Part shown: positions 1 through 64,000 of the stretch, piece by piece
How positions within the stretch are numbered: the stretch's first letter is position 1
Layout of the letters: every line of letters starts with the position of its first letter
Source: Desulfatiglans anilini DSM 4660
GTDB lineage: Bacteria; Desulfobacterota; DSM-4660; Desulfatiglandales; Desulfatiglandaceae
DNA length: 64,000 nucleotides
Direction: 5' to 3'
Assembly (NCBI RefSeq): GCF_000422285.1
Contig: NZ_AULM01000005.1
Span: 124,001-188,000, forward strand
Translations under genes and position numbers: made by a program
Notes under the pieces: model-generated
What the model was told of the DNA's origin: nothing
What the model saw: the letters and a program-made list of their open reading frames with translations, nothing else
Database searches by the model: none

Positions 1-57
1 TTTTCCCCTTGCGGGGAGTCCGACCATCGCGATGTAGAGGCGGTTGTTATGGTCCAT
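1..57 (-). CDS. 6-phosphofructo-2-kinase-like P-loop protein (N-terminus only)
   Basis: Only the first 19 codons lie in the window, reading leftward from ATG at 57 to the edge with no stop. They begin MDHNNRLYIAMVGLPARGK. The motif GLPARGK after a short hydrophobic strand is the form of Walker A loop typical of 6-phosphofructo-2-kinase/fructose-2,6-bisphosphatase proteins. The frame fits the edge exactly. It is divergent from the BI-1 gene. The family call rests on this single motif, so another P-loop kinase is possible. Confidence 0.55.
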   Translation of the reverse strand, partial: MDHNNRLYIAMVGLPARGK

Positions 58-104
58 GACCCTATCCAATAGGCCCAAACTGCGAAAAGTTCAACCGAAA
101 AATA

Positions 105-133
105 TTGAACGAACCTTTTCAAATCCTTATGAT
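105..133 (+). promoter_or_regulatory. Candidate sigma-70-type promoter for the BI-1 gene
   Basis: TTGAAC at 105..110 and TATGAT at 128..133 are separated by 17 bp, in an AT-rich stretch about 100 bp upstream of the BI-1 start. The spacing is ideal and both hexamers are close to consensus. Seen by eye only; no transcript data. Confidence 0.5.
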
Positions 134-232
134 ATATAAAATAGTTCGAAATCTCGAAAACGGGTTCGACGGCGGCGCACGCGGCAGCGCCGATAAAACG
201 GTATTAATCAAATTTAAAGGAGGTTTGAAAAC

Positions 233-937
233 ATGGTAACGGCGGCATCGACACAGACCCGGACCGGGGTCCTGGTCAACAGCTTCGTGCGCAGCGTTTA
301 CAACTGGATGGCGGTGGGCCTCGGTCTGACAGGCTTCGTCGCCTATTACGTCGCCAACAGCCCGGGGCTCCAGGCTGCCCTTGTCCAGAACCCCCTGATG
401 CTGATCGTCCTCATCGTTGCCCAGCTCGGCCTCGTGTTCGCCATCAGCGGCGCGATCAACCGCCTCAGCGCCGGGGCGGCGACCGGGCTCTTCGTGCTTT
501 ACGCCGGGTTGAACGGGGTGATTCTCTCCTTCGTCTTCCTTGCCTACACGCAGACATCCATCGTCAGCACCTTTTTCATCTGCGCGGGGACATTCGTGGG
601 ATGCAGCATCTACGGCTGGACGACGAAGCGCGACCTGACCTCTTTCGGCGGATTCCTGATGATGGGCCTGATCGGGATCATCATCGCATCCCTCGTGAAC
701 CTGTTCATCCGCAGCAGCGGAATGAGCCTCATCATCAGCTACATCGGAGTCTTCGTGTTTGTCGGGCTGACTGCCTGGGACACGCAGAAGCTCAAGAACA
801 TGGCGCTCGCTCAGCCGGCGGATCTGGAGGCGGGGGTCCTGCGGAAGGGGGCGATCCTGGGGGCGCTTTCCCTGTACCTGGACTTCATCAATCTCTTCCT
901 GATGCTCCTGCGCATCTTCGGGCAAACCAGGGATTAG
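233..937 (+). CDS. Bax inhibitor-1/YccA family membrane protein
   Basis: 234-residue polytopic inner-membrane protein with about seven hydrophobic segments, the usual size of bacterial BI-1/YccA/YbhL proteins. The N-terminal segment VRSVYNWMAVGLGLTGFVAY and the later FVGLTAWDTQKLKNMA match family hallmarks (the last carries the conserved Asp of the C-terminal region). Members are proposed to be pH-sensitive calcium leak channels or FtsH modulators. AAAGGAGG lies 8 bp before the ATG, an excellent ribosome site. It stands alone behind its own candidate promoter; the following gene starts 226 bp downstream. Confidence 0.9.
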   Translation: MVTAASTQTRTGVLVNSFVRSVYNWMAVGLGLTGFVAYYVANSPGLQAALVQNPLMLIVLIVAQLGLVFAISGAINRLSAGAATGLFVLYAGLNGVILSFVFLAYTQTSIVSTFFICAGTFVGCSIYGWTTKRDLTSFGGFLMMGLIGIIIASLVNLFIRSSGMSLIISYIGVFVFVGLTAWDTQKLKNMALAQPADLEAGVLRKGAILGALSLYLDFINLFLMLLRIFGQTRD

Positions 938-1163
938 CCGGCCGCACCGCTCCTCCGATGTCCCGGAACGCTCCCCCCGGGGGTCCAGCCCTCAGGGGGA
1001 TTGTTTTTTGCGGGCTGTGTGCCAGGCAGTCCGATCACAGAAGATGGCGTACATGGAGAGCTTTCCAAGTGCTAAACTCCATCAGACAGGGAGTGAAGGG
1101 GTAGAGCCAGGTTGCAGGCTGAATTGTTTTCGTGAGGCATCGACCTCGTGAAGGAGAGGGCAC

Positions 1164-2111
1164 ATGGCCGAGGGAGCATGGGTGCCGGGATATGTCGGTC
1201 TGTTCGAAACCGGAGAATTTGCACGCAGGATCGAAGCCGGCCTCGGGATGATGGAGTCCTGCACGCTTTGCCCCCGCCGCTGCGGCATCAACCGGCTGGC
1301 GGGTGAAACCGGGTACTGCCGGACCGGCCGCAGGGCCCGCATTGCAAGCTACAACGCGCATTTCGGGGAGGAGGCGCCCCTGGTCGGACGCCGCGGATCG
1401 GGGACCATCTTCGTGAGTTCGTGCAACCTGCTCTGCAGCTTTTGCCAGAATGCCGAGATCAGCCACGGGAACGAAGGGGTGGACGTCATGCCCGGGCAGA
1501 TGGCCGCCATGATGCTGGATTTGGCGGCGATGGGCTGCCACAACATCAACATCGTCACGCCGACCCATATCGTGCCGATGCTGCTCGAGGCGCTGGCGGC
1601 AGCCGTCCCGCAAGGGCTCTCGCTCCCGCTCGTTTACAATTGCGGAGGGTACGAATCGGTGGAGGCCCTGAGGCTGCTCGAGGGTGTCGTGGACATCTAC
1701 ATGCCCGATTTCAAGTTCTGGGATCCGCAGTGGGCCGAGCGGTTTTGCCAGGCCGACGATTACCCCGAACGCGCGCGGGAAGCCCTGCATGAGATGCACC
1801 GGCAGGTTGGGGACCTGGTCCTTGACGAGATGGGGATCGCCCGCAAGGGGCTTCTGGTGCGCCACCTCGTCATGCCCAACAGCGTCGGGGGAACCGCCGA
1901 GATCATGCGCTTCCTGGCGCGCGAGATCTCGCCAGACACCTATGTGAATGTCATGGATCAGTACCGCCCCTGCTGGGAGGCCCGAAAGGATCGGCTGATC
2001 GACCGCCGATTGACCGCCGCAGAATTCAGCGCCGCCTTGGATGCAGCCCATGCGGCCGGGCTGCACCGTCTGGACCGCAGGGAGCGGCCCCGCATCTTTT
2101 TCGGCCTTTGA
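1164..2111 (+). CDS. Radical SAM protein, pyruvate-formate-lyase-activase-like
   Basis: 315 residues. An N-terminal cysteine cluster (CTLCPRRCGINR, then GYCRTG) precedes the radical SAM motif CNLLCSFC (CX3CX2C) near residue 90, followed by a TIM-barrel-like region. This is the architecture of PflA-related proteins of the COG1313 type, whose substrates are mostly unknown. Start chosen at ATG 1164, which follows GGAGAGGG. The next gene starts 26 bp after the stop, so the two are probably cotranscribed, suggesting a functional link with a 2-hydroxyacyl-CoA-dehydratase-like protein. Confidence 0.85.
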   Translation: MAEGAWVPGYVGLFETGEFARRIEAGLGMMESCTLCPRRCGINRLAGETGYCRTGRRARIASYNAHFGEEAPLVGRRGSGTIFVSSCNLLCSFCQNAEISHGNEGVDVMPGQMAAMMLDLAAMGCHNINIVTPTHIVPMLLEALAAAVPQGLSLPLVYNCGGYESVEALRLLEGVVDIYMPDFKFWDPQWAERFCQADDYPERAREALHEMHRQVGDLVLDEMGIARKGLLVRHLVMPNSVGGTAEIMRFLAREISPDTYVNVMDQYRPCWEARKDRLIDRRLTAAEFSAALDAAHAAGLHRLDRRERPRIFFGL

Positions 2112-2137
2112 CAAGCTTCTTTTCGAGGAAAAAGACG

Positions 2138-3136
2138 ATGGACAAACGGGTCGGCATCACGGCCACCGTACCGGTGGAGATCATCCTCGCGGCAGGCCTG
2201 ACGCCCGTGGATCTGAACAACATCTTCATCAACGCAGAGGACCCGAAACGGCTCGTCGCCAAGGCGGAGGAGGCGGGCTTCGCCCGCAACGTCTGCACCT
2301 GGATCAAAGGAATCTATGCGACAGTCCTGGAAAAGGGGTTCCGGCGTGTGGTGGCGGTGACGGGGGGCGATTGCAGCAACACCATCGCCCTTGGCGAGGT
2401 CCTGGGGCGACGGGGCGTGGAGATCATCCACTTCGAGTACCCTCTGGACCGGTCCGCCGGGGCGCTCCGAGGCCGCATGAAGGCCCTTGCCGGGGCCCTC
2501 GGCGCTACCTGCGAGTCCGTGGAAAAGGCCCGGGGGGACGTGGACCGGATCAGGCGGAAGCTCAAACAGTTGGATGAGATGACGTACCGGGAGGGGCGCG
2601 TCAGCGGCTTCGAGAATCACCTTTTCCTCGTCGGAAGTTCGGATTTCGATCAGGATCCGGTAGGATTCGAGGCACGGCTGGACACGTTTCTCGATAAGGC
2701 CCGGAGCCGCCCCTCACGCGATCCGCGGATCCGGCTGGGTTTTCTGGGGGTGCCGCCCATTTTCAGCGGGTTTTACGAAGCGGTGGAGGCCATGGACGCC
2801 CAGGTGGTTTTCAACGAGGTGCAGCGCCAGTTCTCGATGCCGGCGGGCGGAAAGGGGCTCGTGGAGACCTACCTGCGCTACACCTATCCCTACGATATGG
2901 CCGGACGGATCGCCGACATCCGCACGGCCGTCGCTGAGCGCAGGCTCGACGGCCTGATCCATTACACCCAGACCTTCTGCTACCGTCAGATATACGACAT
3001 CCTCCTGCGCGAGGGCGTGGACACCCCGATCCTGACCCTGGAAGGCGACCAGCCCGGCCCGCTCGACAATCGGACCCTCCTTCGAATCGAAACCTTCTGC
3101 GAGATGCTCAAGAGCGGAAAGGACATGCCGCTCTAA
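2138..3136 (+). CDS. 2-hydroxyacyl-CoA dehydratase D-component-like protein
   Basis: 332 residues related to HgdB/FldC-type subunits, which bind a 4Fe-4S cluster through three cysteines. Candidate ligands are the Cys in NVCTWIKG, GGDCSNT and TFCYRQ, at the usual relative positions. No second dehydratase subunit and no ATP-dependent activase (HgdC type) is nearby; the neighbour is a radical SAM protein instead. It may therefore belong to the BcrC/BadD/HgdB-like side branch of unknown function rather than be a true dehydratase. ATG 2138 with GAGGAA upstream is preferred to a TTG at 2108 that overlaps the previous stop. Confidence 0.75.
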   Translation: MDKRVGITATVPVEIILAAGLTPVDLNNIFINAEDPKRLVAKAEEAGFARNVCTWIKGIYATVLEKGFRRVVAVTGGDCSNTIALGEVLGRRGVEIIHFEYPLDRSAGALRGRMKALAGALGATCESVEKARGDVDRIRRKLKQLDEMTYREGRVSGFENHLFLVGSSDFDQDPVGFEARLDTFLDKARSRPSRDPRIRLGFLGVPPIFSGFYEAVEAMDAQVVFNEVQRQFSMPAGGKGLVETYLRYTYPYDMAGRIADIRTAVAERRLDGLIHYTQTFCYRQIYDILLREGVDTPILTLEGDQPGPLDNRTLLRIETFCEMLKSGKDMPL

Positions 3137-3143
3137 TGGCCTT

Positions 3144-4184
3144 TCACAGGACCCGCCTGCCGCTGATGACATCCTCCGCCAGTTGAACATCCTTGCGGCT
3201 GCCGATGAAGAGCGGGACCCGCTGGTGAAGGGTCGCGGGCTCGATCTGGAGGATCGGTCCATTCCCATCGCTGGCGTAGCCCCCGGCCTCCTCCACGACC
3301 ATGGCGAGCGGGTTCGCTTCGACCATCAGGCGCAGCTTGCCGGTAGGCTTCTTGGGGTCTTTCAGGTCGGCAGGGTACATGAAGATGCCGCCTTTCAGAA
3401 GGTTCCGGTGAAAATCCGCCACCAGGCTCCCGACGTAGCGCGAGGTGTAGGGCCTGGATGTCTCCTTGTCCGGCGTCTTGAAATAGTCGATCAGGCCGCG
3501 GGTGCGCTCGTCCCAATAGGCGTAGTTTCCCTCGTTCACACTGTACGTCTTGCCCTGCTCGGGGATGCGGATGTTCTCATGGGAGAGCAGAAACTCCCCG
3601 ACGCTCGGAAAGAGCGTAAAGCCGTGCACCCCGGTGCCGCTCCCGGTGGTGTAGACCATGATCGTGCTCGATCCGTAGATGAAATAGCCTGCAGCCACCT
3701 GCTCCACCCCCGGCTGCAGGACGTCATTCAGAAGCACCTCGTTGGTATGCGAATCCTCCGGCCTTCGATAGACGCCGAATATCGTTCCGATGCTGACATT
3801 GACGTCGATGTTGCTGGATCCGTCCAGGGGGTCGAAGACGAGGATGTAATTCCCCCGCGGGTATTCCGCCGGGATCTCGATGAGGTCAGGATCTTCTTCC
3901 GATGCCATGCACCAGAGCTGACCGACATGCCGCATACGCTGGATGATGACCTGATTGGCGAAAAGGTCCAGTTTCTGCACCCGCTCATTCTGGACGTTGA
4001 TGCGCCCGGTGTCCCCCAGGATGTCGGTCAATCCGGCCTTGTTGACCTCGCGTGAAATCACCTTCGCCGCCACGATCAGTTCGTTCAGGAGCGTCGTGAA
4101 GGCGCCGGTGGCCTCCGGGTTCGTCCTCTGCTGCGTGAGGATGTGTTCGGTAATGGTGGTTCCGACAGATCGCTTCGCGTTCAT
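3144..4184 (-). CDS. fbp: Fructose-1,6-bisphosphatase class I
   Basis: 346 residues, full length. Hydrolyses fructose 1,6-bisphosphate to fructose 6-phosphate in gluconeogenesis, in the cytoplasm. The metal-binding signature FDPLDGSSNIDVN is intact, with MASEEDP upstream as the first acidic metal site, and the C-terminal LRLMVEANPLAMVVEEAGG is typical. GGAGGAGGG lies just before the ATG. It converges with the dehydratase-like gene, leaving 7 bp between the stops. The response regulator upstream is on the same strand. Confidence 0.95.
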   Translation of the reverse strand: MNAKRSVGTTITEHILTQQRTNPEATGAFTTLLNELIVAAKVISREVNKAGLTDILGDTGRINVQNERVQKLDLFANQVIIQRMRHVGQLWCMASEEDPDLIEIPAEYPRGNYILVFDPLDGSSNIDVNVSIGTIFGVYRRPEDSHTNEVLLNDVLQPGVEQVAAGYFIYGSSTIMVYTTGSGTGVHGFTLFPSVGEFLLSHENIRIPEQGKTYSVNEGNYAYWDERTRGLIDYFKTPDKETSRPYTSRYVGSLVADFHRNLLKGGIFMYPADLKDPKKPTGKLRLMVEANPLAMVVEEAGGYASDGNGPILQIEPATLHQRVPLFIGSRKDVQLAEDVISGRRVL

Positions 4185-4351
4185 CTTCCCTCCTCCAGTG
4201 GTGTACCGGCCTCTGTGCGCATCTCCGCCCCGGGGCCTTATAGACCATTCACCCTGCCTTCATCGGGAAAACTGGCCCCTTCGCAAAACACCGGCCCTCG
4301 CGCCTGTTTTGCCGGCTGTCCAGGGGTCCCGCCCGGCAAGGAGCAGGCCTA

Positions 4352-4516
4352 TCATCCAGCATCGTCCGCCGCAAGCGCCCTGAAAATATCCTCCCGGGAA
4401 ACCTTGCCCGGCACACCCGGGTTTTCGATCAAAAAAGGATGATCCTGCCCGAGCGCAAACCGATCGGTCTTTTTCGCCCGGGCGATCCGAAGACCGCGAC
4501 GCAGGTGAATGTTCAT
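4352..4516 (-). CDS. Small hypothetical protein (54 aa) between response regulator and fbp
   Basis: ATG at 4516 opens a 54-codon frame ending TGA at 4352. The product is basic at the N-terminus (MNIHLRRGLRIARAKK) and ends in an acidic helix-like tail (SREDIFRALAADDAG). No family is recognised. A weak GAGGG sits about 13 bp before the ATG. The frame is continuous with that of the upstream response regulator across its TGA stop, so it could also be a lost C-terminal extension. Function unknown; gene status uncertain. Confidence 0.35.
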   Translation of the reverse strand: MNIHLRRGLRIARAKKTDRFALGQDHPFLIENPGVPGKVSREDIFRALAADDAG

Positions 4517-4561
4517 GTTGCCGCTGCAACCCTCAAGAACGAACCTCCCGGAGTTGGAAAC

Positions 4562-5050
4562 TCAGTATTTGAGCAGGTTGTCCCAGAATCCGGGGTCTTC
4601 GTCCTTCCAGTTCGGTCCGAAACGCCGGTCGCAGAAACCGCTCAGCCGCTCATACCACTTGGCCCAAACGTTCTTCTTCCGTTCGCGGGCATCGAGGACA
4701 TCGGCCAGAAAGAGATCGATCTTGTTGATCTCTTCCTTCGGGACGTAGTATGACGCCCCTCCCTCGAAGGATCGTTTGAGGTTGTCCTTGGAAAGGGCAT
4801 GGGCGGTCAGCATCAGCGCAGGAATATCCTTGTCCCGGCAGATCTCGAGCAGTTCGTAGCCCCGCACGCCCATGATATCCAGGATCGCCGCGTGATAGTG
4901 GTTCGCTTCGAGGAAGGCTTTCCCTTCTTCGAAGGTGGAAGCCGAATCGATCCTGCACATATCGAGCAATTCGATGAGAAATTCCAGGATGTCCTTCTCA
5001 TCGTCCACAATGAGAATACGCTTACCTTTCAAAATCTTTTCAGGTTCCAT
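4562..5050 (-). CDS. Single-domain response regulator
   Basis: 162 residues: a receiver domain (about 10-125) followed by a short C-terminal helix-rich tail without a recognisable output domain. The acidic pair is in ILIVDDEKD, the phosphoacceptor is the Asp in AAILDIMG, the conserved Thr is in ALMLTAHA and the Lys in YVPKEE. The protein probably acts through protein-protein contacts. No histidine kinase is adjacent. The tail is rich in Trp, Lys and acidic residues (WAKWYERL, WKDEDPGFWDNLL). Confidence 0.85.
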   Translation of the reverse strand: MEPEKILKGKRILIVDDEKDILEFLIELLDMCRIDSASTFEEGKAFLEANHYHAAILDIMGVRGYELLEICRDKDIPALMLTAHALSKDNLKRSFEGGASYYVPKEEINKIDLFLADVLDARERKKNVWAKWYERLSGFCDRRFGPNWKDEDPGFWDNLLKY

Positions 5051-5140
5051 TCCATCGATCCTCCTCGGGATAGATCATCGCACGTGCAACTTCAACATCT
5101 GAAAACTGCAGCATTCGACTCCGCCGCCACGGCATTCACC

Positions 5141-6286
5141 TTACACGGAACCTTCCTGATATTCAAGCCGGTAGATTTCGGCCAGGGTCAGGAAAACCGT
5201 TATGGCCAGCGGTCCATAAAGGATGCCCATGATCCCGTACAATTTGATGCCTCCGATGATGCCGATGAACACAAGCAGGGAGTTCATGTGCACCCCTTGC
5301 CCGATGAGACGCGGCTTGATCAGGTACTCGATGATGGAGCTGTAGAAGACGTTGTACGCGAGGAAGAGGATCCCGGGGGCGAGATGGCCCTGAAGGATCA
5401 TGATGGCCGTGGCGGGGAGGAACACAATGGAGGCGCCGATAATCGGGAGAAAGGCCATGAACGCGATGACGGTTCCCCAGAGGAAGGGAGATTTCAGGCC
5501 GAAGAGGAAAAAGCCAAGCCCTCCGAGGAACCCCTGCGTGAGCCCGGAAAGGCCATTGACGACGATAATCACCCGGCCCATCTCGTAAAAGGTGTGGGCC
5601 ACTTTTTCGAGCTGCTCCCGCGGCACCGGCAGGAGTTCGACCAGATAGCTTTTGAGCCGTGCGCCGTCCCGGAAAAGGAAGAAGATCGTCATGATCATCA
5701 GAAAAAAATGGACGAGAAAGCTGAGGAGATTGGACGCAACGTTGCTGACCTGCTTGTAGAGGAAAAGCCCCACATTTTTGCCGACGGCGCTCGAAAGCTT
5801 CGCCACGTTGGCCTGACCGACATCGATCCCTGCCATCGCGGCAAATCTGCGGAGCCTCTGCACCCAGATGTTGTCGCTTTCGAGGACATCCTGGAGGTGC
5901 CCGATGGAAACGGCATCCCGCGTATTGACATAGAAATCGAAGGCTTCGTTCGAGAGGATGGTGAAAAACCATCCGGCGGGGATGACCAGCACGAGGAGGA
6001 CGAGCAGCGTGGTCGAAAGGGCGGCAAAGGATGAATTTTCCCGAAGAAAGGACAAGACGCGTTTGTGGATGGGATAGAAGATCCCGGCGATGAGGAGCGC
6101 AAGCATGATCGCTGGCAGATAGGACCAGAAGAGCCGGAGGAGAAGCAGGGACGATCCGACCAGAAGGATAAAAAAGAGGACGGTGCCTACGCGTTTTCCG
6201 CTCACCTCATGAGGCTCCTGATTCGAATGGTTCCACGAGCCGCCCGCAGACCCTTCGCCGGGTTCGGGCCGTATTGCCGGCCGCAC
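5141..6286 (-). CDS. AI-2E family transporter (PerM/YdiK-like permease)
   Basis: 381 residues with about eight membrane segments in the PF01594 layout: two N-terminal helices (from VLFFILLVGSSLLLL), a long soluble segment, then the conserved C-terminal block with GLTQGFLGGLGFFLFG and the end motif IGIIGGIKLYGIMGILYGPL. Family members include the AI-2 exporter TqsA and sodium/proton antiporters, so the substrate cannot be assigned. GTG at 6286 is preceded by AAGGA; the TM2 gene ends 12 bp upstream, suggesting a two-gene transcript. Confidence 0.88.
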   Translation of the reverse strand: MRPAIRPEPGEGSAGGSWNHSNQEPHEVSGKRVGTVLFFILLVGSSLLLLRLFWSYLPAIMLALLIAGIFYPIHKRVLSFLRENSSFAALSTTLLVLLVLVIPAGWFFTILSNEAFDFYVNTRDAVSIGHLQDVLESDNIWVQRLRRFAAMAGIDVGQANVAKLSSAVGKNVGLFLYKQVSNVASNLLSFLVHFFLMIMTIFFLFRDGARLKSYLVELLPVPREQLEKVAHTFYEMGRVIIVVNGLSGLTQGFLGGLGFFLFGLKSPFLWGTVIAFMAFLPIIGASIVFLPATAIMILQGHLAPGILFLAYNVFYSSIIEYLIKPRLIGQGVHMNSLLVFIGIIGGIKLYGIMGILYGPLAITVFLTLAEIYRLEYQEGSV

Positions 6287-6298
6287 AACGCCGGTCCT

Positions 6299-6691
6299 TC
6301 ACCTGCGGCTGTTGATAAGCGTGATCTGATCGTTGAGCGTCCAGTAGTCATAGATGTATCCGATCAAGAAAAGCCCCCCGGTAAGGAGGTAGAGGACCCC
6401 GCTGATCCATTTGCGCATGTACATCCGATGCACCCCGAAGACCCCCAGGAACGTGAGCAAAAGCCAGGCGACATTGTAGTCGATCGGGCCCATTCGAAAG
6501 CGGAGATCCGCTTGGCGATGGAGCGATGGGATCAGGAAGAGATCGACGATCCATCCGATCAGAAACAGGCCGAAGGTGAAAAAATAGATCGTTCCCGAGA
6601 TCGGCCGGCCGAAATAAAACCGGTGTGATCCGGTGAACCCGAAGATCCAGATGATATAACCGAGGACTACGCTGTGCGATGAGTTGGCCAT
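6299..6691 (-). CDS. TM2 domain protein (two TM2-like repeats)
   Basis: 130 residues with four membrane helices as two TM2 hairpins. The first contains GSHRFYFGRPISGTIYF, the second GVHRMYMRKWISGVLYLL; each has the G-x-HRFY/HRMY helix-turn signature and is followed by a G-L-F-LIG segment (about 60-75 and 110-125). Start taken at ATG 6691, with AGGAG 9 bp upstream; a longer frame to 6817 would run into a dispersed repeat. Function of TM2 proteins in bacteria is not established. Confidence 0.8.
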   Translation of the reverse strand: MANSSHSVVLGYIIWIFGFTGSHRFYFGRPISGTIYFFTFGLFLIGWIVDLFLIPSLHRQADLRFRMGPIDYNVAWLLLTFLGVFGVHRMYMRKWISGVLYLLTGGLFLIGYIYDYWTLNDQITLINSRR

Positions 6692-6762
6692 TCTTTGCTC
6701 CTGAAGCTTCAACGGCACTGAATCAGAGTTGCCGGAATCCGCTTCGATCTCGTGAACCAGAC

Positions 6763-6878
6763 TTCCACCCGGAAAAGGTCTTTCCGGCCCATCCAGGCGT
6801 CGGTGCACCCGTTCCATGCCGCGGCAGCCTGCAGGCGGCCGATGCGTAAACGATTGATTCCTTTATATATCAGTCAAC
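6763..6878 (-). repeat. Dispersed palindromic repeat, copy A (diverged)
   Basis: Minus-strand copy of the family described at 47169..47300. Shared blocks in order: AAGGAATCAATCGTTTACGC, then CCGCCTGCAGG..., GACGCC, ATGGGCCGGAAAGACC and TTTTCCGG. It lies 72 bp upstream of the TM2 start. The rest of the 408 bp gap between the TM2 and DUF2284 genes (6692..7099) shows only a weak ACAAGG/CCTTGT dyad near 6967..6990 and no credible gene. Confidence 0.6.
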
Positions 6879-7099
6879 TTGGGACCCGCCCCGAAGGCTT
6901 GGTGCCGAGAACGCGCAACGTGCGGAGGAAAGCGGAGCCCGCGCCGCAGGGGCGGGTTTGAGCGCAACAAGGATGTAAAAAAGCCCCTTGTTTCCCGGTT
7001 GAAAACACGGCCGTTCTCCATACTTCATTAAGGGATGGCTACGAAACTACCAGTTGAGAGGAGGGGTTTCAAGAAGAATCACCAGATCCACACGCCTTG

Positions 7100-7624
7100 T
7101 TACAGCAGAACCATGCTGTACCAAACCGGCACCAGGCCGCCCCGTTCGTCGTATCTGACCTTGAAGCCGTGCGGCTCGACAGTCTTGGCGATATCGATTC
7201 CGAAGGCATCCATGGCGGGGCGTGCGAGGTGGGGATATCTGCAGGGCTCCGGAAACGTGCAGTCTTCACACTTGACGCACAGTGTCATCCCGAAGGCGAA
7301 GGGCAAACCGCAGGTGGCCATGGCTTCCTTCTCGATGGCTAGGGTGATGTCCTGCCCGGTCAGCGGATCGGACGACTGGATGATCAGCGCCTTTTCGTAG
7401 TTGTCGAAGGCCGCCATGAATTGATCGGGGGACAGCCTCAGGTTAGGGGGGCATGTCCAATACCGGCCCCAGCGCGCGCACCCGAAACGGCATTTCAGAT
7501 AGGCTCGATCGTCGAAAACGATCCGGGCCGTATCGATCATCTTTGCGTCGGTCGCCCCCAACTGAATGGCGCGGCTGACCAGGGTATCTCTGTTCGTCAG
7601 GACTCCGTTGTGATTCCTGTTCAT
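7100..7624 (-). CDS. DUF2284 cysteine-rich metal-binding protein
   Basis: 174 residues. Cysteine clusters CRFGCARWGRYWTCPP (about 60-75) and CVKCEDCTFPEPCRYPHLARP (about 118-138) match DUF2284, a family with likely Fe-S or metal centres found mainly in anaerobes and next to methyltransferases. Start at ATG 7624 with GGGGGAA upstream; the longer frame to 7750 has no ribosome site. No operon partner is visible. Function unknown. Confidence 0.85.
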   Translation of the reverse strand: MNRNHNGVLTNRDTLVSRAIQLGATDAKMIDTARIVFDDRAYLKCRFGCARWGRYWTCPPNLRLSPDQFMAAFDNYEKALIIQSSDPLTGQDITLAIEKEAMATCGLPFAFGMTLCVKCEDCTFPEPCRYPHLARPAMDAFGIDIAKTVEPHGFKVRYDERGGLVPVWYSMVLL

Positions 7625-8132
7625 AGTTCCCCCTGCAGACAATAGCGCCTTCCCGGTGCTGGAGACAGGGTCCGGAGTGGATTCGGGGTGAGGAGTCGGC
7701 GGACGCCGGGCCTGTTTGGGAAAATCCTGCTGAAGACTCCCCACCCGCAAAGATTGGTCAAGCGCGTGATTCGAGGCAGATCATCCATCGGCGTCTGGGC
7801 GATGAGAGTAAAAAATTTCCCGGTCGAGGTTGAACCGTCGCGTTTCGGGCAGAAGATCAGTGCTGCTGGTAGGTTATTAGTTGTCAGGGATTGAGGGCCA
7901 CATTCTCTCCAACTGGCCGTTTTGCTGAATGCACCACCCATTTAGCCAAGCGAGGCTTTACTTTCTACCATATAAGGCGCATTTGCGCAATCCTCTTTTT
8001 CACCGGTTCACTCCAGGCAGAGCTGAAGCTCTTTACCTGTCGAGATCATCTGAGGCGGCTGTACAATCCTGAACATTTCCCGTCGGTCCGGACCATAAAC
8101 AACTGGCATTCCCGTTTTCCTGCTTGAAACAG
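7625..8132. other. Intergenic region, no gene recognised
   Basis: Between the DUF2284 gene and the sigma-54 regulator. Short frames exist on both strands (for example 7891..8127 plus and 7621..7941 minus) but none has a ribosome site, family resemblance or neighbour-like codon usage. The rest of the gap, to 8305, holds repeat copy B and a short AT-rich segment. Confidence 0.5.
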
Positions 8133-8208
8133 CCTCCAGGTCGCTTCCGCACAAACGATTGATTTCCTTGATATTGGCCAAAAATCCTCATCTCAGGATT
8201 GGAAACCA
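8133..8208 (-). repeat. Dispersed palindromic repeat, copy B (half element)
   Basis: Minus-strand left half of the repeat family: GGTTTCCAATCC, ATGAGGATTTTTGGCCAATA, TCAAGGAAATCAATCGTTTG, TGCGGAAGCGACCTGG. It closely matches copy H at 62 kb over this half, then similarity stops at the expected hairpin apex, so the right arm is missing. It lies just downstream of the sigma-54 regulator gene. Confidence 0.65.
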
Positions 8209-8305
8209 GGTTCTACGGGTAATCATTTCCGGATGAAAAGGGAATCCCAGGAATGTGAAGCCTTGGTCACCTCAAGACCGGGGGTTAAGATAACGGCCAG
8301 CGGCT

Positions 8306-10000
8306 TTATTTCACCGATTTTGGTCGTTTCAGGAAGGATTTATCGCGTTTTTTATAAGCAATCCCCAGTTTTTTCATTCTGCTTCTGAGGGTATTAGCAT
8401 TGACACCGAGAACCTCGGCAGCCCCTCCAGGACCATGGATTTTACCACGGGTCATTTCAAGGATATTTTCAATGTGACTTTTTATATTATCGTCCAATGC
8501 AATGGGCACTGAAGTTTTTTTGGGCTTCTGAAATAAAATATTTTGTTTGTTGACATATAGATAAGCTGCATCATCTTTATCAATATCTACGTTTACATGA
8601 TTATTCTGCGAAAGCGCTATTGTTTTTAATTCCGCAAATTTATTATTGCTTATTATAGAATTAAATTCTAAAGGTTCACCCCTGCTTAGAATAATGGAGC
8701 GTTCTATCAAATTTTCGAGTTCACGGACATTTCCAGGCCAATCATAGGCCAGAAGGGTTTCCATGGCGCCGGGCCTGACCAATGGGATATTTGCCATTTT
8801 CAAAGTATACGCCTTACGTATAACGAAATGCCGCACCAGTGCAGGGATATCTCCCTTTCGATCTCTCAAAGGCGGAATACTGACAGGGAAGACATTCAAA
8901 CGATACCACAGATCAGCACGAAATTGATTCGCCCTGACGTTGTGTAAAAGGTCGTTCTGGCAGGCTGCAATAATTCTGGTATTTACCGGAATCACTGCAC
9001 TCCCTCCGACACGTTCCAGTTCCTGGGTTTGAAGAACCCTCAGCAATCTGACTTGAACGTGCAAAGGCATATCACCGATCTCGTCAAGAAAGAGAGTGCC
9101 CTGGTCCGCGCGTTCAAAAAGCCCTTTCTTCGAGGAAACAGCTCCCGTAAAAGCCCCTTTCTCATGCCCGAAAAGCACGCTGTCAAGAACACCCTCTGGC
9201 AGAGCGCCGCAGTTCACCTTTATAAAAGGGCCATTTTTCCTCGGCGAATGCCTGTGAATGGCATTCGCGATGACTTCCTTACCTGTTCCTGTTTCACCCT
9301 GCAGCAATACCGGACTGTCCAAAGGTCCGACCAGATGCACCATCTCCATAACCGCCCTCCATGGGGCGGAATCCCCGACAATGCTGTTTTCAGCAAATTC
9401 ATTCAGTTTTTCACGCAAGTAACGGTTTTCGCGAGCAAGCATGTTTTTCATCTCGACAATCTCTTCATGCCTGCGAATATTAGAAATGGCAATGGTAAAA
9501 GGGTCTTTGAGCTGCAAAAACAAATGAGCATGCTCTTCAGTGTATCTATTCTTTCCAAAAGCATGTAAGGCGACTGCTCCAATATCTTGTTTGTCCATGA
9601 TCAATGGTAGAAGAAGCGTTGATGAAATGGGATCATTATAAAATGTATGCCACAAGTGAGATACAGGATTTTCACTTGTATCATTTATAAGCATAAATGG
9701 ATCATCCCCCAAACGCATTAATACACTCCTGTGCTCAGAAGGTATAGAAATCACATCATTCAGTCTTCTACCTCCGAAAACATCTACACGCGCTAAAGCG
9801 CGTAAGGCTGTGCAATCCCATTCTCGGTGTACAATAGACATGACATCCACAGGTAGAATCCTGCCAATATAATCAAATGACCTCTCTAGAGCTGTTTTTG
9901 GATCGAGAGTTCCGCATATTCGCAATGTTGCTTCTTTGTAAAAACGATCTGCGTCTACGCGATTTAGCGGAGTGTCTGAAGAGTGTATTTTGTTCATCAC
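8306..10000 (-). CDS. Sigma-54-dependent transcriptional activator with GAF domain
   Basis: 564 residues. N-terminal GAF-like sensor (about 25-180), a short coiled linker, then the AAA+ domain with Walker A GETGTGKE (235-242), the sigma-54 contact loop GAFTGA (282-287) and Walker B LFLDEIGD (303-310). The C-terminus carries a Fis-type helix-turn-helix (NTLRSRMKKLGI). There is no receiver domain, so the signal is probably a small ligand bound by GAF, as in FhlA-type activators. It is divergent from the oxidoreductase operon whose sigma-54 promoter is at 10474..10489, making that operon the likely target. Part of the linker region is unusually AT-rich. Confidence 0.93.
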   Translation of the reverse strand: MMNKIHSSDTPLNRVDADRFYKEATLRICGTLDPKTALERSFDYIGRILPVDVMSIVHREWDCTALRALARVDVFGGRRLNDVISIPSEHRSVLMRLGDDPFMLINDTSENPVSHLWHTFYNDPISSTLLLPLIMDKQDIGAVALHAFGKNRYTEEHAHLFLQLKDPFTIAISNIRRHEEIVEMKNMLARENRYLREKLNEFAENSIVGDSAPWRAVMEMVHLVGPLDSPVLLQGETGTGKEVIANAIHRHSPRKNGPFIKVNCGALPEGVLDSVLFGHEKGAFTGAVSSKKGLFERADQGTLFLDEIGDMPLHVQVRLLRVLQTQELERVGGSAVIPVNTRIIAACQNDLLHNVRANQFRADLWYRLNVFPVSIPPLRDRKGDIPALVRHFVIRKAYTLKMANIPLVRPGAMETLLAYDWPGNVRELENLIERSIILSRGEPLEFNSIISNNKFAELKTIALSQNNHVNVDIDKDDAAYLYVNKQNILFQKPKKTSVPIALDDNIKSHIENILEMTRGKIHGPGGAAEVLGVNANTLRSRMKKLGIAYKKRDKSFLKRPKSVK

Positions 10001-10175
10001 ATAAACCTATTTGAAGTAAAATAATTTGCATCGATTTAGCAGTCTTTGATGCGCCTGCGTAAGAAGATAGAGATCAGCTCAATTTCCTCTGGCAAGGCAT
10101 GCGTTCTTTACATCCGATTTCTTAACCTTGCCATAATGCGGTTGTCATCCTTGGCTTCGGAATTCGATGAATACG

Positions 10176-10197
10176 GTGAAATATTACCATATTTCAC
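10176..10197. promoter_or_regulatory. Perfect inverted repeat, candidate activator (enhancer) site
   Basis: GTGAAATAT-TACC-ATATTTCAC is a perfect 9+4+9 bp palindrome in the AT-rich gap between the sigma-54 activator gene and its presumed target operon, about 280 bp upstream of the -24/-12 promoter, a usual distance for enhancer binding. A related half-site, GCGAAATATCAC, lies at 10411..10422. Assignment to this activator is inference. Confidence 0.55.
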
Positions 10198-10473
10198 AAT
10201 TGGTTGCCAATCCAAAATGATCCTTTTCGCCCCTTTTCAAAGTCCGTCCACGCGTATCGTTTCTACTGGAGCGCGTAGAGATAAGTTATACAATTCCAAT
10301 TATTTGATAGATCAATCCGTCCTTCGGTTCCGGAAATGGATGCGCGCTCAAAAGCAGCTTGCGCACGAGGGCCAATCCTGGACCATTTATGAAATAAGAC
10401 AATTGAAATAGCGAAATATCACAATTCTAACTGGTTGAATATATAAGATATTGAAATTGTTATTGAAAGTATT

Positions 10474-10489
10474 TGGCACATTTACTGCT
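10474..10489 (+). promoter_or_regulatory. Sigma-54 (-24/-12) promoter
   Basis: TGGCACATTTACTGCT has GG at 10475..10476 and GC at 10487..10488 with exactly 10 bp between, the required spacing, and TGGCAC is the consensus -24 box. The -12 element is CTGCT against consensus TTGCA/T. It sits about 240 bp before the first gene of the oxidoreductase operon. No other credible promoter was seen in the AT-rich gap 10001..10726. Confidence 0.75.
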
Positions 10490-10726
10490 TACTTATCCGA
10501 ATAAGAAGAGCCGTGAAACTCTTCGGAACGGACCGTTCTAAAGATGCTGTCCCCTATGGCATGCAGAACCTGGAGGATCCCATTCTGAGGGGAGGAGTCT
10601 CGCTGCATAGAGATGTTTTTTGATGCGCCAAGGGGGGGCTTCCAATCCCGTATGCCGAATTCCCAAGTGCGGAAGAGTGCGGAATTTTATCGTGGATTTA
10701 TAAAAGCGATCAGTGAAGGAGGGGAA

Positions 10727-12193
10727 ATGATGCTGAATGAGGGGTTGGTGAAGATTGCGGGCGGCCACAACGTGCTGGATAGTCCCGATATCCTGAACGA
10801 CTATTCCGGAGACATGAGTTTTGCCGCCCGAACGCGGCCCAGATGCCTGGTCAGACCCGGGAGCGCAAAAGAAGTCCAGGAAATTGTCAAATGGGCGAAC
10901 GAGGAGAATGTTCCGCTCTTACCCATCAGTTCAGGCCCTCCTCACTTCCGGGGCGACACGGTCCCGCGCGTCGGTGGAACCGTCCTGGTTGACCTGACCA
11001 GGATGAAGAAGATCATCAGGGTTGACCAGCGGAACCGGGTGGCGATGGTGGAGCCCGGGGTCAGTTTTGACGAACTTCAGACTGAACTGGCAAAAGAGGG
11101 GCTGTCCGCCTATATGCCTTTGTGCCCCAGGAAATCGAAATCGGTCCTGACGAGTATCCTCGAGAGAGAACCTATCACAATGCCGGCGCATCATTGGGAC
11201 TGCACCGATCCGTTCCTATGCGGCGAGATCATCTTCGGAACCGGAGATGTATTGCGCAGCGGCGAGGCCGCAGGACCGGACAGCACAGAAGAAAAATGGA
11301 AGATCGGCAATTACCAGATCACCCCGTTCGGGCTCTCGCAGTTTGATGAGAACAAACTCGTCTCGGGCGCGCAGGGGACGATCGGCATCCTCACCTGGGC
11401 AACCATGAAATGCCGGATGGCATCCTCCTTCAGCAAGACATTCCTGGTGTCTTCTGAAAATGTTGCGCAGTTGTTCGATCTGATGTACCCGCTTTTAAGA
11501 AGTAGACAGTGTGATCATTGTTTCATCTTGAACGATCTCAACCTTGCCAGCTTGTTGGCGAAAGATGCAGATGAGATCCGATCCTTGAGAGAGAGCCTCC
11601 CCGCCTGGGTGCTGGTGGTCAGTTTCGAGGGGAATGGGGAACTGCCGGAAGAGAAGGTTGCGTGGCAGGAAGGCGATCTTAGAGAAATGGCTCTCAGGGC
11701 AGGGCAATTGAGACCGGTGACCACCCTCTCCGGGCTGAATACCGAAGAACTGTCTGCGGTGCTCTCCAAGCCTTCGGATGAACCCTACTGGAAGCTGAGA
11801 TACAAGGGCGGGTGCGGAGAAATCTTCTTCCTTACGACCCTCGATAAGACACCTGATTTCATCCAGGCCGCCTCTGGTCTAGCCTCCTCGCGCAGGTACC
11901 CTTCAACGGATATGGGCGTTTATATCCAACCGGTTGTCCAGGGCACAAGCTGCCACTGCGAATTCGACCTGTTTTATGATCCGGCGAACAAATCCGAAAC
12001 GGGAAAGGTGAAAGACCTCCTTTCTGAAGGGGTCGCCCATCTGGCGGACATGGGCGCCTTTTTCTCCAGGCCTTATGGGACTTGGGCAAAGACGGTCTAT
12101 GGCAGAGCCGCAGTGAGTTCTACCATGCAAAAGCAAGTCAAGCAGATATTCGATCCGAACAATGTCCTGAATCCTGGGCAGCTTTGCTTCTAA
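10727..12193 (+). CDS. FAD-binding oxidoreductase (FAD_binding_4, GlcD-like), first of operon
   Basis: About 489 residues. The N-terminal PCMH-type FAD domain shows RPRCLVRPGSAKEVQEIVKWA, PISSGPPHFRGDTVP and GAQGTIGILTWATMK; the C-terminus ends QIFDPNNVLNPGQLCF, the usual end of GlcD/D-lactate dehydrogenase-like proteins. It likely oxidises a hydroxy acid or alcohol, passing electrons to the following Fe-S protein and ETF. AGGAGG precedes a double ATG (10727 and 10730); an in-frame ATG at 10613 would add 38 residues but lacks a good site. The FAD-loop sequence SSGPPHFRG departs from the common GGGT pattern. Confidence 0.85.
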   Translation: MMLNEGLVKIAGGHNVLDSPDILNDYSGDMSFAARTRPRCLVRPGSAKEVQEIVKWANEENVPLLPISSGPPHFRGDTVPRVGGTVLVDLTRMKKIIRVDQRNRVAMVEPGVSFDELQTELAKEGLSAYMPLCPRKSKSVLTSILEREPITMPAHHWDCTDPFLCGEIIFGTGDVLRSGEAAGPDSTEEKWKIGNYQITPFGLSQFDENKLVSGAQGTIGILTWATMKCRMASSFSKTFLVSSENVAQLFDLMYPLLRSRQCDHCFILNDLNLASLLAKDADEIRSLRESLPAWVLVVSFEGNGELPEEKVAWQEGDLREMALRAGQLRPVTTLSGLNTEELSAVLSKPSDEPYWKLRYKGGCGEIFFLTTLDKTPDFIQAASGLASSRRYPSTDMGVYIQPVVQGTSCHCEFDLFYDPANKSETGKVKDLLSEGVAHLADMGAFFSRPYGTWAKTVYGRAAVSSTMQKQVKQIFDPNNVLNPGQLCF

Positions 12194-12217
12194 GAAGAGA
12201 AGGGAGGAAGTTGAAAG

Positions 12218-13492
12218 ATGGAACTGAAAGATTTTGAACATGACATGCAAAGATGCTCCAGATGTTCATACTGTAAATGGATACCCTACGAAAACCAGCA
12301 GAATATGGATTTCATAAAGGGCTGCCCCTCAGCCGCCCGATACAATTTCCACGCCTATGCGGCGAGTGGCAAGTGGAACATGAGCTATTCGTTCCTGCAA
12401 GGCCGGATCGATTACTCCGATGCCTTCCAGGATGCGGTGTATCGCTGCCAGATGTGCGGCAACTGCGATGTATCTTGCAAAGTGGTTCAAGACATCGAAC
12501 CGCTCGAGCATATGCAGACGCTTCGCATGAAATTTGTCGAAGACGGCCAGATTCTGCCGGAGCACATGCTTTTCATCGATAATCTAAAAAAAGAAGACAA
12601 CATGATGTTGGCCAAAAAGGCTGACAGGGGAAAGTGGGCTGAAGGTATCCGCGTCAAAAACCTCAATAAGGAGAAGGCGAAAGTGGCGTATCGCGCCGGA
12701 TGCAGATATGCCTACGATGATGAATTGTGGCCTATAGTCCGCGGGGGGTTGCAGATTCTTCTCGATGCGGGCGTCGATGTGGGGATCTGGGGTGATGAAG
12801 AGGTATGCTGCGGCGGCCGATCCTATCAGTGGGGATATACCGGTGAGATCATGAAATATGCGGAGCATACCATGGAAGCCCTGAAAGCCGCCGGGGTGGA
12901 AATACTGGTCAATCCCTGTTCAGATTGTTACCAGGCCTACAAAGTGCTCTACGACAAAATAGGCAGGAAGCTGGATGTGGAGGTCCTTCACATCACGGAA
13001 TACCTGCATCGTTTGATAAAGGATGGAACCATCGAATTTACCAAAGAAGTGCCCATGACCGTCACCTATCATGATCCTTGCCATTTGGGAAGACTCGCGG
13101 AGCCGTGGGTCCATTGGAAAGGAAAAGAGGTCAAGGTCATGGGGCAGATGATCTGCCATGAACCCCCCAAGAAATATCGACGGGGGGCCAACGGGGTCTA
13201 TGACATTCCGAGGGAGATTCTGAAAAGCATCCCTGGTCTGAAACTGGTCGAGATGCACAGGATCAGGGAATCCGCCTGGTGCTGCGGCGCCGGTGGTGGG
13301 GTCAAGGAGGCCTATCCTGAATTTGCAACCTGGACCGCTGCCGAAAGGCTCAAGGAGGCCAGATCCGTGGGAGCAGGAGCGATGGCCACCGCCTGCGGCT
13401 GGTGCAAACGGAATTTCTTGGACGCGATGGAAGAGGGCGCGGACCGCATCGAAATCTATGACATCATAGAACTGATCCAAAAAGCTATGTGA
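12218..13492 (+). CDS. Fe-S protein with two CCG domains (GlpC/HdrD-like)
   Basis: 424 residues. N-terminal cysteine motifs CSRCSYCKW and CQMCGNCDVSCK suggest ferredoxin-like 4Fe-4S sites; two cysteine-rich CCG blocks follow (EVCCGGRS with NPCSDCYQ near 190-235, and HDPCHLGR with WCCGAGGG and TACGWCKRN near 285-405), the HdrD/GlpC/LutA fold that can bind an unusual 4Fe-4S cluster. It likely carries electrons from the flanking FAD oxidases toward ETF or quinone. GGAGG lies 10 bp before the ATG; 24 bp after the previous stop. Confidence 0.88.
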   Translation: MELKDFEHDMQRCSRCSYCKWIPYENQQNMDFIKGCPSAARYNFHAYAASGKWNMSYSFLQGRIDYSDAFQDAVYRCQMCGNCDVSCKVVQDIEPLEHMQTLRMKFVEDGQILPEHMLFIDNLKKEDNMMLAKKADRGKWAEGIRVKNLNKEKAKVAYRAGCRYAYDDELWPIVRGGLQILLDAGVDVGIWGDEEVCCGGRSYQWGYTGEIMKYAEHTMEALKAAGVEILVNPCSDCYQAYKVLYDKIGRKLDVEVLHITEYLHRLIKDGTIEFTKEVPMTVTYHDPCHLGRLAEPWVHWKGKEVKVMGQMICHEPPKKYRRGANGVYDIPREILKSIPGLKLVEMHRIRESAWCCGAGGGVKEAYPEFATWTAAERLKEARSVGAGAMATACGWCKRNFLDAMEEGADRIEIYDIIELIQKAM

Positions 13493-13508
13493 AGGAGGGT
13501 AGATCGAG

Positions 13509-15110
13509 ATGGCGTTAACGGATATCGAATACATGGCCTTGGAGGATTGTGTCGGCCCTGAGAACATCACGCGTGAACCGGCTATCCTTGATACCTACAA
13601 CCAGTGCTGGGGGCATAAAGCCGTATTTGACCAGAAGTTTTCAACACGTCCGGCTGCGGTGGTCCTGCCGGGAAGCGCGAAGGAGTGTCAGGCCGTCATT
13701 AGAGTGTGCAATAGATACCATATTCGCTTCAAACCCTTTTCTTCCGGATTTGAAATCATTTCTCTCGCTCTCGAAAACGAAAAGAGCATCCTTTTGGATC
13801 TCAAAAGGATGGACCGGATCATCGAAATAGACGTCAAAAACATGCACGCGGTGGTGGAACCCTACGTCAATATATACAGGCTGCAAAGAGAAGCCATCAA
13901 TTATGGTTTGACGGTTGGATCTATCGGGGCGGGACCCAGCGCCGGGGTGATAGCCGGCTCCTGCTGCCACTTCGGTGCGGGGACCACGATGGTCAGCACC
14001 GGGGGCCTTGGCCGTAATGTCCTTGGCGTGGAATGGATCCTGCCGACCGGAGAGATTTTTCTGACAGGTTCGGCGGAGACAGGCGCCGGCTGGTTTTCCG
14101 CCGATGGGCCTGGGCCGAGTATGAGAGGGATTTTGCGGGGTCGCTCAGGTGCGAATGGCGGACATGGAATCATTTCGAAGGTGAGCGTGAAGCTTTACCC
14201 GTGGCATGGAAGTCCAGATCTGAAATTTGAGGCGGAGCCGGGTCGGCCGCCTTCGGCAAAGTGTTTGACGCAGGTTCCGGAGATGTACAAAACGTTCGTC
14301 ATCCTGTTTCAAAGCCAGGATCAAATGTTCGAAGCGTTGAGCAGAATCGGGAGGGCGGAGCTTGCCTCGGCTCTCATGGGTGCCCTCATGTTCCCGTATG
14401 GTGAAGGAAATGACGAACAGTGGCAGGCGATACAGGAGATGCGTGAAGCCGGCATGAACTTCACTGAAGTAGCCAGCAAAGGAGTGGCTCTGGTCATTGG
14501 CGCCGAGACAAAGCGGGGGCTCGAATATCGTGAGAAATGTCTTCTGAAGATCGCCGAAGAAATGGGTGGCCATCCATTGCCCTTGCCCCCGTCCGAGCAG
14601 GCCCGGTTCTTTTCTGCAGCCACCTGGCACTTCGGTTTTGTTACTGCCGCATTCAGGCGCACGGGAGATTTCTTCGTCTCTCCCACCGGTGACGGCAGCC
14701 CCGACATGATGCTGAACCTGAGAAAGGAAGCAGAACGGCTGCTTCAACCCTATATGGACAAAGGATTGCTTCAGCAGCTCGGCACCGCCGAGATGTTCCT
14801 TATCCCGAGCGAGCACAGCTCTGTCGGTTTTCATGAGGAAAATGTTTCATTCTATGATCCCTGGGATGCCGATTCGCTTCAGGCCCTCCGAGAGGTCGCC
14901 CAGGCCTCAGAGGATCCGAACGGTGATTTCAGACGCTTCGGGGTGCCCCATCTTGGGGGAGGTCTTCAGGTTGAATTCAAGAGTCATGTCCATCAGAACT
15001 GGGGGCCTATCTATGACCATTATGACGTTTGGCTCAGGAAGATCAGGGATATGCTCGACCCCAACGATGTCGGGGACTGGTCTGGCTATATCCCAGCGAT
15101 TTTTCCATAG
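13509..15110 (+). CDS. FAD-binding oxidoreductase (VAO/GlcD-like), second of operon
   Basis: 533 residues, FAD_binding_4 fold: STRPAAVVLPGSAKECQAVI, then KPFSSGFE as pyrophosphate loop, VVEPYVNIYRLQREA, and GAGPSAGVIAGSCCHFGAG. The C-terminus (IRDMLDPNDVGDW) matches the vanillyl-alcohol-oxidase/lactate dehydrogenase superfamily. It differs strongly from the first FAD protein, so this is not a recent duplication. Together with the Fe-S protein and ETF it resembles the FAD oxidase-Fe-S-ETF modules of sulfate reducers. Substrate unknown. GGAGGG precedes ATG 13509, 16 bp after the previous gene. Confidence 0.87.
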   Translation: MALTDIEYMALEDCVGPENITREPAILDTYNQCWGHKAVFDQKFSTRPAAVVLPGSAKECQAVIRVCNRYHIRFKPFSSGFEIISLALENEKSILLDLKRMDRIIEIDVKNMHAVVEPYVNIYRLQREAINYGLTVGSIGAGPSAGVIAGSCCHFGAGTTMVSTGGLGRNVLGVEWILPTGEIFLTGSAETGAGWFSADGPGPSMRGILRGRSGANGGHGIISKVSVKLYPWHGSPDLKFEAEPGRPPSAKCLTQVPEMYKTFVILFQSQDQMFEALSRIGRAELASALMGALMFPYGEGNDEQWQAIQEMREAGMNFTEVASKGVALVIGAETKRGLEYREKCLLKIAEEMGGHPLPLPPSEQARFFSAATWHFGFVTAAFRRTGDFFVSPTGDGSPDMMLNLRKEAERLLQPYMDKGLLQQLGTAEMFLIPSEHSSVGFHEENVSFYDPWDADSLQALREVAQASEDPNGDFRRFGVPHLGGGLQVEFKSHVHQNWGPIYDHYDVWLRKIRDMLDPNDVGDWSGYIPAIFP

Positions 15111-15551
15111 GCATTTCGCTGGCAACCGGGCATCGGAACGCGGGTAAACAGTAACTCCGATGCGCCAGTGAGCTTTTCATGAGGAAGAGGAGCGGCAGTT
15201 GGCTTTAGCGGTAATGTGCACGCACCGCTGGAGCCGCACTGCGAATGCACGCTGCAATCGAAAGATGGCGACCATCTGCACTTCCAGCCCCTGATAGAGA
15301 ACATACGGATTTTTTGTGGACATTTTGATTCCGATCATTTCATCGGCTTGGAAGGAAATCCACGCGAATTCCGCGCTCCAAGATTCCGGAAATTTGAGAA
15401 CCGGATGAGCTCTGTACTATGCGGGAGGACATGCAACAGAATCTGAAAGGACATTGGAGATGAGAAAATCAGTCAATATCAATAGGGCTTTCCATCGATT
15501 CGAATCAGGGGATAAGCCCGCCGCCTGCTCAATATTCAAAGGAGCCTAGCC
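15111..15551. other. 441 bp gap inside the operon, no confirmed gene
   Basis: Separates the second FAD oxidase from etfA on the same strand. A 76-codon frame from GTG 15216 to 15446 encodes a Cys/His-rich peptide (PHCECTLQ, IRIFCGHFDSDHF), but it has no ribosome site, no ATG start and no recognised family, so it may be chance or a gene remnant. No terminator or strong hairpin was seen; a good AAGGAG ribosome site for etfA ends the gap. Confidence 0.35.
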
Positions 15552-16541
15552 ATGGGACAGGATCGGATTCTTGTTTTAATGGAGCATGAAAACGGCGGCT
15601 TGGCCCCCATTTCATTGAAGCTGCTGACGGTTGGAAAGGCGCTTGCGGAAGGCTGCAGCGGAGTCCTCTGCGGGTGTGTCATGGGGCGCGCGCCTGGTGA
15701 CGTTTCGGAGGAAACAGCCCTTTACGTGGACGAGGTGTACACGCTCGATGACGCGAACTTCTCATCCTACCAGGCCGATCTTTATGCCTCGGCCTTGGAA
15801 ACCCTGGTAAAGGCCGTCAAACCATCCGTCCTGCTGATGAACCACAGTTACGAAAATGTGGAGCTTGGGCCGAAGGTTGCCCACAGGTTCAACAGTGAAT
15901 TCGTCCCCGATTGTGCGGAAGTGGAGTGGGGGGAAGAGGGCAGGCTCCTTTGCACCAAGCCGGTTTACGGCGGCCGCGCCATCGCTGTCATCGGAGTTCA
16001 CGGCGTGCCCGGCGTGGCCACCATGAGGTGTATGACACAAGAACCTCTTCCCCGCCAAGGCGCGGAGGGGAGAATCATCCTATTCGATGTTGCGCTGGAT
16101 TCCTCCCTCGCCCGGTCAGAGACCCTCTCCGTGGTGGAGGGGGAGAGCGTCAACCTCGGGGGGGCCGAAGTCATCGTCTCGGGAGGCAGAGGCATTGGTA
16201 GCGTGGAAGGGATCGAGCAGTTGCAGAAACTGATCCATCTTCTGCACAAGCGCTTCGGGGCGGTGGAGCTTGGAGCGAGCCGTCCGCTCGTCGACAACGG
16301 CCTCCTCCCGCACGCTCGTCAGGTCGGCCAGACGGGGGAGCGGGTGAGTCCGCAGATCTACTTTGCGATCGGTATATCGGGTTCCACCCAGCATCTCTCG
16401 GGGATGATCGGGTCTCGAAAGATCGTGGCCATCAACCAGAGCGATGAGGCCCCCATCTTCGGGGTTTCGGATTATGGGGTTGTCGGCCGGTATGAAGAGG
16501 TGCTTCCCGGGTTTATGCGGAAGCTGGAGGAGATGGTATGA
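15552..16541 (+). CDS. etfA: Electron transfer flavoprotein, alpha subunit
   Basis: 329 residues. N-terminal ETF domain, then the C-terminal FAD domain with GASRPLVDNG, GQTGERVSPQIYFAIGISGS, QHLSGM and AINQSDEAPIF, all diagnostic of EtfA. It forms a heterodimer with EtfB and takes electrons from flavin dehydrogenases in the cytoplasm. AAGGAGCC lies just before ATG. It overlaps etfB by 4 bp (ATGA). The alpha-before-beta order and its place after FAD oxidase/Fe-S genes suggest a dedicated ETF rather than one for beta-oxidation. Confidence 0.95.
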   Translation: MGQDRILVLMEHENGGLAPISLKLLTVGKALAEGCSGVLCGCVMGRAPGDVSEETALYVDEVYTLDDANFSSYQADLYASALETLVKAVKPSVLLMNHSYENVELGPKVAHRFNSEFVPDCAEVEWGEEGRLLCTKPVYGGRAIAVIGVHGVPGVATMRCMTQEPLPRQGAEGRIILFDVALDSSLARSETLSVVEGESVNLGGAEVIVSGGRGIGSVEGIEQLQKLIHLLHKRFGAVELGASRPLVDNGLLPHARQVGQTGERVSPQIYFAIGISGSTQHLSGMIGSRKIVAINQSDEAPIFGVSDYGVVGRYEEVLPGFMRKLEEMV

Positions 16542-17335
16542 AAACGCTCACGATCATTGTCTGTCTCAAGACGGTCTCCGATCCGGAGGGCCCCATCTCG
16601 GCTTTCGAGGTTCAGCCGGAGGAAAAACGCGTCCTGGCGAAAGGGATCCCACCGGTCATCAACCCCTATGACGAGAATGCGCTGGAGCTCGCCCTTCGGC
16701 TTAAAGATCGTTGGCGAAGCAGAATCGTCGCGATCAATGTCTCCGCGAAAGCGGTTGCTGCGGTGCTGAAAAAGGCCCTGGCAGTGGGGGTGGATGATCT
16801 GATCCTGGTCGAGAACCCCGCCTTCGATGATTTGACGAGCGAAGCCGCTGCCAGGGTGCTTTCCGCGGCGGTTGAAAAGGTAGGGGAATACGACCTGATC
16901 CTCACCGGCAGGCAGAGCGCCGACTGGGACTCCGCGCAGACGGGCCTTCTGCTGGCGGAGATGCTTGCCATCCCGGCGATCAACCTTGTGAAGGGCGCCG
17001 AGATTCTGGAAGGCCGGGTCGAGGCGGAAAAGCTCAGACGCATAGGCTTCGAAACGGTGCGCGCCTCTCTGCCGGCCCTCCTCACGGTGAGCAGCGAAGC
17101 GGGTGAGCTCCGGATGCCTTCCATCAAGGCGGTGCTCGAGGCCCGCAAGAAGCCCCTGACAAAGTGGACCGTGCAGGATCTCGTTTTAGATGTCACCGCC
17201 CTCAGGACAAGAAACATCGTGTCGCTCTCAGCGCCTCCTTCGACTGCCAGACAGTGCGTTTTTATCGAAGGAGGCTCAGCGGAGGAGAAGGGGGAAGATC
17301 TTGCGCTGAGGCTGAGGCAGGACGGTCTGATATAA
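16538..17335 (+). CDS. etfB: Electron transfer flavoprotein, beta subunit
   Basis: 265 residues, with the EtfB start TIIVCLKTVSDPEGP, INPYDENALELALRLKDR and the signature VEKVGEYDLILTGRQSADWDSAQTG around residues 110-135. Partner of EtfA. Coupling is translational, through the 4 bp overlap with etfA. Whether it belongs to the simple or the bifurcating ETF class cannot be decided by eye. Confidence 0.94.
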   Translation: MKTLTIIVCLKTVSDPEGPISAFEVQPEEKRVLAKGIPPVINPYDENALELALRLKDRWRSRIVAINVSAKAVAAVLKKALAVGVDDLILVENPAFDDLTSEAAARVLSAAVEKVGEYDLILTGRQSADWDSAQTGLLLAEMLAIPAINLVKGAEILEGRVEAEKLRRIGFETVRASLPALLTVSSEAGELRMPSIKAVLEARKKPLTKWTVQDLVLDVTALRTRNIVSLSAPPSTARQCVFIEGGSAEEKGEDLALRLRQDGLI

Positions 17336-17423
17336 CGGATTGAGGTTGAACCATTCTTATGAGTGGATTGCTTGTTCGAACTCTCGCTTGGAGTTTTTCA
17401 CGACTTATGGAAAGGCGGTGCTC

Positions 17424-20081
17424 ATGAAAAAGGTCTCATTGAAGGTAAACGGACGACGATACCAATTCATAGTCGATTCTGAACGCATGCTTTTAGACCT
17501 TCTACGGGAGGATTTGCACCTGATCGGAGCAAAACAGGGTTGCGATCGGAAGGGGCAGTGCGGGGCATGCACTGTTCTCGTCGACGGCAAGGCGGTGCGC
17601 TCCTGCATCAGCAAGGTGGCAGATCTGGATGGAGCGGAGGTCTGGACTGTGGAGGGTCTGGGTACGCCGGACAACCCCCATCTGATTCAGGAGGCCTTCG
17701 TCCTCGCGGGAGCGATCCAGTGCGGGTATTGCACCCCCGGGATGATCATGGCCACGAAAGCGCTGCTCGACGGCAATCCGGATCCGGATGAGGGGGAGAT
17801 AAAGAAGGCCTTTGCACGGAATCTGTGCCGATGCACCGGCTATAAAAAGATCATCGAGGCCGTCAAGCTGGCGGGCAGGTTCATCCGCGGCGAGATCAGC
17901 CCGGATGAGGTCAGGCCCGATCCTCGAAGCGGGACGATCGGAGTCTCCCACCCCAGGCCCTCGGCGATGCTGAAGGCGTGCGGCCTGGCGCAATTCTCGG
18001 CGGACATCCAGATGCAGGGCGCCCTTGAAATCGCCGTTGTGCGGAGCAGCGAACATCATGCCCGGATCCAATCCATCGACACCTCGCAGGCCGAACAGAT
18101 GCCCGGGGTGGTCGGTGTCATGACCGCCAAGCACATCAAGGGCAGCAACCGGATCAAGCTCATATTCGATGACCAGCCCGTCCTATGCTCGGACAGAGTC
18201 CGCTGTCTCGGGGATCCCATCGCAGTGGTGGTGGCAGAAACCAAGGCCCAGGCGGAGGCCGCCGCTCAAGCGGTCAAGGTCGGCTATGATCCGTTGCCGG
18301 TGATGATGACGCCAGCTGAAGCCCTTGCCGACGGCGCCCTGCAAATCCACGACGAATACCCGAACCTCTGCTGGGCCCAGCCCCAGATCAAGGGGGATGC
18401 CCAGAAGGCCCTGGCCGAAGCGGCTGCGGTAGTGGAAGCCGATTTCTCCACCCAGATGAACCACCAGGCCCCTCTCGAACCCGAGGCCTGTGTAGCCTAC
18501 CTCGAAGGGGAGGGGGAAGACGCTCTGCTCGTGGTGATCGGCCGAAGCATCATGATTCACAGCCACATGGCCATGCTGCAGGGCGCTCTGGGATGGGAGA
18601 ACATACGCTACGAAGAGGCCTATTGCGGAGGGCAATTCGGCATCAAGGTCGCCATCACGTCCGAGGCCGTCGCCGGAGCGGCCGCCCTTCATTTTAGAAG
18701 GCCTGTCCGCTACATACCGAGCCTTCACGAATCCATGCTCCTCACCTCCAAGCGCCACCCCTTCGACATGAAGGTGAAACTGGCCGCGGACAAGGATGGG
18801 AAACTCACCGCCTTCGTCAATGACTTCACGATCAACAACGGCGCCTATCAGATTTTGGGCATCGTGGTGGGACTGAGGGCCCTCCAGATGCTCTCCGGTT
18901 CCTACAACATCCCCAACGTCGAGGCGATGGCGAAGCTGGTCTACACCAATGACGCCGCAGGGGGCGCCGCCCGAGGGGCAGGGCCGCCGCAGGTCGCCTT
19001 CGCCCTGGAATCGGCCATGGATATGCTGGCCAAGAAGTTGGGGCTCGATCCGTTTGAATTCCGTCTCAAAAACATCCTTGTCCCGGGTCAGAGCGTTTCC
19101 ACCGGAGCCATCGTGGAGGAGTGGCCTTTTCAGGGGCTATGGGAGGACCTCCGGCCCCATTACGAACGGGCCAGGAAGGAGGCTGCCGCCTTCAAGAACG
19201 GCCCCATCCGCCGCGGAGTGGGCCTGGCCTGCCACTCCTTCGGGATAGCGGAGCCGGGGGACGCCGCCATGGTGGCGGTGGAGCGGGACCCCGATGACGG
19301 CATCACCATCTACGCCGCAGCCGCCGACCCGGGTGAGGGGAACGATTCCATGCTCACTCAGATTGCAGCCCATCTGCTGAATCTGCCCTTCGAAAAGGTG
19401 CGCCTGTGCACCCGGAGCACCGAGCACACGACCGAAACCGGTCCTGCGGCAGGCAGCCGGATCACCTACATGGTGGGGGGAGCGCTGCTCAACGCCATCG
19501 AACAGATGAAGGCCACCATGGCAGAGGCGGGGGGTTCCGGGTACGAAGGGCTCCAAAAGGCGGGTAAACCGACCCGCTTTATCGGGAAGAAGAGTGTGGC
19601 CGAGGGGCCCCTGGACCCTCAAACCGGATTGGGCTCCACCTTCGAGTCCCAGGTCCACAATATCCAGATGGCGGAGTTGGAAGTGAATACCGATACCGGG
19701 GAGGTCAAGATCATCAAGATGACCACCGCCGTGGACCCCGGGGTGGTAATCCATCCCAAGAACCTGGAAGGGCAGCTGGAGGGGGGCATGGACCAGGGTG
19801 TGGGCTTCGCACTGAGAGAGATTTACGTCCACGGTGAGACCAAGGACTGGGTCACCTTCAAATTTCCCACCATGAAGACCGCCTTTGACATGGAGGTGAT
19901 CACCCCCAGGGAAACCCCCCGGAAAAATGGGCCCTTGGGGGCGACCGGCATCGGTGAGATGACCATGGTTTCGACGGCTCCTGCCGTCACCAATGCCATC
20001 CAGGACGCCTGCGGCGTCCGAATCTACGATCTGCCGGCCACGCCGGAGAAGATCAAGGCCGCCTTGCTGAAAGGGAAATAA
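17424..20081 (+). CDS. Molybdenum aldehyde oxidoreductase, fused (Mop-type xanthine oxidase family)
   Basis: 885 residues, close to the size of Desulfovibrio Mop. Plant-type 2Fe-2S domain (residues 1-75: CDRKGQCGACTV and SC), second all-helical 2Fe-2S domain (about 95-140: QCGYCTPGM, NLCRCTGYKK), then the molybdopterin-binding domains with CGGQFGIKV, GGAARGAGPPQ and, near the C-terminus, GATGIGEMTM, whose Glu is the conserved catalytic base. There is no FAD domain, so electrons leave via the 2Fe-2S centres. It oxidises an aldehyde to the acid using a sulfido-Mo cofactor. ATG 17424 (AGGCGG upstream) is preferred to ATG 17340. Confidence 0.92.
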   Translation: MKKVSLKVNGRRYQFIVDSERMLLDLLREDLHLIGAKQGCDRKGQCGACTVLVDGKAVRSCISKVADLDGAEVWTVEGLGTPDNPHLIQEAFVLAGAIQCGYCTPGMIMATKALLDGNPDPDEGEIKKAFARNLCRCTGYKKIIEAVKLAGRFIRGEISPDEVRPDPRSGTIGVSHPRPSAMLKACGLAQFSADIQMQGALEIAVVRSSEHHARIQSIDTSQAEQMPGVVGVMTAKHIKGSNRIKLIFDDQPVLCSDRVRCLGDPIAVVVAETKAQAEAAAQAVKVGYDPLPVMMTPAEALADGALQIHDEYPNLCWAQPQIKGDAQKALAEAAAVVEADFSTQMNHQAPLEPEACVAYLEGEGEDALLVVIGRSIMIHSHMAMLQGALGWENIRYEEAYCGGQFGIKVAITSEAVAGAAALHFRRPVRYIPSLHESMLLTSKRHPFDMKVKLAADKDGKLTAFVNDFTINNGAYQILGIVVGLRALQMLSGSYNIPNVEAMAKLVYTNDAAGGAARGAGPPQVAFALESAMDMLAKKLGLDPFEFRLKNILVPGQSVSTGAIVEEWPFQGLWEDLRPHYERARKEAAAFKNGPIRRGVGLACHSFGIAEPGDAAMVAVERDPDDGITIYAAAADPGEGNDSMLTQIAAHLLNLPFEKVRLCTRSTEHTTETGPAAGSRITYMVGGALLNAIEQMKATMAEAGGSGYEGLQKAGKPTRFIGKKSVAEGPLDPQTGLGSTFESQVHNIQMAELEVNTDTGEVKIIKMTTAVDPGVVIHPKNLEGQLEGGMDQGVGFALREIYVHGETKDWVTFKFPTMKTAFDMEVITPRETPRKNGPLGATGIGEMTMVSTAPAVTNAIQDACGVRIYDLPATPEKIKAALLKGK

Positions 20082-20086
20082 GGGCT

Positions 20087-20452
20087 ATGGCGAAAGCCGA
20101 AGAACCTCGCCCGCTTTCGGGTCACCCCAACCGGAAAGTCCGCACGATTGCGGGGTCGCAGATCGTCTTCGACGGAGAAGGCTTTCTGCGCAACCCAGAG
20201 GACTGGTCCGAGGAGATGGCCCGATTGCTGGCGGCTGAAAGCGGCCTGAAGGAATGGGGGGAGATCCACTGGCAGGTGATTCGTTTTATGCGAGCCTACT
20301 ACTTTCAACATGGCCGCGCACCCATGAACCGGGATTTGAAGGCAGGGGTCAAGATGACGCTCATGGACCTCGAGGCGCTTTTTCCGGGCGGGATCCGCGG
20401 GGGAGCAAGGCGGGTGGCCGGTCTACCGAATCCAAAAACCTGTGCGGGTTAG
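20087..20452 (+). CDS. DsrC/TusE family protein with a single conserved cysteine
   Basis: 121 residues with the DsrC/TusE fold signatures GFLRNPEDWSEEMARLLA, HWQVIRFMRAYYF and LFPGGIRGGARRVAGLPNPK. DsrC uses two C-terminal cysteines 11 residues apart. Here only the last is present (PKTCAG, followed by two residues rather than one); the position 11 before it is Arg. That is the TusE-like state, which carries persulfide in sulfur relay but cannot form the DsrC trisulfide. It starts 5 bp after the Mo-hydroxylase and ends 5 bp before a cysteine desulfurase, so it may relay sulfur from that enzyme, perhaps to the Mo cofactor. Confidence 0.85.
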   Translation: MAKAEEPRPLSGHPNRKVRTIAGSQIVFDGEGFLRNPEDWSEEMARLLAAESGLKEWGEIHWQVIRFMRAYYFQHGRAPMNRDLKAGVKMTLMDLEALFPGGIRGGARRVAGLPNPKTCAG

Positions 20453-20457
20453 AGGTT

Positions 20458-21612
20458 ATGAGGGAACCCATCATTTATCTGGACAACGCGGCCACGACTT
20501 TTCCCAAACCGCGCGCCGTCCTGGAACAGATGCTTGAAATCTATAGCCGGATGGGGGTCTCCCCCGGACGGGGAAGTTACGATCTGGCTGTTGAGGCGGA
20601 GGGTCTGGTCCAGGAGACGAGGCGAAAGGTGGCCGCATTGTTCAGGGCCCCGGATGCGGACCACGTCATTTTCGCCCAAAACGCTACGGATGCCTTGAAC
20701 CTCGCCCTGCAAGGGATCGTGAGGCCGGGCGATCATGTGCTGTCCACCCGCTTGGAACATAACTCCGTCCTGAGGCCCCTCTACCACCTTCGTCAACGGG
20801 GATGGATCGAATACGATCTAGTCCCCTTCGATGGGGAAGGGTTCGTGGACCCGGACGCCATTGCGTTGGGCATCAAGTCCAACACCCGTTTGGTTGTCGT
20901 CTGCCATGCATCCAACGTGCTCGGCACGGTTCAAACCATTCCGGAAATCGGCCGCATTTGTGCGGAACGGGGCGTCCCTCTGATCATCGATGCAGCTCAA
21001 AGCGCAGGCGTCATTCCCATCGACATGGAAGGCTGGGAGGTAGCCGGCGTGGCGTTTACCGGGCACAAATCCTTGCTCGGCCCGACCGGCATCGGCGGGC
21101 TGGCCTTGGATCCGAAGCTGGAAATCGCGTCCACCCGTTTCGGCGGTACGGGCGTGGATTCCAAGAGCCTCGTTCACACCCAGACCTTCCCGCACCGACT
21201 GGAGGCGGGAACAGTCAATCTTCTGGGGATCATCGGCCTTTCAGCGGGCATCGATTTCCTCCTGGCAGAGGGGATCGAGGCGGTTCATACACATGAAATG
21301 CGGCTCCTCGATAGATTGTACGAGGGACTCTCACAAATCGATCGGGTCCAGGTCTTCGGGCAATTGGGCGACCCTTCTCGCCACGTGGGGCTTCTGACCT
21401 TAAATATCAAGGAAATTTCACCGGAAGACGCGGGCATGATCCTTGATGCCGATTTCAACATCGCGGCTCGCACCGGTCTGCATTGCGCGCCACTGGTCCA
21501 CGAAAGGTTCGGGACCTACCCGCATGGCGCTGTCCGCTTCAGCCTGGGCCCTTTCAACACCCTGGGAGAGATCGACCGTACCCTGGAGGCGATGGCCATG
21601 ATCGCCCGTTGA
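20458..21612 (+). CDS. Cysteine desulfurase, SufS/CsdA-like (aminotransferase class V)
   Basis: 384 residues. Opens IIYLDNAATTFPKP; HASNVLGTVQTIPEI and the PLP lysine in AFTGHKSLLGPTGIGGL are intact, as is the active Cys region ARTGLHCAPLVHE. It belongs to the group of desulfurases typical of anaerobes rather than to IscS. It releases sulfur from cysteine as an enzyme persulfide. Last gene of the oxidoreductase operon, 5 bp after the TusE-like gene; ATG 20458 is the natural start (a longer frame overlaps tusE). Placement next to a molybdenum hydroxylase suggests cofactor sulfuration; general Fe-S supply is the alternative. Confidence 0.9.
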   Translation: MREPIIYLDNAATTFPKPRAVLEQMLEIYSRMGVSPGRGSYDLAVEAEGLVQETRRKVAALFRAPDADHVIFAQNATDALNLALQGIVRPGDHVLSTRLEHNSVLRPLYHLRQRGWIEYDLVPFDGEGFVDPDAIALGIKSNTRLVVVCHASNVLGTVQTIPEIGRICAERGVPLIIDAAQSAGVIPIDMEGWEVAGVAFTGHKSLLGPTGIGGLALDPKLEIASTRFGGTGVDSKSLVHTQTFPHRLEAGTVNLLGIIGLSAGIDFLLAEGIEAVHTHEMRLLDRLYEGLSQIDRVQVFGQLGDPSRHVGLLTLNIKEISPEDAGMILDADFNIAARTGLHCAPLVHERFGTYPHGAVRFSLGPFNTLGEIDRTLEAMAMIAR

Positions 21613-22187
21613 GCAGTTGTGCCGCGCGGCGCGGGGTCTTTAAGGGTTCAGACTCTCTATTGCTTCTGCGATTTGAGATATCATTCCGGGCCCATCCGAG
21701 GATCCTGGATGCACACCTGCCAGGCAGTTTCCATCTCAAAATGCTCCTTTTGTCTTCAGAACCTATCCGGAGCAGATCAGGATCAGCGGAGAAGCCCGAT
21801 CTTGCCGGACATGCCTTCTTGACGTATGGGCCAACAGCGAAAAGCCCTCAAAATCAAGCGGATTTCGCAGCCCAAGGTTGCCCCCAAACGCTGTTGAAAA
21901 GAAAGCGAAACGGACTGCAACAAAAGTCCCATCCTGTGTGAAGCTTCGCCAATCCAGCGTTTCAAGCGGGGATAACTGGGGAGAGGTAGGAATTGAAGCT
22001 CTTCGATTGTCTGCGGGGGCCTTTTGGGGAGGTTGAGAATCTTGCTGAGGCCCGGGGCCAACAGGACATTAGGAGGCTTGTTTTTTTTTCTGCTTACATT
22101 CTGCTTACATTTTTTCGGGGCACAAAACGTGCGTCTAGCTATAGCAAAAAGGGGCTGGCTTTTTGGCCTAACCTCTTGATTTTACTG
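21613..22187. other. 575 bp gap downstream of the oxidoreductase operon
   Basis: No gene recognised. A GC-rich self-complementary stretch (CCGCGCGGCGCGG, about 21620..21640) after the desulfurase stop could end transcription but lacks a T-run. A tandem duplication of CTGCTTACATT occurs near 22091..22112, next to a T-rich stretch. A tiny minus-strand frame at 21681..21734 has a ribosome site but is only 17 codons. Confidence 0.4.
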
Positions 22188-22285
22188 TGGCGGAAGTGCA
22201 TGGGAATCGAACCCACCTACCAGGGTTTTAGCCCGGTACACCGGATTTGAAGTCCGGGAGCCCCACCAGTGAGCTTTCCACTTCC
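22188..22285 (-). tRNA. selC: tRNA-Sec (anticodon TCA)
   Basis: 98 nt on the minus strand, including an encoded CCA end. The anticodon arm CCGGACT-TCA-AATCCGG places TCA at 22250..22248. A long acceptor stem (GGAAGTG with CACTTCC), an extended variable arm (CCGGGCTAAAACCCTGG) and the T arm GTGGGTTCGATTCCCAT fit bacterial selenocysteine tRNA. It shows that the organism decodes UGA as selenocysteine. selA, selB and selD are not in the window. Confidence 0.95.
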
Positions 22286-22568
22286 AGAACGACGCGCACC
22301 CTGACTCAATTGTAGCGATGCACGTGGATTTGTCAACAGGACACGCCGAAATTCAGGGCCTCTGCGGGGAAGCCGGCCGCATCGCGGTTCAATGCGTCAC
22401 CGTAAAAGGATTTTCCGGCCCAAGCGTTCATCGACCACAACCGCATTTCCTGCGCTGAAGGCGTTCCCACGGCGGCCCTCCGCTGAAACGGGGCGCCTGC
22501 ACCAGCGCCGCGACATGGAAGAGTTCTCTCGCTGAAAGCCGGAGGACCCCATGCGGTTCCGGGCGGCT
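22286..22568. other. Gap between selC and asd, nothing recognised
   Basis: 283 bp of GC-rich sequence between the tRNA gene and the 3' end of asd. No gene, repeat-family copy or convincing terminator was found. Confidence 0.4.
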
Positions 22569-23687
22569 TCAGCGCGCCGACCGGTCGATGATGATCTTGA
22601 GGATGCGCCGTATCGGCTCGGCCGCCCCCCAGAGGAGCTGATCGCCGACCGTGAAGGCCGCCAGGAAGCGGGGCCCCAAGAGCATCTTTCGAATCCTGCC
22701 CACCGGGACCTTCAACGTGCCGCTGACGGCGGCAGGGGTCAGCTTGGCAAGGCTCGCGGGTTTTTCGTTCGGCACGACTTCGACCCAGGCGTTGGCCGTC
22801 GCGATCATCCCGCTGATTTCATCGAGGGGAATCTCGCGCTTCAGTTTGATGGTCAATCCCTGGCTGTGGCAACGCATCGCGCCGACCCGCACGCAAAGCC
22901 CGTCGATCGGGATCGGGGGCGAGGCGCCGAGGATCTTGTTGGTTTCGACGTAGCCCTTCCACTCCTCGCGCGTCTGGCCCGATTCCATGGGGCTGTCGAT
23001 CCAGGGGATGAGGCTCGCCGCCAGGGGCGCCCCGAAATTTTCTGTCGGGAAGGCCGTGTCGCGAAGCTTTTTCGTCACGGCGCGATCGAGATCGATGGCC
23101 GTGGCAGCCGTGTCCTTCAGGTAGGGGCGACCGGCGTCGACCAGGTCGACCATCTGGGCGATCAGTTCCTGCATGTGCTTGGCGCCCGCGCCGGATGCGG
23201 CCTGATAGGTCATGGAGGAGATCCACTCCACCTCGCCCTGCGCAAAGAGGCCGCCAAGCGCCATAAGCATGAGGCTGACCGTGCAGTTGCCCCCGACATA
23301 GGTCTTGATCCCCTGGTCGAGACCCTTGTCGATCACCGCCCGGTTGACCGGGTCGAGGACGATGATGCTGTCTTTCTCGAGGCGCAGGGCGGAGGCCGCG
23401 TCGATCCAGTACCCTTTGAAACCTGCCGCACGGACCTGCGGATAGACCTTTTTGGTGTAATCCCCGCCCTGGCAGGTGACGATGATGTCGAGGTTCTTCA
23501 AACGCTCGACGTCATAGGCGTCCTGAAGGGGCGGAATATCCAGCCCGACGTCCGGCCCCTGTCCTCCAACGTTGGAGGTCGTAAAAAAAACCGGCTCGAA
23601 CCCCGAAAAATCTTTCTCTTCGATCATCCGGCCCATGAGGACCGACCCTACCATGCCGCGCCAACCTGCAAAACCAATCCGTAGCAT
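22569..23687 (-). CDS. asd: Aspartate-semialdehyde dehydrogenase
   Basis: 372 residues. NADPH-dependent reduction of aspartyl phosphate to the semialdehyde in the Lys/Thr/Met/diaminopimelate pathway. The nucleotide loop is FAGWRGMVGS, the catalytic Cys is in GGNCTVSLML, and SSMTYQAASGAG and the later HSQGL are conserved. The GGNCTVSLM form belongs to the gamma-proteobacterial Asd type (as in E. coli). Start set at ATG 23687, giving the family N-terminus MLRIGFAGWRG; the frame open to 23819 adds unrelated sequence. Confidence 0.94.
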   Translation of the reverse strand: MLRIGFAGWRGMVGSVLMGRMIEEKDFSGFEPVFFTTSNVGGQGPDVGLDIPPLQDAYDVERLKNLDIIVTCQGGDYTKKVYPQVRAAGFKGYWIDAASALRLEKDSIIVLDPVNRAVIDKGLDQGIKTYVGGNCTVSLMLMALGGLFAQGEVEWISSMTYQAASGAGAKHMQELIAQMVDLVDAGRPYLKDTAATAIDLDRAVTKKLRDTAFPTENFGAPLAASLIPWIDSPMESGQTREEWKGYVETNKILGASPPIPIDGLCVRVGAMRCHSQGLTIKLKREIPLDEISGMIATANAWVEVVPNEKPASLAKLTPAAVSGTLKVPVGRIRKMLLGPRFLAAFTVGDQLLWGAAEPIRRILKIIIDRSAR

Positions 23688-23958
23688 CTGTGAAAACCCC
23701 CAGAATCTTGAGCGAAATATAAGGGGACAATATAAGAGGGTTGCCAGGCTGAAGCAAGCAAAAAGGCGACCTGAAAAAAGGGAGGGGAGGGGAATGCCCC
23801 AGGCACGAGACCGCTGCAACGCACGCGATCCCTTTGGCGGTTTTGGGCAAATGCCGGGCGCATCGGCAAGACACCGGGGCGGACCACCGGATCGAGTGAA
23901 GCGGCGCGGGCCGGGGTCCGTCGGGATGCATAGGCCAGAACGATCAGCAGGCTGACTT

Positions 23959-25215
23959 TCAAAGGAGAAAGAGGCTCAGCGCCGGCCAGTAGGTGATGAC
24001 GAGCAGCACCAAGAGGAGAAGGATCAGCCACGGCAGGGCGGCGCGGTAAACCTCGATCACCGGCCGTTTGAAGCGGGCGCTCGCGATGAAGAGATTCAGC
24101 CCCACAGGGGGCGTGTTGTAGCCGATCGCGAGATTGGCCAGGAAGACGACCCCGAGGTGAAACGGGTCGATCCCGAAGCGTGCGGCAAGCGGTGCAACCA
24201 GAGGCACGATGACCAGGATCGCGCTGAAGATGTCCATCAGGCAGCCGACCGCGATCAGGAACAGATTCAAGACGATGAGAAACCCCAGCCGGGACTGGAT
24301 CGTGCCTTGGAGGAATTCCAGGACCCTGGCCGGGATAAAGGCGTCGACCATGTAACTTGTAAAGGCAAGCGCTGCCGCGAGCACGATCATGATCGCGCCG
24401 ACCATCTGCATGCTTTCGACCATGATGCGCGGCAGTTCTTTGCAGGGATCGAGCTCTCGGAAAACCAGGATTTTTACGGCAAGGACATAGACTACGGCCA
24501 GGGCTGCCGCCTCCGTTGCCGTGCTGAGGCCGCTGTAGATTCCGAAGAGGATCAGAAAGGGGAGGGGCAGTTCCCAGGCGGCGCCCCGAAGGGCCGCAAG
24601 GCACTCGCCCAAAGAAAAGGCGCGGGGTATGCCTCCGGAGCGCCTGCCGCTCCAGAGGGCGTAGGCGCATGGGACGGCAAGGAGGAGAAGCCCGGGCAAA
24701 AGGCCTGCCAGGAAGAGTTTTTCTATCTGCACGCCTGCCACGAACCCGTAGAGGATGACAGGGAGGCTCGGGGGAAAATGGATCCCCACGCTCCCTGAGA
24801 TGGTGAGCAGTCCGAGGGAGAAGCGCTCGGGGTACCGCTCCCGCAAAAACATCGGCAGAAGAAGCCCTCCGAGGGCGACGATGGTGATCCCGGTCGCCCC
24901 TGTCAGCGCTGTAAAGAGTGCGCAGGTGACGAGCGCCACGATCCCCAGGCCGCCGGAAAGCCACCCGAGAAGACTCTGCGAAAGGCGGACAAAACGGGCG
25001 GATGTCCCTCCCTGTGCGAGCAGGTAACCCGTAAAGGTGAAAAGGGGGATGGCGAGTAGGACCGGAGCGTTTGCCAGGCGGTCGATCTCGACTGCGATCA
25101 CGGTAAGAGGAACTTGTCCAGCATGAAACCCGAGCATCGCGGCGACGAGGATCCCGGCAAAAAGAGGCAGCCCCATCAAGAGAAGGCCGAGGAGGAGGAG
25201 GATCAAAACGGTCAA
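23959..25215 (-). CDS. TRAP transporter large permease (DctM-like)
   Basis: 418 residues, highly hydrophobic with 11-12 membrane segments. Typical DctM pieces include RLANAPVLLAIPLFTFTGYL, GATGITIVALGGLLLPMFL, and GLSTATEAAALAVVY in the middle, with the end NLAIGYNTPPVGLNLFIASA. Forms the ion-coupled translocation unit of a TRAP importer with DctQ. Overlaps dctQ by 4 bp. The substrate cannot be told from sequence. Confidence 0.93.
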   Translation of the reverse strand: MTVLILLLLGLLLMGLPLFAGILVAAMLGFHAGQVPLTVIAVEIDRLANAPVLLAIPLFTFTGYLLAQGGTSARFVRLSQSLLGWLSGGLGIVALVTCALFTALTGATGITIVALGGLLLPMFLRERYPERFSLGLLTISGSVGIHFPPSLPVILYGFVAGVQIEKLFLAGLLPGLLLLAVPCAYALWSGRRSGGIPRAFSLGECLAALRGAAWELPLPFLILFGIYSGLSTATEAAALAVVYVLAVKILVFRELDPCKELPRIMVESMQMVGAIMIVLAAALAFTSYMVDAFIPARVLEFLQGTIQSRLGFLIVLNLFLIAVGCLMDIFSAILVIVPLVAPLAARFGIDPFHLGVVFLANLAIGYNTPPVGLNLFIASARFKRPVIEVYRAALPWLILLLLVLLVITYWPALSLFLL

Positions 25216-25790
25216 GGCGGCGGCCCCCCCGCTTTCCCAAGCATCCTTTCAACCGCTCGGAGCAGAAAGCGCAGACCGATCAGTGCGAACCCGGCCGGGA
25301 GGACAATCCGGGTCGTCCAGGAGGGGATTCCCCCCAGGAAAGGTTTTCCGATCTGCATGTCAAGACGGATGTAATCGAGGCTCACCATACTCATGATCCC
25401 GCACACGATGGCCGCCCCCATCCCGAGCAGCACTTCGCGGATACGCGCGAGTCTCTTGGGAACTAGGACTGAGGCGAGGTCGATGCGGATATGGGCGTCC
25501 ATCCGGGTGGCGGCCGAGGCGCCGATAAAGGTCACCCACAACACCAGGAGGCGCACGGTGGGCTCGGACCACTCGAGGTGCCCCATCATGCGGCTGGCCC
25601 ACTCGCTGCCGGCGTGGGTGTAGAACCCGCGCAGCAATACAGTGGAGAAGGTGCAGAGTACCATTGCGCCCAAAGAGATGACCAGGATGAGGTTTTCGAC
25701 CACGGTCAGGGCTCCGCTGATCCGCCCGAGCTTCCCTGGGCGTCTGTCAGCGTGGACCGGCGGTCCCGTGTCCTTTGCTCTATTTTCCAC
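25212..25790 (-). CDS. TRAP transporter small permease (DctQ-like)
   Basis: 192 residues with four membrane helices. VENLILVISLGAMVLCTFSTVLLR and WVTFIGASAATRMDAHIRID are characteristic of DctQ. It begins with GTG at 25790, preceded by CAGGGG; the initiation region is one unit of a 46 bp tandem duplication. It pairs with DctM. Confidence 0.88.
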   Translation of the reverse strand: MENRAKDTGPPVHADRRPGKLGRISGALTVVENLILVISLGAMVLCTFSTVLLRGFYTHAGSEWASRMMGHLEWSEPTVRLLVLWVTFIGASAATRMDAHIRIDLASVLVPKRLARIREVLLGMGAAIVCGIMSMVSLDYIRLDMQIGKPFLGGIPSWTTRIVLPAGFALIGLRFLLRAVERMLGKAGGPPP

Positions 25791-25792
25791 CT

Positions 25793-25876
25793 CAGAGCCC
25801 CTGCAATGGTTGAAGATCGGTCATGAGACCCTCAAATTCAGAGTCCCTGCAATGGTTGGAGATCGGTCATGAGATC
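25793..25876. repeat. 46 bp tandem duplication before dctQ
   Basis: Two near-identical units with period 46 bp: CAGAGCCCCTGCAATGG starts at 25793 and CAGAGTCCCTGCAATGG at 25839, followed in both by TTGAAGATCGGTCATGAGA or TTGGAGATCGGTCATGAGA. On the minus (coding) strand each unit holds an ATG-initiated 10-codon frame (MTDLQPLQGL then stop) and a purine-rich site. The rest of the dctP-dctQ gap (to 26109) shows no gene; a GGCC-ATTTTTCAAC-GGCC dyad lies near 25973..25993. Confidence 0.75.
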
Positions 25877-26109
25877 TTCGAAAACGCCTTTCTGCCGTGT
25901 TACTTCATCCAGTGGAATGCAAAGGGCGCCTGGCCGGGCCACATCCCACAAAATGTCACAAACCCTTTATCCGGCCATTTTTCAACGGCCCTCGCACAAG
26001 GAAGTTTCCACACGAAAGCCGCTCAGCCGCTCGCTGTCTTGGCCAAACGTCCAAGAACGGAAAACACCCTAAGCCTGAAATAAGCCGACTTGACATCTCT
26101 TGCGCCCTT

Positions 26110-27123
26110 TCACTCCTGGGGAGACGGCCTGCGCCCGAGGAGTCGATAGACCTCATCGAGCAGTCCAGCCGGGTAGAGTTTGCCTTCGAGCCTCTGAGCC
26201 ACACGGCTGTGAATGGCTTCGAAGGGGAGGAGTTCCTCGCCGGTGGGAGCCGCGACCATTTCTACGCCGGCGTTCTGGAGCGTCCTGGTCGTTTGTTCGA
26301 TCTGGCGGCGGATCTGGCCGGTGAGCTGTTCCATGGCGGGAGGAAAGGTTTCGCTGAGTACTTTTGCCAACTCGGGGGGCAACCGCTCGAAAAAAGAATT
26401 CGACAGCAGCACGGCGGCATTGGCATAGGCAAGGGGGAGGGCGGACATATAGCGGAGGCTCGTTTGCCACTGGAGCGCGAGCGCCCCCATGGGCGGTGCG
26501 TAAACCGTGTCGATCATGCCGGTGTTGAGCGCGGTGGAGACATCCGTGATCGAGAGCCGGATGGGGTGAAGCCCCATGGCGCTGAACGTTTCATTCGCGA
26601 CGGGGTCTCCCGACCACGCCCAAATTCGGGCCCTTTTCAGATCGTCTATGGTGTGGATGGGCGCCTTTGAAAACAGGTGGACCGGACCGATCTCCGCCCA
26701 GGAGATGAACCGGAACCCCTCGCGCGAGAAATCCTCGGCGAAGCGAGAGGTGAGCCCCGCCCTGACCCGATCGACATCCTCCGCATCCCGAAAGAGCATG
26801 GGGAGATCCAGGACCCTCACCGAAGGCAGCACGGCCCCAAGCCCCACCCCGGAAAAGGCGGCGCAATGCAGTTGCCCGATGCGGATCTTTTTCAGGACAT
26901 CCAGTTCATCCCCCGCGATCCCGCCCGCGTAAATCAGGAACCCGAGGCATCCATCGGTCCGCTCCCGCAACTCGGCGTCGAGCTCGTTCATGGCCTTGAG
27001 CCAGGCTGAACCCTCCGGTGCGACCGTGGCGAATTTGATGCGGTATTCCTGCCCGGCGCCTGTTGCAAGGGACAACGGCAGCAGACACAAAAGAAGGGTA
27101 AAGAGAACCAGCCGTTTCATCAC
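26110..27123 (-). CDS. TRAP transporter substrate-binding protein (DctP-like)
   Basis: 337 residues. A signal peptide (MMKRLVLFTLLLCLLPLSLA) is followed by the mature start YRIKFATVAPEGSAW, then the DctP family pieces VLKKIRIGQLHCAAFSGVG, WAEIGPVHLFSKAPI and the specificity-loop region DLKRARIWAWSGDPV, with the conserved Arg that salt-bridges carboxylate ligands in most family members. A periplasmic receptor for an organic acid is the likely role. Upstream is tatT (41 bp away). Confidence 0.9.
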   Translation of the reverse strand: MMKRLVLFTLLLCLLPLSLATGAGQEYRIKFATVAPEGSAWLKAMNELDAELRERTDGCLGFLIYAGGIAGDELDVLKKIRIGQLHCAAFSGVGLGAVLPSVRVLDLPMLFRDAEDVDRVRAGLTSRFAEDFSREGFRFISWAEIGPVHLFSKAPIHTIDDLKRARIWAWSGDPVANETFSAMGLHPIRLSITDVSTALNTGMIDTVYAPPMGALALQWQTSLRYMSALPLAYANAAVLLSNSFFERLPPELAKVLSETFPPAMEQLTGQIRRQIEQTTRTLQNAGVEMVAAPTGEELLPFEAIHSRVAQRLEGKLYPAGLLDEVYRLLGRRPSPQE

Positions 27124-27163
27124 AGAATCCTTTCAGCCGAACGACACAAGCCCTTGAACCGGT

Positions 27164-28042
27164 CTAGAAGAAGAGTTCCTGCCGGCGGGAGAGCAGCGCC
27201 CGGGCTTTTTCCTGCACGACAGCATTGATCAGGCACACATCCTCGAGAACCTTGGGCTCGTCATGGATGATCCCCTCCAGCAACTGGGTGAAGAGGTCCC
27301 GATTCTGCGTCTTCACAGCATATTCGCGCGCATACAGATAGGGGGCGAGAAAAAAGCGGCCGTTTCCGGCCGTCATCGCCTTTTCGAAGAGGGCCGCGGC
27401 ATGATCGAGGTTACCCCCAAGCAGGGCGGGTTTGGCCGCCTCCTGCATTGCAGCGAGCAGGTAGGGCGTTCCGTGAAACAGCCTGGGGTTTCGATCGAGG
27501 AAATAAGCGAGATAATCCTGTGCAACAGGAAGCTGCACCAGCGCGTCCGGAAGGTCCCGGTTGAGGTTGAGCCAGCTGAACCATGCGAGAGTCGCCCAGA
27601 AAAGGGATTCATCCCCTCGTGCAGCGTTCCACGGGCCCCTTTGGAGCATCCTATCCAAGGGAGGAGGGGGCGTTTCCGGCAGGGACACCTCGAAGCCCAG
27701 CCCCTTGAAACCGTATCGGCTCGCCCGGGCGTAAAGCGGTGCGGCGCGTGCAGGCTCCTCGTCTTCGACAAAAAGCATGGCGTATCCGGCAAAGCCCATG
27801 CAGAGGGTATCCAGAAGCCGATCGTAGCCGGGCGCCTCTCCGAGCAACCCTTCCAGGAGCTTCAACTGTGCAGGGAGCGCCCCGCGCGCGAGCTCCGGAT
27901 CGCATTCTTCGAAGATGGTGCGGTTCATGTGCCCCCAGAGGGAAGGCGTGCTTCGGAGCGCAATGGCCGCGCAGCCCGCTGCACTCAGCATGAACATGGG
28001 AAGCAGCAGAATCGCCTGAGGGGTGCTGAGCCATTTTTTCAT
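27164..28042 (-). CDS. TRAP-associated lipoprotein TatT
   Basis: About 292 residues. The N-terminus is a lipoprotein signal with lipobox LSAAGC; the rest is helical repeats of the TatT type (TRAP-associated TPR-like protein), including ASRYGFKGLGFE, ESLFWATLAWFSWLNLNRD and LFEKAMTAGNGRFFLAPYLYA. TatT forms a trimer that docks the periplasmic receptor in the known Treponema system. First gene of the TRAP cluster tatT-dctP-dctQ-dctM. Two starts (28054 and 28042) both have GAGGTC ahead; 28042 gives the cleaner signal peptide. Confidence 0.85.
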   Translation of the reverse strand: MKKWLSTPQAILLLPMFMLSAAGCAAIALRSTPSLWGHMNRTIFEECDPELARGALPAQLKLLEGLLGEAPGYDRLLDTLCMGFAGYAMLFVEDEEPARAAPLYARASRYGFKGLGFEVSLPETPPPPLDRMLQRGPWNAARGDESLFWATLAWFSWLNLNRDLPDALVQLPVAQDYLAYFLDRNPRLFHGTPYLLAAMQEAAKPALLGGNLDHAAALFEKAMTAGNGRFFLAPYLYAREYAVKTQNRDLFTQLLEGIIHDEPKVLEDVCLINAVVQEKARALLSRRQELFF

Positions 28043-28107
28043 GATTGACCTCATTGAAGACCTCAGCCGAGTGTCCGTCCGGAAATGATCTCCCGCTACA
28101 AGCCAGT

Positions 28108-28250
28108 TTCAAATACGGAAATGAAAATTTTTTGCCGATATCAAGGAAATCGAGCATTTGCGCGGAGGCGACCTAGTGGTGGCCGCACAACCAAACGTGC
28201 AGATTGACGCCGAGATGGGCAAAAAAGACCCTTTCCGGATGGAAACCAGC
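28108..28250 (+). repeat. Dispersed palindromic repeat, copy C (near full length)
   Basis: Plus-strand copy with both arms: CGGAAATGAAAATTTTTTGC at the left, then ATCAAGGAAATCGAGC, GCGCGGAGGCGACC, GGTGGCCGCACAACC, AAACGTGCAGATTGACGCCG and the right arm GGGCAAAAAAGACC-CTTTCCGG. It lies in the 374 bp gap between the divergent tatT and rmlD-like genes; the remainder holds a short CTGTTTAACAG palindrome on the minus strand near 28376 and no gene. Confidence 0.8.
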
Positions 28251-28416
28251 CTACCGGAAATCCCCGGGCAGGCGCAAGTCAGAAGAGAGCCGCCCCTGGA
28301 CCCGGTAGGCGCTTCCATCGTGCAAATGGCAATGACTTCAGTATTTTGTAGATTTTTGTCCCGGAATCAAGTATTCTGTTAAACAGGACTTATTGTCGAA
28401 CCTGCGAGGTTATCAA

Positions 28417-29322
28417 ATGATGAAAATACTCCTTGTTGGAAGCACAGGAATGCTTGGCACCGCCTGCAGCCGCATTCTTGGGGAAGATCATGAGATCGTC
28501 GCTCCGCCGAGCAAGGAACTCGATATGACGAGATGGGACGTGGTAATCGAGACCTTGGACAGGGTCGGCCCTGACATCGTCATCAACTGCGCCGGCTATA
28601 CCGATATGGAAGGATGCGAACAGGATGAAACGCTCGTCCGCAAGATCAACATCGAGGGCCCGAGGAATTTGGCACAAGGCTGCGCGCGCTTCGAGTGCAG
28701 GCTTCTTCACCTGTCGTCCGACTGCGTTTTTGACGGCCGTAAAGAAACCCCTCAGCCGTATTTTGAAGACGACCCGCCCAACCCTCTCTCGGCCTACGGC
28801 AAAAGTAAGCTGGACAGCGAAATAGCGGTAAAGGAAAACGTGCCCGCCTACATTATTGTACGTTCGGGCTGGGTGTATGATTTGACCAGCCGCGGCTTTA
28901 TGCGCAACGTCATTCGGCAGGCCCTCGAGTCCCCCGGCTCCGTCATCCAGGTTCCTGCGCTCGAGATGGGCGCCCCGACCTGGAGTTATCGCCTGGCTGT
29001 GCAGATCCGTGAGCTTGTGCGCTCCGACTCCCATGGGACCTATCATGCAACGGCGGAGGGCTGCTGTACACGGTTGGAATACGCACAGGCCGTCCTGAAC
29101 CTGCTCGGTCTTAAAGCCCTTGTGGAAGAACGGCCGCCGGGGAGTTTCACGCCCCTCATAGAACTGCCGGTCAACAGGATCCTCGAGAATCGGCGTCTCA
29201 AAAAGCAGGGGATCCATGTCATGGCGGACTGGAAGGAGGATCTGGAAATCTTCCTGAATGCCTACGGTGAGGCCCTCATGCAGGATATCAGAGCGGAAGG
29301 CCGCGGCGGAATCGCCGCCTGA
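28417..29322 (+). CDS. dTDP-4-dehydrorhamnose reductase-like (RmlD) SDR protein
   Basis: 301 residues. Extended-SDR Rossmann start [18 protein letters not shown], then [24 protein letters not shown] and the catalytic YGKSK, all in the RmlD pattern. It likely reduces a dTDP-4-keto sugar for surface polysaccharide, but no other rhamnose gene is nearby, so it may act on another nucleotide sugar. ATG 28417 with GAGG 8 bp upstream is preferred to TTG 28393. Confidence 0.85.
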
Positions 29323-29333
29323 GTGGTCCGGCT

Positions 29334-29813
29334 ATGAGTAAATGGCTGTTATGGCTCCTGGGGGCGGCCTATGCCGTCTGCCCTTATGATCTGGTGCCCG
29401 ATTTCCTGCTAGGCCCCGGCTGGATCGACGATATCCTCCTGTTGGGGGCCATCTGGTGGTATGTTTCTTCACTCCGGAAAAAACGGGTGTGGCAAAGCCG
29501 CGGCGCGGAGGAGGCGGGTTCGTACGGACCGGGCGGTGCGTCGGGAAGAGGCCCCGGCAGCGACAGGACGTCTGAAAACAGTCGACGGCAGGCAGGCGTA
29601 CCCTCTCCGTATGAGGTCCTCGGGGTGGAGCGCAATGCTGGGCAGGATGAAATACGATCCGCCTATCGAAGGCTTGCCGCGCAGTATCACCCGGACAAGC
29701 TGAGCCACCTGGGGCAGGAGTTTCAGGCCCTTGCCGAAAAGCGCTTCAAAGAGATCCAGGAGGCTTATGAAACGCTCAAAGCCTCCGGCCCAGGACAGCC
29801 CCCTCATAAATAG
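29334..29813 (+). CDS. DUF1232-type membrane segment fused to a C-terminal J-domain
   Basis: 159 residues. The first 50 form a hydrophobic hairpin with [20 protein letters not shown], the signature of DUF1232 (YkvA-like) proteins. A low-complexity Gly/Arg/Ser linker follows, then a J-domain (about 92-152: [32 protein letters not shown] with intact HPD). It would anchor a DnaK co-chaperone at the membrane. The 3' end overlaps the convergent oxidoreductase gene by 38 bp. Starts 11 bp after the RmlD-like gene. Confidence 0.85.
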
Positions 29814-31692
29814 CGTTCTTGGCGCTGCTCGGCTCTCTGCAGTCGCCGATCTGATGGACCTCGTATCCGGTTTCGGCTATCTCGTTGAAAAGACGGTCGT
29901 CCGGCTGATTGCCGATCGCGACGACCACGCGCTTGGCCGGGACGGTAAACGGCTCCCCTGTCTCACCCTGAATATCGGCCCCTTTGCCGCCGATGCGGAC
30001 GAGGCTGTGTTTGGTGTACGCCTTTACGCCGCGGGCCTTCAGTTGGCGCAGAAGGATCTTCCGTGTCATGGTCTCGAGGCCTGCTCCCAACTCGGCCAGT
30101 TTTTCGACGATCGTCACGCGGCAGTCGTTTTCCGCCAAATGGAGCGCGATCTCACAGCCCGTCGGCCCTCCGCCCACGATAACGATCTCCTTTCCAAGGG
30201 GACGGGCGCCGTTGAGGGCTTCGGCCGGAAAAATCACCATCGGGTGGTCGATCCCTTCGACCTCCGGGCGGATGGGGCGCGAGCCGGCCGCCAGAACGAC
30301 TGCATCAGGCTGTTCGCGCCGGATGGTCTCGAGGCTGGCCTCCTCGCCCAGATGGCAGATGACCCCGAAGCGCTTGATCTGGGATTCTTGAAAACGGATG
30401 AGGCTCAGGAGTTCGCGTTTGTATGCCGTCACGCTTCCCAGCAGGAGCTGCCCGCCGAGGACCGGGGCCTTTTCGTAGAGATGAACCTCGTGGCCCCGCT
30501 GCGCGGCGACCCAGGCCAGGTTCAAGCCGCCCGGCCCCCCTCCGATGACCAGGATCTTCCTTCGCACCTCGGCAGGGCGGATGACCATTTCCTTTTCCCT
30601 GCCGAGCGTCGGATTCACCAGACACTCCACGCGTCCGCGCCGGAAGATCGATTGCATGCAGGTGTTGCAGGCGATGCAGCGGCGGATCTCATCCAATCGC
30701 CCTTCCATGGCCTTGCGCGGCAGTTCGGGGTCGGCGATGAGCCCCCTTCCAATGCAGACGAGGTCGGCGACCCCTTTGTTGAGCAGGTCTTCGGCAAGCT
30801 GCGGATCGTTGATGCGCCCCACCGTCATGATGGGGACCTGGATAGCCTCCCGAATGCGGCTCGCCGCTTCCGACAGACATGCCTGCTCCATGAACATCGG
30901 CTGGCAGATCCACTCGGGCGTGGCGTCGTTTCCGGCTGACACCTGAATGACGTCCAGGCCGGCCGGGACGAGGATCTTCAAGATCTCGATGCTCTCGGGG
31001 ACATCCAGCCCTCCCTGGACGAACTCCTGCGCACTGATTTTGAACGACAGAGGAAAATCCGGCCCGATGCGCCGGCGGAGTTCGAGAATGATCTCCTTGG
31101 CAAACCGCGCACGGCGTGCGATGTCCCCGCCGTAGGCGTCTTCCCTGATGTTGGAGAACGGGGAGAGGAACTGGTTGATGAGATAGCCATGGGCCCCATG
31201 GAGCTCGATCAGCTCGAAGCCGGCCTCGACCGCACGCTCGGCGGCGCGGCCGAATCGCTGGACCAGATCCTGAATGGCCGCGGTGGTCAGGGGTTCGACA
31301 TCCCCCCGGATGGTGGGGCAGGGCAGGGGGGAAGGCGCGAGGGGCTTTCGGCCGATGACCCTGGCAGAGGTCTGGCGTCCGCCATGATGGATCTGTATAG
31401 CCGGCACGGCCCCTTCCTCTTTGATAGCGCGGGCGATCTTCGAAAGGCCCTCGATCAGCCCATCGTGGTCGATGCGGGCCTGGTGGGCCGAAACGACTCC
31501 CTCCGGCGCGACCGAGCAGGCCTCCATGATCACCATCGCAACACCCCCGGATGCCCTGCGGCGGTAGTGTTCGATGGCCCGTTCCGGGATGTGCCCGCCT
31601 TCCTCGATCAAAAAAGAAGCCAGGCTCGGCATGACGATCCGGTTCCTGAGCTCGAGCTCACGGATGCGGAATGGGGAAAAAAGCGTTTGCAT
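29776..31692 (-). CDS. Old-yellow-enzyme-family Fe-S flavoenzyme (FadH / 2-enoate reductase type)
   Basis: 638 residues. TIM-barrel FMN domain (1-350: [38 protein letters not shown]), a 4Fe-4S site [10 protein letters not shown] plus a later Cys (VECLVNP), then FAD and NAD(P) domains ([37 protein letters not shown]). This is the domain order of 2,4-dienoyl-CoA reductase and 2-enoate reductase. It reduces a conjugated C=C of a CoA ester or acid. It lies 92 bp downstream of livF on the same strand, so its substrate may be related to the imported compound. Confidence 0.92.
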
Positions 31693-31784
31693 GCGTCTTT
31701 TCTCCTTGAAGTCTGCAGGGTTGGTAGAACCGCATCATAAAAAGTGCAGCGATTTTTTGTCAAGCTCAAGCGTACCCGCCCGCC

Positions 31785-32489
31785 TCACATGCCGAGATAA
31801 GCCTCCCGCACATGGTCATTCGCCAGGAGCGCCTTGCCCGTCCCCTCCAGGACCACCCGCCCGTTTTCGAGTGCATAGGCCCTATGGCACATCTTGAGTG
31901 TTTGCGTGACGTTCTGCTCCACCAGCAGGACGGTGACACCCTCCCCGTTTATACGGCCGATCATCGAGAGGATTTCCTGCACCAGAAGGGGGGCAAGCCC
32001 CAGGGACGGTTCATCGAACATCATCAGCCGGGGGAGCCCCATGAGCCCCCGGCCGATGGCGAGCATCTGCTGCTCGCCCCCCGAAAGGGTTCCGGCCATC
32101 TGTTTGCGCCGCTCCAACAGGCGCGGAAAGAGCTGGTAGACATGTTCGACGGTTTCGTGCCGCTGTGCCTTGGCCCTCCTGCAGAGCGACCCCATAAAGA
32201 GGTTTTCCTCCACGCTCATCTCGGAGAAGAGGCGGCGGCCCTCCGGCACGTGGACGATGCCGTGCTCGATGATCTGATGCGGCGGCAGCCGATCGAGCCG
32301 CAATTCCCCGAAACGGATCCCGCCTTTCCTGGGTTTCAGGAGGCTCGAAATCGTCCGGATAACCGTGGATTTGCCTGCTCCGTTGGCGCCGATGAGGACC
32401 AGGATCTCCTTTTCGTTCACGTGGAAGGAGACGTCCCACAGAACCTGCAGATCACCGTAGAAAACGTCAATGTCCTGCACCGTGAGCAT
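31785..32489 (-). CDS. livF: Branched-chain amino acid ABC transporter ATPase LivF
   Basis: 234 residues. Walker A GANGAGKST, LivF-type NLFMGSL, signature LSGGEQQMLAIGRGLM and Walker B LMMFDEPSLGLAP are intact. ATG 32489 with GGGGGAGG upstream gives the standard start [12 protein letters not shown]. It overlaps livG by 23 bp. Energises uptake with LivG through LivHM. Confidence 0.92.
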   Translation of the reverse strand: MLTVQDIDVFYGDLQVLWDVSFHVNEKEILVLIGANGAGKSTVIRTISSLLKPRKGGIRFGELRLDRLPPHQIIEHGIVHVPEGRRLFSEMSVEENLFMGSLCRRAKAQRHETVEHVYQLFPRLLERRKQMAGTLSGGEQQMLAIGRGLMGLPRLMMFDEPSLGLAPLLVQEILSMIGRINGEGVTVLLVEQNVTQTLKMCHRAYALENGRVVLEGTGKALLANDHVREAYLGM

Positions 32490-33201
32490 AGTCCTCCCCC
32501 AGATAGGCTTCGATGACGGCAGGGTGATGCGCCACCTCATGTGGTGTCCCTTCGGCGATGGTCTGTCCGAAGTTGATGGCGTGAATGCGGTCCGAAATGG
32601 TCATGATCAGTTTCATGATATGTTCGACGACAATGAGTGTAACCCCCCTGTCCCTGATTTTGCGGATGAGGTCGATCGCCGCTTCGAGCTCGGAGGGGTT
32701 CAGTCCGGCGGCGGCCTCGTCGAGGAGCAGGAGGCGGGGCTGCGTCGCAAGCGCCCGGGTGATCTCCAGACGCTTCCGTTCGCCGATCGGCAGGCCTTTC
32801 GCCAAGTCGTCCTTTCGGTGGATCAGGCCGCAAAAAGAGAGGGTCTCGAGCGCAATCTCCCGCGCCTCGTGTTTCGTCCGCGCATGAGAGAAGGCCGCGG
32901 CGATCACGTTGTCCAGGACGGTCATCCGCTTGAGGGGCTTGACGACCTGGAAGGTGCGTCCAATGCCGAGGCGGCAGATCTTATGGGTCTTCAGGCCGGT
33001 GATGTCCCTGCCCTGGAAGAGGACCCTTCCGTTCGTCGGGGTGTGGTAATGGCTGATCAGGTTGAAGAGGGTCGTCTTGCCGGACCCGTTTGGACCGATC
33101 AAACCGAAGATCTCTCCCTCGGCGACCTCGAAGCTGATGTTCTTCACGGCTGCCAGGCCCCCGAAGAGCTTGACCAGATTTTTGACCTCGAAGAAATTCA
33201 T
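32467..33201 (-). CDS. livG: Branched-chain amino acid ABC transporter ATPase LivG
   Basis: 244 residues. Walker [10 protein letters not shown], the LivG-specific [21 protein letters not shown] and Walker [16 protein letters not shown]. The usual LSGGQ signature is here [12 protein letters not shown], a variant seen in some LivG proteins. C-terminus [11 protein letters not shown] is typical. Overlaps livM by 4 bp. Confidence 0.92.
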
Positions 33202-34208
33202 CCGGGCACCTTCCTTTGACGCGTCCCTGTGAAGATTCTTTTGATCCGGCTCCAATCCCCTACGATCCCGTTCGGGAGGATCAGGATCACGATCACGACC
33301 AGCACCCCGAAACCGAGCACGTGCGCCTCCATAATGAATTTTGCCGCGGTTTCGACGGCGGCGGAGCCGGTAAGGGCAGCGAGCCCTTTAAAAAGGCCGA
33401 AGAATCCGGTCCTGAAGAACTCATGCACGGCGACCATGACGAAGGCCCCCACAACCGGGCCGTACAGGGTTCCGACACCGCCGACGATTCCGACCAGGAT
33501 CGCCATGATCGAGATGTCGTGCAATGAGAACACCACCTCCGGGTCGATGAACCCCATGTAGTTCATATACAGGGCTCCAGCCGTCCCGGTGAGAAACGCG
33601 GCGATGTTCAGGGAGCACATCTTGTAGTAGTGCGTGTCGATCCCCAGGCTTTCGGCGGCGTCCTGATCCTCACGGATGGAGATGAAATAATAACCCCATT
33701 TCGAGGCCATGATAAACTGGACACTCAGGACGGAGATTACGGCCATCCCGAGCGCTATGTAGTAGTAAGGGATCTTGGACACGAAGCTCTGCATGATGAG
33801 CAAACCCACCATGCCGCCCGTCAGCGGCTCCCAGATCGTCGCGATGTGGCGCATGACCTCGTTCAAGGCAAGGGAGGCCAGGGCGAAGTAGGCCCCTCGC
33901 AGCCGGAAGCAAATCCAGCCGAACGGAAAGGCCACTGCCATCGCTGCGATGCCTCCGAAGGCCATCGCCCACCAAGCCGAAAGCCCCAGCTTGTGCACGA
34001 AGAGCCCCGCCGTGTAAGCGCCCGCCCCGAAAAAGGCCGCATCACCGAATGAAACCTGGCCCGTGTATCCGGCGATGACGTTCCACCCTGTGCCGATGGC
34101 CACCCACATCAGCACGAGGATCATCAGGTGCTGGTAGTAGCTGTCCTGAACGAGAATGGGGAAGAGGATCAGAAGGACAAGCAACAGAGGTGGTGCAAAT
34201 CGTTTCAT
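33198..34208 (-). CDS. livM: Branched-chain amino acid ABC transporter permease LivM
   Basis: 336 residues, 9-10 membrane helices. [21 protein letters not shown] near the N-terminus and [17 protein letters not shown] are LivM hallmarks; [19 protein letters not shown] is the cytoplasmic coupling (EAA-like) loop. Partner permease of LivH. Confidence 0.92.
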
Positions 34209-34236
34209 GGGATTTTCGCTCCGGGTCCGGCTGTCA

Positions 34237-35112
34237 TCAGATCTTGGTCAGGCGCTTGAAGCCGCTTGGCAGAAACAGCAACACCAGGATGAAGATCAGG
34301 AGGCCGATCATGTCATCGAACGCCATGCCGATGTAGGTGGCACCGAAGGCCTCCGCAAGCCCGAGAGTCAAACCACCGAAAATCGCCCCGACCGTCGAGC
34401 CCAGTCCGCCGAGGATGGTGATGACGAAGGCCTTCCGGGTGAAAGGGCTGCCGATGTCGGGAAACAGGTAGTAAATGGGCATGAGGAGGGTTCCGGCCGC
34501 AGCCACAAGCGCCGAGCCGATGCCGAAGGTGAGGATGGTGATGCGTTTGGCGTCGACCCCCATCAGGAGGGCGGCGTCCTTGTCTTGAGCGGTGGCGCGG
34601 ATGGCGCGCCCGAGATCGGTTTTGAGGAGAAACCAGAACATGAAGCCTGTGAAGAGGAGGGCGATGAAAAAGGCGGCGGTAAGCGCCACGCTGAAGGAGA
34701 TGCCCCGGAGGAAAAAACTCGAACTGCTGTAAGCGGTCTGGACCGATTTATAGTCCGAGGAAAAGATGAATCGAGCGATCTCGGTCAGGACCATGCCGAT
34801 CCCGACCGTCATCAGGACTTGGTTTTCCGGGAGGAGCGATTCGACCTCCATGAGCGGGTTCAAGGCGTATCTTTGGATCAGGGCGCCAAGAAGGAAGAGG
34901 GCCGGCATGGTAATGAGAAGGGCTGCGTAGGGGTCCAGGCCGAGATAGGTGAAACAGACGAAGGTGATGTACATGGCCACCATCATGAGTTGGCCATGGG
35001 CGAGGTTGATGATCCCCATGACGCCCATGATGAGCGACATCCCCATCCCGATCAGACCGTAAAGCCCCCCTTTGAGTATACCCGCCACAAGCGTTTGCAG
35101 AAAAACGTCCAT
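34237..35112 (-). CDS. livH: Branched-chain amino acid ABC transporter permease LivH
   Basis: 291 residues, about eight membrane helices. GGLYGLIGMGMSLIMGVMG, INLAHGQLMM and the coupling loop RAIRATAQDKDAALLMGVD are diagnostic, as is the end GLAEAFGATYIG. ATG 35112 (MDVFLQTLVAG) matches the family start. Confidence 0.92.
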   Translation of the reverse strand: MDVFLQTLVAGILKGGLYGLIGMGMSLIMGVMGIINLAHGQLMMVAMYITFVCFTYLGLDPYAALLITMPALFLLGALIQRYALNPLMEVESLLPENQVLMTVGIGMVLTEIARFIFSSDYKSVQTAYSSSSFFLRGISFSVALTAAFFIALLFTGFMFWFLLKTDLGRAIRATAQDKDAALLMGVDAKRITILTFGIGSALVAAAGTLLMPIYYLFPDIGSPFTRKAFVITILGGLGSTVGAIFGGLTLGLAEAFGATYIGMAFDDMIGLLIFILVLLFLPSGFKRLTKI

Positions 35113-35185
35113 CGAATATCCCCCGGGTCGTCTCAGGCGCGGCCTGCGCACAACGGATTTTTCAACACGCTGTCATGACGTCGAA

Positions 35186-36397
35186 TCAGCGCTTATCCCA
35201 TCTGGGAAACGGATAGACAGGCTCGGCGGTGGCCACCTCTTTGGGCCAGACGGTTTCGAGTCTACCCTGGATCCATTGGACCAGGAAGGTAGGAAGCTTG
35301 TTTTGCTGGGTCATCTTGGCGTAGGAGATGAACTTGACCGGTCCGAACACGGTCATCATGTCTGTTTCGGCCAGCGCCGCCCGAACGCCTTCAGGCGTGA
35401 GGGTCTCGGCCCGTTTGAGCGCATCGGCGATGACGTACATGGCGGCATACGCCTCGGCCCCATGATACTCGGTCGGCGTTCCATGCTTGTCGAGGAACTT
35501 CTCGTAATATTCGCGCGCGCCGGGGTAGGGTACCGAAGGGGTCCACAGGGTGGCTGAAAAGACGAATTCGGAGGCTTCACCGGCATTGGCCTGAAACTCC
35601 GGAAGGGTGAATCCCGCCCCCCCGCCGACGAAGAGCCGTGGATTCAGGTTCAGTTCCTTGGCCTGACGCATGAGGAGGGCGGCATCCATGACGTAGGATA
35701 TCATGTAGACCAGGTCCGGATCCTGCGCCTTGACCTTGACGAGTAGGGGTTTGAAATCCACCGCGCCGGCCTCGTACCCCTCCTTCATCAAAACCTCCAG
35801 GCCGAAGTTCTTGCACTGCTCCATAAACTCCTTCGAGCCGGACTGGCCGAAAAGCGTGTTCTCGTGCAGGATCACCACCGTTTTGACCTGCGCCGTCTCC
35901 TTGAGGAAAGAGTGGAGGGCCTGCGGATATTCGCTTACTGGGGGATTGAGGCGGAAGATGTATTCCCAGCCCTGCTCCGTGATGTTGTCGGCCGAGCCGG
36001 TGTTCACGAGAAAGGGGACCTTCCGCTGCTGCGCGACGGCGACGGAGGCCCAGGTCACCGAACTCGAATAGCCGCCTCCGACCACGAGCACCTGGTCTTT
36101 GGCGATGAGCTTTTCGATGGCGGATCGGCCGACATCGGGCTTCCCCGTGGTGTCCTCGATAATCAACTGGACCGGCCTGCCGTTAATCCCGCCGCCGGCG
36201 TTGATCTCCTCGGCCGCCATCAGAAAGGACTTTTGTTCTATCTCGCCGAATTTGGCGAGTTTGCCGGTCAGGGGAAGAACGACCCCCACCTTGAGCGGAT
36301 CCGCGGCGGCAGCCTGCCCAGGATACCCGGCAATCAAACAAGCGGCAAGAACCAGACAACCCATGAACCACACAGCAGAGCCTTTCATCCCCTTCAT
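35186..36397 (-). CDS. livK: ABC transporter substrate-binding protein, LivK family
   Basis: 403 residues with a Sec signal peptide (cleavage after GQAAAA). Mature start DPLKVGVVLPLTGKLAKFGE is typical of the Peripla_BP_6 family; LIIEDTTGKPDVGRSAIEKL and NTLFGQSGSKEFM follow the usual order. Family members bind branched-chain amino acids, but also amides, urea and aromatic acids, so the ligand is open. GGAGG sits before ATG. It heads livKHMGF and the downstream OYE-type reductase. Confidence 0.88.
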   Translation of the reverse strand: MKGMKGSAVWFMGCLVLAACLIAGYPGQAAAADPLKVGVVLPLTGKLAKFGEIEQKSFLMAAEEINAGGGINGRPVQLIIEDTTGKPDVGRSAIEKLIAKDQVLVVGGGYSSSVTWASVAVAQQRKVPFLVNTGSADNITEQGWEYIFRLNPPVSEYPQALHSFLKETAQVKTVVILHENTLFGQSGSKEFMEQCKNFGLEVLMKEGYEAGAVDFKPLLVKVKAQDPDLVYMISYVMDAALLMRQAKELNLNPRLFVGGGAGFTLPEFQANAGEASEFVFSATLWTPSVPYPGAREYYEKFLDKHGTPTEYHGAEAYAAMYVIADALKRAETLTPEGVRAALAETDMMTVFGPVKFISYAKMTQQNKLPTFLVQWIQGRLETVWPKEVATAEPVYPFPRWDKR

Positions 36398-36534
36398 CGA
36401 AATTCCTCCTTCTCCCCGAAACGGGTTCCGTCAATGGACGATTGGAAATGTTTCCATGCTTGATAAACACGTTCGCAGATGAGTACAATTTTGCGCCTAT
36501 CGCGGAATGATTACCCGATGCAACCCGCGTTGCA

Positions 36535-36821
36535 ATCCGGGAATGAGGGCTTTTCTTCACACCCTTCGGGTGCTCGGTCCCACCGCTTCGCGGCGGGTTC
36601 CCGGTTTCTTCACACGCTGTGCGGGCTCAGTTCCGCCCCTGCGGGGGGGCCGGTTTTTTCACACCCTTCGGGTGCTCAGTTCCACCGCGCGGGGCGGGTC
36701 CCGGACCTGCTAATATCAAGAAAATCAGATACTTACGCGGATGCGAGCTGCAGGCCACGGTTGAGGCAAACGTGCGGATCGACGCCCCTATCGGCAGAAA
36801 GGAACCTTTCCGGATGAGAAC
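36535..36821 (+). repeat. Dispersed palindromic repeat, copy D, with an inserted hairpin cassette
   Basis: Left-arm remnant AATCCGGGAATGAGGGC (36535..36550), then the GC-rich hairpin cassette at 36551..36705, then the rest of the element: GCTAATATCAAGAAAATCAG, GCAAACGTGCGGATCGACGC and CCTTTCCGGATGAGAAC. It fills most of the 668 bp gap between the divergent livK and ParB-like genes (36398..37065); from 36822 to 37065 nothing else is recognised apart from the ribosome site of the ParB-like gene. Confidence 0.7.
36551..36705. repeat. Three tandem GC-rich hairpin units (about 50 bp each)
   Basis: Units of about 50-55 bp begin near 36551, 36606 and 36656, each of the form TTCACACCC-TTCG-GGGTG-like hairpin followed by a second hairpin such as CCGC-TTCG-CGG and ending in CCCGG or GCCGG. 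Related single units occur at about 53998..54050 (copy G) and 61965..61992 (copy H). UUCG-type loops would make very stable RNA hairpins. Confidence 0.7.
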
Positions 36822-37065
36822 TCTTGATGACAAAGGTCCGGCAACTGGTTATACATTTCCGACTGAACACAGGCTACCGGCGAAAAAGGCGTTCTCGGTG
36901 CGCAAGCACACGCACACTCTGTTCAAACAGAAGTGCGGTTCGGGTGGTCGGTACGGGGGGCGGATCGCCGCGAAGGCTTCTCTCCGAGCAATCTGCATAC
37001 GCACCGGATCATACGCTGGCTTTAATAGAAACGCAAACCATTTGATCTTAAAAAAGAGGGAAGGG

Positions 37066-38082
37066 ATGCAAGGAAGGCATCTGGAGAAAGCATCTGAACA
37101 GAAAAAGATGAACTATGACATCCGTGAGGAACCGCTCAGCCGCTTCGACCCTGACCCGGGCCCCTTCACCTTGAGCTACGGGTTTTCGACCGACACGCTC
37201 GTCCGCTCGATCGAAGCCGTTGGCATGATCCAGCCGCCGCTGGTCCTGGAATCGCCATCCCGGCCGTGGCCGATCGTCTGCGGATTCAGGCGGATCGCGG
37301 CCGCGCGCCGCCTGCGCCTTTCCTCGATCGTCTGCCGGGTTGCGCAGCCGGAGAAACGGAGCACGATCGATTGGCTGTTGACCAGCCTTTACGACAACCT
37401 TGGCACGCGGGGCTTCAACCCGGTCGAGGCGGGGATGGCCCTCGCGCGCCTCGCCTTGCATCGGCCGATCGAGGACCTGCGCCGGACCTATGCGCCTCTT
37501 TTGGGGCTTCCCCCACGCACGGACACCGTTGAATCCTATATCGCGATGGCCTCGGCGCTGGAGCCGCCCTTGAAGGATTCGCTCGCGAGCGGCGCCCTCT
37601 CCGTTCATGCTGCTCGAGCCCTGCTCGACCGCAGTGCTGAGGAGCGTTCGGCGATCCACGACCTCATCACGATGCTAAACCTTAGCTTTAATAATCAAAT
37701 ACAATTAATTGATATTATATATGATATAATGCGGATAGAATCTATCGAGATAGGGGATCTTCTTGGAATGAAGGCCCTTGGAGGGGTCCTCCAGGACACC
37801 TCCTTGAACGGCCCTCAGCGTGGAAAGGCTGCGCTTGCCTATCTCAAGGAGAGGCGCAGTCCGAGGTTTGCGGCTGCTGCCCATGCTTTCCATCGGAAGA
37901 TCGCCAGGCTGCCCCTCCCGAAAGGGGCGCGTCTTCAAACCCCGCCGTTTTTCGAGGAAGAGGTCCTGCGCCTCGAACTCGTGTTCAAAAACGGGCGCGA
38001 ACTGCTCAAAATGCTCCGGGATATCCAGGGAATCGAGCGGCTGGAGGAACTGCGGCTCCCCTCCTGGAAGGAGATGCTATGA
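37066..38082 (+). CDS. ParB/Spo0J N-terminal-like protein paired with an SPL-like radical SAM gene
   Basis: 338 residues. An N-terminal ParB-like region (about 40-90) has TLVRSIEAVGMIQPPLVLES and VCGFRRIAAARRL, in the style of the nuclease/CTP-binding ParB fold, then helical segments. It is not chromosomal ParB: no partition partner or parS site is visible. It overlaps the next radical SAM gene by ATGA, so they probably act together. A stretch at about 37675..37755 is strikingly AT-rich (encodes NNQIQLIDIIYDIM) inside a GC-rich gene. ATG 37066 (GAGGGA upstream) is preferred; ATG 37108 is possible. Confidence 0.7.
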   Translation: MQGRHLEKASEQKKMNYDIREEPLSRFDPDPGPFTLSYGFSTDTLVRSIEAVGMIQPPLVLESPSRPWPIVCGFRRIAAARRLRLSSIVCRVAQPEKRSTIDWLLTSLYDNLGTRGFNPVEAGMALARLALHRPIEDLRRTYAPLLGLPPRTDTVESYIAMASALEPPLKDSLASGALSVHAARALLDRSAEERSAIHDLITMLNLSFNNQIQLIDIIYDIMRIESIEIGDLLGMKALGGVLQDTSLNGPQRGKAALAYLKERRSPRFAAAAHAFHRKIARLPLPKGARLQTPPFFEEEVLRLELVFKNGRELLKMLRDIQGIERLEELRLPSWKEML

Positions 38083-39164
38083 GCCTGTACCCCATCCGCA
38101 AGACGATCGTCGAAGAGAAATCCGCCGCAGATCCCCTTGCGGCAGGGATCATGGAGCGGCTCGCCGCACTGACCGGCGGGCGTCCGGCAAAGGGTGCCAT
38201 CGACGATCTGGGCAAGGACGTGCTCCATATCCTCAGGAACAAGGGGGTTTTCCTGAGACCCTGCCCCGGCACCAGCCATTACATCTGCTGCGGCTACCGA
38301 ATCCTCCATGTCGGGACGAACTGCCCGCTCGACTGCAGCTACTGCATCCTTCAGGCCTACTTCAACGCGCCCAACCTGCGCGTCTTCAGCAACCTGGAGG
38401 AGAATCTCGCAGCGGTGCTGGCGGAAATCGACGCCCATCCCGACGAGATCTTCCGGGTGGGAACAGGCGAGTTCACCGACAGCCTGGCCCTCGACCCGCT
38501 GACCGGCTGGTCTCGGACCCTGCCGCCCCTTTTTGCCTGCCGCCCGAACGCCATCCTCGAGCTGAAGACCAAGACAGACAAGATCGAGGGCCTTTTGGAC
38601 TCCGATGTCCGGGAACGGATCATCGTCTCGTGGTCGCTCAATGCTCCGTATATCGCGGCGCGCGAAGAGAAGCGCGCCGCCACTCTGACACGCCGCCTCG
38701 AGGCGGCGCGCCGGTGTCAGCAGGCAGGGTTCACCCTCGGCTTCCACTTCGATCCGATGGTCGAACACCCCGGCTGGGAGGAGGGCTACGCACAGACCGT
38801 CGAGCTCATGGACCGGTACATCGACCCGAAGGGGATCATCTGGATCAGCCTCGGCAGTATGCGGTGCATGCCGCAGCTCAAGCCGATCATCCTCCGGCGG
38901 CACCCCGGGACCTGTGTCCTCGACGGTGAGTTCGTGTCCGGGCTCGACGGCAAGATGCGGCTTTTCAGGCCGATCCGGGTTGGGCTGTACGCCCGGATGG
39001 CAGAGCTTCTGGGCAGTTGGCATCCGGATCTCGGCCTGTACCTCTGCATGGAATCGGATACGGTCTGGCGCGAGTCTTTCGGTTGGTCCCCCGGTGATTC
39101 AGCGGGCCTGAAAGCCTTTCTGGACAGCCGGGTAAAGCGCTTTTTTGGTTGGTCTAGAAGCTGA
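38079..39164 (+). CDS. Spore-photoproduct-lyase-like radical SAM protein
   Basis: 361 residues. The cluster motif CPLDCSYC (CX3CX2C, about residue 88-95) followed by ILQAY is that of the SPL-like group; LELKTKTDKIEGLL and WSLNAPYIAAREEKRAATL also fit that family. True SPL repairs spore photoproduct in spore formers; this organism is unlikely to sporulate, so the substrate is open (DNA lesion or other). Translationally coupled to the ParB-like gene. Confidence 0.82.
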   Translation: MSLYPIRKTIVEEKSAADPLAAGIMERLAALTGGRPAKGAIDDLGKDVLHILRNKGVFLRPCPGTSHYICCGYRILHVGTNCPLDCSYCILQAYFNAPNLRVFSNLEENLAAVLAEIDAHPDEIFRVGTGEFTDSLALDPLTGWSRTLPPLFACRPNAILELKTKTDKIEGLLDSDVRERIIVSWSLNAPYIAAREEKRAATLTRRLEAARRCQQAGFTLGFHFDPMVEHPGWEEGYAQTVELMDRYIDPKGIIWISLGSMRCMPQLKPIILRRHPGTCVLDGEFVSGLDGKMRLFRPIRVGLYARMAELLGSWHPDLGLYLCMESDTVWRESFGWSPGDSAGLKAFLDSRVKRFFGWSRS

Positions 39165-39212
39165 ATTTGTGTTATGAACCAGTTTTTAATGCCAAGGGGA
39201 GGGAGGCCTATT

Positions 39213-39443
39213 ATGGAGACACTTAAGGAGAAGGTTCAAAAGGCCCTGGAGAAGGTTCGCCCGTCGCTTCAGGCCGACGGCGGGGATGTCCAACTGGTGG
39301 ATGTGACTGAGGACGGAGTCGTGAAGGTGCAGTTGATGGGCGCCTGCGGCGGATGCCCCATGTCCCAGATGACTCTCAAGATGGGGATTGAAAAGATCCT
39401 CAGACACAACGTGCCCGAGGTGAAGCGGGTCGAGCAGGCCTGA
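39213..39443 (+). CDS. NifU C-terminal-domain protein (Nfu-like)
   Basis: 76 residues, essentially only the Nfu domain: VQKALEKVRPSLQADGGDVQLVDV and the cluster-binding CGGCP. It holds a transient 4Fe-4S cluster for transfer to targets. GGAGGGAGG precedes ATG 39213. No iscS or scaffold gene is adjacent. Confidence 0.9.
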   Translation: METLKEKVQKALEKVRPSLQADGGDVQLVDVTEDGVVKVQLMGACGGCPMSQMTLKMGIEKILRHNVPEVKRVEQA

Positions 39444-39699
39444 GATCGAGGCTGATGCCTCCATACTGCGGCGGAACTGCCCGAGCGGAAGCCCGCCCGG
39501 CGGTTTTCAGAAGGGGATGACGGGTTTCCGCCCCCCTGCAAATGAAAAGGAACGGGCTGCGGTCATCAGGCGGGGATGGAGGCGGCCGGAAACAGCACGG
39601 CCGGGGATTTCCGGCCGGAAAACGTGAATGCAGAGGGCGGAGCGCCGCCTTCATGCGTGTAAAACCCATTCGAAGTCAAGAAGGAGGATGACAAGGACT

Positions 39700-40563
39700 A
39701 TGGAGATTAAAAAAATCGGCGTGATTGGAGCCGGAACGATGGGCAACGGCATTGCACAGACCGCGGCATTGATCGGCTGCGATGTGGTCCTGCGCGATGT
39801 CCAGGATTCTTTTGTCGAGCGCGGCATGAAAAATATCGAGAAGTTCCTGAGCAAGAGCGTCGAAAAGGGCAAGATGCAGGCCGCGGAAAAGGACGCCGTG
39901 CTGGGCCGCATCAAGGGCACCACCGATATGAAGCAGCTCAAGGACGTGGACTTCGTCGTCGAGGCGGTGATCGAGGACCTGGACCTCAAGAAGAGCGTTT
40001 TCAAGGAACTGGACGAACTGTGCCGGCCGGAGACGATCCTGGCCTCGAATACCTCGTCGATGTCGCTCACCGAGATCGCCGCGGCGACCAAGCGGCCTGA
40101 CAAGGTCTGCGGCATGCACTTTTTCAACCCCGTCCCGCTCATGAAACTCGTGGAAGTCATCCGCGGTTTTGCGACCAGCGACGAGACCGTGGCCGTTACG
40201 ACAGCCCTCGCCAAGAAGATGGGCAAGATCACGGTCGAGGTCAAGAAGGATTCCCCCGGCTTCATCGTCAACCGGATCATGATCCCGCACATGCTGGAAG
40301 CGATCAAGATCGTCGAAGAGGGGATCGCCAGCATCCCCGACGTCGATATCGCCGTGAAAAACGGATTGAATTACCCCATGGGTCCGTTCGAACTGATGGA
40401 CCTGACCGGGATCGACATCGCTTACTTCGTGACGGAGTATTTCTACAAAGAACTGAACAAGGAATCGAAGTGGGTTTCGCCGAATCTGCTCAAGACCATG
40501 ATCAGGGCCGGCAAGCTTGGAAGAAAGACCGGCGCGGGCTGGTACGACTATAGCCAGAAGTAA
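39700..40563 (+). CDS. hbd: 3-hydroxybutyryl-CoA / 3-hydroxyacyl-CoA dehydrogenase
   Basis: 287 residues, the size of the monofunctional short enzyme. NAD loop GVIGAGTMGNGIAQ, catalytic His in CGMHFFNPVPLMKLVEVIRG, and the C-terminal SPGFIVNRIMIPHMLEAI and GRKTGAGWYDY are all canonical. Interconverts 3-hydroxyacyl-CoA and 3-oxoacyl-CoA. ATG 39700 gives the standard start; an earlier ATG at 39688 sits on top of the ribosome site. Ends before the terminator at 40706. Confidence 0.93.
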   Translation: MEIKKIGVIGAGTMGNGIAQTAALIGCDVVLRDVQDSFVERGMKNIEKFLSKSVEKGKMQAAEKDAVLGRIKGTTDMKQLKDVDFVVEAVIEDLDLKKSVFKELDELCRPETILASNTSSMSLTEIAAATKRPDKVCGMHFFNPVPLMKLVEVIRGFATSDETVAVTTALAKKMGKITVEVKKDSPGFIVNRIMIPHMLEAIKIVEEGIASIPDVDIAVKNGLNYPMGPFELMDLTGIDIAYFVTEYFYKELNKESKWVSPNLLKTMIRAGKLGRKTGAGWYDYSQK

Positions 40564-40705
40564 CCGCCGGGCATCGGCACACCGGATGGAGCGCCGGGTT
40601 GGACCCGGTGCTCCACACCATGCCGGCAAACGAACCAGGGCGGATCACGGCCTCGGTCAAACCTCGGCGGTGATACACCCTGAAAAAGCCCCAGAAAAAA
40701 CAGGA

Positions 40706-40740
40706 AGGCAGGCGGGATTTTTTCCCGGCCTGCCTTTTTT
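40706..40740. terminator. Rho-independent terminator (bidirectional)
   Basis: AGGCAGGC-GGGA-TTTTT-TCCC-G-GCCTGCCT followed by TTTTTT; an A-rich stretch lies on the other side. It ends hbd on the plus strand and can serve the convergent micro-protein gene on the minus strand. Confidence 0.85.
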
Positions 40741-40774
40741 CCTATGTGCGATCACCTTCCACGAAGGGAAGGGA

Positions 40775-40864
40775 TTACTTGTTTTTATGCCGCATCTTTT
40801 TCTTGAGCTTACGGTATTTGTGTTTTCTGATCTTCTTTCGCCGTTTTTTGACCACACTGCCCAT
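40775..40864 (-). CDS. AURKAIP1/COX24-domain micro-protein (29 aa)
   Basis: Extremely basic 29-residue protein: it begins MGSVVKKRRKKIRKHKYRK and ends KMRHKNK. This matches the short AURKAIP1/COX24-like proteins annotated in many bacteria, related to the mycobacterial ribosomal protein bS22, so a ribosomal role is likely. GGGAGG lies 8 bp before the ATG. Too short for most gene finders. Confidence 0.85.
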   Translation of the reverse strand: MGSVVKKRRKKIRKHKYRKLKKKMRHKNK

Positions 40865-41027
40865 TCACGTAACCTCCCAGAAATAAGATCGTTATTTGTA
40901 CAATCTGCCGGCCCGAATGTCAAGAGGATAAAAGAAGGAAACGGAGCCGGTCCGGATCGAGTCGAGCGATGGATACAAGTTTACATAATATACATTATCA
41001 GACGCATCATGTTTTACAGGCCGGAAC

Positions 41028-41921
41028 TCACGAGGGATTCCGTCTCGTCTCAGGACGCAACGTAATCCCTTTCGCCTGGTAAAGACGGCTGTCCGCCAAA
41101 GCAATGAGGGTTTCCGCATTCATCCCCTCGGCCAGTTCGGCAAATCCCAAGGCTGCACTCACGCCGCAGCGCTCCTTTATGGTCTCGGCGATTCGGTGCC
41201 CGACCCGCAAGGCAACCTGGGCATCTGCATCAACCAGAATGACAGCGAATTCATCCCCGCCATAGCGGTAAGCCGAGTCGACGTCCTGGCGGATGCAGCC
41301 TTGCAGGATAGCCCCTACATTCTCGAGCAAACGATCTCCCGCCATGTGCCCGTGTCTGTCGTTGAACTGTTTGAATGTGTCGAGATCGAGAAGAATAAGG
41401 GAAAGCGGCCATTGCTGCCTGGAGGCGCGTGCGATCTCCTGATCGAGAACCGCAAAGAAGTGTCTCCGGTTGAAAAGCCCGGTCAGGACATCCGTGATCG
41501 AAAGCCTCAACAGTTCGAGGGCGCGATCCCGTTCGAGGATAGCCCTCATGATCTTTGCTTTGAGCTCCGCCAGTTCGAAGGGCTTGCGAAGGAAATCCGT
41601 AGCACCCGCATGTACCGCATCGATAAATGCATATTCCTCTATATAACCCGTAATGGCAAAGCACAAAATTTGGGGCTGAAGATTGCGCGCCTCGCGGATC
41701 AATTCCAGACCATCGACATGCGGCATGCGAAGATCGCAGATAAGAAAGGTGTGCAATCCCTCTTCGATCATTCTCAGCGCTTCAACCGGTTTCGAGGATG
41801 TATCCACCCTATAGCCCCAGCGGGAAATCGCTTCCTGCAGCACTTGCAGGAATTGCGGATTGTCATCGATAAGAAGAAAGCGCTCGTTTGCAAGATCAAC
41901 TTGTTTTTCTATGTTATTCAT
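41028..41921 (-). CDS. Response regulator with GGDEF output (diguanylate cyclase)
   Basis: 297 residues. Receiver (about 15-130: LLIDDN, phospho-Asp in FLICDLRMP, Lys in FLRKPFE), then GGDEF domain with the intact active site YRYGGDEFAVIL and DxLTGLFNRRHF start. Likely makes c-di-GMP when phosphorylated. An RxxD inhibitory site five residues before GGDEF is not evident (DVDSAYR). The ATG has only a weak ribosome site. The 137 bp upstream contain a CTATCCG/CGGATAG dyad about 100 bp apart. Confidence 0.92.
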   Translation of the reverse strand: MNNIEKQVDLANERFLLIDDNPQFLQVLQEAISRWGYRVDTSSKPVEALRMIEEGLHTFLICDLRMPHVDGLELIREARNLQPQILCFAITGYIEEYAFIDAVHAGATDFLRKPFELAELKAKIMRAILERDRALELLRLSITDVLTGLFNRRHFFAVLDQEIARASRQQWPLSLILLDLDTFKQFNDRHGHMAGDRLLENVGAILQGCIRQDVDSAYRYGGDEFAVILVDADAQVALRVGHRIAETIKERCGVSAALGFAELAEGMNAETLIALADSRLYQAKGITLRPETRRNPS

Positions 41922-42058
41922 TATGCTATCCGTTTGCCGTCAGCAAAGAACGATGCATGTGCCCCAGCGTAGCCCTTGGGCTTGCTGTTGGGAGCCTGTT
42001 TGCCTATTTCCGCCTTTGGCGCATGATTCAAATAGCGGATAGAAAAAGCGTCCTTTTC

Positions 42059-43675
42059 TCATTCAATGGGTTCACCGCGTAAGGAATGGATAAACGATTC
42101 TTTAACTATAACATTAATAATCTTACCTAAGCAGTTTTTATTATATTTGAAATTAACAACTCTATTGCAGCCTGAACGTCCGGAAAACTGCCGCCCCCGG
42201 CGGCTTTCACCCTCGACGAGGACTTCGACGGTGGAGCCTACCAAAGTCTGGTTCCGTCTCTGCGTAATCGTTTCCTGAATCCGCTGCAGGGTCTCGAGCC
42301 TCGCCGCCTTCTCTTCTTCGGGGATCTTCCGGTCCATGCCCGCCGCAGCTGTGCCCGGTCTGTCGCTGTATTTAAAGGAGTACAGATTGTCGAACTCGAT
42401 CCGTTCGATCAGATCGAGCGTCTGGGCGAAATCCTCTTCCGTCTCGCCGGGGAAGCCGACCATGACATCGCTGGTCAGGGCGATGGCCGGCTGCGCCCGG
42501 CGCAGCTTTTCCACCAGACGCAGGTAATCTTCCCGTGAATAGCGGCGTCCCATGCGCTTGAGCACACGATCGCTTCCCGCCTGAAACGGCAGGTGAATAT
42601 GCGGGCAGAGTGCCGGAAGCTCGGCGAAGCAGGCGATCAACTCGTCCGAGAGGTCCTTCGGGTGGGATGTGGTGAACCGCAGGCGCAGCAGCCCCTCCCG
42701 CTCCGCCACCGCGCGCAGGAGATCGGGGAATCGCCGGATGCTGCCGTCTTCCCAGCGGTAGGAATTCACATTCTGCCCCAAAAGGGTCAGCTCTTTGACG
42801 CCCTCGGCCAGCAGCGCGTCGGCCTCGGAGAGGATGTCGGCCGGGCCGCGCGAGCGCTCCCGGCCACGCACATACGGGACGATGCAATAACTGCAGAAGT
42901 TGTCGCATCCCTGCATGACGGCGATGAAGCCGGTGACCCGCCCCTTGAAAAAATCGTCCCCCCGCTCGCAATCGAACGGGAAATCGGCTGTGTCGAGCGC
43001 AAGCAGCGGCTCCGCCGCTCCTTTTTCGATCCGCGCCAGAAGCTCGGGGAAAGAGCCAAGGGCGCGGGGACCCATGACCAGATTCAAGCCCGGGAAGCGC
43101 TTCAGGAGCGCAGCCCCCTTTTGCTGAGCGAAGCATCCCATCATCCCGAGGATCATCTCGGGGCGCCGGCACTTCAGGGAGGCCATCCGGCCCAACATAC
43201 TGACGGCCTTGTGCTCCGGCTTCTCACGCACGGAACAGGTATTGATCAGGACCAGTCGAGCGTCCCGCGGGTCGGCAACAGGCTCCCACCCCGCTCTGAT
43301 CAGCATGCGGGCGGCCGTATCGGAATCGTAGACGTTCATCTGGCAGCCCATGGTAATGATGTGGAAGCCGCCCTTTCCGCTGGCGGCAGCACTGGATCGG
43401 GCGATGAGCTCCCCTGGCCGACCCTCCCCCATTGCAGTGGATGTTTTCAGTGCATCCAGTTCTTCGATCAAAAGCCCTTCTTTCATGGTGAGTGATGTGA
43501 GCAGGCCAGCGAACTCGCTCTCGCAGCCGGGGGCGACGCTGACCGAGATCAGCGCCTCCCGGGGGTCGAGGGTCGTCACAGCTGCCATTCCGTCGTAGGA
43601 TTCGAGCGTGTAGCGGATATAGCTGATTTCACGGCGTTCGACCCGGAAAATGCGTCTAGTTGTCTCTTTTTCCAT
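42059..43675 (-). CDS. miaB: MiaB-type tRNA methylthiotransferase with N-terminal DUF4911-like extension
   Basis: 538 residues against about 440-470 for MiaB. The first 90 residues (RREISYIRYTLESYDGM, REALISVSVAPGCE) look like DUF4911. Then the MTTase domain (HIITMGCQMNVYDSD, NTCSVREKPEHK, MMGCFAQQ), radical SAM cluster CDNFCSYC and a C-terminal TRAM domain. It converts i6A37 to ms2i6A37 in tRNA. The last 40 codons (NFKYNKNCLGKIINVIV) are strongly AT-rich compared with the rest. Overlaps nadK by 20 bp; last gene of the operon. Confidence 0.9.
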   Translation of the reverse strand: MEKETTRRIFRVERREISYIRYTLESYDGMAAVTTLDPREALISVSVAPGCESEFAGLLTSLTMKEGLLIEELDALKTSTAMGEGRPGELIARSSAAASGKGGFHIITMGCQMNVYDSDTAARMLIRAGWEPVADPRDARLVLINTCSVREKPEHKAVSMLGRMASLKCRRPEMILGMMGCFAQQKGAALLKRFPGLNLVMGPRALGSFPELLARIEKGAAEPLLALDTADFPFDCERGDDFFKGRVTGFIAVMQGCDNFCSYCIVPYVRGRERSRGPADILSEADALLAEGVKELTLLGQNVNSYRWEDGSIRRFPDLLRAVAEREGLLRLRFTTSHPKDLSDELIACFAELPALCPHIHLPFQAGSDRVLKRMGRRYSREDYLRLVEKLRRAQPAIALTSDVMVGFPGETEEDFAQTLDLIERIEFDNLYSFKYSDRPGTAAAGMDRKIPEEEKAARLETLQRIQETITQRRNQTLVGSTVEVLVEGESRRGRQFSGRSGCNRVVNFKYNKNCLGKIINVIVKESFIHSLRGEPIE

Positions 43676-44573
43676 TGTAGGTGGCGCCGCCCCACATCAG
43701 CTTGCGGCGCAGGAGTTTGAAGTAGTTGTGATAGGGCGGCAACAGCAGCCGGATCCCCTGACCGGCTTCGGCAATGGAGACCCTGTCTCCGTACTGCAGT
43801 TCAAACCCGATCTGCCCGTCGAAGGTCAACAAGACCCGTTCCTCGCTTTCCTTCCCCATCGTGATGTGGATCGTCGTATCCCGGCTAGGTACGATGATCG
43901 GGCGGTTGGTCAGCGTGAAGGGACAAATGGGCGCCAGGATGAAGCAGGCGAGCGTGGGATAGACAATCGGCCCCCCCGCAGATAGATTGTAGGCGGTCGA
44001 TCCGGTAGGCGTGGAGATGATGAGTCCGTCGGCGCGAAAGGTTGTCAGCGGAGCGTCGTTGATCCGGACATCGAGATCGATGATCCGCGCCAGCGCCCCC
44101 TTGTTGATGACGACATCGTTCAGGACCTGGAAACGGCAAACCTCCCCGCCCCCGCGATGCACGCGTGTTTCAAGCATGGAGCGCCTTTCCACCTCCAGGC
44201 GGCCGGCGACCATCAGGTCGATGACGGTGTAAAGGTCGCGGAGCGGGGTCGCGGTGAGGAAGCCCAGTCCACCGAGATTGATTCCAAGGAGGGGAACGCC
44301 GTAGCGTCCCACCCGCCTGGCTGCACCCAGCAGCGTCCCATCGCCGCCAAGGACCACCACCCAGTCGACCGTTTTGGGTATCGAGGTCGTTTCCTCCTCC
44401 GGGTGGTAGCGGGAGCCCACCGCAACCATCTCTTCGGTGTAGACCTGGATGCGGCGGTTCCGGAACCATTCTTCGAGCTCCCTCGCCGCCTGCCGCGCCG
44501 GTTCATGGTGGTGTTTAAAAATAATGCCAACCGAGGATCCCGGTTTCGTCAGGGTCTGCAGATTATCGTTCAT
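43656..44573 (-). CDS. nadK: NAD kinase
   Basis: 305 residues. VVLGGDGTLLGAARR (the GGDGT nucleotide motif), NDVVINKGALARIIDLDV and TPTGSTAYNLSAGGPIV are the conserved blocks. Phosphorylates NAD to NADP in the cytoplasm. ATG 44573 is chosen inside the longer frame; it overlaps the end of ade by 11 bp. Confidence 0.95.
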   Translation of the reverse strand: MNDNLQTLTKPGSSVGIIFKHHHEPARQAARELEEWFRNRRIQVYTEEMVAVGSRYHPEEETTSIPKTVDWVVVLGGDGTLLGAARRVGRYGVPLLGINLGGLGFLTATPLRDLYTVIDLMVAGRLEVERRSMLETRVHRGGGEVCRFQVLNDVVINKGALARIIDLDVRINDAPLTTFRADGLIISTPTGSTAYNLSAGGPIVYPTLACFILAPICPFTLTNRPIIVPSRDTTIHITMGKESEERVLLTFDGQIGFELQYGDRVSIAEAGQGIRLLLPPYHNYFKLLRRKLMWGGATYNGKRDN

Positions 44574-46353
44574 CGGCTCCGCTCGCAGGGGTGTCGGCGG
44601 CCTTTTCCTGCTCCTGCGCCGGGAAAATCGGCACAATGGCGAAGCGGTTCACGTCGACGAGCCCCCGATCCGTCAGCTTGAGTTCCGGAATGACGGGCAG
44701 CGCAAGAAAAGACAGCGCCATGAAGGGTTCCGAGACCGCTGCGCCCAGCTCGGATGCAGCCTCTTTGACCGCCCTGATCTTTTGTACGAGTCCTTCAAAT
44801 GGTGCACGGGTCATCAGCCCCGCTACCTCCAGCGGCAGCTCTGCGAGGACGCGGTCTCCGACGGCCGCCGCCAGGCCGCCGCCGATCTCCCGCAGGCGCG
44901 TGACCGCACAGTGGATCGAGGCATCGTCAACGCCGACAGCGATCACGTTGTGGGAATCGTGAGCCACGGAGGATGCCAACGCACCCTGCTTGAGGCCGAA
45001 GCCACGGACCAGTCCGAGCCCGATCCTTCCGCTCTCCCTGTGCCGCTCGAATACGCAGAGCTTCAGGGTATCATTGGCGACGTCGGTCTGCACCCTGCCT
45101 TGCGCGGCCGGAACAGGGCTGAGAAGGGCCCGGGTGATCAGTTCCCCTGGAACCAACTCGATCACGCGGGCGTCGCCGCCGGCATGTGCGATGGCCAGCC
45201 GATCGGGTGTGAAAGGCGCCATCCGGAGAGGACTCGGCCGCTCCGGCCTCCCGGGTGGACCGGACGCGGGCCAGTGCGCCGTCAGGCGCCCCCCCTCCGC
45301 CACGAGGCTTCCGTCCTTGAACACCGCCTTGATCTCGAACCGCTCGAGGTCGTCTGCGACGACGATATCCGCCCGATACCCCGGCGCGAGCGCCCCCCTG
45401 CTGCGCAAACCGAAATATTGGGCGGGGTTGATGGTCACGAGGCGGACGGCCGTGACTGGATCAAGGCCCAGACCCACAGCCTTCCTCAGCAGGTAATCGA
45501 GATGCCCGCGCTCCGCAAGTTCCTCGGCGTGCAGATCATCGTGCACGAGACAGAACCGGTTCCAGTTCGTCTGGTTGACGAGCGGCAGCAGCGCCCCCAG
45601 ATTCCGGGCGCTCGTCCCTTCCCGGATCATCAGCATCATGCCTGCTTCCACTTTCTCGCGGCCCTCGGCGAGCGCGAAGCTCTCATGGTCCGAGCCGATC
45701 CCGGCCGTGAGGTAGGCCTGCAGATCCCTTCCGGTCAAGCCGGGGCTGTGCCCGTCAACGACGCGATTGCGGAAGAGATCGATCTTCTGGAGGACCTCTT
45801 CGTCTCCGGCGAGGACCCCGGGGAAGTTCATCATCTCCGCGAGGCCGAGGACCCTGGGTTCATACAGAAGGGGGGCGAGATCCCCTGGGTGGAGCGCCGC
45901 CCCGGATGTTTCCATGTGCGTCGCAGGCACGCATGAAGGCGCCATGAAGAAGAAATCGAAAGGAATGCCACAGCTGCTGTCTTCCAGCATCAGGCGGATG
46001 CCATCCATGCCGAGCACGTTCGCGATCTCGTGCGGATCGGAGACGAGAGCCGTAGTGCCGTTCGGGATGAGGGCCGCTGCGAGCGAGCGGGGCATCATCA
46101 TGCTGCTCTCCACATGCAGGTGCCCTTCGATGAACCCCGGAAGGAGAAAATCCCCGGAGACATCGCGCTCCTCCACCCCCCGCAGACCTTCCCCCAGCCC
46201 GACGATTACACCGTCTTTGACCGCAAGATCACGGACATCGACCCCGCCCGAAAAGACGTTGACGACCGAGCCGCCTCGAAGGACGAGATCCGCAGGGATA
46301 TCCCCCCGCGCCGCGGCGATCCGTCGTCTTTGCAGCTCGATCCGCTCGTTCAT
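44563..46353 (-). CDS. ade: Adenine deaminase
   Basis: 596 residues, family length. The metal-binding GFIEGHLHVESSM, SDPHEIANVLG, VVDGHSPGL, and LVHDDLHAEEL motifs are all present, as is the C-terminal AVAHDSHNVIAVG block. Converts adenine to hypoxanthine in purine salvage. ATG 46353 overlaps the kinase stop (ATGA); a frame open to 46581 is an unrelated overlap. Confidence 0.95.
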   Translation of the reverse strand: MNERIELQRRRIAAARGDIPADLVLRGGSVVNVFSGGVDVRDLAVKDGVIVGLGEGLRGVEERDVSGDFLLPGFIEGHLHVESSMMMPRSLAAALIPNGTTALVSDPHEIANVLGMDGIRLMLEDSSCGIPFDFFFMAPSCVPATHMETSGAALHPGDLAPLLYEPRVLGLAEMMNFPGVLAGDEEVLQKIDLFRNRVVDGHSPGLTGRDLQAYLTAGIGSDHESFALAEGREKVEAGMMLMIREGTSARNLGALLPLVNQTNWNRFCLVHDDLHAEELAERGHLDYLLRKAVGLGLDPVTAVRLVTINPAQYFGLRSRGALAPGYRADIVVADDLERFEIKAVFKDGSLVAEGGRLTAHWPASGPPGRPERPSPLRMAPFTPDRLAIAHAGGDARVIELVPGELITRALLSPVPAAQGRVQTDVANDTLKLCVFERHRESGRIGLGLVRGFGLKQGALASSVAHDSHNVIAVGVDDASIHCAVTRLREIGGGLAAAVGDRVLAELPLEVAGLMTRAPFEGLVQKIRAVKEAASELGAAVSEPFMALSFLALPVIPELKLTDRGLVDVNRFAIVPIFPAQEQEKAADTPASGADER

Positions 46354-46955
46354 GGCCTCCTTTGACGGTCTATCACCAGCCATTCCTCGGTGAGATCGGA
46401 TGTCGTGTCCACCAGCAGGTGCATGAACGGGGTCGATGGATGGATCCCCAGCAGGTCGTCGAGGTCGACCGGCTCGAATTTCTTCACATTGTTGTCGTAG
46501 GCCTGCTCGGTCAACGCGTTGGATTCGTAGTTTTCCTTGGTCCGTTTGGAGATCCGCCTCAACGACACCTCGCGCGGGCACTGGGTCTGTTGGATGACCA
46601 GCCCCATGCCGGCCGCGGCGGCCACTTCAGCAGCCCGCCTTCTGAGCGACTGGGTGACGAAGGTTGCGTCCAGAATGATCCCCTGTCCCTGCGAAGCCAG
46701 TTCGTGAGCGCGCCGGAACATCTCGTCATAGACAAGGGTCCGCTTCTGAAAGTTCGCTGCGACCTTCTCGTCAAAGATGTCTTCGTTCTTCAAGACCTCC
46801 AGGCGGATAAGATCGGAGCGCAAGATCGTATAGCCCAGCAGGTCTGCGATGACCTCGGTCGTCTCGGTCTTGTAGCTTGCAGGAAGCCCGCAGGCGATCA
46901 GGACGCTGCGCGCCTCCAGATTATTCTGCATGAAAGGGACAAAGGGTTCACGCAT
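46350..46955 (-). CDS. P-loop kinase (AAA_33, COG0645-like)
   Basis: 201 residues. Walker A CGLPASYKTETTEV, LRSDLIRLEVL and later GIILDATFVTQSLRRRAAE follow the COG0645 pattern of small kinases related to zeta-toxin and polynucleotide kinases. In many proteobacteria this domain is the C-terminal half of a protein whose N-terminal half is COG2187 (aminoglycoside phosphotransferase-like). Here the halves are separate genes, 346 bp apart, with two repeat copies between. GAGGTG lies 8 bp before ATG 46955. Confidence 0.8.
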   Translation of the reverse strand: MREPFVPFMQNNLEARSVLIACGLPASYKTETTEVIADLLGYTILRSDLIRLEVLKNEDIFDEKVAANFQKRTLVYDEMFRRAHELASQGQGIILDATFVTQSLRRRAAEVAAAAGMGLVIQQTQCPREVSLRRISKRTKENYESNALTEQAYDNNVKKFEPVDLDDLLGIHPSTPFMHLLVDTTSDLTEEWLVIDRQRRP

Positions 46956-47029
46956 ATTCGATTCACCTCAAAAATGAATGGACGCTTGCAACCACCGGCC
47001 TGGCACCCCGGGACCTGGTGAAGCAGGCA

Positions 47030-47150
47030 ATCCCGGTTCTTCCAATACCGAGGAAATCAAGCGTTTGCGCGGAGGCGACCTGCGGGTCGCCGCACAAGCA
47101 AACGTGCAGATTGACGCCGAGATTGGCAAAAAAGACCACTTCCGGCCGAA
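47030..47150 (+). repeat. Dispersed palindromic repeat, copy E (degraded left arm)
   Basis: First of two tandem copies. The left outer arm is shortened and diverged (GGTTCTTCCAATACC); the core and right arm agree almost exactly with copy F: GAGGAAATCAAGCG, GGAGGCGACC-TGCG-GGTCGCC, AAACGTGCAGATTGACGCCG, ATTGGCAAAAAAGACCACTTCCGG. Confidence 0.8.
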
Positions 47151-47168
47151 AGCTTAAAAATGGCGTCT

Positions 47169-47300
47169 ATCCGGAAATGAGGATTTTTTGCCAATATCAA
47201 GGAAATCAAGCGTTTGTGCGGAGGCGACCTGCGGGTCGCCGCACAAGCAAACGTGCAGATTGACGCCGAGATTGGCAAAAAAGACCATTTCCGGCTGGAA
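47169..47300 (+). repeat. Dispersed palindromic repeat, copy F (reference copy)
   Basis: Best preserved copy, about 130 bp. Outer arms: CCGGAAATGAGGATTTTTTG (47171) against CAAAAAAGACCATTTCCGG, which pair with few mismatches, extended by CCAAT/ATTGG. Inner arms: GTGCGGAGGCGACC against GGTCGCCGCAC around a TGCG loop, preceded by CGTTT and followed by AAACG. The whole is one long interrupted hairpin. It fills, with copy E, the 346 bp break in the iorA-miaB operon and ends at the stop codon of the APH-like gene. Confidence 0.85.
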
Positions 47301-47301
47301 G

Positions 47302-48297
47302 CTAGAGGTAGCTGCCAGCCAGTTCGAAATAAGCGCGCGCGCTCCGGACGGCCTTCTCCTTTTCGAAGGCTTCGATTCCAGGATCGTCCAACTGGAAGCT
47401 GATGACCTTTCCTCTCACAAAGGCGCGGTAAACCTTGTAAAAGGTGAGCAGTTCCTCGCCTTTCCCTTCCTGCGCGAATCTCCGGTACGCATCCCAGAAG
47501 AGGACCGAGAAGGCCGCGCCTCCGTGATAGTCGAGATCCATCATCAGGAAGGCGACGTCGGCGAGTGTATCGCCGTAGCGAAAACGATCGTTGAACTCGA
47601 TGCAGTCGAAGATGGGAATCCCGTCGCTCAGGCAGATGTGCTCCATGTGGAGATCCCCATGGCAGTCGCGGATCCTGCCGGCCGCAATCCGTTCTTCGAA
47701 GAGCGCCGCATGGTCGCGGTAAAAAGCGACGGTCCATTGCCGCAGCGCCTCGAAAAGGGGCTGGTCGATGCTGGTCCCGCAGTATTTTTCGACCTGGGCG
47801 AAATTCTCATCGGTGTTGACGCGGAAGGCCTCTGCCCGTCCGAAGGCGTCGATTTCGGGAGAGCGTTGGGCGGTCCGGTGGAAATCGGCCAGCACCCGTG
47901 CGACACGCTCGACATCCTCCCCTTTCAACTCCCCGCGCGCGAAGACCGCCTTCATCAGGCGCTCCTCCGGGATGCGGCGCATCCTCACCGCATAGTCCAC
48001 CACCTCTCCGTGCCCGGCGCCTACGCAGTGTCTGAATCCGTCGAAGACGACCGGGAGCACCCCTTCATAGATCTCGGGGGCCAGGCGACGGTTGAGGAGG
48101 ACTTCCTGACGGCATGCATGGGCCCGCTTTTCTAAGCTTGTAAAGTCTAGAAACCCGAAGTTGACGGGTTTCTTCACCTTGTAAACAAAGGCATCCGCGA
48201 TAAAAACGAGCGAAATGTGAGTCTGGACGAGGCTTACACTGCGGGTCTCATCCGGAAAGGCAGCGGGCTCCAGAAGATCCTCCATCATGGCGCTCAT
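47302..48297 (-). CDS. Aminoglycoside-phosphotransferase-like protein (COG2187)
   Basis: 331 residues. Protein-kinase-like fold: YKVKKPVNFGFLDF near the N-terminus, the catalytic loop CHGDLHMEHICLSDG and the DFG-equivalent DCIEFNDRFRYGD, ending with aromatic helices. This is the N-terminal half of the usual COG2187-COG0645 fusion; there is no reason to infer antibiotic resistance. ATG 48297 overlaps the PHP stop by 4 bp. Confidence 0.82.
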   Translation of the reverse strand: MSAMMEDLLEPAAFPDETRSVSLVQTHISLVFIADAFVYKVKKPVNFGFLDFTSLEKRAHACRQEVLLNRRLAPEIYEGVLPVVFDGFRHCVGAGHGEVVDYAVRMRRIPEERLMKAVFARGELKGEDVERVARVLADFHRTAQRSPEIDAFGRAEAFRVNTDENFAQVEKYCGTSIDQPLFEALRQWTVAFYRDHAALFEERIAAGRIRDCHGDLHMEHICLSDGIPIFDCIEFNDRFRYGDTLADVAFLMMDLDYHGGAAFSVLFWDAYRRFAQEGKGEELLTFYKVYRAFVRGKVISFQLDDPGIEAFEKEKAVRSARAYFELAGSYL

Positions 48298-49187
48298 GCC
48301 ACCCCCCTTTCGAGGTGCACCCCAAACTGGTCGGCAACGTAGAGCGGCACCGGGATGTTCCCCATCACCACCGGGTCCTGGTGGCAATCCGAGCCGCCGG
48401 TCACCATCAATCCCTCACGCCTGGCAAATGCGAGATAGGCGGCGGTGGTCATGGGATCATGCCGGGAGTGCCAGCACTCCACCCCGTCCAGGAAGGGCAA
48501 AAGCCTGCGGCGGATGATTTCATGTTGCTCCCTCACGTCCTTCGTCAAGGCTGAGAGCGAGGTCCCGTTGGGGTCATTCGGGTGCGCCAGGACAAGCCGG
48601 CCGCCCGCTCCATGCACGAGTTCAGCCGCCTCTTCTAGTAAAAGCGGCAGTTTGGGCACATCGCACCGCACTAGATAGCGGTCGAAGGCCTCCTGCCGAT
48701 TCCGTACAATCCCCTTCCTGACCATGTAATTGGCGATATGAGGTCTGCCGAAGCTGCCGTCGACGGTTTCCTCGATGGCTTCCATGTCCGCCGGGGTGAA
48801 GGGTGGCCTGCCCTCCCTGGTGAATTCCGTATTGATCCGTTCGAGGATCTTCTCTGCACGGCTGCGGCGAAAGGCCTTCAGTTGGAGCGTCTTGTCGAAA
48901 AGCCGCTGATCGGCGGCGTCATAACCGTATCCGAGAACATCCAGCGAAACCGTCTTCCCGCCGCGGTAGTCCGGGTCCGAGAAGCTGATGTTCAGTTCCA
49001 CCCCTGTCAGGTAAACCATGCCCATCTGTCCTGCGGCCGCTTCGATGCTTTCCTGGCACTCGACCGAGTCGTGGTCCGTGATGGAGATCATCGTAATTTT
49101 ACGGCGCCGGGCCTCGCGCAGGATCTCGCCCGCCTCCATTTTGCCGTCGGAACAGGTGCGCGAGTGGATGTGAAGATCAATTTTCAT
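48294..49187 (-). CDS. PHP-domain phosphoesterase
   Basis: 297 residues. PHP metal motifs: DLHIHSRTCSDG, SITDHDSVE, a Glu in LTGVELNISF, SFGRPHIANY, LAHPN and a C-terminal GSDCH. COG0613 members include RNase AM (YciV) and nucleoside 3',5'-bisphosphate phosphatases, so a phosphatase or short-RNA exonuclease role is plausible. ATG overlaps iorB by 11 bp. Confidence 0.88.
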   Translation of the reverse strand: MKIDLHIHSRTCSDGKMEAGEILREARRRKITMISITDHDSVECQESIEAAAGQMGMVYLTGVELNISFSDPDYRGGKTVSLDVLGYGYDAADQRLFDKTLQLKAFRRSRAEKILERINTEFTREGRPPFTPADMEAIEETVDGSFGRPHIANYMVRKGIVRNRQEAFDRYLVRCDVPKLPLLLEEAAELVHGAGGRLVLAHPNDPNGTSLSALTKDVREQHEIIRRRLLPFLDGVECWHSRHDPMTTAAYLAFARREGLMVTGGSDCHQDPVVMGNIPVPLYVADQFGVHLERGVA

Positions 49188-49782
49188 AGGAGAGGACCAT
49201 CTCCCGGCCTGTCTGAAGCGCTTGGCGGTTGGGTTCGAGTTTGGATGCGGGGAAAAGCTCCCCGATGACCGCCTCGACGTCCCGCTGCACGATCGGCATG
49301 TCCTCCAGAGCGCAGAGGGCGCCCAACATCACCATATTGAGCATGATCGGACCGCCGAGTTCGATCGCCTGCTGTGTGCCTTCCAGCCAGTAAAGCCTTC
49401 GGGCGCACGCCTCGATCGTAGCATGCATCCAATCCGGATCCGGATAAGCGACATCCCCTGCGATGACGTTCAGCGGATAGATCGGGCGCGAGTTGACAAT
49501 GAAGGTGCAGCCGTCGTTTCCGAATTCCGACAGGATCCGGACGGTCTCGAGCGGTTCGAGACCCACCACTACGTCCGCACGGTTGGGGGGAATGATCGGG
49601 CTCAAAAGCCGCTCGTCCGAGACCCGCACGTGGCTCATCACAGGCCCTCCACGCTGGGAAAGGCCGAAGGTCTCGCCAATAGTCACCTGCAGCCCCTTTT
49701 TGACCGCGGCCCGGCCGAGAATCTGCGAGGCCAGGACATTCCCCTGACCGCCCACCCCTGTAATAATCAAATTCAACAGCAT
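49177..49782 (-). CDS. iorB: Indolepyruvate:ferredoxin oxidoreductase, beta subunit
   Basis: 201 residues. TGVGGQGNVLASQILGRAA and FGLSQRGGPVMSHVR are the gamma/beta-type 2-oxoacid oxidoreductase signatures. Partner of IorA. ATG 49782 is chosen over 49848, giving the normal start MLLNLIITGVGGQG. It lies 53 bp after iorA. Confidence 0.92.
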   Translation of the reverse strand: MLLNLIITGVGGQGNVLASQILGRAAVKKGLQVTIGETFGLSQRGGPVMSHVRVSDERLLSPIIPPNRADVVVGLEPLETVRILSEFGNDGCTFIVNSRPIYPLNVIAGDVAYPDPDWMHATIEACARRLYWLEGTQQAIELGGPIMLNMVMLGALCALEDMPIVQRDVEAVIGELFPASKLEPNRQALQTGREMVLSYEN

Positions 49783-49834
49783 GATTTCCTCGGTTTTCCT
49801 GAGCGCAGCGAAATGCGCCATTCCCCGGATCGTC

Positions 49835-51736
49835 TCATTTCCGCTCACGAATGATGGCGCCCTGCGGGCAGATGTCGGCGCAGATGCCGCAGCCCACGCA
49901 GATCACCTCATCGATGGTCGACTTCTGCTCCTTCTCATCCCAGACGAGACCCGGGCAGCGGAAGACTCGTGTGCAATAGCGGTTGCAGCCGCAGGCCTCC
50001 CCCAGGCACGTCTCTTGATCGACACGCATACGGAAGGGGAACCCCCCTTCCCTTCCCTGAACCAGGGCGCATTTCCGCCTCAGAATCAGGACGCGCGGTC
50101 CTTCTTGCTGCATCAACCCGTACAACGTCTGGGCTGTCTCTTCCATCCTGTAAGGGTCGGCGACGGCAACCGTGATCCCGAGCGAACGGCACAGGGCCTC
50201 GACGTCAACCGGCTCGGTGGGGTTCCCCATGGCCGTCCTTCCAGTGCCGGGGTGGGGTTGAAAACCCGTCATGGCGGTGGCGCTGTTGTCCAGGATGAGC
50301 AGCAGGATGTCCGCCTGGTTGAATTTTGCGTTGACAAGCCCGGGCAGCCCCGCGTGAAAAAAGGTGGAGTCACCGCAGACTGTCACCACAGGCTGATCGA
50401 ATCCGAGGCTGGTGAGTTTCCCGTATCCGCAGGCCAGACCGATCCCGGAGCCCATGGCGTGAACGGATTTGACCTGATTGAAACCCGTAGGCCAGATCCC
50501 CATCGTGTAACAACCGATGTCCCCCGATACGAAACCGTTCCGGCCGTCCCAGACAAGGGCCTTTTTGACGGCGTAATAAGACCCTCGATGAGGACAGCCG
50601 GGGCAGAATCCGAATTCGCGCAGCGGAAGCGAATCGCCGATCAGCGCTGCCACCTTATGCCGGTAAGTCTCATCGAGCCAGTCGATCTCGAACAAGGAGC
50701 CCAGCACGTCCATGAGGTGCGCCGGGGTGAGTTCTCCGCATGCCGGAATGTGCCCCGAGGTCTTGCCGAAAAACTCCCGCACGCCGATCCGCGAGCCCAG
50801 ATCCGCGGCAAGCGCCTTTACGGAGTCCTCCACGAACGGGTCGATGTCTTCGGCAAAAAGGATGCGCTTCGAGCGTTCGAGCTGACGCGCGATGAACTCG
50901 GCCGGGAGCGGCCATGTCGTGCCCAGCTTGAGGACTGCAACTCTTTCCCCGAGGCCGAGGAGGTCCCTTGCCTCCGAGGCGTAGCTCCAGGCGCAGCCTG
51001 AAGAGATGACTAGGAGTTCGGGGTTTTCGGGGCCTTCATAGGCGTTGAAAGGGGAACTTTCGAAGAGTCGCGCCGCCTCCTCCAGCTTCCGGTGGCGCCC
51101 CGCGTGCTTGGCAACCACCGGGAAGGTGTGGAATGCCTGGCCGGGGTCGAACCAAGGGCGCGTGTCGAGAGAAGGAAGCGCCCCCACCTGCACACACGAA
51201 CGTGTGTGGGAGAGCCTCGAGACGCTCCTGAGCATGACCACATTCGAAATCTTCTCCGAGAGTTCGAAGGCCCAGCGAGTCATCTCCAAGGCCTCCTGCG
51301 GCGTTGCGGGCTCGAGGAGGGGAATGTCGGTCATGCGGGCGAACAGGCGCGCATCCTCTTCGTTTGTGCTGGAAATGCCGGAAGGGTCGTCGCAGGAAAT
51401 CAAAACGATGCCCGCTTTGGTGCCGGACAGCGTCAGGTTGGTCAGGAAGTCGGAGGCGACGTTCACGCCGTTCTGCTTCATGCTGACCATGGCACGGCAT
51501 CCCGCGAACGAGGCGGCCGTAGCCGCTTCGAGGGCGACCTTCTCGTTGGTCGACCACTCGACGTACATCGGCAGGTCCTTGCTGCACTCGGCCAAGGTTT
51601 CGAGTATCTCCGAAGAGGGGTTTCCGGGATAAGCCGCGCAGAAGACCGCGCCTCCCTCCAACACCCCGCGTGCAATGGCCTCGTTTCCCTGAAGGAGCGC
51701 CGTTTCGCCGGGTTGAAATGCTGTAATGCGGTTCAT
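49835..51736 (-). CDS. iorA: Indolepyruvate:ferredoxin oxidoreductase, alpha subunit
   Basis: 633 residues. Pyrimidine-binding domain (AYPGNPSSEILETLAE, MKQNGVNVASDFL), ThDP domain (CPGCPHRGSYYAVKK, GDIGCYTMG, CGDSTFFHAGLPGLVNA) and a C-terminal two-cluster ferredoxin. The first cluster has altered spacing (ETCLGEACGCNRYCTRVFRCP), the second is standard (CVGCGICADICPQG). Decarboxylates aryl pyruvates to aryl-acetyl-CoA with ferredoxin in aromatic amino acid fermentation or, in reverse, synthesis. Overlaps the FrhB-like gene by 4 bp. Confidence 0.94.
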   Translation of the reverse strand: MNRITAFQPGETALLQGNEAIARGVLEGGAVFCAAYPGNPSSEILETLAECSKDLPMYVEWSTNEKVALEAATAASFAGCRAMVSMKQNGVNVASDFLTNLTLSGTKAGIVLISCDDPSGISSTNEEDARLFARMTDIPLLEPATPQEALEMTRWAFELSEKISNVVMLRSVSRLSHTRSCVQVGALPSLDTRPWFDPGQAFHTFPVVAKHAGRHRKLEEAARLFESSPFNAYEGPENPELLVISSGCAWSYASEARDLLGLGERVAVLKLGTTWPLPAEFIARQLERSKRILFAEDIDPFVEDSVKALAADLGSRIGVREFFGKTSGHIPACGELTPAHLMDVLGSLFEIDWLDETYRHKVAALIGDSLPLREFGFCPGCPHRGSYYAVKKALVWDGRNGFVSGDIGCYTMGIWPTGFNQVKSVHAMGSGIGLACGYGKLTSLGFDQPVVTVCGDSTFFHAGLPGLVNAKFNQADILLLILDNSATAMTGFQPHPGTGRTAMGNPTEPVDVEALCRSLGITVAVADPYRMEETAQTLYGLMQQEGPRVLILRRKCALVQGREGGFPFRMRVDQETCLGEACGCNRYCTRVFRCPGLVWDEKEQKSTIDEVICVGCGICADICPQGAIIRERK

Positions 51737-52794
51737 GATCGACCTCCCCGGATCTCGGAAAGGGCCTCTTCCCCTCTCCGGCGCTTGTTTCGGGCCGCTT
51801 CTGCAAGGTGCTCGAGGTTGGCCTCCGGTAAAGGGCGAACCTCAACGAGGTTGGCCGCACACGAATCCGCGAAAAGCCTTCGCCCGGTTTCCGTCCGGAC
51901 CAGGACCGTATTCCAGCCCGGGTATCCCTCAGCCGCCCCTATTGAGATGTCCGCGTATTCTGCGGTCATATCCCGGCAGATCCGGCATCCCTTCTGGATG
52001 GCAGGCCGAATTTCATCCAAAGGAAAATGTCTCATCCCCTGCAAGGTGTCGACGTCGAAACGAGCCGCCGGCGGCGGCGGGATATCGTATTTGCGGGCGG
52101 GAGCATCGATCCCCTCGCTTTTCAGAAAATGGCGGAGGCTGCGATAATCGAGTGCCCACGTACAGAAAAGCCCCAGTTTGAGCTCGACGGCACGGCTCCT
52201 TTCGGCGCCGTCAGGCTGCATCTTCGCCAACCGCTCGAGGGCGATCATCTGGCAGGGAAGCCCGACCACGGCCATCCGGGTGACCCCATTCCCGTAAGCA
52301 CGGTTCATTGCCGCGAGTGTTCCTGCTGAATTGTAGCGGGAGCCCGCACACGCAAGAATCTCTTCGCGGCTCCGGGCCAGGGTCCCGGCCGGCGCCTCGG
52401 ATCCCCCCTTCGTGGTGAGTACGACATTGTCCACGACTCCGCTTTCCAGAGACCGGACGAGGAGCGAGGAGACCATGCCGCCATACTGGCCTCCGGCGGT
52501 GATCTCGTCGTCCGTACCCCTAGCCATGTGGATCTCCAGGCAGGGCCCGATTCCATCAGGAACGGAGATTTCCTCTTGAACGCCCCCGGGCTTTTCCGTC
52601 CCCCCGGCGCACTGCGGGCAGATCAGATAACACCGGCTGTTCTCGGCGTGGCAGCGGTCGATGACTACGATCCGCCCGTCCTTGTACTCCTGATATGGGC
52701 AAAGGCCGACGCAGGCTCCGCAGCCGACGCAAAGCCCCGGAGCGATCACCTGTTCGATCAGGCCGGCCTGCCCTCCATTAAGGCTGGGTTGCAT
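51733..52794 (-). CDS. FrhB/FdhB-family F420-type Fe-S flavoprotein
   Basis: 353 residues. An N-terminal CVGCGACVGLCPYQ cluster motif, then ITAGGQYGGMVSSLLVRSLE, VGLPCQMIALERL, KLGLFCTWALDYRSLRHFL and KGCRICRDMTAEYADISIG, the COG1035 pattern. In methanogens the family reduces F420; in anaerobic bacteria it usually contributes FAD/Fe-S electron transfer to ferredoxin. First gene of the long operon, suggesting a link between IorAB-derived ferredoxin and another carrier. AGGGG precedes ATG 52794. Confidence 0.87.
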   Translation of the reverse strand: MQPSLNGGQAGLIEQVIAPGLCVGCGACVGLCPYQEYKDGRIVVIDRCHAENSRCYLICPQCAGGTEKPGGVQEEISVPDGIGPCLEIHMARGTDDEITAGGQYGGMVSSLLVRSLESGVVDNVVLTTKGGSEAPAGTLARSREEILACAGSRYNSAGTLAAMNRAYGNGVTRMAVVGLPCQMIALERLAKMQPDGAERSRAVELKLGLFCTWALDYRSLRHFLKSEGIDAPARKYDIPPPPAARFDVDTLQGMRHFPLDEIRPAIQKGCRICRDMTAEYADISIGAAEGYPGWNTVLVRTETGRRLFADSCAANLVEVRPLPEANLEHLAEAARNKRRRGEEALSEIRGGRS

Positions 52795-52897
52795 GGAAGA
52801 TCCCCTTGTCAATGAGTTTTGGTGCAGTTTTATATGAGCCAAGGCACGATGGTCAAGCCAGAAATACGGATCTGAGGCCAGAACCCCACCGCCATAC

Positions 52898-52947
52898 AAA
52901 AAAAGGACCCCCCGCCCGGTCTGTTCTGAAAACACCGGCTTGGGGGG
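52898..52947 (-). terminator. Rho-independent terminator after the lytic transglycosylase gene
   Basis: On the minus strand: CCCCCC-AA-GCCGGT, a 13-nt loop, ACCGGGC-GGGGGG, then TCCTTTTTTT. The stem is long and GC-rich. It separates the lytic transglycosylase from the FrhB-ior operon on the same strand. Confidence 0.8.
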
Positions 52948-53066
52948 CGAATAAATCAGAGGGGAAAAGCCTTCTCGCCGGCCCAGCGGAAAACCCGGCT
53001 GGGAACGCCCTCCCCCGGGACAGGGCCGGCAGCCTCAGCCCTAAGTGGACTCAGGACCGGCTCGCT

Positions 53067-53789
53067 TCAAGCGTTCTCGGAATTCAGGCCAACCTCCACT
53101 TGTTCAAGATGGCGCTGGCGGTAATACTGATAATACCCGAATACCTTCTCCACATAAGCCTGGGTGGCCTTGAAGGGCGGGACCCCTCGATGTTCCAGCA
53201 CGGCGCCCAGGCCGGCGTTATAAGCGGCCAGCGCAAGCGTTACATTGCCTTTGAACCGGTCGAGGAGTTTCTTCAGATACCGAACACCGCCATCGATGTT
53301 GTGGGCCGGATTGTAGATGTCCTTTACGCCCAGCGATTCAGCGGTCTCAGGCATCAACTGCATCAAACCCTTGGCGCCTCTCGGGGAGACTGCCTTTGGG
53401 TTGTAACCCGATTCGGCCATGATGACGGCCTTGATAAGCACGGGATCGACCTCGTAGCGCTCCGCTGCCGAGCGAATTAGCGGCTTGAGGTGTGCGCCGA
53501 CCGGTTTGCCCTTCGCATAGGCGAGCTGTTCCGTCTTTGCTTTCACCGCCTCCTTCCGCGCCTCGGCCTCCTTCCGGACCTCGGCATCCTCTTGACCTGC
53601 CGCCTCTTCTCTGAAGAATGCCTCGGGTGTGAAGGCCAGACACCAATGGTCGATCTGTTTGGAAAAATGGGGCGTGCTTTGGGGAACAGGCTGAAAGAAG
53701 ACCGGGATCAAAGCCAGAAGCAGAAAGCATATCCCGATCCCTCGACTAAAATCGTTCAGCCGGAAAGGCCTCAGGATTTCCGTAGCCAT
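53067..53789 (-). CDS. Lytic murein transglycosylase, SLT domain
   Basis: 240 residues. An N-terminal anchor (IGICFLLLALIPVFF), an Ala/Glu/Lys-rich coiled segment (about 68-90), then SLT: catalytic Glu in IMAESGYNPKAVS, GAKGLMQLMPETAESLG, NIDGGVRYLKKLL and LALAAYNAG. Cleaves peptidoglycan in the periplasm. GGAGG precedes ATG 53789. Confidence 0.92.
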   Translation of the reverse strand: MATEILRPFRLNDFSRGIGICFLLLALIPVFFQPVPQSTPHFSKQIDHWCLAFTPEAFFREEAAGQEDAEVRKEAEARKEAVKAKTEQLAYAKGKPVGAHLKPLIRSAAERYEVDPVLIKAVIMAESGYNPKAVSPRGAKGLMQLMPETAESLGVKDIYNPAHNIDGGVRYLKKLLDRFKGNVTLALAAYNAGLGAVLEHRGVPPFKATQAYVEKVFGYYQYYRQRHLEQVEVGLNSENA

Positions 53790-53977
53790 AGAAATAACCT
53801 CCAAAATTGGGGATAACTAGGAATTTTATTGGCGGGCTTCCAGGATGTCAACCCGTTTTGGCACTCCTCGCCCCTGCGCCTCCAATACGAAGGGAGAGAA
53901 ATCGAAGGATTTTCGCGCAGACGCGGGTTCCACTGGAGCGATGTTTTTGAAAATGCTATAATTCGCAATTTGTCCAT

Positions 53978-54168
53978 AGTCTGTAAATGAGGGCTTTCTC
54001 CGTACGCTCCGCGCGCTTTATCTCGCCGCTTCGCGGCGGATCCCGGTTTGGCGGCTAGCAAGAAAATCAAGCCTCATTAAAAAGGCGACCTGTACAGGCC
54101 GCAGCACGGGCATCCGTGCAGGTTGACGCCTAGATTGGGGAAAAAAAACCGGTTCCGAATGAAAACCC
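53978..54168 (+). repeat. Dispersed palindromic repeat, copy G, with one hairpin unit inserted
   Basis: Left-arm remnant TCTGTAAATGAGGGCTTT (53979), then a hairpin unit with GTACGC...GCGCGC and CGCCGC-TTCG-CGGCGG ending TCCCGG, then GCTAGCAAGAAAATCAAG, AAGGCGACC, GTGCAGGTTGACGCC, ATTGGGGAAAAAAAACCGG. It occupies the gap between the lytic transglycosylase and purine phosphorylase genes (divergent). Confidence 0.65.
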
Positions 54169-54206
54169 GGCTTGCCTCGGCATTTCACCTGAAAAGGAGC
54201 CCCTGG

Positions 54207-55034
54207 ATGGAGAAGAAATTAGAATCGGCGCACCGTTTTCTGGCACAAGAGATCGGACGGACGCCGCGCGTTGCGATGATCACGGGAACGGGGCTCAATG
54301 CGGTAACGGAAGCCCTGGAGGTGGACGCCCGCATTCCTTATGCGGCGATCCCGCATTTTCCAGTCTCGACCACCGACGGCCACCGTGGAACGCTGGCCGT
54401 CGGAACATTCGCCGGCAAACGGCTGATCGCCCTCGAAGGCCGTTTCCATCTCTACGAAGGCTACTCGGCTGCAGAGATTGCCCTCCCGATCCGCGTCATG
54501 CGGTTGCTGGGCGTAACGCACCTTTTCATATCGAGCGCCGCGGGCGGCCTCAACCCCCGCTTCAACCCCGGGGATCTCATGCTGATCACCGACCATATCA
54601 ATTTGACGGGAAAGTCCCCTCTCACGGGGCCCAACCTCGAGACGCTCGGTCCCAGGTTTCCGGATCTGACGAAAGCCTACGCCCCGGATCTCCAGCGGCT
54701 CGCTTCGGCGGCCGCCCTCGAGGAAAGGATGGAGCTTCAGAAAGGGGTGTATGCGGCCGTCCACGGGCCGCATCTCGAGACGCCCTCCGAAACCCGCTAT
54801 TTGAGACTCATTGGAGGCGACGCCGTCGGGATGTCCACAGTAATGGAAACCATCGCAGCGGTGCATTGTGGACTGAAAGTCCTTGCGATCGCTGTCATAG
54901 CCAATGTCAACCGCCCTGACCTCATGGAGGAAATCAGCCTCGACGACGTCATCACCCGCGCGAATCAGGCCAGCCCCAGGCTGGCGCGTCTCTGGGGGCG
55001 GATCATGAACTTGACGGAGGAGGGTCCTTTCTAA
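54207..55034 (+). CDS. Purine-nucleoside phosphorylase, class I trimeric type
   Basis: 275 residues. MITGTGLNAVTEAL phosphate loop, HFPVSTTDGHRG, GRFHLYEGY, GPHLETPSETRYLR (purine Glu) and GMSTVMETIAAVHCG with the purine-site Asn in VIANVNRPD. Cleaves purine nucleosides with phosphate in salvage. Methylthioadenosine use cannot be excluded. AAGGAG precedes ATG 54207. The stop overlaps the ATG of the next gene (TAATG). Confidence 0.9.
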   Translation: MEKKLESAHRFLAQEIGRTPRVAMITGTGLNAVTEALEVDARIPYAAIPHFPVSTTDGHRGTLAVGTFAGKRLIALEGRFHLYEGYSAAEIALPIRVMRLLGVTHLFISSAAGGLNPRFNPGDLMLITDHINLTGKSPLTGPNLETLGPRFPDLTKAYAPDLQRLASAAALEERMELQKGVYAAVHGPHLETPSETRYLRLIGGDAVGMSTVMETIAAVHCGLKVLAIAVIANVNRPDLMEEISLDDVITRANQASPRLARLWGRIMNLTEEGPF

Positions 55035-56356
55035 TGCCTTTTGATATTTTGATCGAAAACGCGGTCATTCTCACCTGCAATGCGCACAAGAACCTGATTC
55101 CCCATGGGTGGCTGGGAATCAGCGGGGACAGCATCGCCTACCTGGATGAATGCGCCCCCGAAGATGCAACCGCTGCCAAGACGATAGACGGCAGTGGCTT
55201 TCTGGTGCTTCCGGGCCTCGTGAACGGACATACCCACGCCGCGATGACACTCTTCCGGGGGTTGGCCGACGACCTCCCCTTGATGGAATGGCTCGAAAAT
55301 TACATCTTTCCCGTCGAGCGCCGGATGGATGCCGAGTTTGTTCACACGGGCGCGCTTCTGGCCTGCGCAGAGATGATCAGATCCGGTACGACCACCTTTT
55401 CCGACATGTACCTCTTCGAGGACGCCGTCGCGGAGGCAGCCAAAATGGCGGGGATGCGCTGTCTCGTCGGAGAAGTGCTCTATGATTTTCATTCTCCCAG
55501 CTACGGTTCGGTGGAAAACGCCCTTGCCTACACCGAAGAATTCATTGAGCGCTGGCGCGGGGACCCGCTGATCCATGTTGCCGTCGAACCGCACTCCTTG
55601 TATACCTGCAGCGCTGATTTGCTGAAAAAGGCGAACGAACTGGCTCTCCGCCATGGGATTCCCCTGATCACCCACGTTGCGGAAACTCAGAGCGAGTGCG
55701 CGGAGATCGAACGCCGATTCGGATTGAGCCCCGTTGGCTATCTCGAGTCCCTCGGCCTGTTGGGCGGACATCTCATCGCCGCCCACGCGGTTCACGTCGG
55801 TGAGGCGGATCTGGGAGCGATGGCTGGAGCCGGAGTGAGGATCGTTCACAACCCCGAGAGCAACATGAAACTCGCTTCGGGAATCGCACCGGTGCCGCGC
55901 ATGCTGGAGATGGGCCTGACCGTTGCACTCGGCACCGACGGGTGCGCCTCGAATAATGATCTCGATATGATCCAGGAAATGGATACAGCAGCCAAACTGC
56001 ACAAGGTCATTCAACAGGATCCGACGGTCATGGATGCCGAGACCGTCCTGCGTATGGCCACGATCCAGGGAGCTGCTGCGCTCGGTCTGGACCGACAGAC
56101 CGGCTCCCTCGAACCGGGGAAAAAAGCGGACGTGATCCTGATCGACACCCGTCAGCCCCATCTGACGCCCATGTACAACCCCTGTTCGCATCTTGTCTAT
56201 GCGGCGCGCGGGCAGGATGTCCGCCATGTCATCATCGACGGACGAATGGTCATGGAAGATCGCCGCCTTCTGACGATGGACCTCCCCGATATACTGGCGC
56301 GCGCAGACCGAATGGGCCAGCGTGTTGCCGGTTGGGTGAAAGGCTCCCCCAGATGA
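55034..56356 (+). CDS. mtaD: 5-methylthioadenosine/S-adenosylhomocysteine deaminase-like amidohydrolase
   Basis: 440 residues. Metal sites GLVNGHTHAAMTLFRG, VAVEPHSLYTC, THVAETQSECA, AAHAVHV and LGTDGCASNNDLDM are in the MtaD/TrzN order, and the tail ends with amidohydrolase KKADVILID. Deaminates MTA/SAH (or adenosine-like substrates). Pairing with the phosphorylase fits nucleoside salvage. Confidence 0.9.
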   Translation: MPFDILIENAVILTCNAHKNLIPHGWLGISGDSIAYLDECAPEDATAAKTIDGSGFLVLPGLVNGHTHAAMTLFRGLADDLPLMEWLENYIFPVERRMDAEFVHTGALLACAEMIRSGTTTFSDMYLFEDAVAEAAKMAGMRCLVGEVLYDFHSPSYGSVENALAYTEEFIERWRGDPLIHVAVEPHSLYTCSADLLKKANELALRHGIPLITHVAETQSECAEIERRFGLSPVGYLESLGLLGGHLIAAHAVHVGEADLGAMAGAGVRIVHNPESNMKLASGIAPVPRMLEMGLTVALGTDGCASNNDLDMIQEMDTAAKLHKVIQQDPTVMDAETVLRMATIQGAAALGLDRQTGSLEPGKKADVILIDTRQPHLTPMYNPCSHLVYAARGQDVRHVIIDGRMVMEDRRLLTMDLPDILARADRMGQRVAGWVKGSPR

Positions 56357-57168
56357 GGAGTGGAGACCGGCCCCACATCGCGATCGGCAGCCGCCTCAAA
56401 GGGGTCGAAGGCGTACGCACCTTGGGTCTCAAGCCCAATTTTCACGATTACACCCACGAAGAGCGGCGGCTCATCCGCGAGGCATCCATCATTTTGTACC
56501 CCACGCAGAACTACGCCGAATTCTTTTCAACCATGGACAAACGCATCTTCCCGAGTCTGGAGACGCATCTCTATGCGGACGAGAAGATCAAACAGACCAC
56601 CCTTTTCAATCTCTTCGACCTTCCGCACCCGAAGACACGTTTTTATTACCATCGCCATCACTCTCTGATCACGCATGATTTCGAGTATCCCTTCATCGGC
56701 AAGATCCCGCGCCGGTCCGCCCGTGGAAGAGGGGTCTTTTTCATCGGCGACTCCGCGGCGCTCGCTGCCTACCTCGCTCGGACACCAGTCGCCTACATCC
56801 AGGAGTACCTGCCCCACACCCGTGACCTGCGCGTGGTGTTGATCAACTACGAACCTGTGCTCGCCTACTGGCGCGTCAAAGGATCCGGCGATTTCCGCGC
56901 GAATCTGGCGCAGGGAGGGACCATCGTCTTTGATGACGTGCCGGAGGAGGCGGTGCGGATCGCACGCGATGCCGCCATCAAATGCCGGTTCGACGATGTC
57001 GGCCTTGACCTCATCCACTGCGGAGGAAGGTGGCATGTAATCGAGGCCAATATGAAATACGGCCGTAAGGCCCTTCAACTCAAGGAAATCGATCCGCTGA
57101 GGATCATCCGCCGCCTGCTCGATCAGGATCAGCTCGGGCGGCAGGCCGCTTTCTCTTGCATATTTTGA
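56353..57168 (+). CDS. ATP-grasp (RimK-like) ligase
   Basis: 271 residues. FIGKIPRRSARGRGVFFI, an ATP-grasp lysine/glycine loop, YIQEYLPHTRDLRVVLIN, and the metal site VGLDLIHCGGRWHVIEANMKYG match RimK-type glutamate ligases. The substrate is unknown. ATG overlaps the mtaD stop (ATGA), so the three genes form an operon. Confidence 0.85.
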   Translation: MRSGDRPHIAIGSRLKGVEGVRTLGLKPNFHDYTHEERRLIREASIILYPTQNYAEFFSTMDKRIFPSLETHLYADEKIKQTTLFNLFDLPHPKTRFYYHRHHSLITHDFEYPFIGKIPRRSARGRGVFFIGDSAALAAYLARTPVAYIQEYLPHTRDLRVVLINYEPVLAYWRVKGSGDFRANLAQGGTIVFDDVPEEAVRIARDAAIKCRFDDVGLDLIHCGGRWHVIEANMKYGRKALQLKEIDPLRIIRRLLDQDQLGRQAAFSCIF

Positions 57169-57284
57169 AATCAGGCGTATTGTTTCGGGGAGCGCAATCC
57201 GTCAGAAAAACAGGATAGGCCTGTAACCTTTTTCCAAGATCCGGCTCTAGTAAAGTTAAAGAAGGCAATCAGGAGGATTTGAAG

Positions 57285-57503
57285 ATGCCCATTTATGAAT
57301 TCAAGTGTAAAGCGTGCAACACCGTTTTTGAGCGGCTCTGTCTGAAAGGCGACGACACTCAAAAGACGACTTGTCCCAAATGCGGCCACCCGGACTCCGA
57401 GCGCCTGATGTCGTCTTTTTCCAGCTTTTCGACCGGCAATGGCTTCGCATCGGGTGATACTGGCTCCATTCAGGGCGGATGCAGCTCCCATGGTTTTTCT
57501 TGA
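57285..57503 (+). CDS. FmdB family zinc-ribbon protein
   Basis: 72 residues. MPIYEFKCKACNTVFERLC and TCPKCGHPDSERLMS form the two-CxxC zinc ribbon of FmdB proteins, with a Gly/Ser tail (GGCSSHGFS). Function unsettled. AGGAGG lies 8 bp before ATG 57285. It is followed 237 bp later by the predicted selenoprotein. Confidence 0.88.
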   Translation: MPIYEFKCKACNTVFERLCLKGDDTQKTTCPKCGHPDSERLMSSFSSFSTGNGFASGDTGSIQGGCSSHGFS

Positions 57504-57740
57504 GCGTCCTGATCGCCGATCGCCGTGTGCGATCCAGGCCTGACTCTTTTTCCAAGGAGAACGCTCCATGCGACAACCTTCCCGGTCACGGCTGAAACCG
57601 ACCCCGGGCGAAGGGCATTTCCGGGCCATTCCCGCTATGGCGGGATGCCGTTGCGGCCTTTTTCAGAAAGCGCTTGCTGAAACGATGATGTCCTGAGGAA
57701 GCTGCCCTTGAACGAACCGTCTCAAAAAGGGGGAAAAACG

Positions 57741-57932
57741 ATGAGTCTTTGGCTGCTGCTGGCTGTCGTCGCGGTCTGGGTCTTGCTTCAGGCCGTGATT
57801 TTACCCAAATTCGGCATATCGACCTGAATGCGGAACGCCTGTCAGGTGGACAGGCCGGATGCAAAAACCTCTCACCGCGCGGAACTCCCGGCCGGCGACC
57901 TGACCCGGCCCGAGAATCCCCCGAGGCAGTAA
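57741..57932 (+). CDS. Predicted small membrane selenoprotein (in-frame TGA = Sec)
   Basis: A frame from ATG 57741 (AAAGGGGG upstream) encodes a single membrane helix, MSLWLLLAVVAVWVLLQAVI, then LPKFGIST, a TGA at 57825..57827, and continues 34 codons to TAA at 57930..57932: (U)MRNACQVDRPDAKTS... Total 63 residues with Sec at 29. The hairpin at 57837..57855 has the bacterial SECIS spacing, and selC is present in the window. The Sec would sit at the membrane edge beside Cys34 (U-x4-C), a possible redox or metal pair. If TGA is a stop, the product is a 28-residue membrane peptide. Function unknown; topology probably has the tail cytoplasmic or periplasmic depending on insertion. Confidence 0.65.
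57837..57855 (+). promoter_or_regulatory. Bacterial SECIS-like hairpin
   Basis: GCCTGTC (57837..57843), loop AGGTG (57844..57848), GACAGGC (57849..57855): a perfect 7 bp stem. The apical loop begins 16 nt after the TGA, within the 16-37 nt window reported for bacterial SECIS, and has G in the first two to three loop positions. TGC/GCA could extend the stem. No T-run follows, so it is not a terminator. Confidence 0.65.
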
Positions 57933-57964
57933 GTTACACGAAAACCTTACTCACCACTAAAAAA

Positions 57965-57989
57965 GGCGCCCCCGAGGGGTGCCTTTTTT
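57965..57989. terminator. Rho-independent terminator, bidirectional
   Basis: GGCGCCCC-CGA-GGGGTGCC followed by TTTTTT and preceded by AAAAAA. It lies between the predicted selenoprotein and the convergent atpF gene and can end both transcripts. It also shows that the Fo cluster does not run on into F1 genes. Confidence 0.9.
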
Positions 57990-58029
57990 AGTTCATAGGA
58001 AAACCCGGAAAGGTCACACCTTTCCGAAA

Positions 58030-58629
58030 TCAAATGAGCGCTCGGACGTATTTCCTCTGACCTTTGAGCCCTTGCACAAAATCCTCAACCAACCGCTCCT
58101 GGTCCTCGCTTGAAAACGCCTTTATGATGCGCTCTTGAACCAGTTCGACCGCCATTTCCGCAAGCTCCGCATTCAACTGCTTCTTGCCAGCGGCAACGAT
58201 GGCCTTCGACTCGAACTCGGCCTTATCCAGCATCCTTTTGGCCTGCTCCTTCGCCTGCTGGATCACCTCTTCCTTCTCGCGCTGCCCGATTTCGACCAAC
58301 CGCTGCCGGATCTCTTCGATCCGGGAATCGATGTCGGCAAGTTTGGCGGCCTCCGCCTCCACGGCAGCACGTTTTTCGCTGAGCTTCCCTTCGAGTTCCT
58401 GCAGGTTCACCTCGATCTTGTCCTTCTGACCGCGCAGGAAATCCATCAGGGGCTTTTTGGCGAATTTGATGAACAGAAAGACCAGGATGCCGAAATTGAC
58501 CCACAGCATGACATTGTCCCAGAGCTTCCGGCCGCTGCTGATCTCGGCGGCCTCCGCCAGGGAAACGGTCAACAAGACACCTGCGCCGAGGCAGATGAAA
58601 AAGATCGATCTCCTGCTGAACACGTTCAA
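58030..58629 (-). CDS. atpF: ATP synthase Fo, b subunit
   Basis: 199 residues. An N-terminal signal-like segment (SIFFICLGAGVLLTVSLAEAAE) precedes the membrane helix VMLWVNFGILVFLFIKFAKKPL and a long charged helical stalk (LQELEGKLSEKRAAVEAEAAK), ending EDFVQGL. Forms the peripheral stalk with the b' subunit. Overlaps b' by 4 bp. Last gene of the Fo cluster. Confidence 0.88.
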   Translation of the reverse strand: MNVFSRRSIFFICLGAGVLLTVSLAEAAEISSGRKLWDNVMLWVNFGILVFLFIKFAKKPLMDFLRGQKDKIEVNLQELEGKLSEKRAAVEAEAAKLADIDSRIEEIRQRLVEIGQREKEEVIQQAKEQAKRMLDKAEFESKAIVAAGKKQLNAELAEMAVELVQERIIKAFSSEDQERLVEDFVQGLKGQRKYVRALI

Positions 58630-59057
58630 GCTTCTATCCTCCTGCCGAGCACCTTCGGGATGATCTCATCGACGAGCGCAACGGCGTGATCCCTGAGCGA
58701 CGGCCTGGCCTCAGCCAACTCCCGCTCCACCTCCCCGGTGACCTTCGCCCGGATGGACGACACCGTTGCCTGCGCCTGGTCATACTCGACCATAGCCTCG
58801 CTGATGGCCTCTTCCCTCAGTTTGTTTCGCTCTTTGCTGGCGGCGCGGATGGCTTTTTCCTCTTCCCGCATGTACCGCTCCGCCATTTCAACGGCCTTCT
58901 GCTCGGCTTCCAATATATCGTTTTGGGCCTTCTCCATGTGCTCCTGCCTCGCCTTAATCAGTTTCCAGATCGGCAGGATCATCAGGTGCTTCAGGATGTA
59001 CATCAGCACCAGGAAATGAACCACTTGGGCGATCAGGGTCGCATTGATACTAATCAT
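58626..59057 (-). CDS. ATP synthase Fo, b' subunit
   Basis: 143 residues. N-terminal membrane segment (INATLIAQVVHFLVLMYILKH) and a charged coiled region (EKAQNDILEAEQKAVEMAERY). A second b-type subunit as in many deltaproteobacteria, cyanobacteria and photosynthetic bacteria, giving a bb' heterodimeric stalk. Confidence 0.88.
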   Translation of the reverse strand: MISINATLIAQVVHFLVLMYILKHLMILPIWKLIKARQEHMEKAQNDILEAEQKAVEMAERYMREEEKAIRAASKERNKLREEAISEAMVEYDQAQATVSSIRAKVTGEVERELAEARPSLRDHAVALVDEIIPKVLGRRIEA

Positions 59058-59081
59058 CGCACGTCTCCTCCGTAGGAGATC

Positions 59082-59366
<285 letters not shown>

Positions 59367-59375
59367 CTAAAACCC

Positions 59376-60356
59376 TTAAACGACGAATATCAGAACCAGA
59401 CTGACAACCATCGCATAGATGGCCGTGGATTGCGAAACCGCCTGACCGACCAGCATCGTTCTGGTCAGATCGCCGGCCGACTCGATGTTCCTTGCGACCC
59501 AGGCCACGGCACCCTCCGCCGTCATCCCGTTGCCGATTCCAGGACCGATTCCGCCAAAACCCATGGAGATGCCCGCCCCCAAAAGCGCCATCGCCGGTGC
59601 CAGAGCGGCCGTCTCGGGCAGGGCCCGGAACATGAGAATGAAGCTGACCAGCAATCCGAAGATTGCGGGCGTTTGCGAAACCGCCTGCCCCACCAGCATG
59701 GTCGTGGTTACCTGGCCCAGGGTCTCCGGATTGCGCGCGATGCCCTGGCAGCTCGCACCGGCGGCCATTCCGCCGCCGATCCCCGACCCGATGGACGCCA
59801 GCCCGGTGCTGAGCCCCGCGCCAAGGTATGCGGCCCACATCGGCATGACGGGAAGGCTTCCCGGGTTCATGAACATCAACATCAGCGCGACCACCATCGA
59901 GAAGATCGCCGGTGTCTGGGATACCGCTGAGCCGATGAGCATATTGGTGGTCAGCCGGCTCGTGAAGGCGGGCTGGCGCGCCATGCCCTTGCAGGCCTCT
60001 CCTGCGGGGAAGCCCGCGCCGATCCCCGACCCGATGGCCCCGAACCCCATGCAGACGCCTGCACCGAGGAGCGCCGCCGCGCGCAGGAGGTTGTCGCCGC
60101 CGGAGGCTGTGAAAAGCAGCAGGATCGCAATGACCAGGGCGAAAATAGCCGCTGATTCGGCGATCGCCTGGCCGACCAGCATGTTCTTCAAGATGTCGCC
60201 CGACTTGTTGGGTCGATAGGAAAGTCCTTCGTTCGCAAGGCCGGCCGTGTACCCTTCACCGAGTGCGGCCCCGATGGCGCCGAGGCCGATGCACATTCCG
60301 GCGCCGACAAAGGATGCCAGCCTGATGAGCGTCGCTGTGTCCATGTCCATAAACAT
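59376..60356 (-). CDS. Fourfold c-like subunit (four tandem c hairpins) of ATP synthase
   Basis: 326 residues, about eight membrane helices, made of four c repeats of 80-81 residues. The helix-2 carboxylate is Glu67 only in repeat 1 (GQAIAESAAIF); the matching positions are Gln147, Gln228 and Gln309 in repeats 2-4 (AVSQTPAIF, AVSQTPAIF, AVSQSTAIY). The helix-1 second carboxylate is Glu34 in repeat 1, then Ala114, Gly195 and Asn276. So one ion site is left per four hairpins. ATG 60356 starts 2 bp after the atpB stop; a longer frame to 60746 is in the wrong frame over atpB. It would mix with, or replace, AtpE in the rotor. Confidence 0.9.
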   Translation of the reverse strand: MFMDMDTATLIRLASFVGAGMCIGLGAIGAALGEGYTAGLANEGLSYRPNKSGDILKNMLVGQAIAESAAIFALVIAILLLFTASGGDNLLRAAALLGAGVCMGFGAIGSGIGAGFPAGEACKGMARQPAFTSRLTTNMLIGSAVSQTPAIFSMVVALMLMFMNPGSLPVMPMWAAYLGAGLSTGLASIGSGIGGGMAAGASCQGIARNPETLGQVTTTMLVGQAVSQTPAIFGLLVSFILMFRALPETAALAPAMALLGAGISMGFGGIGPGIGNGMTAEGAVAWVARNIESAGDLTRTMLVGQAVSQSTAIYAMVVSLVLIFVV

Positions 60357-60358
60357 AG

Positions 60359-61033
60359 CTATTTTACCTGTACCGAGATGTAAACAAGGGTTAGCATGGT
60401 GAACACAAAGGCCTGAATGGTCCCCACGAAGAGGCTGAAGAAGCAGATCAGCAGCGGGGGCAGCAGAATGCTGTAGATGAGGTGGGAAACGACGAGGATG
60501 ATGATCGCTCCTCCGAGGATATTCCCGTAAAGACGAAAGGAGATGGAGACGACCTTCGCGATTTCCCCGATGATGTTGAGCGGGGCCATAAAGAACATCG
60601 GCTCGCAGTATTCTTTCGCGTACTTTTTGAACCCTTTGGCCTTGATTCCAGAGTAATGGGCGATGACGAAGCCCAAAATCCCGAGGCTGAGAGGAGTGTT
60701 CAGATCCTTGGTAGGCTCGGAGAGCTTGGGAAAGACACCCAGCCAATTGCAGAGGATCAAAAACATAAAAAGGCTGCAGATCAGCGGGAAGTATTTCTTC
60801 GCCATTTTTTCGTCGAGGGCATCGCGGGTCAAGTCATGGAAACCGCCGACGAAAAGCTCCGCCACGACCTGAAAGGGATTGGGCAGGATGCCCTTTTTGC
60901 GCGTCGCGAGAAAACCGAAGAGGATCAAAATCGCCATGACGATCCAGGTCATGATCAGCGTGTCCCGGTTGAACACGAGGTTCATGCCGAACAGCTGGAG
61001 GGTCCACTGCGGGATACTGGTCAGGTCTTCCAT
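60359..61033 (-). CDS. atpB: ATP synthase Fo, a subunit
   Basis: 224 residues, five to six membrane helices. The essential Arg lies in IAKVVSISFRLYGNILGG, with the last helix region LFVGTIQAFVFTMLTLVYIS conserved. N-terminal part: KGILPNPFQVVAELFV and LCNWLGVFPKL. Forms the ion half-channels against the c ring. It precedes the fourfold c gene by 2 bp. Confidence 0.95.
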   Translation of the reverse strand: MEDLTSIPQWTLQLFGMNLVFNRDTLIMTWIVMAILILFGFLATRKKGILPNPFQVVAELFVGGFHDLTRDALDEKMAKKYFPLICSLFMFLILCNWLGVFPKLSEPTKDLNTPLSLGILGFVIAHYSGIKAKGFKKYAKEYCEPMFFMAPLNIIGEIAKVVSISFRLYGNILGGAIIILVVSHLIYSILLPPLLICFFSLFVGTIQAFVFTMLTLVYISVQVK

Positions 61034-61075
61034 AATGTCTCAATTCCTCAGAACTCTTCAGTCAATAAGATGATT

Positions 61076-61477
61076 CTACTGCGATGTCCCTCCGCCGGTA
61101 AGAGGACGAATGACCAAATGATCGGCGATCATGACAATCTGAACCGCGAACAAACCCACCGCCACCGCCGGAAAGTTGAATGAGGGGGACTTGGCCGCCA
61201 GGATCAAGGGCACAGCAAGAACGATATATCTCGTTGCGATCGAGGCCAAGCCGGTCATTCTGGCGCGGGCCTGGCTTCGGCCGAGAAGAAGCGGCCCCCA
61301 GATGCCCATCAGCAGAAAATTGACGACGCTGAAGGCGGCACCGAGGATCAGGCCCTTTCCCAGAGGGCGCTCCCCAAGCAGGATAAAAACCACCGCCCCC
61401 GCTATGAAAACCAGCAGGGCCTTTGCGGCGATTTTTGCTTGAAAACGGCTGACCTCGGCGAACGACGTATCACGCAT
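61076..61477 (-). CDS. ATP synthase subunit I-like membrane protein
   Basis: 133 residues, four hydrophobic segments (KALLVFIAGAVVFILLG; GLILGAAFSVVNFLLMG; ATRYIVLAVPLILA; VAVGLFAVQIVMIADHL). The layout and position before atpB fit the AtpI-like (ATP_synt_I) family, thought to help c-ring assembly or Mg2+ delivery. Overlaps the upstream atpZ-like gene by 8 bp. Confidence 0.82.
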   Translation of the reverse strand: MRDTSFAEVSRFQAKIAAKALLVFIAGAVVFILLGERPLGKGLILGAAFSVVNFLLMGIWGPLLLGRSQARARMTGLASIATRYIVLAVPLILAAKSPSFNFPAVAVGLFAVQIVMIADHLVIRPLTGGGTSQ

Positions 61478-61760
61478 CTTTGTTCTGCTTGTCTGTATCG
61501 CGGGTCACTTCCATGATCTGCCGATAGGCGGTGTATCCACCACCCGCGATACCCAGAAGGATGAATATGGTGATGAACAGGCCCTTCGTGTGCAGCCACT
61601 TGTCGAGGTAGTATCCTATAGCGAAGCAGAACAGGATAGAACCAGCGATGGTCAATCCGACCTGGCTGACAAGAGCGACGTCATCAACCCATTTGCCGTG
61701 CTTCTTTATATTGAAGATAGGCCTCTCTCCGAGCTTCGGCGCGGCACGCAGCCAAAGCAC
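61470..61760 (-). CDS. AtpZ/AtpI family protein
   Basis: About 96 residues, with two membrane helices (LTIAGSILFCFAIGYYLDKWL; LFITIFILLGIAGGGYTAY), the AtpZ pattern. AtpZ/AtpI is reported to aid Mg2+ or Ca2+ transport in Fo clusters. The start is uncertain: no ATG is suitably placed, and GTG at 61760 is offered as a likely start within a frame open to 61847. First gene of atpZ-I-B-(c4)-E-F'-F. Confidence 0.75.
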   Translation of the reverse strand: MLWLRAAPKLGERPIFNIKKHGKWVDDVALVSQVGLTIAGSILFCFAIGYYLDKWLHTKGLFITIFILLGIAGGGYTAYRQIMEVTRDTDKQNKDA

Positions 61761-62048
61761 TCCGATGCACGCGCGGATTGGGGCACATCTATAGAATGAA
61801 AGACACCGTCTGTCAAGGGCAAAAATGAGAAGAAATACTCTGTCCACGCGATGCCAGGGGCCCGCGGCGGGTAGGACAAGGGCCTGCTCGGTCTCCCCGT
61901 TGTTTCAGAGTGTTCCGGGTCCTCCGCCGCGCCGCTCCCTGCACTTCGAAGCAGGAAGAAATTCAGTCCCACCGCTTCGCGGCGGGTCCCGGTTTGGCCA
62001 ATAGCTAGATCCATCCGGAAAAGAGCATCCGGCGCGGTAAAGTTTCCA

Positions 62049-62180
62049 ATCCGGAAATGAGGATTTTTGGCCAATGTCTAGGAAATCAAGCGTTTGCGCG
62101 GAGGCGGCCTGGTGGTCGCCGCACAATCAAAGGTGCAGTTGGACGCCGAGATGGGCCAAAAAGCCCCTTTCCGGATGGAA
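62049..62180 (+). repeat. Dispersed palindromic repeat, copy H (near full length)
   Basis: Left arm CCGGAAATGAGGATTTTTGG (62051), TCTAGGAAATCAAGCG, CGCGGAGGCGGCCTGGTGG, GCCGCACAATCAA, GGTGCAGTTGGACGCCG and right arm ATGGGCCAAAAAGCCCC-TTTCCGGATGG. Upstream, 61965..61992 carries one hairpin unit (CCCACCGC-TTCG-CGGCGGG) followed by GGTTTGGCCAATAGCTAG, a second partial left part. The gap 61761..62264 otherwise holds the PadR promoter region. Confidence 0.8.
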
Positions 62181-62264
62181 TCTTGTTGACCGGTCGTTTT
62201 ATTGTGTAATATGGGTAGTATCATAGTCTGTAATATTCCGATAAACAATGAGACTTGGTTGAAG

Positions 62265-62810
62265 ATGAAGGCACGGGAATCGGTGGATTATTTGCTCCTT
62301 GGCTCTTTGGCGGCTGGACCGAAGCACGGCTATGAGATTCTGCAGTTCCTCGAACAGCATTTCGGCCCGGCCTGGTATGTCGGCAACAGCCAACTTTATA
62401 CCGTTCTGAAGAGACTCGAGAGGAAACGGCTCGTTTCTTCGGAGGTGAGGTCTCAGGAGAACCGCCCGGCAAAACGGGTGTTTTCCCTCACGGCCGCGGG
62501 CCGATCCGCCTTCCAGACGTGGCTCGGGAAACCTGTGAAACACATCAGGGATATGCGCGTCGAGTTCATCGCCAAGCTTTTCTTCGCGGGGCATATGGAA
62601 ACGCCGGTGCTGCGCCGCCTGATCCTGGCCCAGCAGGATATCCTGAATAAGAGCTCCGAGCGGATCCTCTCCCGTCTCCAAAAGGAACAGGACGGTTTCT
62701 CGCGGCTTATTCTTTCGTCCAAGCTCGCTATGGCCCGATCCTGGACGGCATGGCTCCACGAGAGCGTGGAGCCTTACATCGAAACATTTGGAGGAACCGC
62801 GCATGGATGA
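62265..62810 (+). CDS. PadR family transcriptional regulator
   Basis: 181 residues. Winged-helix start ESVDYLLLGSLAAGPKHGYEILQFLEQ and the wing SQLYTVLKRLERKRLVSS, then the PadR C-terminal helical dimer domain. Starts ATG 62265. Upstream, TTGACC and TAATAT (62186..62212, spacing 15) may be the promoter, and TGTAATAT occurs twice 24 bp apart, a candidate operator. It overlaps the next gene by 8 bp and so probably regulates that operon. Confidence 0.88.
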   Translation: MKARESVDYLLLGSLAAGPKHGYEILQFLEQHFGPAWYVGNSQLYTVLKRLERKRLVSSEVRSQENRPAKRVFSLTAAGRSAFQTWLGKPVKHIRDMRVEFIAKLFFAGHMETPVLRRLILAQQDILNKSSERILSRLQKEQDGFSRLILSSKLAMARSWTAWLHESVEPYIETFGGTAHG

Positions 62811-63528
62811 TATTTTTCAGGAATTGAAACGCCGCTTACTGCAAATAGATGCGGTCCACGGACTTTTGTCCGAATCCTTCAGGGTGACCGCCAGGCCTTT
62901 GTCCGTGGAAGAGGCCGTGGGCCATCCGGAGGAGCAGGATTTTCCTCTCCAAAAAGGAAAAGAATCCCTGATGCAGGCGGAATTCAAAGGCGCTCTCGGG
63001 CAGGCTTTCACCGATCAATACGGCGATTTTCAGGCAAGGCTCGAAGAGATCCTCGAGATGCCGCTCAACAACAATTTCAGGCGTGCGGTTTTCACCGCCT
63101 CGTTGAACGCCTTGATGCGCCATCTTTCCGCGGCCGAAAAAACCATCCATTGCCGGGATCAGGAGCCAAGGCGCTGCGCGGACGAACTCCTGCGCTTCTT
63201 CGAAACCGCCTACCCCGGCGCAAAGATTCTGCAGGTCGGTTTTCAGCCGAGGATGATCGAATCCCTCGGCAAACGCTTCCCCATGCGGGTCCTGGATCTC
63301 GACCCCGACAATATCGGGACTGTCCGTTTCGGTGTGCCGATCGAGGGCCCCGAAGCCCAGGCGGAAGCCAGGCAGTGGGCTGAGGTTCTGCTCGTAACCG
63401 GCACCACCCTCGTCAATGATACCATCGGCGGGTTTCTCGCTGAAAAGCCGGTCGTTTTTTACGGTACGACGATTGCCGGGGGGGCCGCGCTCATGGGATG
63501 GAGGCGCTTCTGCGCCGAGGGCCATTAG
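62803..63528 (+). CDS. DUF364-like (Rossmann-like, putative metal-chelation) protein
   Basis: 241 residues. N-terminal helical part with MPLNNNFRRAVFTASLNALM, then the PF04016-like C-terminal half: KILQVGFQPRMIESLGKRF, LLVTGTTLVNDTI and FYGTTIAGGAALMGW. Members of the family contain a Rossmann-like domain and have been called heavy-metal chelation proteins, without direct proof. It follows PadR and precedes a SufC-like ATPase. Confidence 0.8.
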   Translation: MDDIFQELKRRLLQIDAVHGLLSESFRVTARPLSVEEAVGHPEEQDFPLQKGKESLMQAEFKGALGQAFTDQYGDFQARLEEILEMPLNNNFRRAVFTASLNALMRHLSAAEKTIHCRDQEPRRCADELLRFFETAYPGAKILQVGFQPRMIESLGKRFPMRVLDLDPDNIGTVRFGVPIEGPEAQAEARQWAEVLLVTGTTLVNDTIGGFLAEKPVVFYGTTIAGGAALMGWRRFCAEGH

Positions 63529-63532
63529 CCTC

Positions 63533-63572
63533 TTGCCAAATAGGCTTTTCCCCTGTAGACTTCAAGGTCTAC
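63533..63572 (+). promoter_or_regulatory. Candidate promoter with operator-like dyad before the SufC-like gene
   Basis: TTGCCA (63533..63538) and TAGACT (63556..63561) are 17 bp apart. A perfect inverted repeat GTAGAC-TTCAAG-GTCTAC (63555..63572) covers the -10 box, the position expected for a repressor site or a 5' hairpin. It lies 56 bp before the ATG. Confidence 0.45.
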
Positions 63573-63627
63573 TCTTTATTGCGTTTTCCTGGACACTCCC
63601 CCAAGAAAAATCAAGGAGGTTCGACTC

Positions 63628-64000
63628 ATGCTGCACATCGAGGATCTGCAGGTGGAGCTTGCCGGAAAGTTGATTCTCAAACACATCGACCTGGATATAC
63701 AACCCGGTGAAACCCACATCCTTTTCGGCCCGAATGGTTCCGGTAAGACGTCGCTGCTCATGACGATCATGGGTTATCCTCAGTATCGGGTGGTGCACGG
63801 AAAGATCTTCTTCAAGGGCGAAGACATCACCCATTTGCCGATCAACGAAAGGGCCGCGCTCGGCATCGGGATGTCCTACCAGCGCCCGCCCACCATCCAT
63901 GGTCTCAAGACCCGCCAGATGGTGGAGATCTGCGCCCGGAGCCGGGCAGGCTTGACTGTGGAGGGGCTTGCGGCCCATCTCGCCTTCACCGATTTTCTCG
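63628..64000 (+). CDS. SufC-like Fe-S assembly ATPase (partial, runs off the window)
   Basis: The first 124 residues are present. MLHIEDLQVELAG, Walker [37 protein letters not shown], and the SufC Q-loop GIGMSYQRPPTIHGLK agree with SufC-type ATPases of the archaeal/deltaproteobacterial sort. AAGGAGG lies before ATG 63628. A SufB-like gene would be expected just beyond the window. The Walker B and ABC signature are not visible. Confidence 0.85.
   Translation, partial: MLHIEDLQVELAGKLILKHIDLDIQPGETHILFGPNGSGKTSLLMTIMGYPQYRVVHGKIFFKGEDITHLPINERAALGIGMSYQRPPTIHGLKTRQMVEICARSRAGLTVEGLAAHLAFTDFL

Follow-up and report, generated by a model that had tools for sequence, protein, structure and literature searches.

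The 64,000-nucleotide stretch of DNA analysed here (the window) carries long palindromic repeats at eight places, and these raise the question of what kind of element they are, how it spreads, and whether its hairpin is more than the filler of a mobile repeat. The eight places (6763 and 8133 on the minus strand and 28108, 36535, 47030, 47169, 53978, and 62049 on the plus strand) form one family by repeat search, blastn, and a sequence profile, as an earlier note on this sequence had proposed, and the consensus blocks quoted there are found in the window sequence. The profile E values of the window copies range from 2e-60 (28056-28259) to 5e-10 (6755-6868), and reversed sequences used as a control gave zero profile matches at E≤1e-4. 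An intact copy consists of a 5' module of about 35 bp, itself a small hairpin, followed by a 141-bp long hairpin that bears its own end repeats, GTTTCC...GGAAAC. The view of the repeat as one long imperfect hairpin is borne out by the latter, which is described by a 50-pair model, and the length of about 130 bp given previously fits this core, but the intact element is longer, at 176 bp. Such a copy is located at 28071-28246 on the plus strand (5' module, 28071-28105; long hairpin, 28106-28246), and its flanks, CAGCCGA and CAGCCTA, match at 6 of 7 positions. In Geotalea, the 5' module is a near-perfect hairpin of 30 bp. Of 43 picked loci, 30 have a long hairpin of 140 to 143 bp; those remaining were cut, interrupted, or mis-trimmed by the end-finder.

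The other window copies are variants of this layout. A second composite copy, at 62008-62182 on the plus strand (5' module from 62008; long hairpin, 62042-62182), has no exact target duplication at its flanks. The tandem array at 47037-47302, also on the plus strand, has a 149-bp period and comprises unit 1 (47037-47158, detected by the profile), with a truncated left arm, and unit 2 (47163-47302), without a 5' module; the corresponding locus of G001, a sister genome of the same genus that is syntenic with the window's own assembly (G000) and 95% identical to it over the 4 kb compared, has three units instead of two. Two plus-strand copies are diverged: the composite copy at 36476-36829 has its left arm interrupted by small hairpins at approximately 36552-36708, and that at 53974-54178, found by repeat search and profile, contains an extra hairpin insert at 53995-54049. 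On the minus strand, 8132-8245 is a left half (profile) that retains the 5' module and left arm and has lost the right arm, and no element is present at the syntenic place in G001; 6755-6868 is what remains, in diverged form, of the core and right arm (blastn and profile). The extra small hairpins of some copies always lie at profile position 90, in the left arm. They are GC rich (CACACCCTTCGGGTGCTCGGTCCCACCGCTTCGCGGCGGGTCCCGGTTTGGCC-like), occur as one to three inserts, and are also found free, so to speak a repeat inside a repeat; their places in the window are 36552-36708, 53995-54049, and 61941-61995, the last being a free plus-strand relic recognized by repeat search. The tandem units and inserted hairpins would be products of later recombination. 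The description of all copies as intergenic holds for most, as 127 of 142 matches in three stretches are less than 10% predicted coding by a simple codon-model gene finder, but not for 6755-6868, which overlaps predicted coding sequence by 55%. Other repeats in the window include a tandem 45-bp repeat of two units (25792-25882) and several c-subunit-like repeats in what we take, from the sequence, to be an ATP synthase region (59082-60746, minus strand); four of these share one long reading frame (59376-60746), and a separate gene (59082-59339) holds another.

The family extends far beyond the window. A first look gave 351 candidates in G000 (4.67 Mb) and 463 in G001, which are candidates rather than counts, and the possibility that a genome-wide search would yield no further copies is thereby dismissed. 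In the profile census, 211 kb of G000 yielded 16 joined elements, and stretches of 220 and 800 kb of G001 yielded 28 and 74, respectively, which is 118 in 1.22 Mb, or 76 to 127 per Mb depending on the stretch; extrapolation gives approximately 350 copies in G000 and 480 in G001. The mean column identity among 34 copies from the own genome is 94%. Of the 61 genomes of the order searched by blastn, 27 have the element. An exact-pattern scan of genome contigs returned at least 120 stretches, and 118 of the 120 listed are real elements, with two chance pattern matches (L103 and L115) being left out; among the matches listed (80 titles), most are from Desulfobacterales and Desulfuromonadales, including Geotalea toluenoxydans. 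Matches to a covariance model occur in 38 of 148 genomes spread over the phylum, some of which have other types of ends. Plasmids and phages gave no match to the element.

The ends and flanks of these copies reveal how they were dispersed. The element terminates in inverted repeats, GTnTCCATCC...GGATGGAAAC, and 57 of 139 unique two-ended copies are flanked by exact target duplications, 51 of 6 bp and 6 of 7 bp, compared with a mean of 2.6 when the right flanks are shuffled; the other 82 are without an exact duplication. The 6-bp duplications follow the rule TANNTA (T in 40, A in 48, T in 47, and A in 45 of the 51 at the four fixed positions). Exact duplications of either length are found in every source, namely, 3 of 14 copies from G000, 4 of 17 from G001, 9 of 15 from relatives of the order, 25 of 58 genome-contig loci, and 16 of 35 from Geotalea and others. 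In addition, comparison of orthologous sites identified three loci at which either G000 or G001 carries the element and the other genome has an empty site with a single target copy. Read base by base, the duplications at these loci are TACCTA/TACCTG, GAAGTA/GAAGCA, and GAGTGTA/GAGTGTA. One of the empty sites lies in the window near 39480 (approximately 39481-39591), and its filled counterpart is the copy at the syntenic G001 place 3891072-3891313. The repeats are thus a non-autonomous transposon of the MITE type, being 176 bp long, non-coding, and dispersed, with terminal inverted repeats (TIRs), target duplications, empty sites, and ends in common with an autonomous transposon. The earlier suggestion that they are MITE-like is thereby borne out.

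The autonomous transposon was found with the ISNCY_1 model (NF033593), which detects insertion sequences (ISs) with the same ends as the MITE in G001 and G016. We take this partner to be of the ISDol1 type. The three G001 copies are 1,693 to 1,698 bp (about 1.69 kb) long, with the ends GTTTCCATCCGGAAA and TTTCCGGAT(G/A)GAAAC. Only one of them (L419) has a perfect duplication, TAAATA, on both flanks; the flanks of the other two do not match (cataaca/tacttac and TAGGTA/TACCTA). In the last case (L417; G001 2157555), each flank is the reverse complement of the other, as would fit an exchange or inversion of one end. The G016 copy (L420) is flanked by a TAATTA duplication. The transposases score 438.9 and 449.7 bits, against the curated cutoff of 325 for NF033593, and contain a DDE domain (DDE_Tnp_1). 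The right end of the IS resembles the MITE arm over approximately 27 bp, with a score of 38 versus a shuffled maximum of 21, and at the other end, 15 of 15 bp are identical, while the interiors of the two show no likeness. The MITE therefore agrees with this ISNCY-family IS in terminal sequence and TANNTA duplication and differs from it in lacking a transposase and in its interior. In the relevant passage of one paper, IS1202 and ISDol1 are named as ISNCY subfamilies (PMC8147514). The ISNCY_1 transposase, or one like it, would recognize the common ends and move the MITE in trans, and judging from the sequences, the IS is likely its trans-mobilizer.

Several observations speak against this partner. 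No intact ISNCY_1 gene occurs in G000, where the best match is 25 bits, or in other copy-rich genomes, including those of Geotalea with up to 40 matched copies; none of five such genomes has a match over the cutoff, and G067 has one broken match. Matches of at least 50 bits are present in 11 genomes, and blastn detects the MITE in 5 of these. For G000 and Geotalea, it must therefore be assumed that a different element moved the MITE in trans or that it was moved in the past. Other candidates were rejected. None of 52 loci with PF14104 or PF01609 transposases in the 61 relatives is flanked by MITE ends, L266 being merely a MITE copy near an IS, and IS5-like copies with the TIR CTTATCCGTAAATA were judged to be a chance likeness. 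A scan of up to 2.9 Mb, outside of which the three G001 IS places lie, revealed no convincing pair of ends with a duplication more than 500 bp apart. Both the mobility of the repeat and the type of its partner are well supported.

Transposition accounts for the spread of the repeat, and its hairpin was analysed in an alignment of 31 elements of different origin, consisting of the 30 loci of 140 to 143 bp and a second window copy, with orientation set by the sequence profile and not by structure. In this alignment, 96.7% of cells are paired in the 50-pair hairpin. Both sides have changed in 25 of the 50 pairs, compared with 13.9 in shuffled and 6 to 10 in slid controls. The predicted RNA folding energy is lower on the plus strand in 31 of 31 elements, and the cells of the pairs on this strand include 93 G-U and 8 A-C. 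Among copies of the own genome, the plus strand is favored in only 26 of 34. When 39 wider relatives were aligned to the model, the plus strand was favored in 37, with 153 G-U and 17 A-C; both sides have changed in 43 of 50 pairs, although this alignment leans toward structure. The strand test on the 39 relatives omits two reverse-strand self matches that are included in the 43 of 50. Kinship among the sequences inflates the shuffle-based controls and weakens these covariation and strand numbers. Conservation is among the highest in two unpaired blocks, AGGTCAAGGAA and TGACGCAGAG, which persist while the stems change. Across the Desulfobacterota, the 141-bp hairpin thus keeps its length and, through compensatory changes, its pairing, and it combines the compensatory changes of a structured RNA with a strand preference.

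An ordinary MITE, whose palindrome is kept by homogenization of the arms during transposition or DNA repair and whose core has no function, would also contain a hairpin, and the ends, the duplications, and the IS partner explain dispersal fully. We nevertheless regard this reading as rather doubtful. Homogenization acts equally on both strands and provides no source for the excess of G-U over A-C or for the uniform strand preference of the 31 elements, and the unpaired blocks persist where the stems do not. The simplest interpretation is selection acting on a single strand, because equalizing of the arms at the DNA level would not favor G-U over A-C. The core would therefore be, in our view, a passenger under selection that works in single-stranded hairpin form, either as RNA or as single-stranded DNA, beyond serving as spacer DNA.

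The core also occurs in other settings, and its survival between other ends and without ends is a further point against functionless filler. The 20 places from the covariance search include some with ISNCY-type ends and others without. In G076 and G137, the core lies between the unrelated ends GAGACCTTTGAAAAATG...CAAAGGTCTC, and 4 of 9 cases show exact duplications of 5 bp; L444, L445, L449, and L452 of these genomes represent a different MITE type with a related core. The same core variant is found between ISNCY-like ends in G004, G007, G197, and G208. In G129, G163, and G092, the core has neither transposon-like ends nor a visible duplication, only varied outer stems, and the TIR-less relatives L464 to L483 (G129 and G163) are placed between genes. 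Ends and core are therefore separable and modular. The small 5' module is likewise found free: three of the six free copies of the 30-bp module read in G067 have exact duplications (TAATCTA, TATTTA, and TAAATA). Such free mini-hairpins with 6- to 7-bp duplications are located at L334 2942 (minus), L335 2798 (plus), and L336 3082 (plus), and if mobile, they would be very small transposable units. L054, a 141-bp element without the 5' module, also has a target duplication, and on the grounds of both types of duplication, the module and the long hairpin seem able to move alone or fused. It is quite possible, and we put it forward tentatively, that the core represents a strand-specific hairpin module of the Desulfobacterota in its own right, acquired by two or more unrelated sets of transposon ends and persisting or spreading without ends as well, an advantageous cassette rather than MITE filler. 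If so, this system would have its smallest units in the free 30-bp mini-hairpins.

If the active strand is RNA, it might be a cis-acting element of mRNA leaders, such as a regulator or an RNase III site, that was spread incidentally by transposition. The gene surroundings in part suggest this. The 66 gaps with elements in G001 comprise 37 tandem, 26 divergent, and 3 convergent gaps, compared with the 11 to 13 convergent gaps expected from the number of gaps or their bases. In the TIR-less set of 23, a start codon with a Shine-Dalgarno sequence is found no more than 80 nt from the left edge in 12 cases and from the right edge in 2, the relatives in these cases being directly upstream of the start codon. 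The corresponding numbers for ISNCY-type copies of G001 are 2 of 68 on the left and 10 of 68 on the right. However, the elements in the tandem gaps of G001 are oriented to the gene in the same direction in 16 cases and in the opposite direction in 21, and this random orientation argues against a simple mRNA-leader role and agrees with an ordinary MITE. Furthermore, the mRNA in the TIR-less cases would mostly carry the less stable, worse-folding strand, and the avoidance of convergent gaps may be a mere effect of A+T-rich TANNTA targets. A leader element thus appears unlikely. The earlier idea of an RNA-acting element may still hold, in that the core shows strand-specific structural conservation, but in G001 its orientation to neighboring genes is random.

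A strand-specific hairpin would also be expected of an ERIC- or REP-like palindrome that spreads by a single-strand, RAYT-like mechanism, and a further parallel is that the TIR-less relatives lie beside stop codons: in 7 of 23, a minus-strand ORF of at least 150 amino acids stops no more than 5 nt from the right edge. The TIRs, the 6-bp duplications, and the DDE-type partner IS largely refute this mechanism for the window form, and a search of 20,395 Escherichia coli records gave no match, leaving it very improbable. A MITE with an ISNCY_1-type partner in trans and a selected single-stranded hairpin core is, overall, the reading that we consider highly probable. MITEs are normally seen as ends with decaying filler; here, the filler is the best-conserved part, spans the whole phylum, is conserved on one strand, and switches ends. 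The family therefore offers a testable case of a non-autonomous transposon that spreads by carrying a useful or self-serving hairpin. Its several hundred copies in each of these genomes can now be annotated with a covariance model, and both a partner (the ISNCY_1 IS) and a target rule (TANNTA) have been named.

The relation of the family to known systems was assessed by sequence and by structure. The E. coli search mentioned above, made with window positions 61990-62200, returned nothing at E≤0.01; the records presumably contain ERIC and REP, and identity with either was ruled out. In the window, Rfam recognizes only a tRNA-Sec (22192-22285, minus strand, 71.7 bits), which indicates a selenocysteine-using organism. 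The element and 18 stretches with relatives have no Rfam match at the gathering score; for the 18 stretches, two riboswitch matches fall below it, and the other matches are at chance level. The blocks are therefore not parts of known ERIC, REP, or Rfam families, and the main text of openly licensed papers, searched by sequence strings and by MITE, ISNCY, and RNA topics, yielded among the matches listed no earlier description of the element; as far as these searches reach, the MITE family is new.

The likeness to ERIC that was first pointed out is one of size and shape and goes no further. Both are long imperfect hairpins that are intergenic and multicopy, whereas the present element is longer, makes 6-bp duplications, and has no sequence match to it. 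Closer in lineage, the relevant passage of a review describes Chunjie as a MITE of Geobacter uraniireducens Rf4 (PMC10969869), and this MITE was suspected because of its size range and host. G067 is probably this strain, as it has duplicated phoU genes, and the Chunjie-1 insertion was located there via the duplicated phoU/pst operons (L344, approximately 7764-8019; TIR CAGCGTTGTCCGGTTTGGTTT). Chunjie was ruled out, with no profile or blastn match to Chunjie-1: as far as that passage describes it, it is likewise a hairpin MITE of the same lineage and of a similar size range, and it differs in its TIR and shares no sequence homology with the element. Multicopy families based on intergenic palindromes are mentioned, in the parts of the genome papers concerned, for Geobacter metallireducens, G. 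bemidjiensis, and Pelobacter carbinolicus (PMC2700814, PMC2996986, and PMC3543383), and one of these may be a member of the present family. A Porphyromonas gingivalis MITE with an inner minisatellite (PMC4596501) is comparable in another respect, since it is reported to carry variable inner repeats, as the present element does.

What the first reader, a model, noticed from the sequence alone, without database searches (positions are those of the whole stretch)
59376..60356. ATP synthase c protein with four fused hairpins and one surviving glutamate
Four 80-81-residue c repeats in one 326-residue polypeptide. The ion-binding Glu is kept in repeat 1 (Glu67) and is Gln in repeats 2-4 (147, 228, 309); the helix-1 carboxylate is lost in step. 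This mirrors V-type c subunits, in which one hairpin lost its site, but is carried to four. Co-encoded with a normal AtpE, it may build a mixed ring with fewer ions per turn, changing the ion/ATP ratio. Multi-hairpin c proteins are known in some archaea and a fused c in Acetobacterium; a fourfold F-type version with this loss pattern is unusual.
Basis: partly seen in the sequence, partly recalled or inferred. Interest (0 to 1): 0.85.

Follow-up and report, generated by a model that had tools for sequence, protein, structure and literature searches.

The report
Four-hairpin rotor subunit, one ion site
Many sulfate-reducing bacteria carry an ATP-synthase rotor gene in which two to six rotor units are fused and most have lost their ion-binding site in a strictly patterned way, probably giving a sodium-driven motor with fewer ions per turn that shares its one ATP-making head with a second, ordinary motor.

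Summary
The gene lies on the minus strand: 326 aa, four c hairpins, Glu67 then Gln147/228/309, with the helix-1 carboxylate lost in the same hairpins. It is not a degenerate copy. I found 120 distinct relatives (one a V-type K) in Desulfobacterota, with 2-6 hairpins: hairpin 1 keeps Glu, hairpin 2 is Gln in all but one. They are under strong purifying selection. Site residues follow a neighbour rule: hairpin k keeps Tyr70 if and only if hairpin k+1 has the Glu (361 of 366). Last hairpins keep Ser-Thr-Tyr even when their own Glu is Gln. This fits hairpins packed in chain order in a ring whose sites form across chain boundaries. An ordinary atpE with a complete two-carboxylate Na+ motif lies beside it in 115 of 117 loci. 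Closest known: the E-Q c1 subunit of the Acetobacterium woodii F/V-hybrid rotor (AlphaFold match Z 16.2). The window operon is a second Fo without F1: all 33 genomes tested have one full-length F1 delta gene, and all 22 scanned for subunit a have two or more. In some families the same Fo sits inside the F1 operon. New variant of a known kind. Ring stoichiometry, Na+ coupling and F1 sharing are inferred.

The parts
59376..60356 (-). fused c subunit, four hairpins, site pattern E-Q-Q-Q (P0001); helix-1 residues E34/A114/G195/N276
   Evidence: AlphaFold pLDDT 95.3, pTM 0.91, best PDB match 4bem_J Z 16.2
59082..59339 (-). ordinary single-hairpin AtpE with two-carboxylate Na+ motif (E32, V63, E65, S66, T67, Y70 by F. 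nucleatum numbering)
60359..61033 (-). atpB, subunit a of the same Fo (keeps the SFRLYGN motif with the stator arginine)
   Evidence: Pfam PF00119 E 1.1e-53; sequence
58626..59057 (-). subunit b
   Evidence: Pfam PF00430 E 3e-11
58030..58629 (-). subunit b'
   Evidence: Pfam PF00430 E 1.9e-10
61076..61477 (-). AtpI-like assembly protein
   Evidence: Pfam PF03899 E 1.3e-5
61470..61847 (-). AtpZ/gene-1-like protein
   Evidence: Pfam PF09527 E 1e-17

Best explanation
The gene encodes a rotor (c-ring) subunit of a second Fo motor, of the F/V-hybrid type known from Acetobacterium woodii but carried further: four fused hairpins occupy four consecutive places in the ring and supply one ion site instead of four. 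It most likely assembles with the neighbouring ordinary AtpE into one mixed ring. Each working site uses the two carboxylates of one hairpin and the Ser66/Thr67/Tyr70 set of the hairpin before it, so hairpin 1 of the fused chain is completed by the last hairpin of the preceding chain, and hairpin 4 (itself site-less) completes the Glu of the next chain. Predicted consequence (not shown): with m fused copies in a ring of N hairpins there are N-3m ions per turn; for N=11, m=1 that is 8 ions per 3 ATP instead of 11, driven by Na+. The Fo probably docks on the genome's single F1. Shown by sequence: pattern, operon, conservation, neighbour rule, single F1 delta gene. Inferred: mixed ring, stoichiometry, ion, docking.
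For: 120 distinct relatives with 2-6 hairpins (one of them a V-type K): hairpin 1 keeps Glu, hairpin 2 is Gln in all but one; helix-1 and helix-2 carboxylates are lost together (E/E 166, non/Q 313, non/E 9, E/Q 0). Neighbour rule: Tyr70 kept in hairpin k iff hairpin k+1 has Glu, 361 of 366; last hairpins with their own Gln are Ser-Thr-Tyr in 68 of 70; phylogenetically independent pairs 7.6 for, 0 against of 9, median p 0.008. AtpE beside it in 115 of 117 loci with the full Na+ motif in 114 of 114 readable. Purifying selection also on Gln hairpins (omega mostly 0.02-0.1; G000 vs G001 40 synonymous, 0 nonsynonymous). AlphaFold pLDDT 95.3; best solved match is A. woodii c1, Z 16.2, rmsd 1.4 over 156 residues, also best by sequence, E 1.7e-24. 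In some families cN sits in a complete operon a-cN-c-b-b'-delta-alpha-gamma-beta, with epsilon in most.
Against: No biochemical or structural data. In Bacillus PS3 one E56Q in a fused c10 abolished ATP synthesis (PMC8809890), so three consecutive Gln hairpins (about 131 degrees between carboxylates if N=11) need a mechanism by which the ring crosses the gap. The sequence evidence does not by itself separate a mixed ring from an all-fused ring. The window operon has no F1 genes. Hairpin 1 itself lacks Thr67 and Tyr70.
Confidence: 0.75

Rival explanations
1. The fused protein forms its own ring without AtpE (for example three copies, 12 hairpins, 3 ions per turn), AtpE being used in a different ring or at another time.
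For: The neighbour rule is also satisfied if hairpin 4 completes hairpin 1 of the next fused copy.
Against: AtpE lies beside the fused gene in 115 of 117 loci and keeps every Na+ ligand; the A. woodii precedent is a mixed ring (4bem: 9 chains of c2, 1 of c1). Chains of 5 hairpins do not divide a ring of 11-14 hairpins.
Confidence: 0.12
2. The Fo does not make ATP but works as a separate Na+ channel or as a braked Fo, the neutral hairpins stalling rotation.
For: No F1 genes lie beside the operon in the window or in most relatives; a single E-to-Q change abolishes synthesis in PS3.
Against: In families f24, f35 and f47 the same a-cN-c-b-b' block continues into delta-alpha-gamma-beta, and in f80 a contig pair fits this too; b and b' are kept; the polar-loop residues that contact F1 are kept in most Gln hairpins (R/K 279 of 310, P 251 of 310).
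Confidence: 0.1
3. A decaying duplicate: repeat expansion with neutral loss of sites.
For: Number of hairpins and site pattern change often on the tree (at least 15 and 32 changes).
Against: Purifying selection on Gln hairpins, invariant Glu at hairpin 1, strict Gln rather than random residues, co-loss of both carboxylates, the neighbour rule, orthology of hairpins by position.
Confidence: 0.03

Closest known systems
Acetobacterium woodii c1 of the F/V-hybrid Na+ rotor (PDB 4bem chain J); also Clostridium aceticum c1 (PMC7911925)
   Same: Multi-hairpin c beside an ordinary F-type c in an F-type operon; Glu kept in hairpin 1, Gln in the next; Na+ motif; c1 also fits the neighbour rule at Tyr70 (hairpin 1 AETSGIF, hairpin 2 AQTTGIY, c2 AETTGIY); best sequence and fold match.
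   Different: Two hairpins, one neutral; helix-1 Gln, not Glu; encoded with its own F1 (own knowledge for the F1 genes). Here 2-6 hairpins, up to five neutral in a row, helix-1 Glu lost with the helix-2 Glu, and usually no F1 in the operon.
V-type K / c subunits (Enterococcus hirae NtpK 2bl2, eukaryotic V-ATPase c)
   Same: Fused hairpins with one carboxylate per chain; fold match Z 12.5-13.6.
   Different: Two hairpins, V-type operon and subunits; no more than one neutral hairpin between carboxylates (own knowledge).
Fusobacterium nucleatum c11 ring, two-carboxylate Na+ site (3zk1; PMC3692424)
   Same: Glu32+Glu65 with Val63, Ser66, Thr67, Tyr70, as in AtpE here.
   Different: Single-hairpin c, homomeric ring.
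Ectopic second Fo of Desulfococcus oleovorans (PMC4154653) and multiple atpE copies in Desulfatiglandales (PMC13343851)
   Same: Extra Fo genes in sulfate reducers of this kind, noted before.
   Different: Neither passage read describes fused c hairpins, the E/Q pattern, or one F1 shared by two Fo.
Engineered single-chain c10 of Bacillus PS3 (PMC8809890)
   Same: Fused c hairpins are functional.
   Different: Artificial; one E-to-Q abolishes ATP synthesis.

Membership tests
F/V-hybrid rotor c1 (A. woodii type) | multi-hairpin c gene directly beside an ordinary single-hairpin c gene in an F-type operon | tested here: met
   115 of 117 loci
F/V-hybrid rotor c1 (A. woodii type) | first hairpin keeps the carboxylate, a later hairpin has Gln | tested here: met
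F/V-hybrid rotor c1 (A. woodii type) | exactly two hairpins | tested here: not met
   four in the window, 2-6 in the family
F/V-hybrid rotor c1 (A. woodii type) | F1 genes in the same operon | tested here: not met
   absent in the window and most relatives; present in families f24, f35, f47
F/V-hybrid rotor c1 (A. woodii type) | both c types present in one purified ring | not testable with these tools
   needs purification or cryo-EM
V-type ATP synthase subunit K | scores over the curated V-type K cut-off | tested here: not met
   best 115.8 bits against cut-off 188; F-type c models pass, e.g. TIGR01260 145.1 vs 43.95
V-type ATP synthase subunit K | encoded with V/A-type subunits | tested here: not met
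   neighbours are F-type a, b, b'; the genome's A/V-type operon is elsewhere (C4)
N-ATPase c subunit | N-ATPase gene order (beta-epsilon-X-X-a-c-b-alpha-gamma) | tested here: not met
   the N-ATPase operon is at C7; TIGR03322 passes for P0001 only as a sum over four repeats and fails for AtpE (66.2 vs 130.85)
Two-carboxylate Na+ c subunit (F. nucleatum type) | E32, V63, E65, S66, T67, Y70 | tested here: met
   AtpE, 114 of 114 readable copies; fused chain only when completed by neighbours
Two-carboxylate Na+ c subunit (F. nucleatum type) | Na+ dependence measured | not testable with these tools
   needs biochemistry

The most novel reading that the evidence does not exclude
One F1 head alternates between two Fo motors: an ordinary Fo (a plus single-hairpin c lacking Thr67, proton type by that criterion) and a Na+ hybrid Fo with a fused, partly toothless rotor. 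The cell could then switch the coupling ion and the ions-per-ATP ratio by choosing which Fo to attach, and evolution tunes the ratio by adding neutral hairpins (two to six fused, mostly one to three sites per chain).
Probability: 0.5. Interest if true: 0.92.

Novelty: new variant of a known kind. Interest (0 to 1): 0.74.

Why it matters
The ion-to-ATP ratio is usually treated as fixed by the number of c subunits. Here a natural series of rotors, with one to five neutral hairpins per fused chain, offers a ready test of how the ratio is set, how a ring crosses a stretch without carboxylates at the a subunit, and whether one F1 can serve two Fo motors. The family occurs in marine sulfate reducers, including cultured Desulfosarcina, Desulfatitalea, Desulfatibacillum and Dethiosulfatarculus, so it can be tested.

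Tried and rejected
Decayed or artefactual gene: rejected. Own-Glu explanation for Tyr70 retention: rejected, since hairpin 1 has Glu but Phe70 and the last hairpin often has Gln but Tyr70. Previous-hairpin rule: does not fit. A second F1 for this Fo: 33 genomes have one full-length OSCP each; of 22 entries scanned with TIGR01039 (G092 and G440 are the same genome), 20 have one full-length F-type beta, G439 has only a 302-position fragment above the cut-off, and G436 has nothing above it and no full-length F-type beta. Pairing with the N-ATPase F1: genomes G236, G092/G440, G273, G343, G078, G438, G441, G442, G443, G444 have two a genes and no beta at the N-ATPase score level. RnfC co-occurrence: 24 of 45 fused-positive against 73 of 349 others, not corrected for kinship, and the window's genome has no RnfC above the cut-off, so not used. 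The first tree (a plus AtpE) gave too few supported pairs; a longer concatenation gave more. The model's coordinates were not found among the session files, so ring curvature could not be measured. The A. woodii ring paper is not held. The genome-contig scan kept only the best 80 of 179 hits, and other phyla were not sampled.

Full report
What is there. On the minus strand of the window lies an operon AtpZ-like (61470-61847), AtpI-like (61076-61477), a (60359-61033), fused c (59376-60356), AtpE (59082-59339), b (58626-59057), b' (58030-58629). The fused protein has 326 residues and four ATP-synt_C stretches. Site residues are Glu67, Gln147, Gln228, Gln309, and the helix-1 partners Glu34, Ala114, Gly195, Asn276.

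The family. Searches of relatives, of a genome collection and of 394 genomes of the phylum (45 positive at E 1e-23, 33 of 248 genera) gave 120 distinct sequences with two or more hairpins: EQQQ 49, EQQE 25, EQQQE 11, EQQQQ 7, EQEE 6, EQQQQQ 5, EQE 5, EQQ 5, EQEQ 2, EQ 2, one EE, one QQQ (the rest of a protein whose first hairpin reads as a separate frame in L010), and one V-type K (SE). One of the two EQ entries (L157) is cut at a contig end. Hairpin 1 keeps the Glu in every complete member; hairpin 2 is Gln in all but one (L163). Helix-1 and helix-2 carboxylates go together: E/E 166, non/Q 313, non/E 9, E/Q 0. AtpE lies beside the fused gene in 115 of 117 loci and has E32, V63, E65, S66, T67, Y70 in 114 of 114 readable copies, the two-carboxylate Na+ motif of Fusobacterium nucleatum.

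Not decay. Between G000 and its genus mate there are about 40 synonymous and no nonsynonymous differences in the four hairpins; in the other pairs where it could be computed omega is 0.025-0.086 overall, and Gln hairpins are about as constrained as Glu hairpins. Hairpins are orthologous by position: the window's hairpin 1 and hairpin 4 are nearest to the first and last hairpins of nearly every class (for EQQQE hairpins 4 and 5 tie), and longer chains seem to have arisen by duplication of hairpin-2-like units (hairpins 2 and 3 are 70% identical in EQQQQ).

The neighbour rule. In solved Na+ rings the site is completed by residues of an adjacent subunit; Val63 O of the neighbour is named in the text read, and Ser66/Tyr70 from the neighbour is my own knowledge of the I. 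tartaricus ring. Here Tyr70 in hairpin k is kept when hairpin k+1 has Glu (53 of 56) and lost when it has Gln (308 of 310); Thr/Ser67 likewise (kept 51 of 56; lost 299 of 310). For example hairpin 3 is mostly QTPxIF in EQQQ but QTTAIY in EQQE. The last hairpin keeps Ser-Thr-Tyr in 68 of 70 cases even when its own Glu is Gln, and one of the two exceptions (L157) is cut by a contig end. On a tree built from a, AtpE, b, b', the AtpZ-like protein and hairpin 1, the last-hairpin state changes at least 11 times and independent pairs agree 7.6 to 0 of 9 (median p 0.008, range 0.008-0.07). The A. woodii c1 and c2 sequences fit the same rule at Tyr70. I infer that hairpins pack in chain order, that each site takes its carboxylates from one hairpin and its Ser/Thr/Tyr set from the one before it, and that the fused chain forms working sites with the chains on both sides. 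This was not tested on a structure.

Structure. AlphaFold on 71 four-hairpin sequences gives pLDDT 95.3, pTM 0.91. The best solved match is 4bem_J, A. woodii c1 (Z 16.2, rmsd 1.4 over 156 residues), then V-type c rings at Z about 12-14.

Which F1. The window's genome has F1 with its own b and b' on C2, an ordinary a-c pair on C6, an N-ATPase on C7, an A/V-type ATPase on C4, and this Fo on C5. All 33 genomes tested have exactly one full-length OSCP/delta gene; three have an additional partial hit. All 22 entries scanned for subunit a have two or three full-length copies, the third being N-type where present, judged by score and position. F-type beta, same 22 entries (G092 and G440 are one genome): 20 have one full-length copy at 810-862 bits, G439 only a fragment above the cut-off (302 positions, 507.5 bits), and G436 none above the cut-off, its best hit being 191.9 bits. 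Ten entries besides the duplicate G440 show two a genes and no N-type beta. In families f24, f35 and f47 the fused-c Fo continues directly into delta-alpha-gamma-beta, with epsilon in most; in f80 the pieces lie on two contigs. In G078, G172 and G234 the ordinary a-c pair is then the separate one. The simplest reading is one F1 served by two Fo modules; docking itself is untested. The ordinary c next to the other a keeps Gln (Met in the window's genome) in helix 1 and has E-S-L (L) instead of E-S-T, so it lacks Thr67; under the all-residues criterion of ProAD (PMC11738941) it would count as proton type, which is a weak call.

Mechanism. With m fused four-hairpin chains in a ring of N hairpins there are N-3m sites. 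If N=11 and m=1 (A. woodii: 9 c2 chains plus 1 c1 in 4bem), 8 ions per turn, 2.67 per ATP, against 3.67 for an unfused ring. The unexplained part is the gap: about 131 degrees between successive carboxylates, more in longer chains, whereas a single E56Q abolishes ATP synthesis in Bacillus PS3 (PMC8809890).

Known and new. A. woodii and C. aceticum have the two-hairpin E-Q form (PMC7911925). An ectopic Fo was noted in Desulfococcus oleovorans (PMC4154653) and extra atpE copies in Desulfatiglandales (PMC13343851). In the passages read I found no description of fused chains with three to six hairpins in bacteria, of the site grammar, or of one F1 with two Fo. The library is open-access only, so earlier reports may exist; the 2015 survey of hybrid rotors (cited) was not read.

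Noticed in passing
G000 C2, C4, C5, C6, C7 (L123, L126, window, L125, L124): The genome carries five separate rotary-ATPase gene sets: F1 with b/b', an A/V-type ATPase, the window's Fo, an ordinary a-c pair, and an N-ATPase.
   Followed up: yes
window 62202-62810 (+): PadR-family regulator divergent from the Fo operon; a candidate regulator. Its conservation next to other copies was not checked.
   Followed up: no
L163 (G175): An ordinary c followed by a two-hairpin c with both carboxylates kept (EE), the only relative whose second hairpin is not Gln.
   Followed up: no
L054, L067 (Olavius symbionts), L113 (Eth-SRB2): Fused-c Fo operons also occur in records titled as gutless-worm symbionts and as Eth-SRB2.
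   Followed up: no
phylum sample, 394 genomes: RnfC above the cut-off is commoner in fused-c genomes (24 of 45) than in others (73 of 349); kinship not controlled; the window's genome is negative.
   Followed up: partly
L013, L015, L060, L072, L096, L098, L041, L161: A few hairpins keep the helix-2 Glu but have Val, Leu, Ile or Lys in helix 1; ion preference of these sites is unclear.
   Followed up: no
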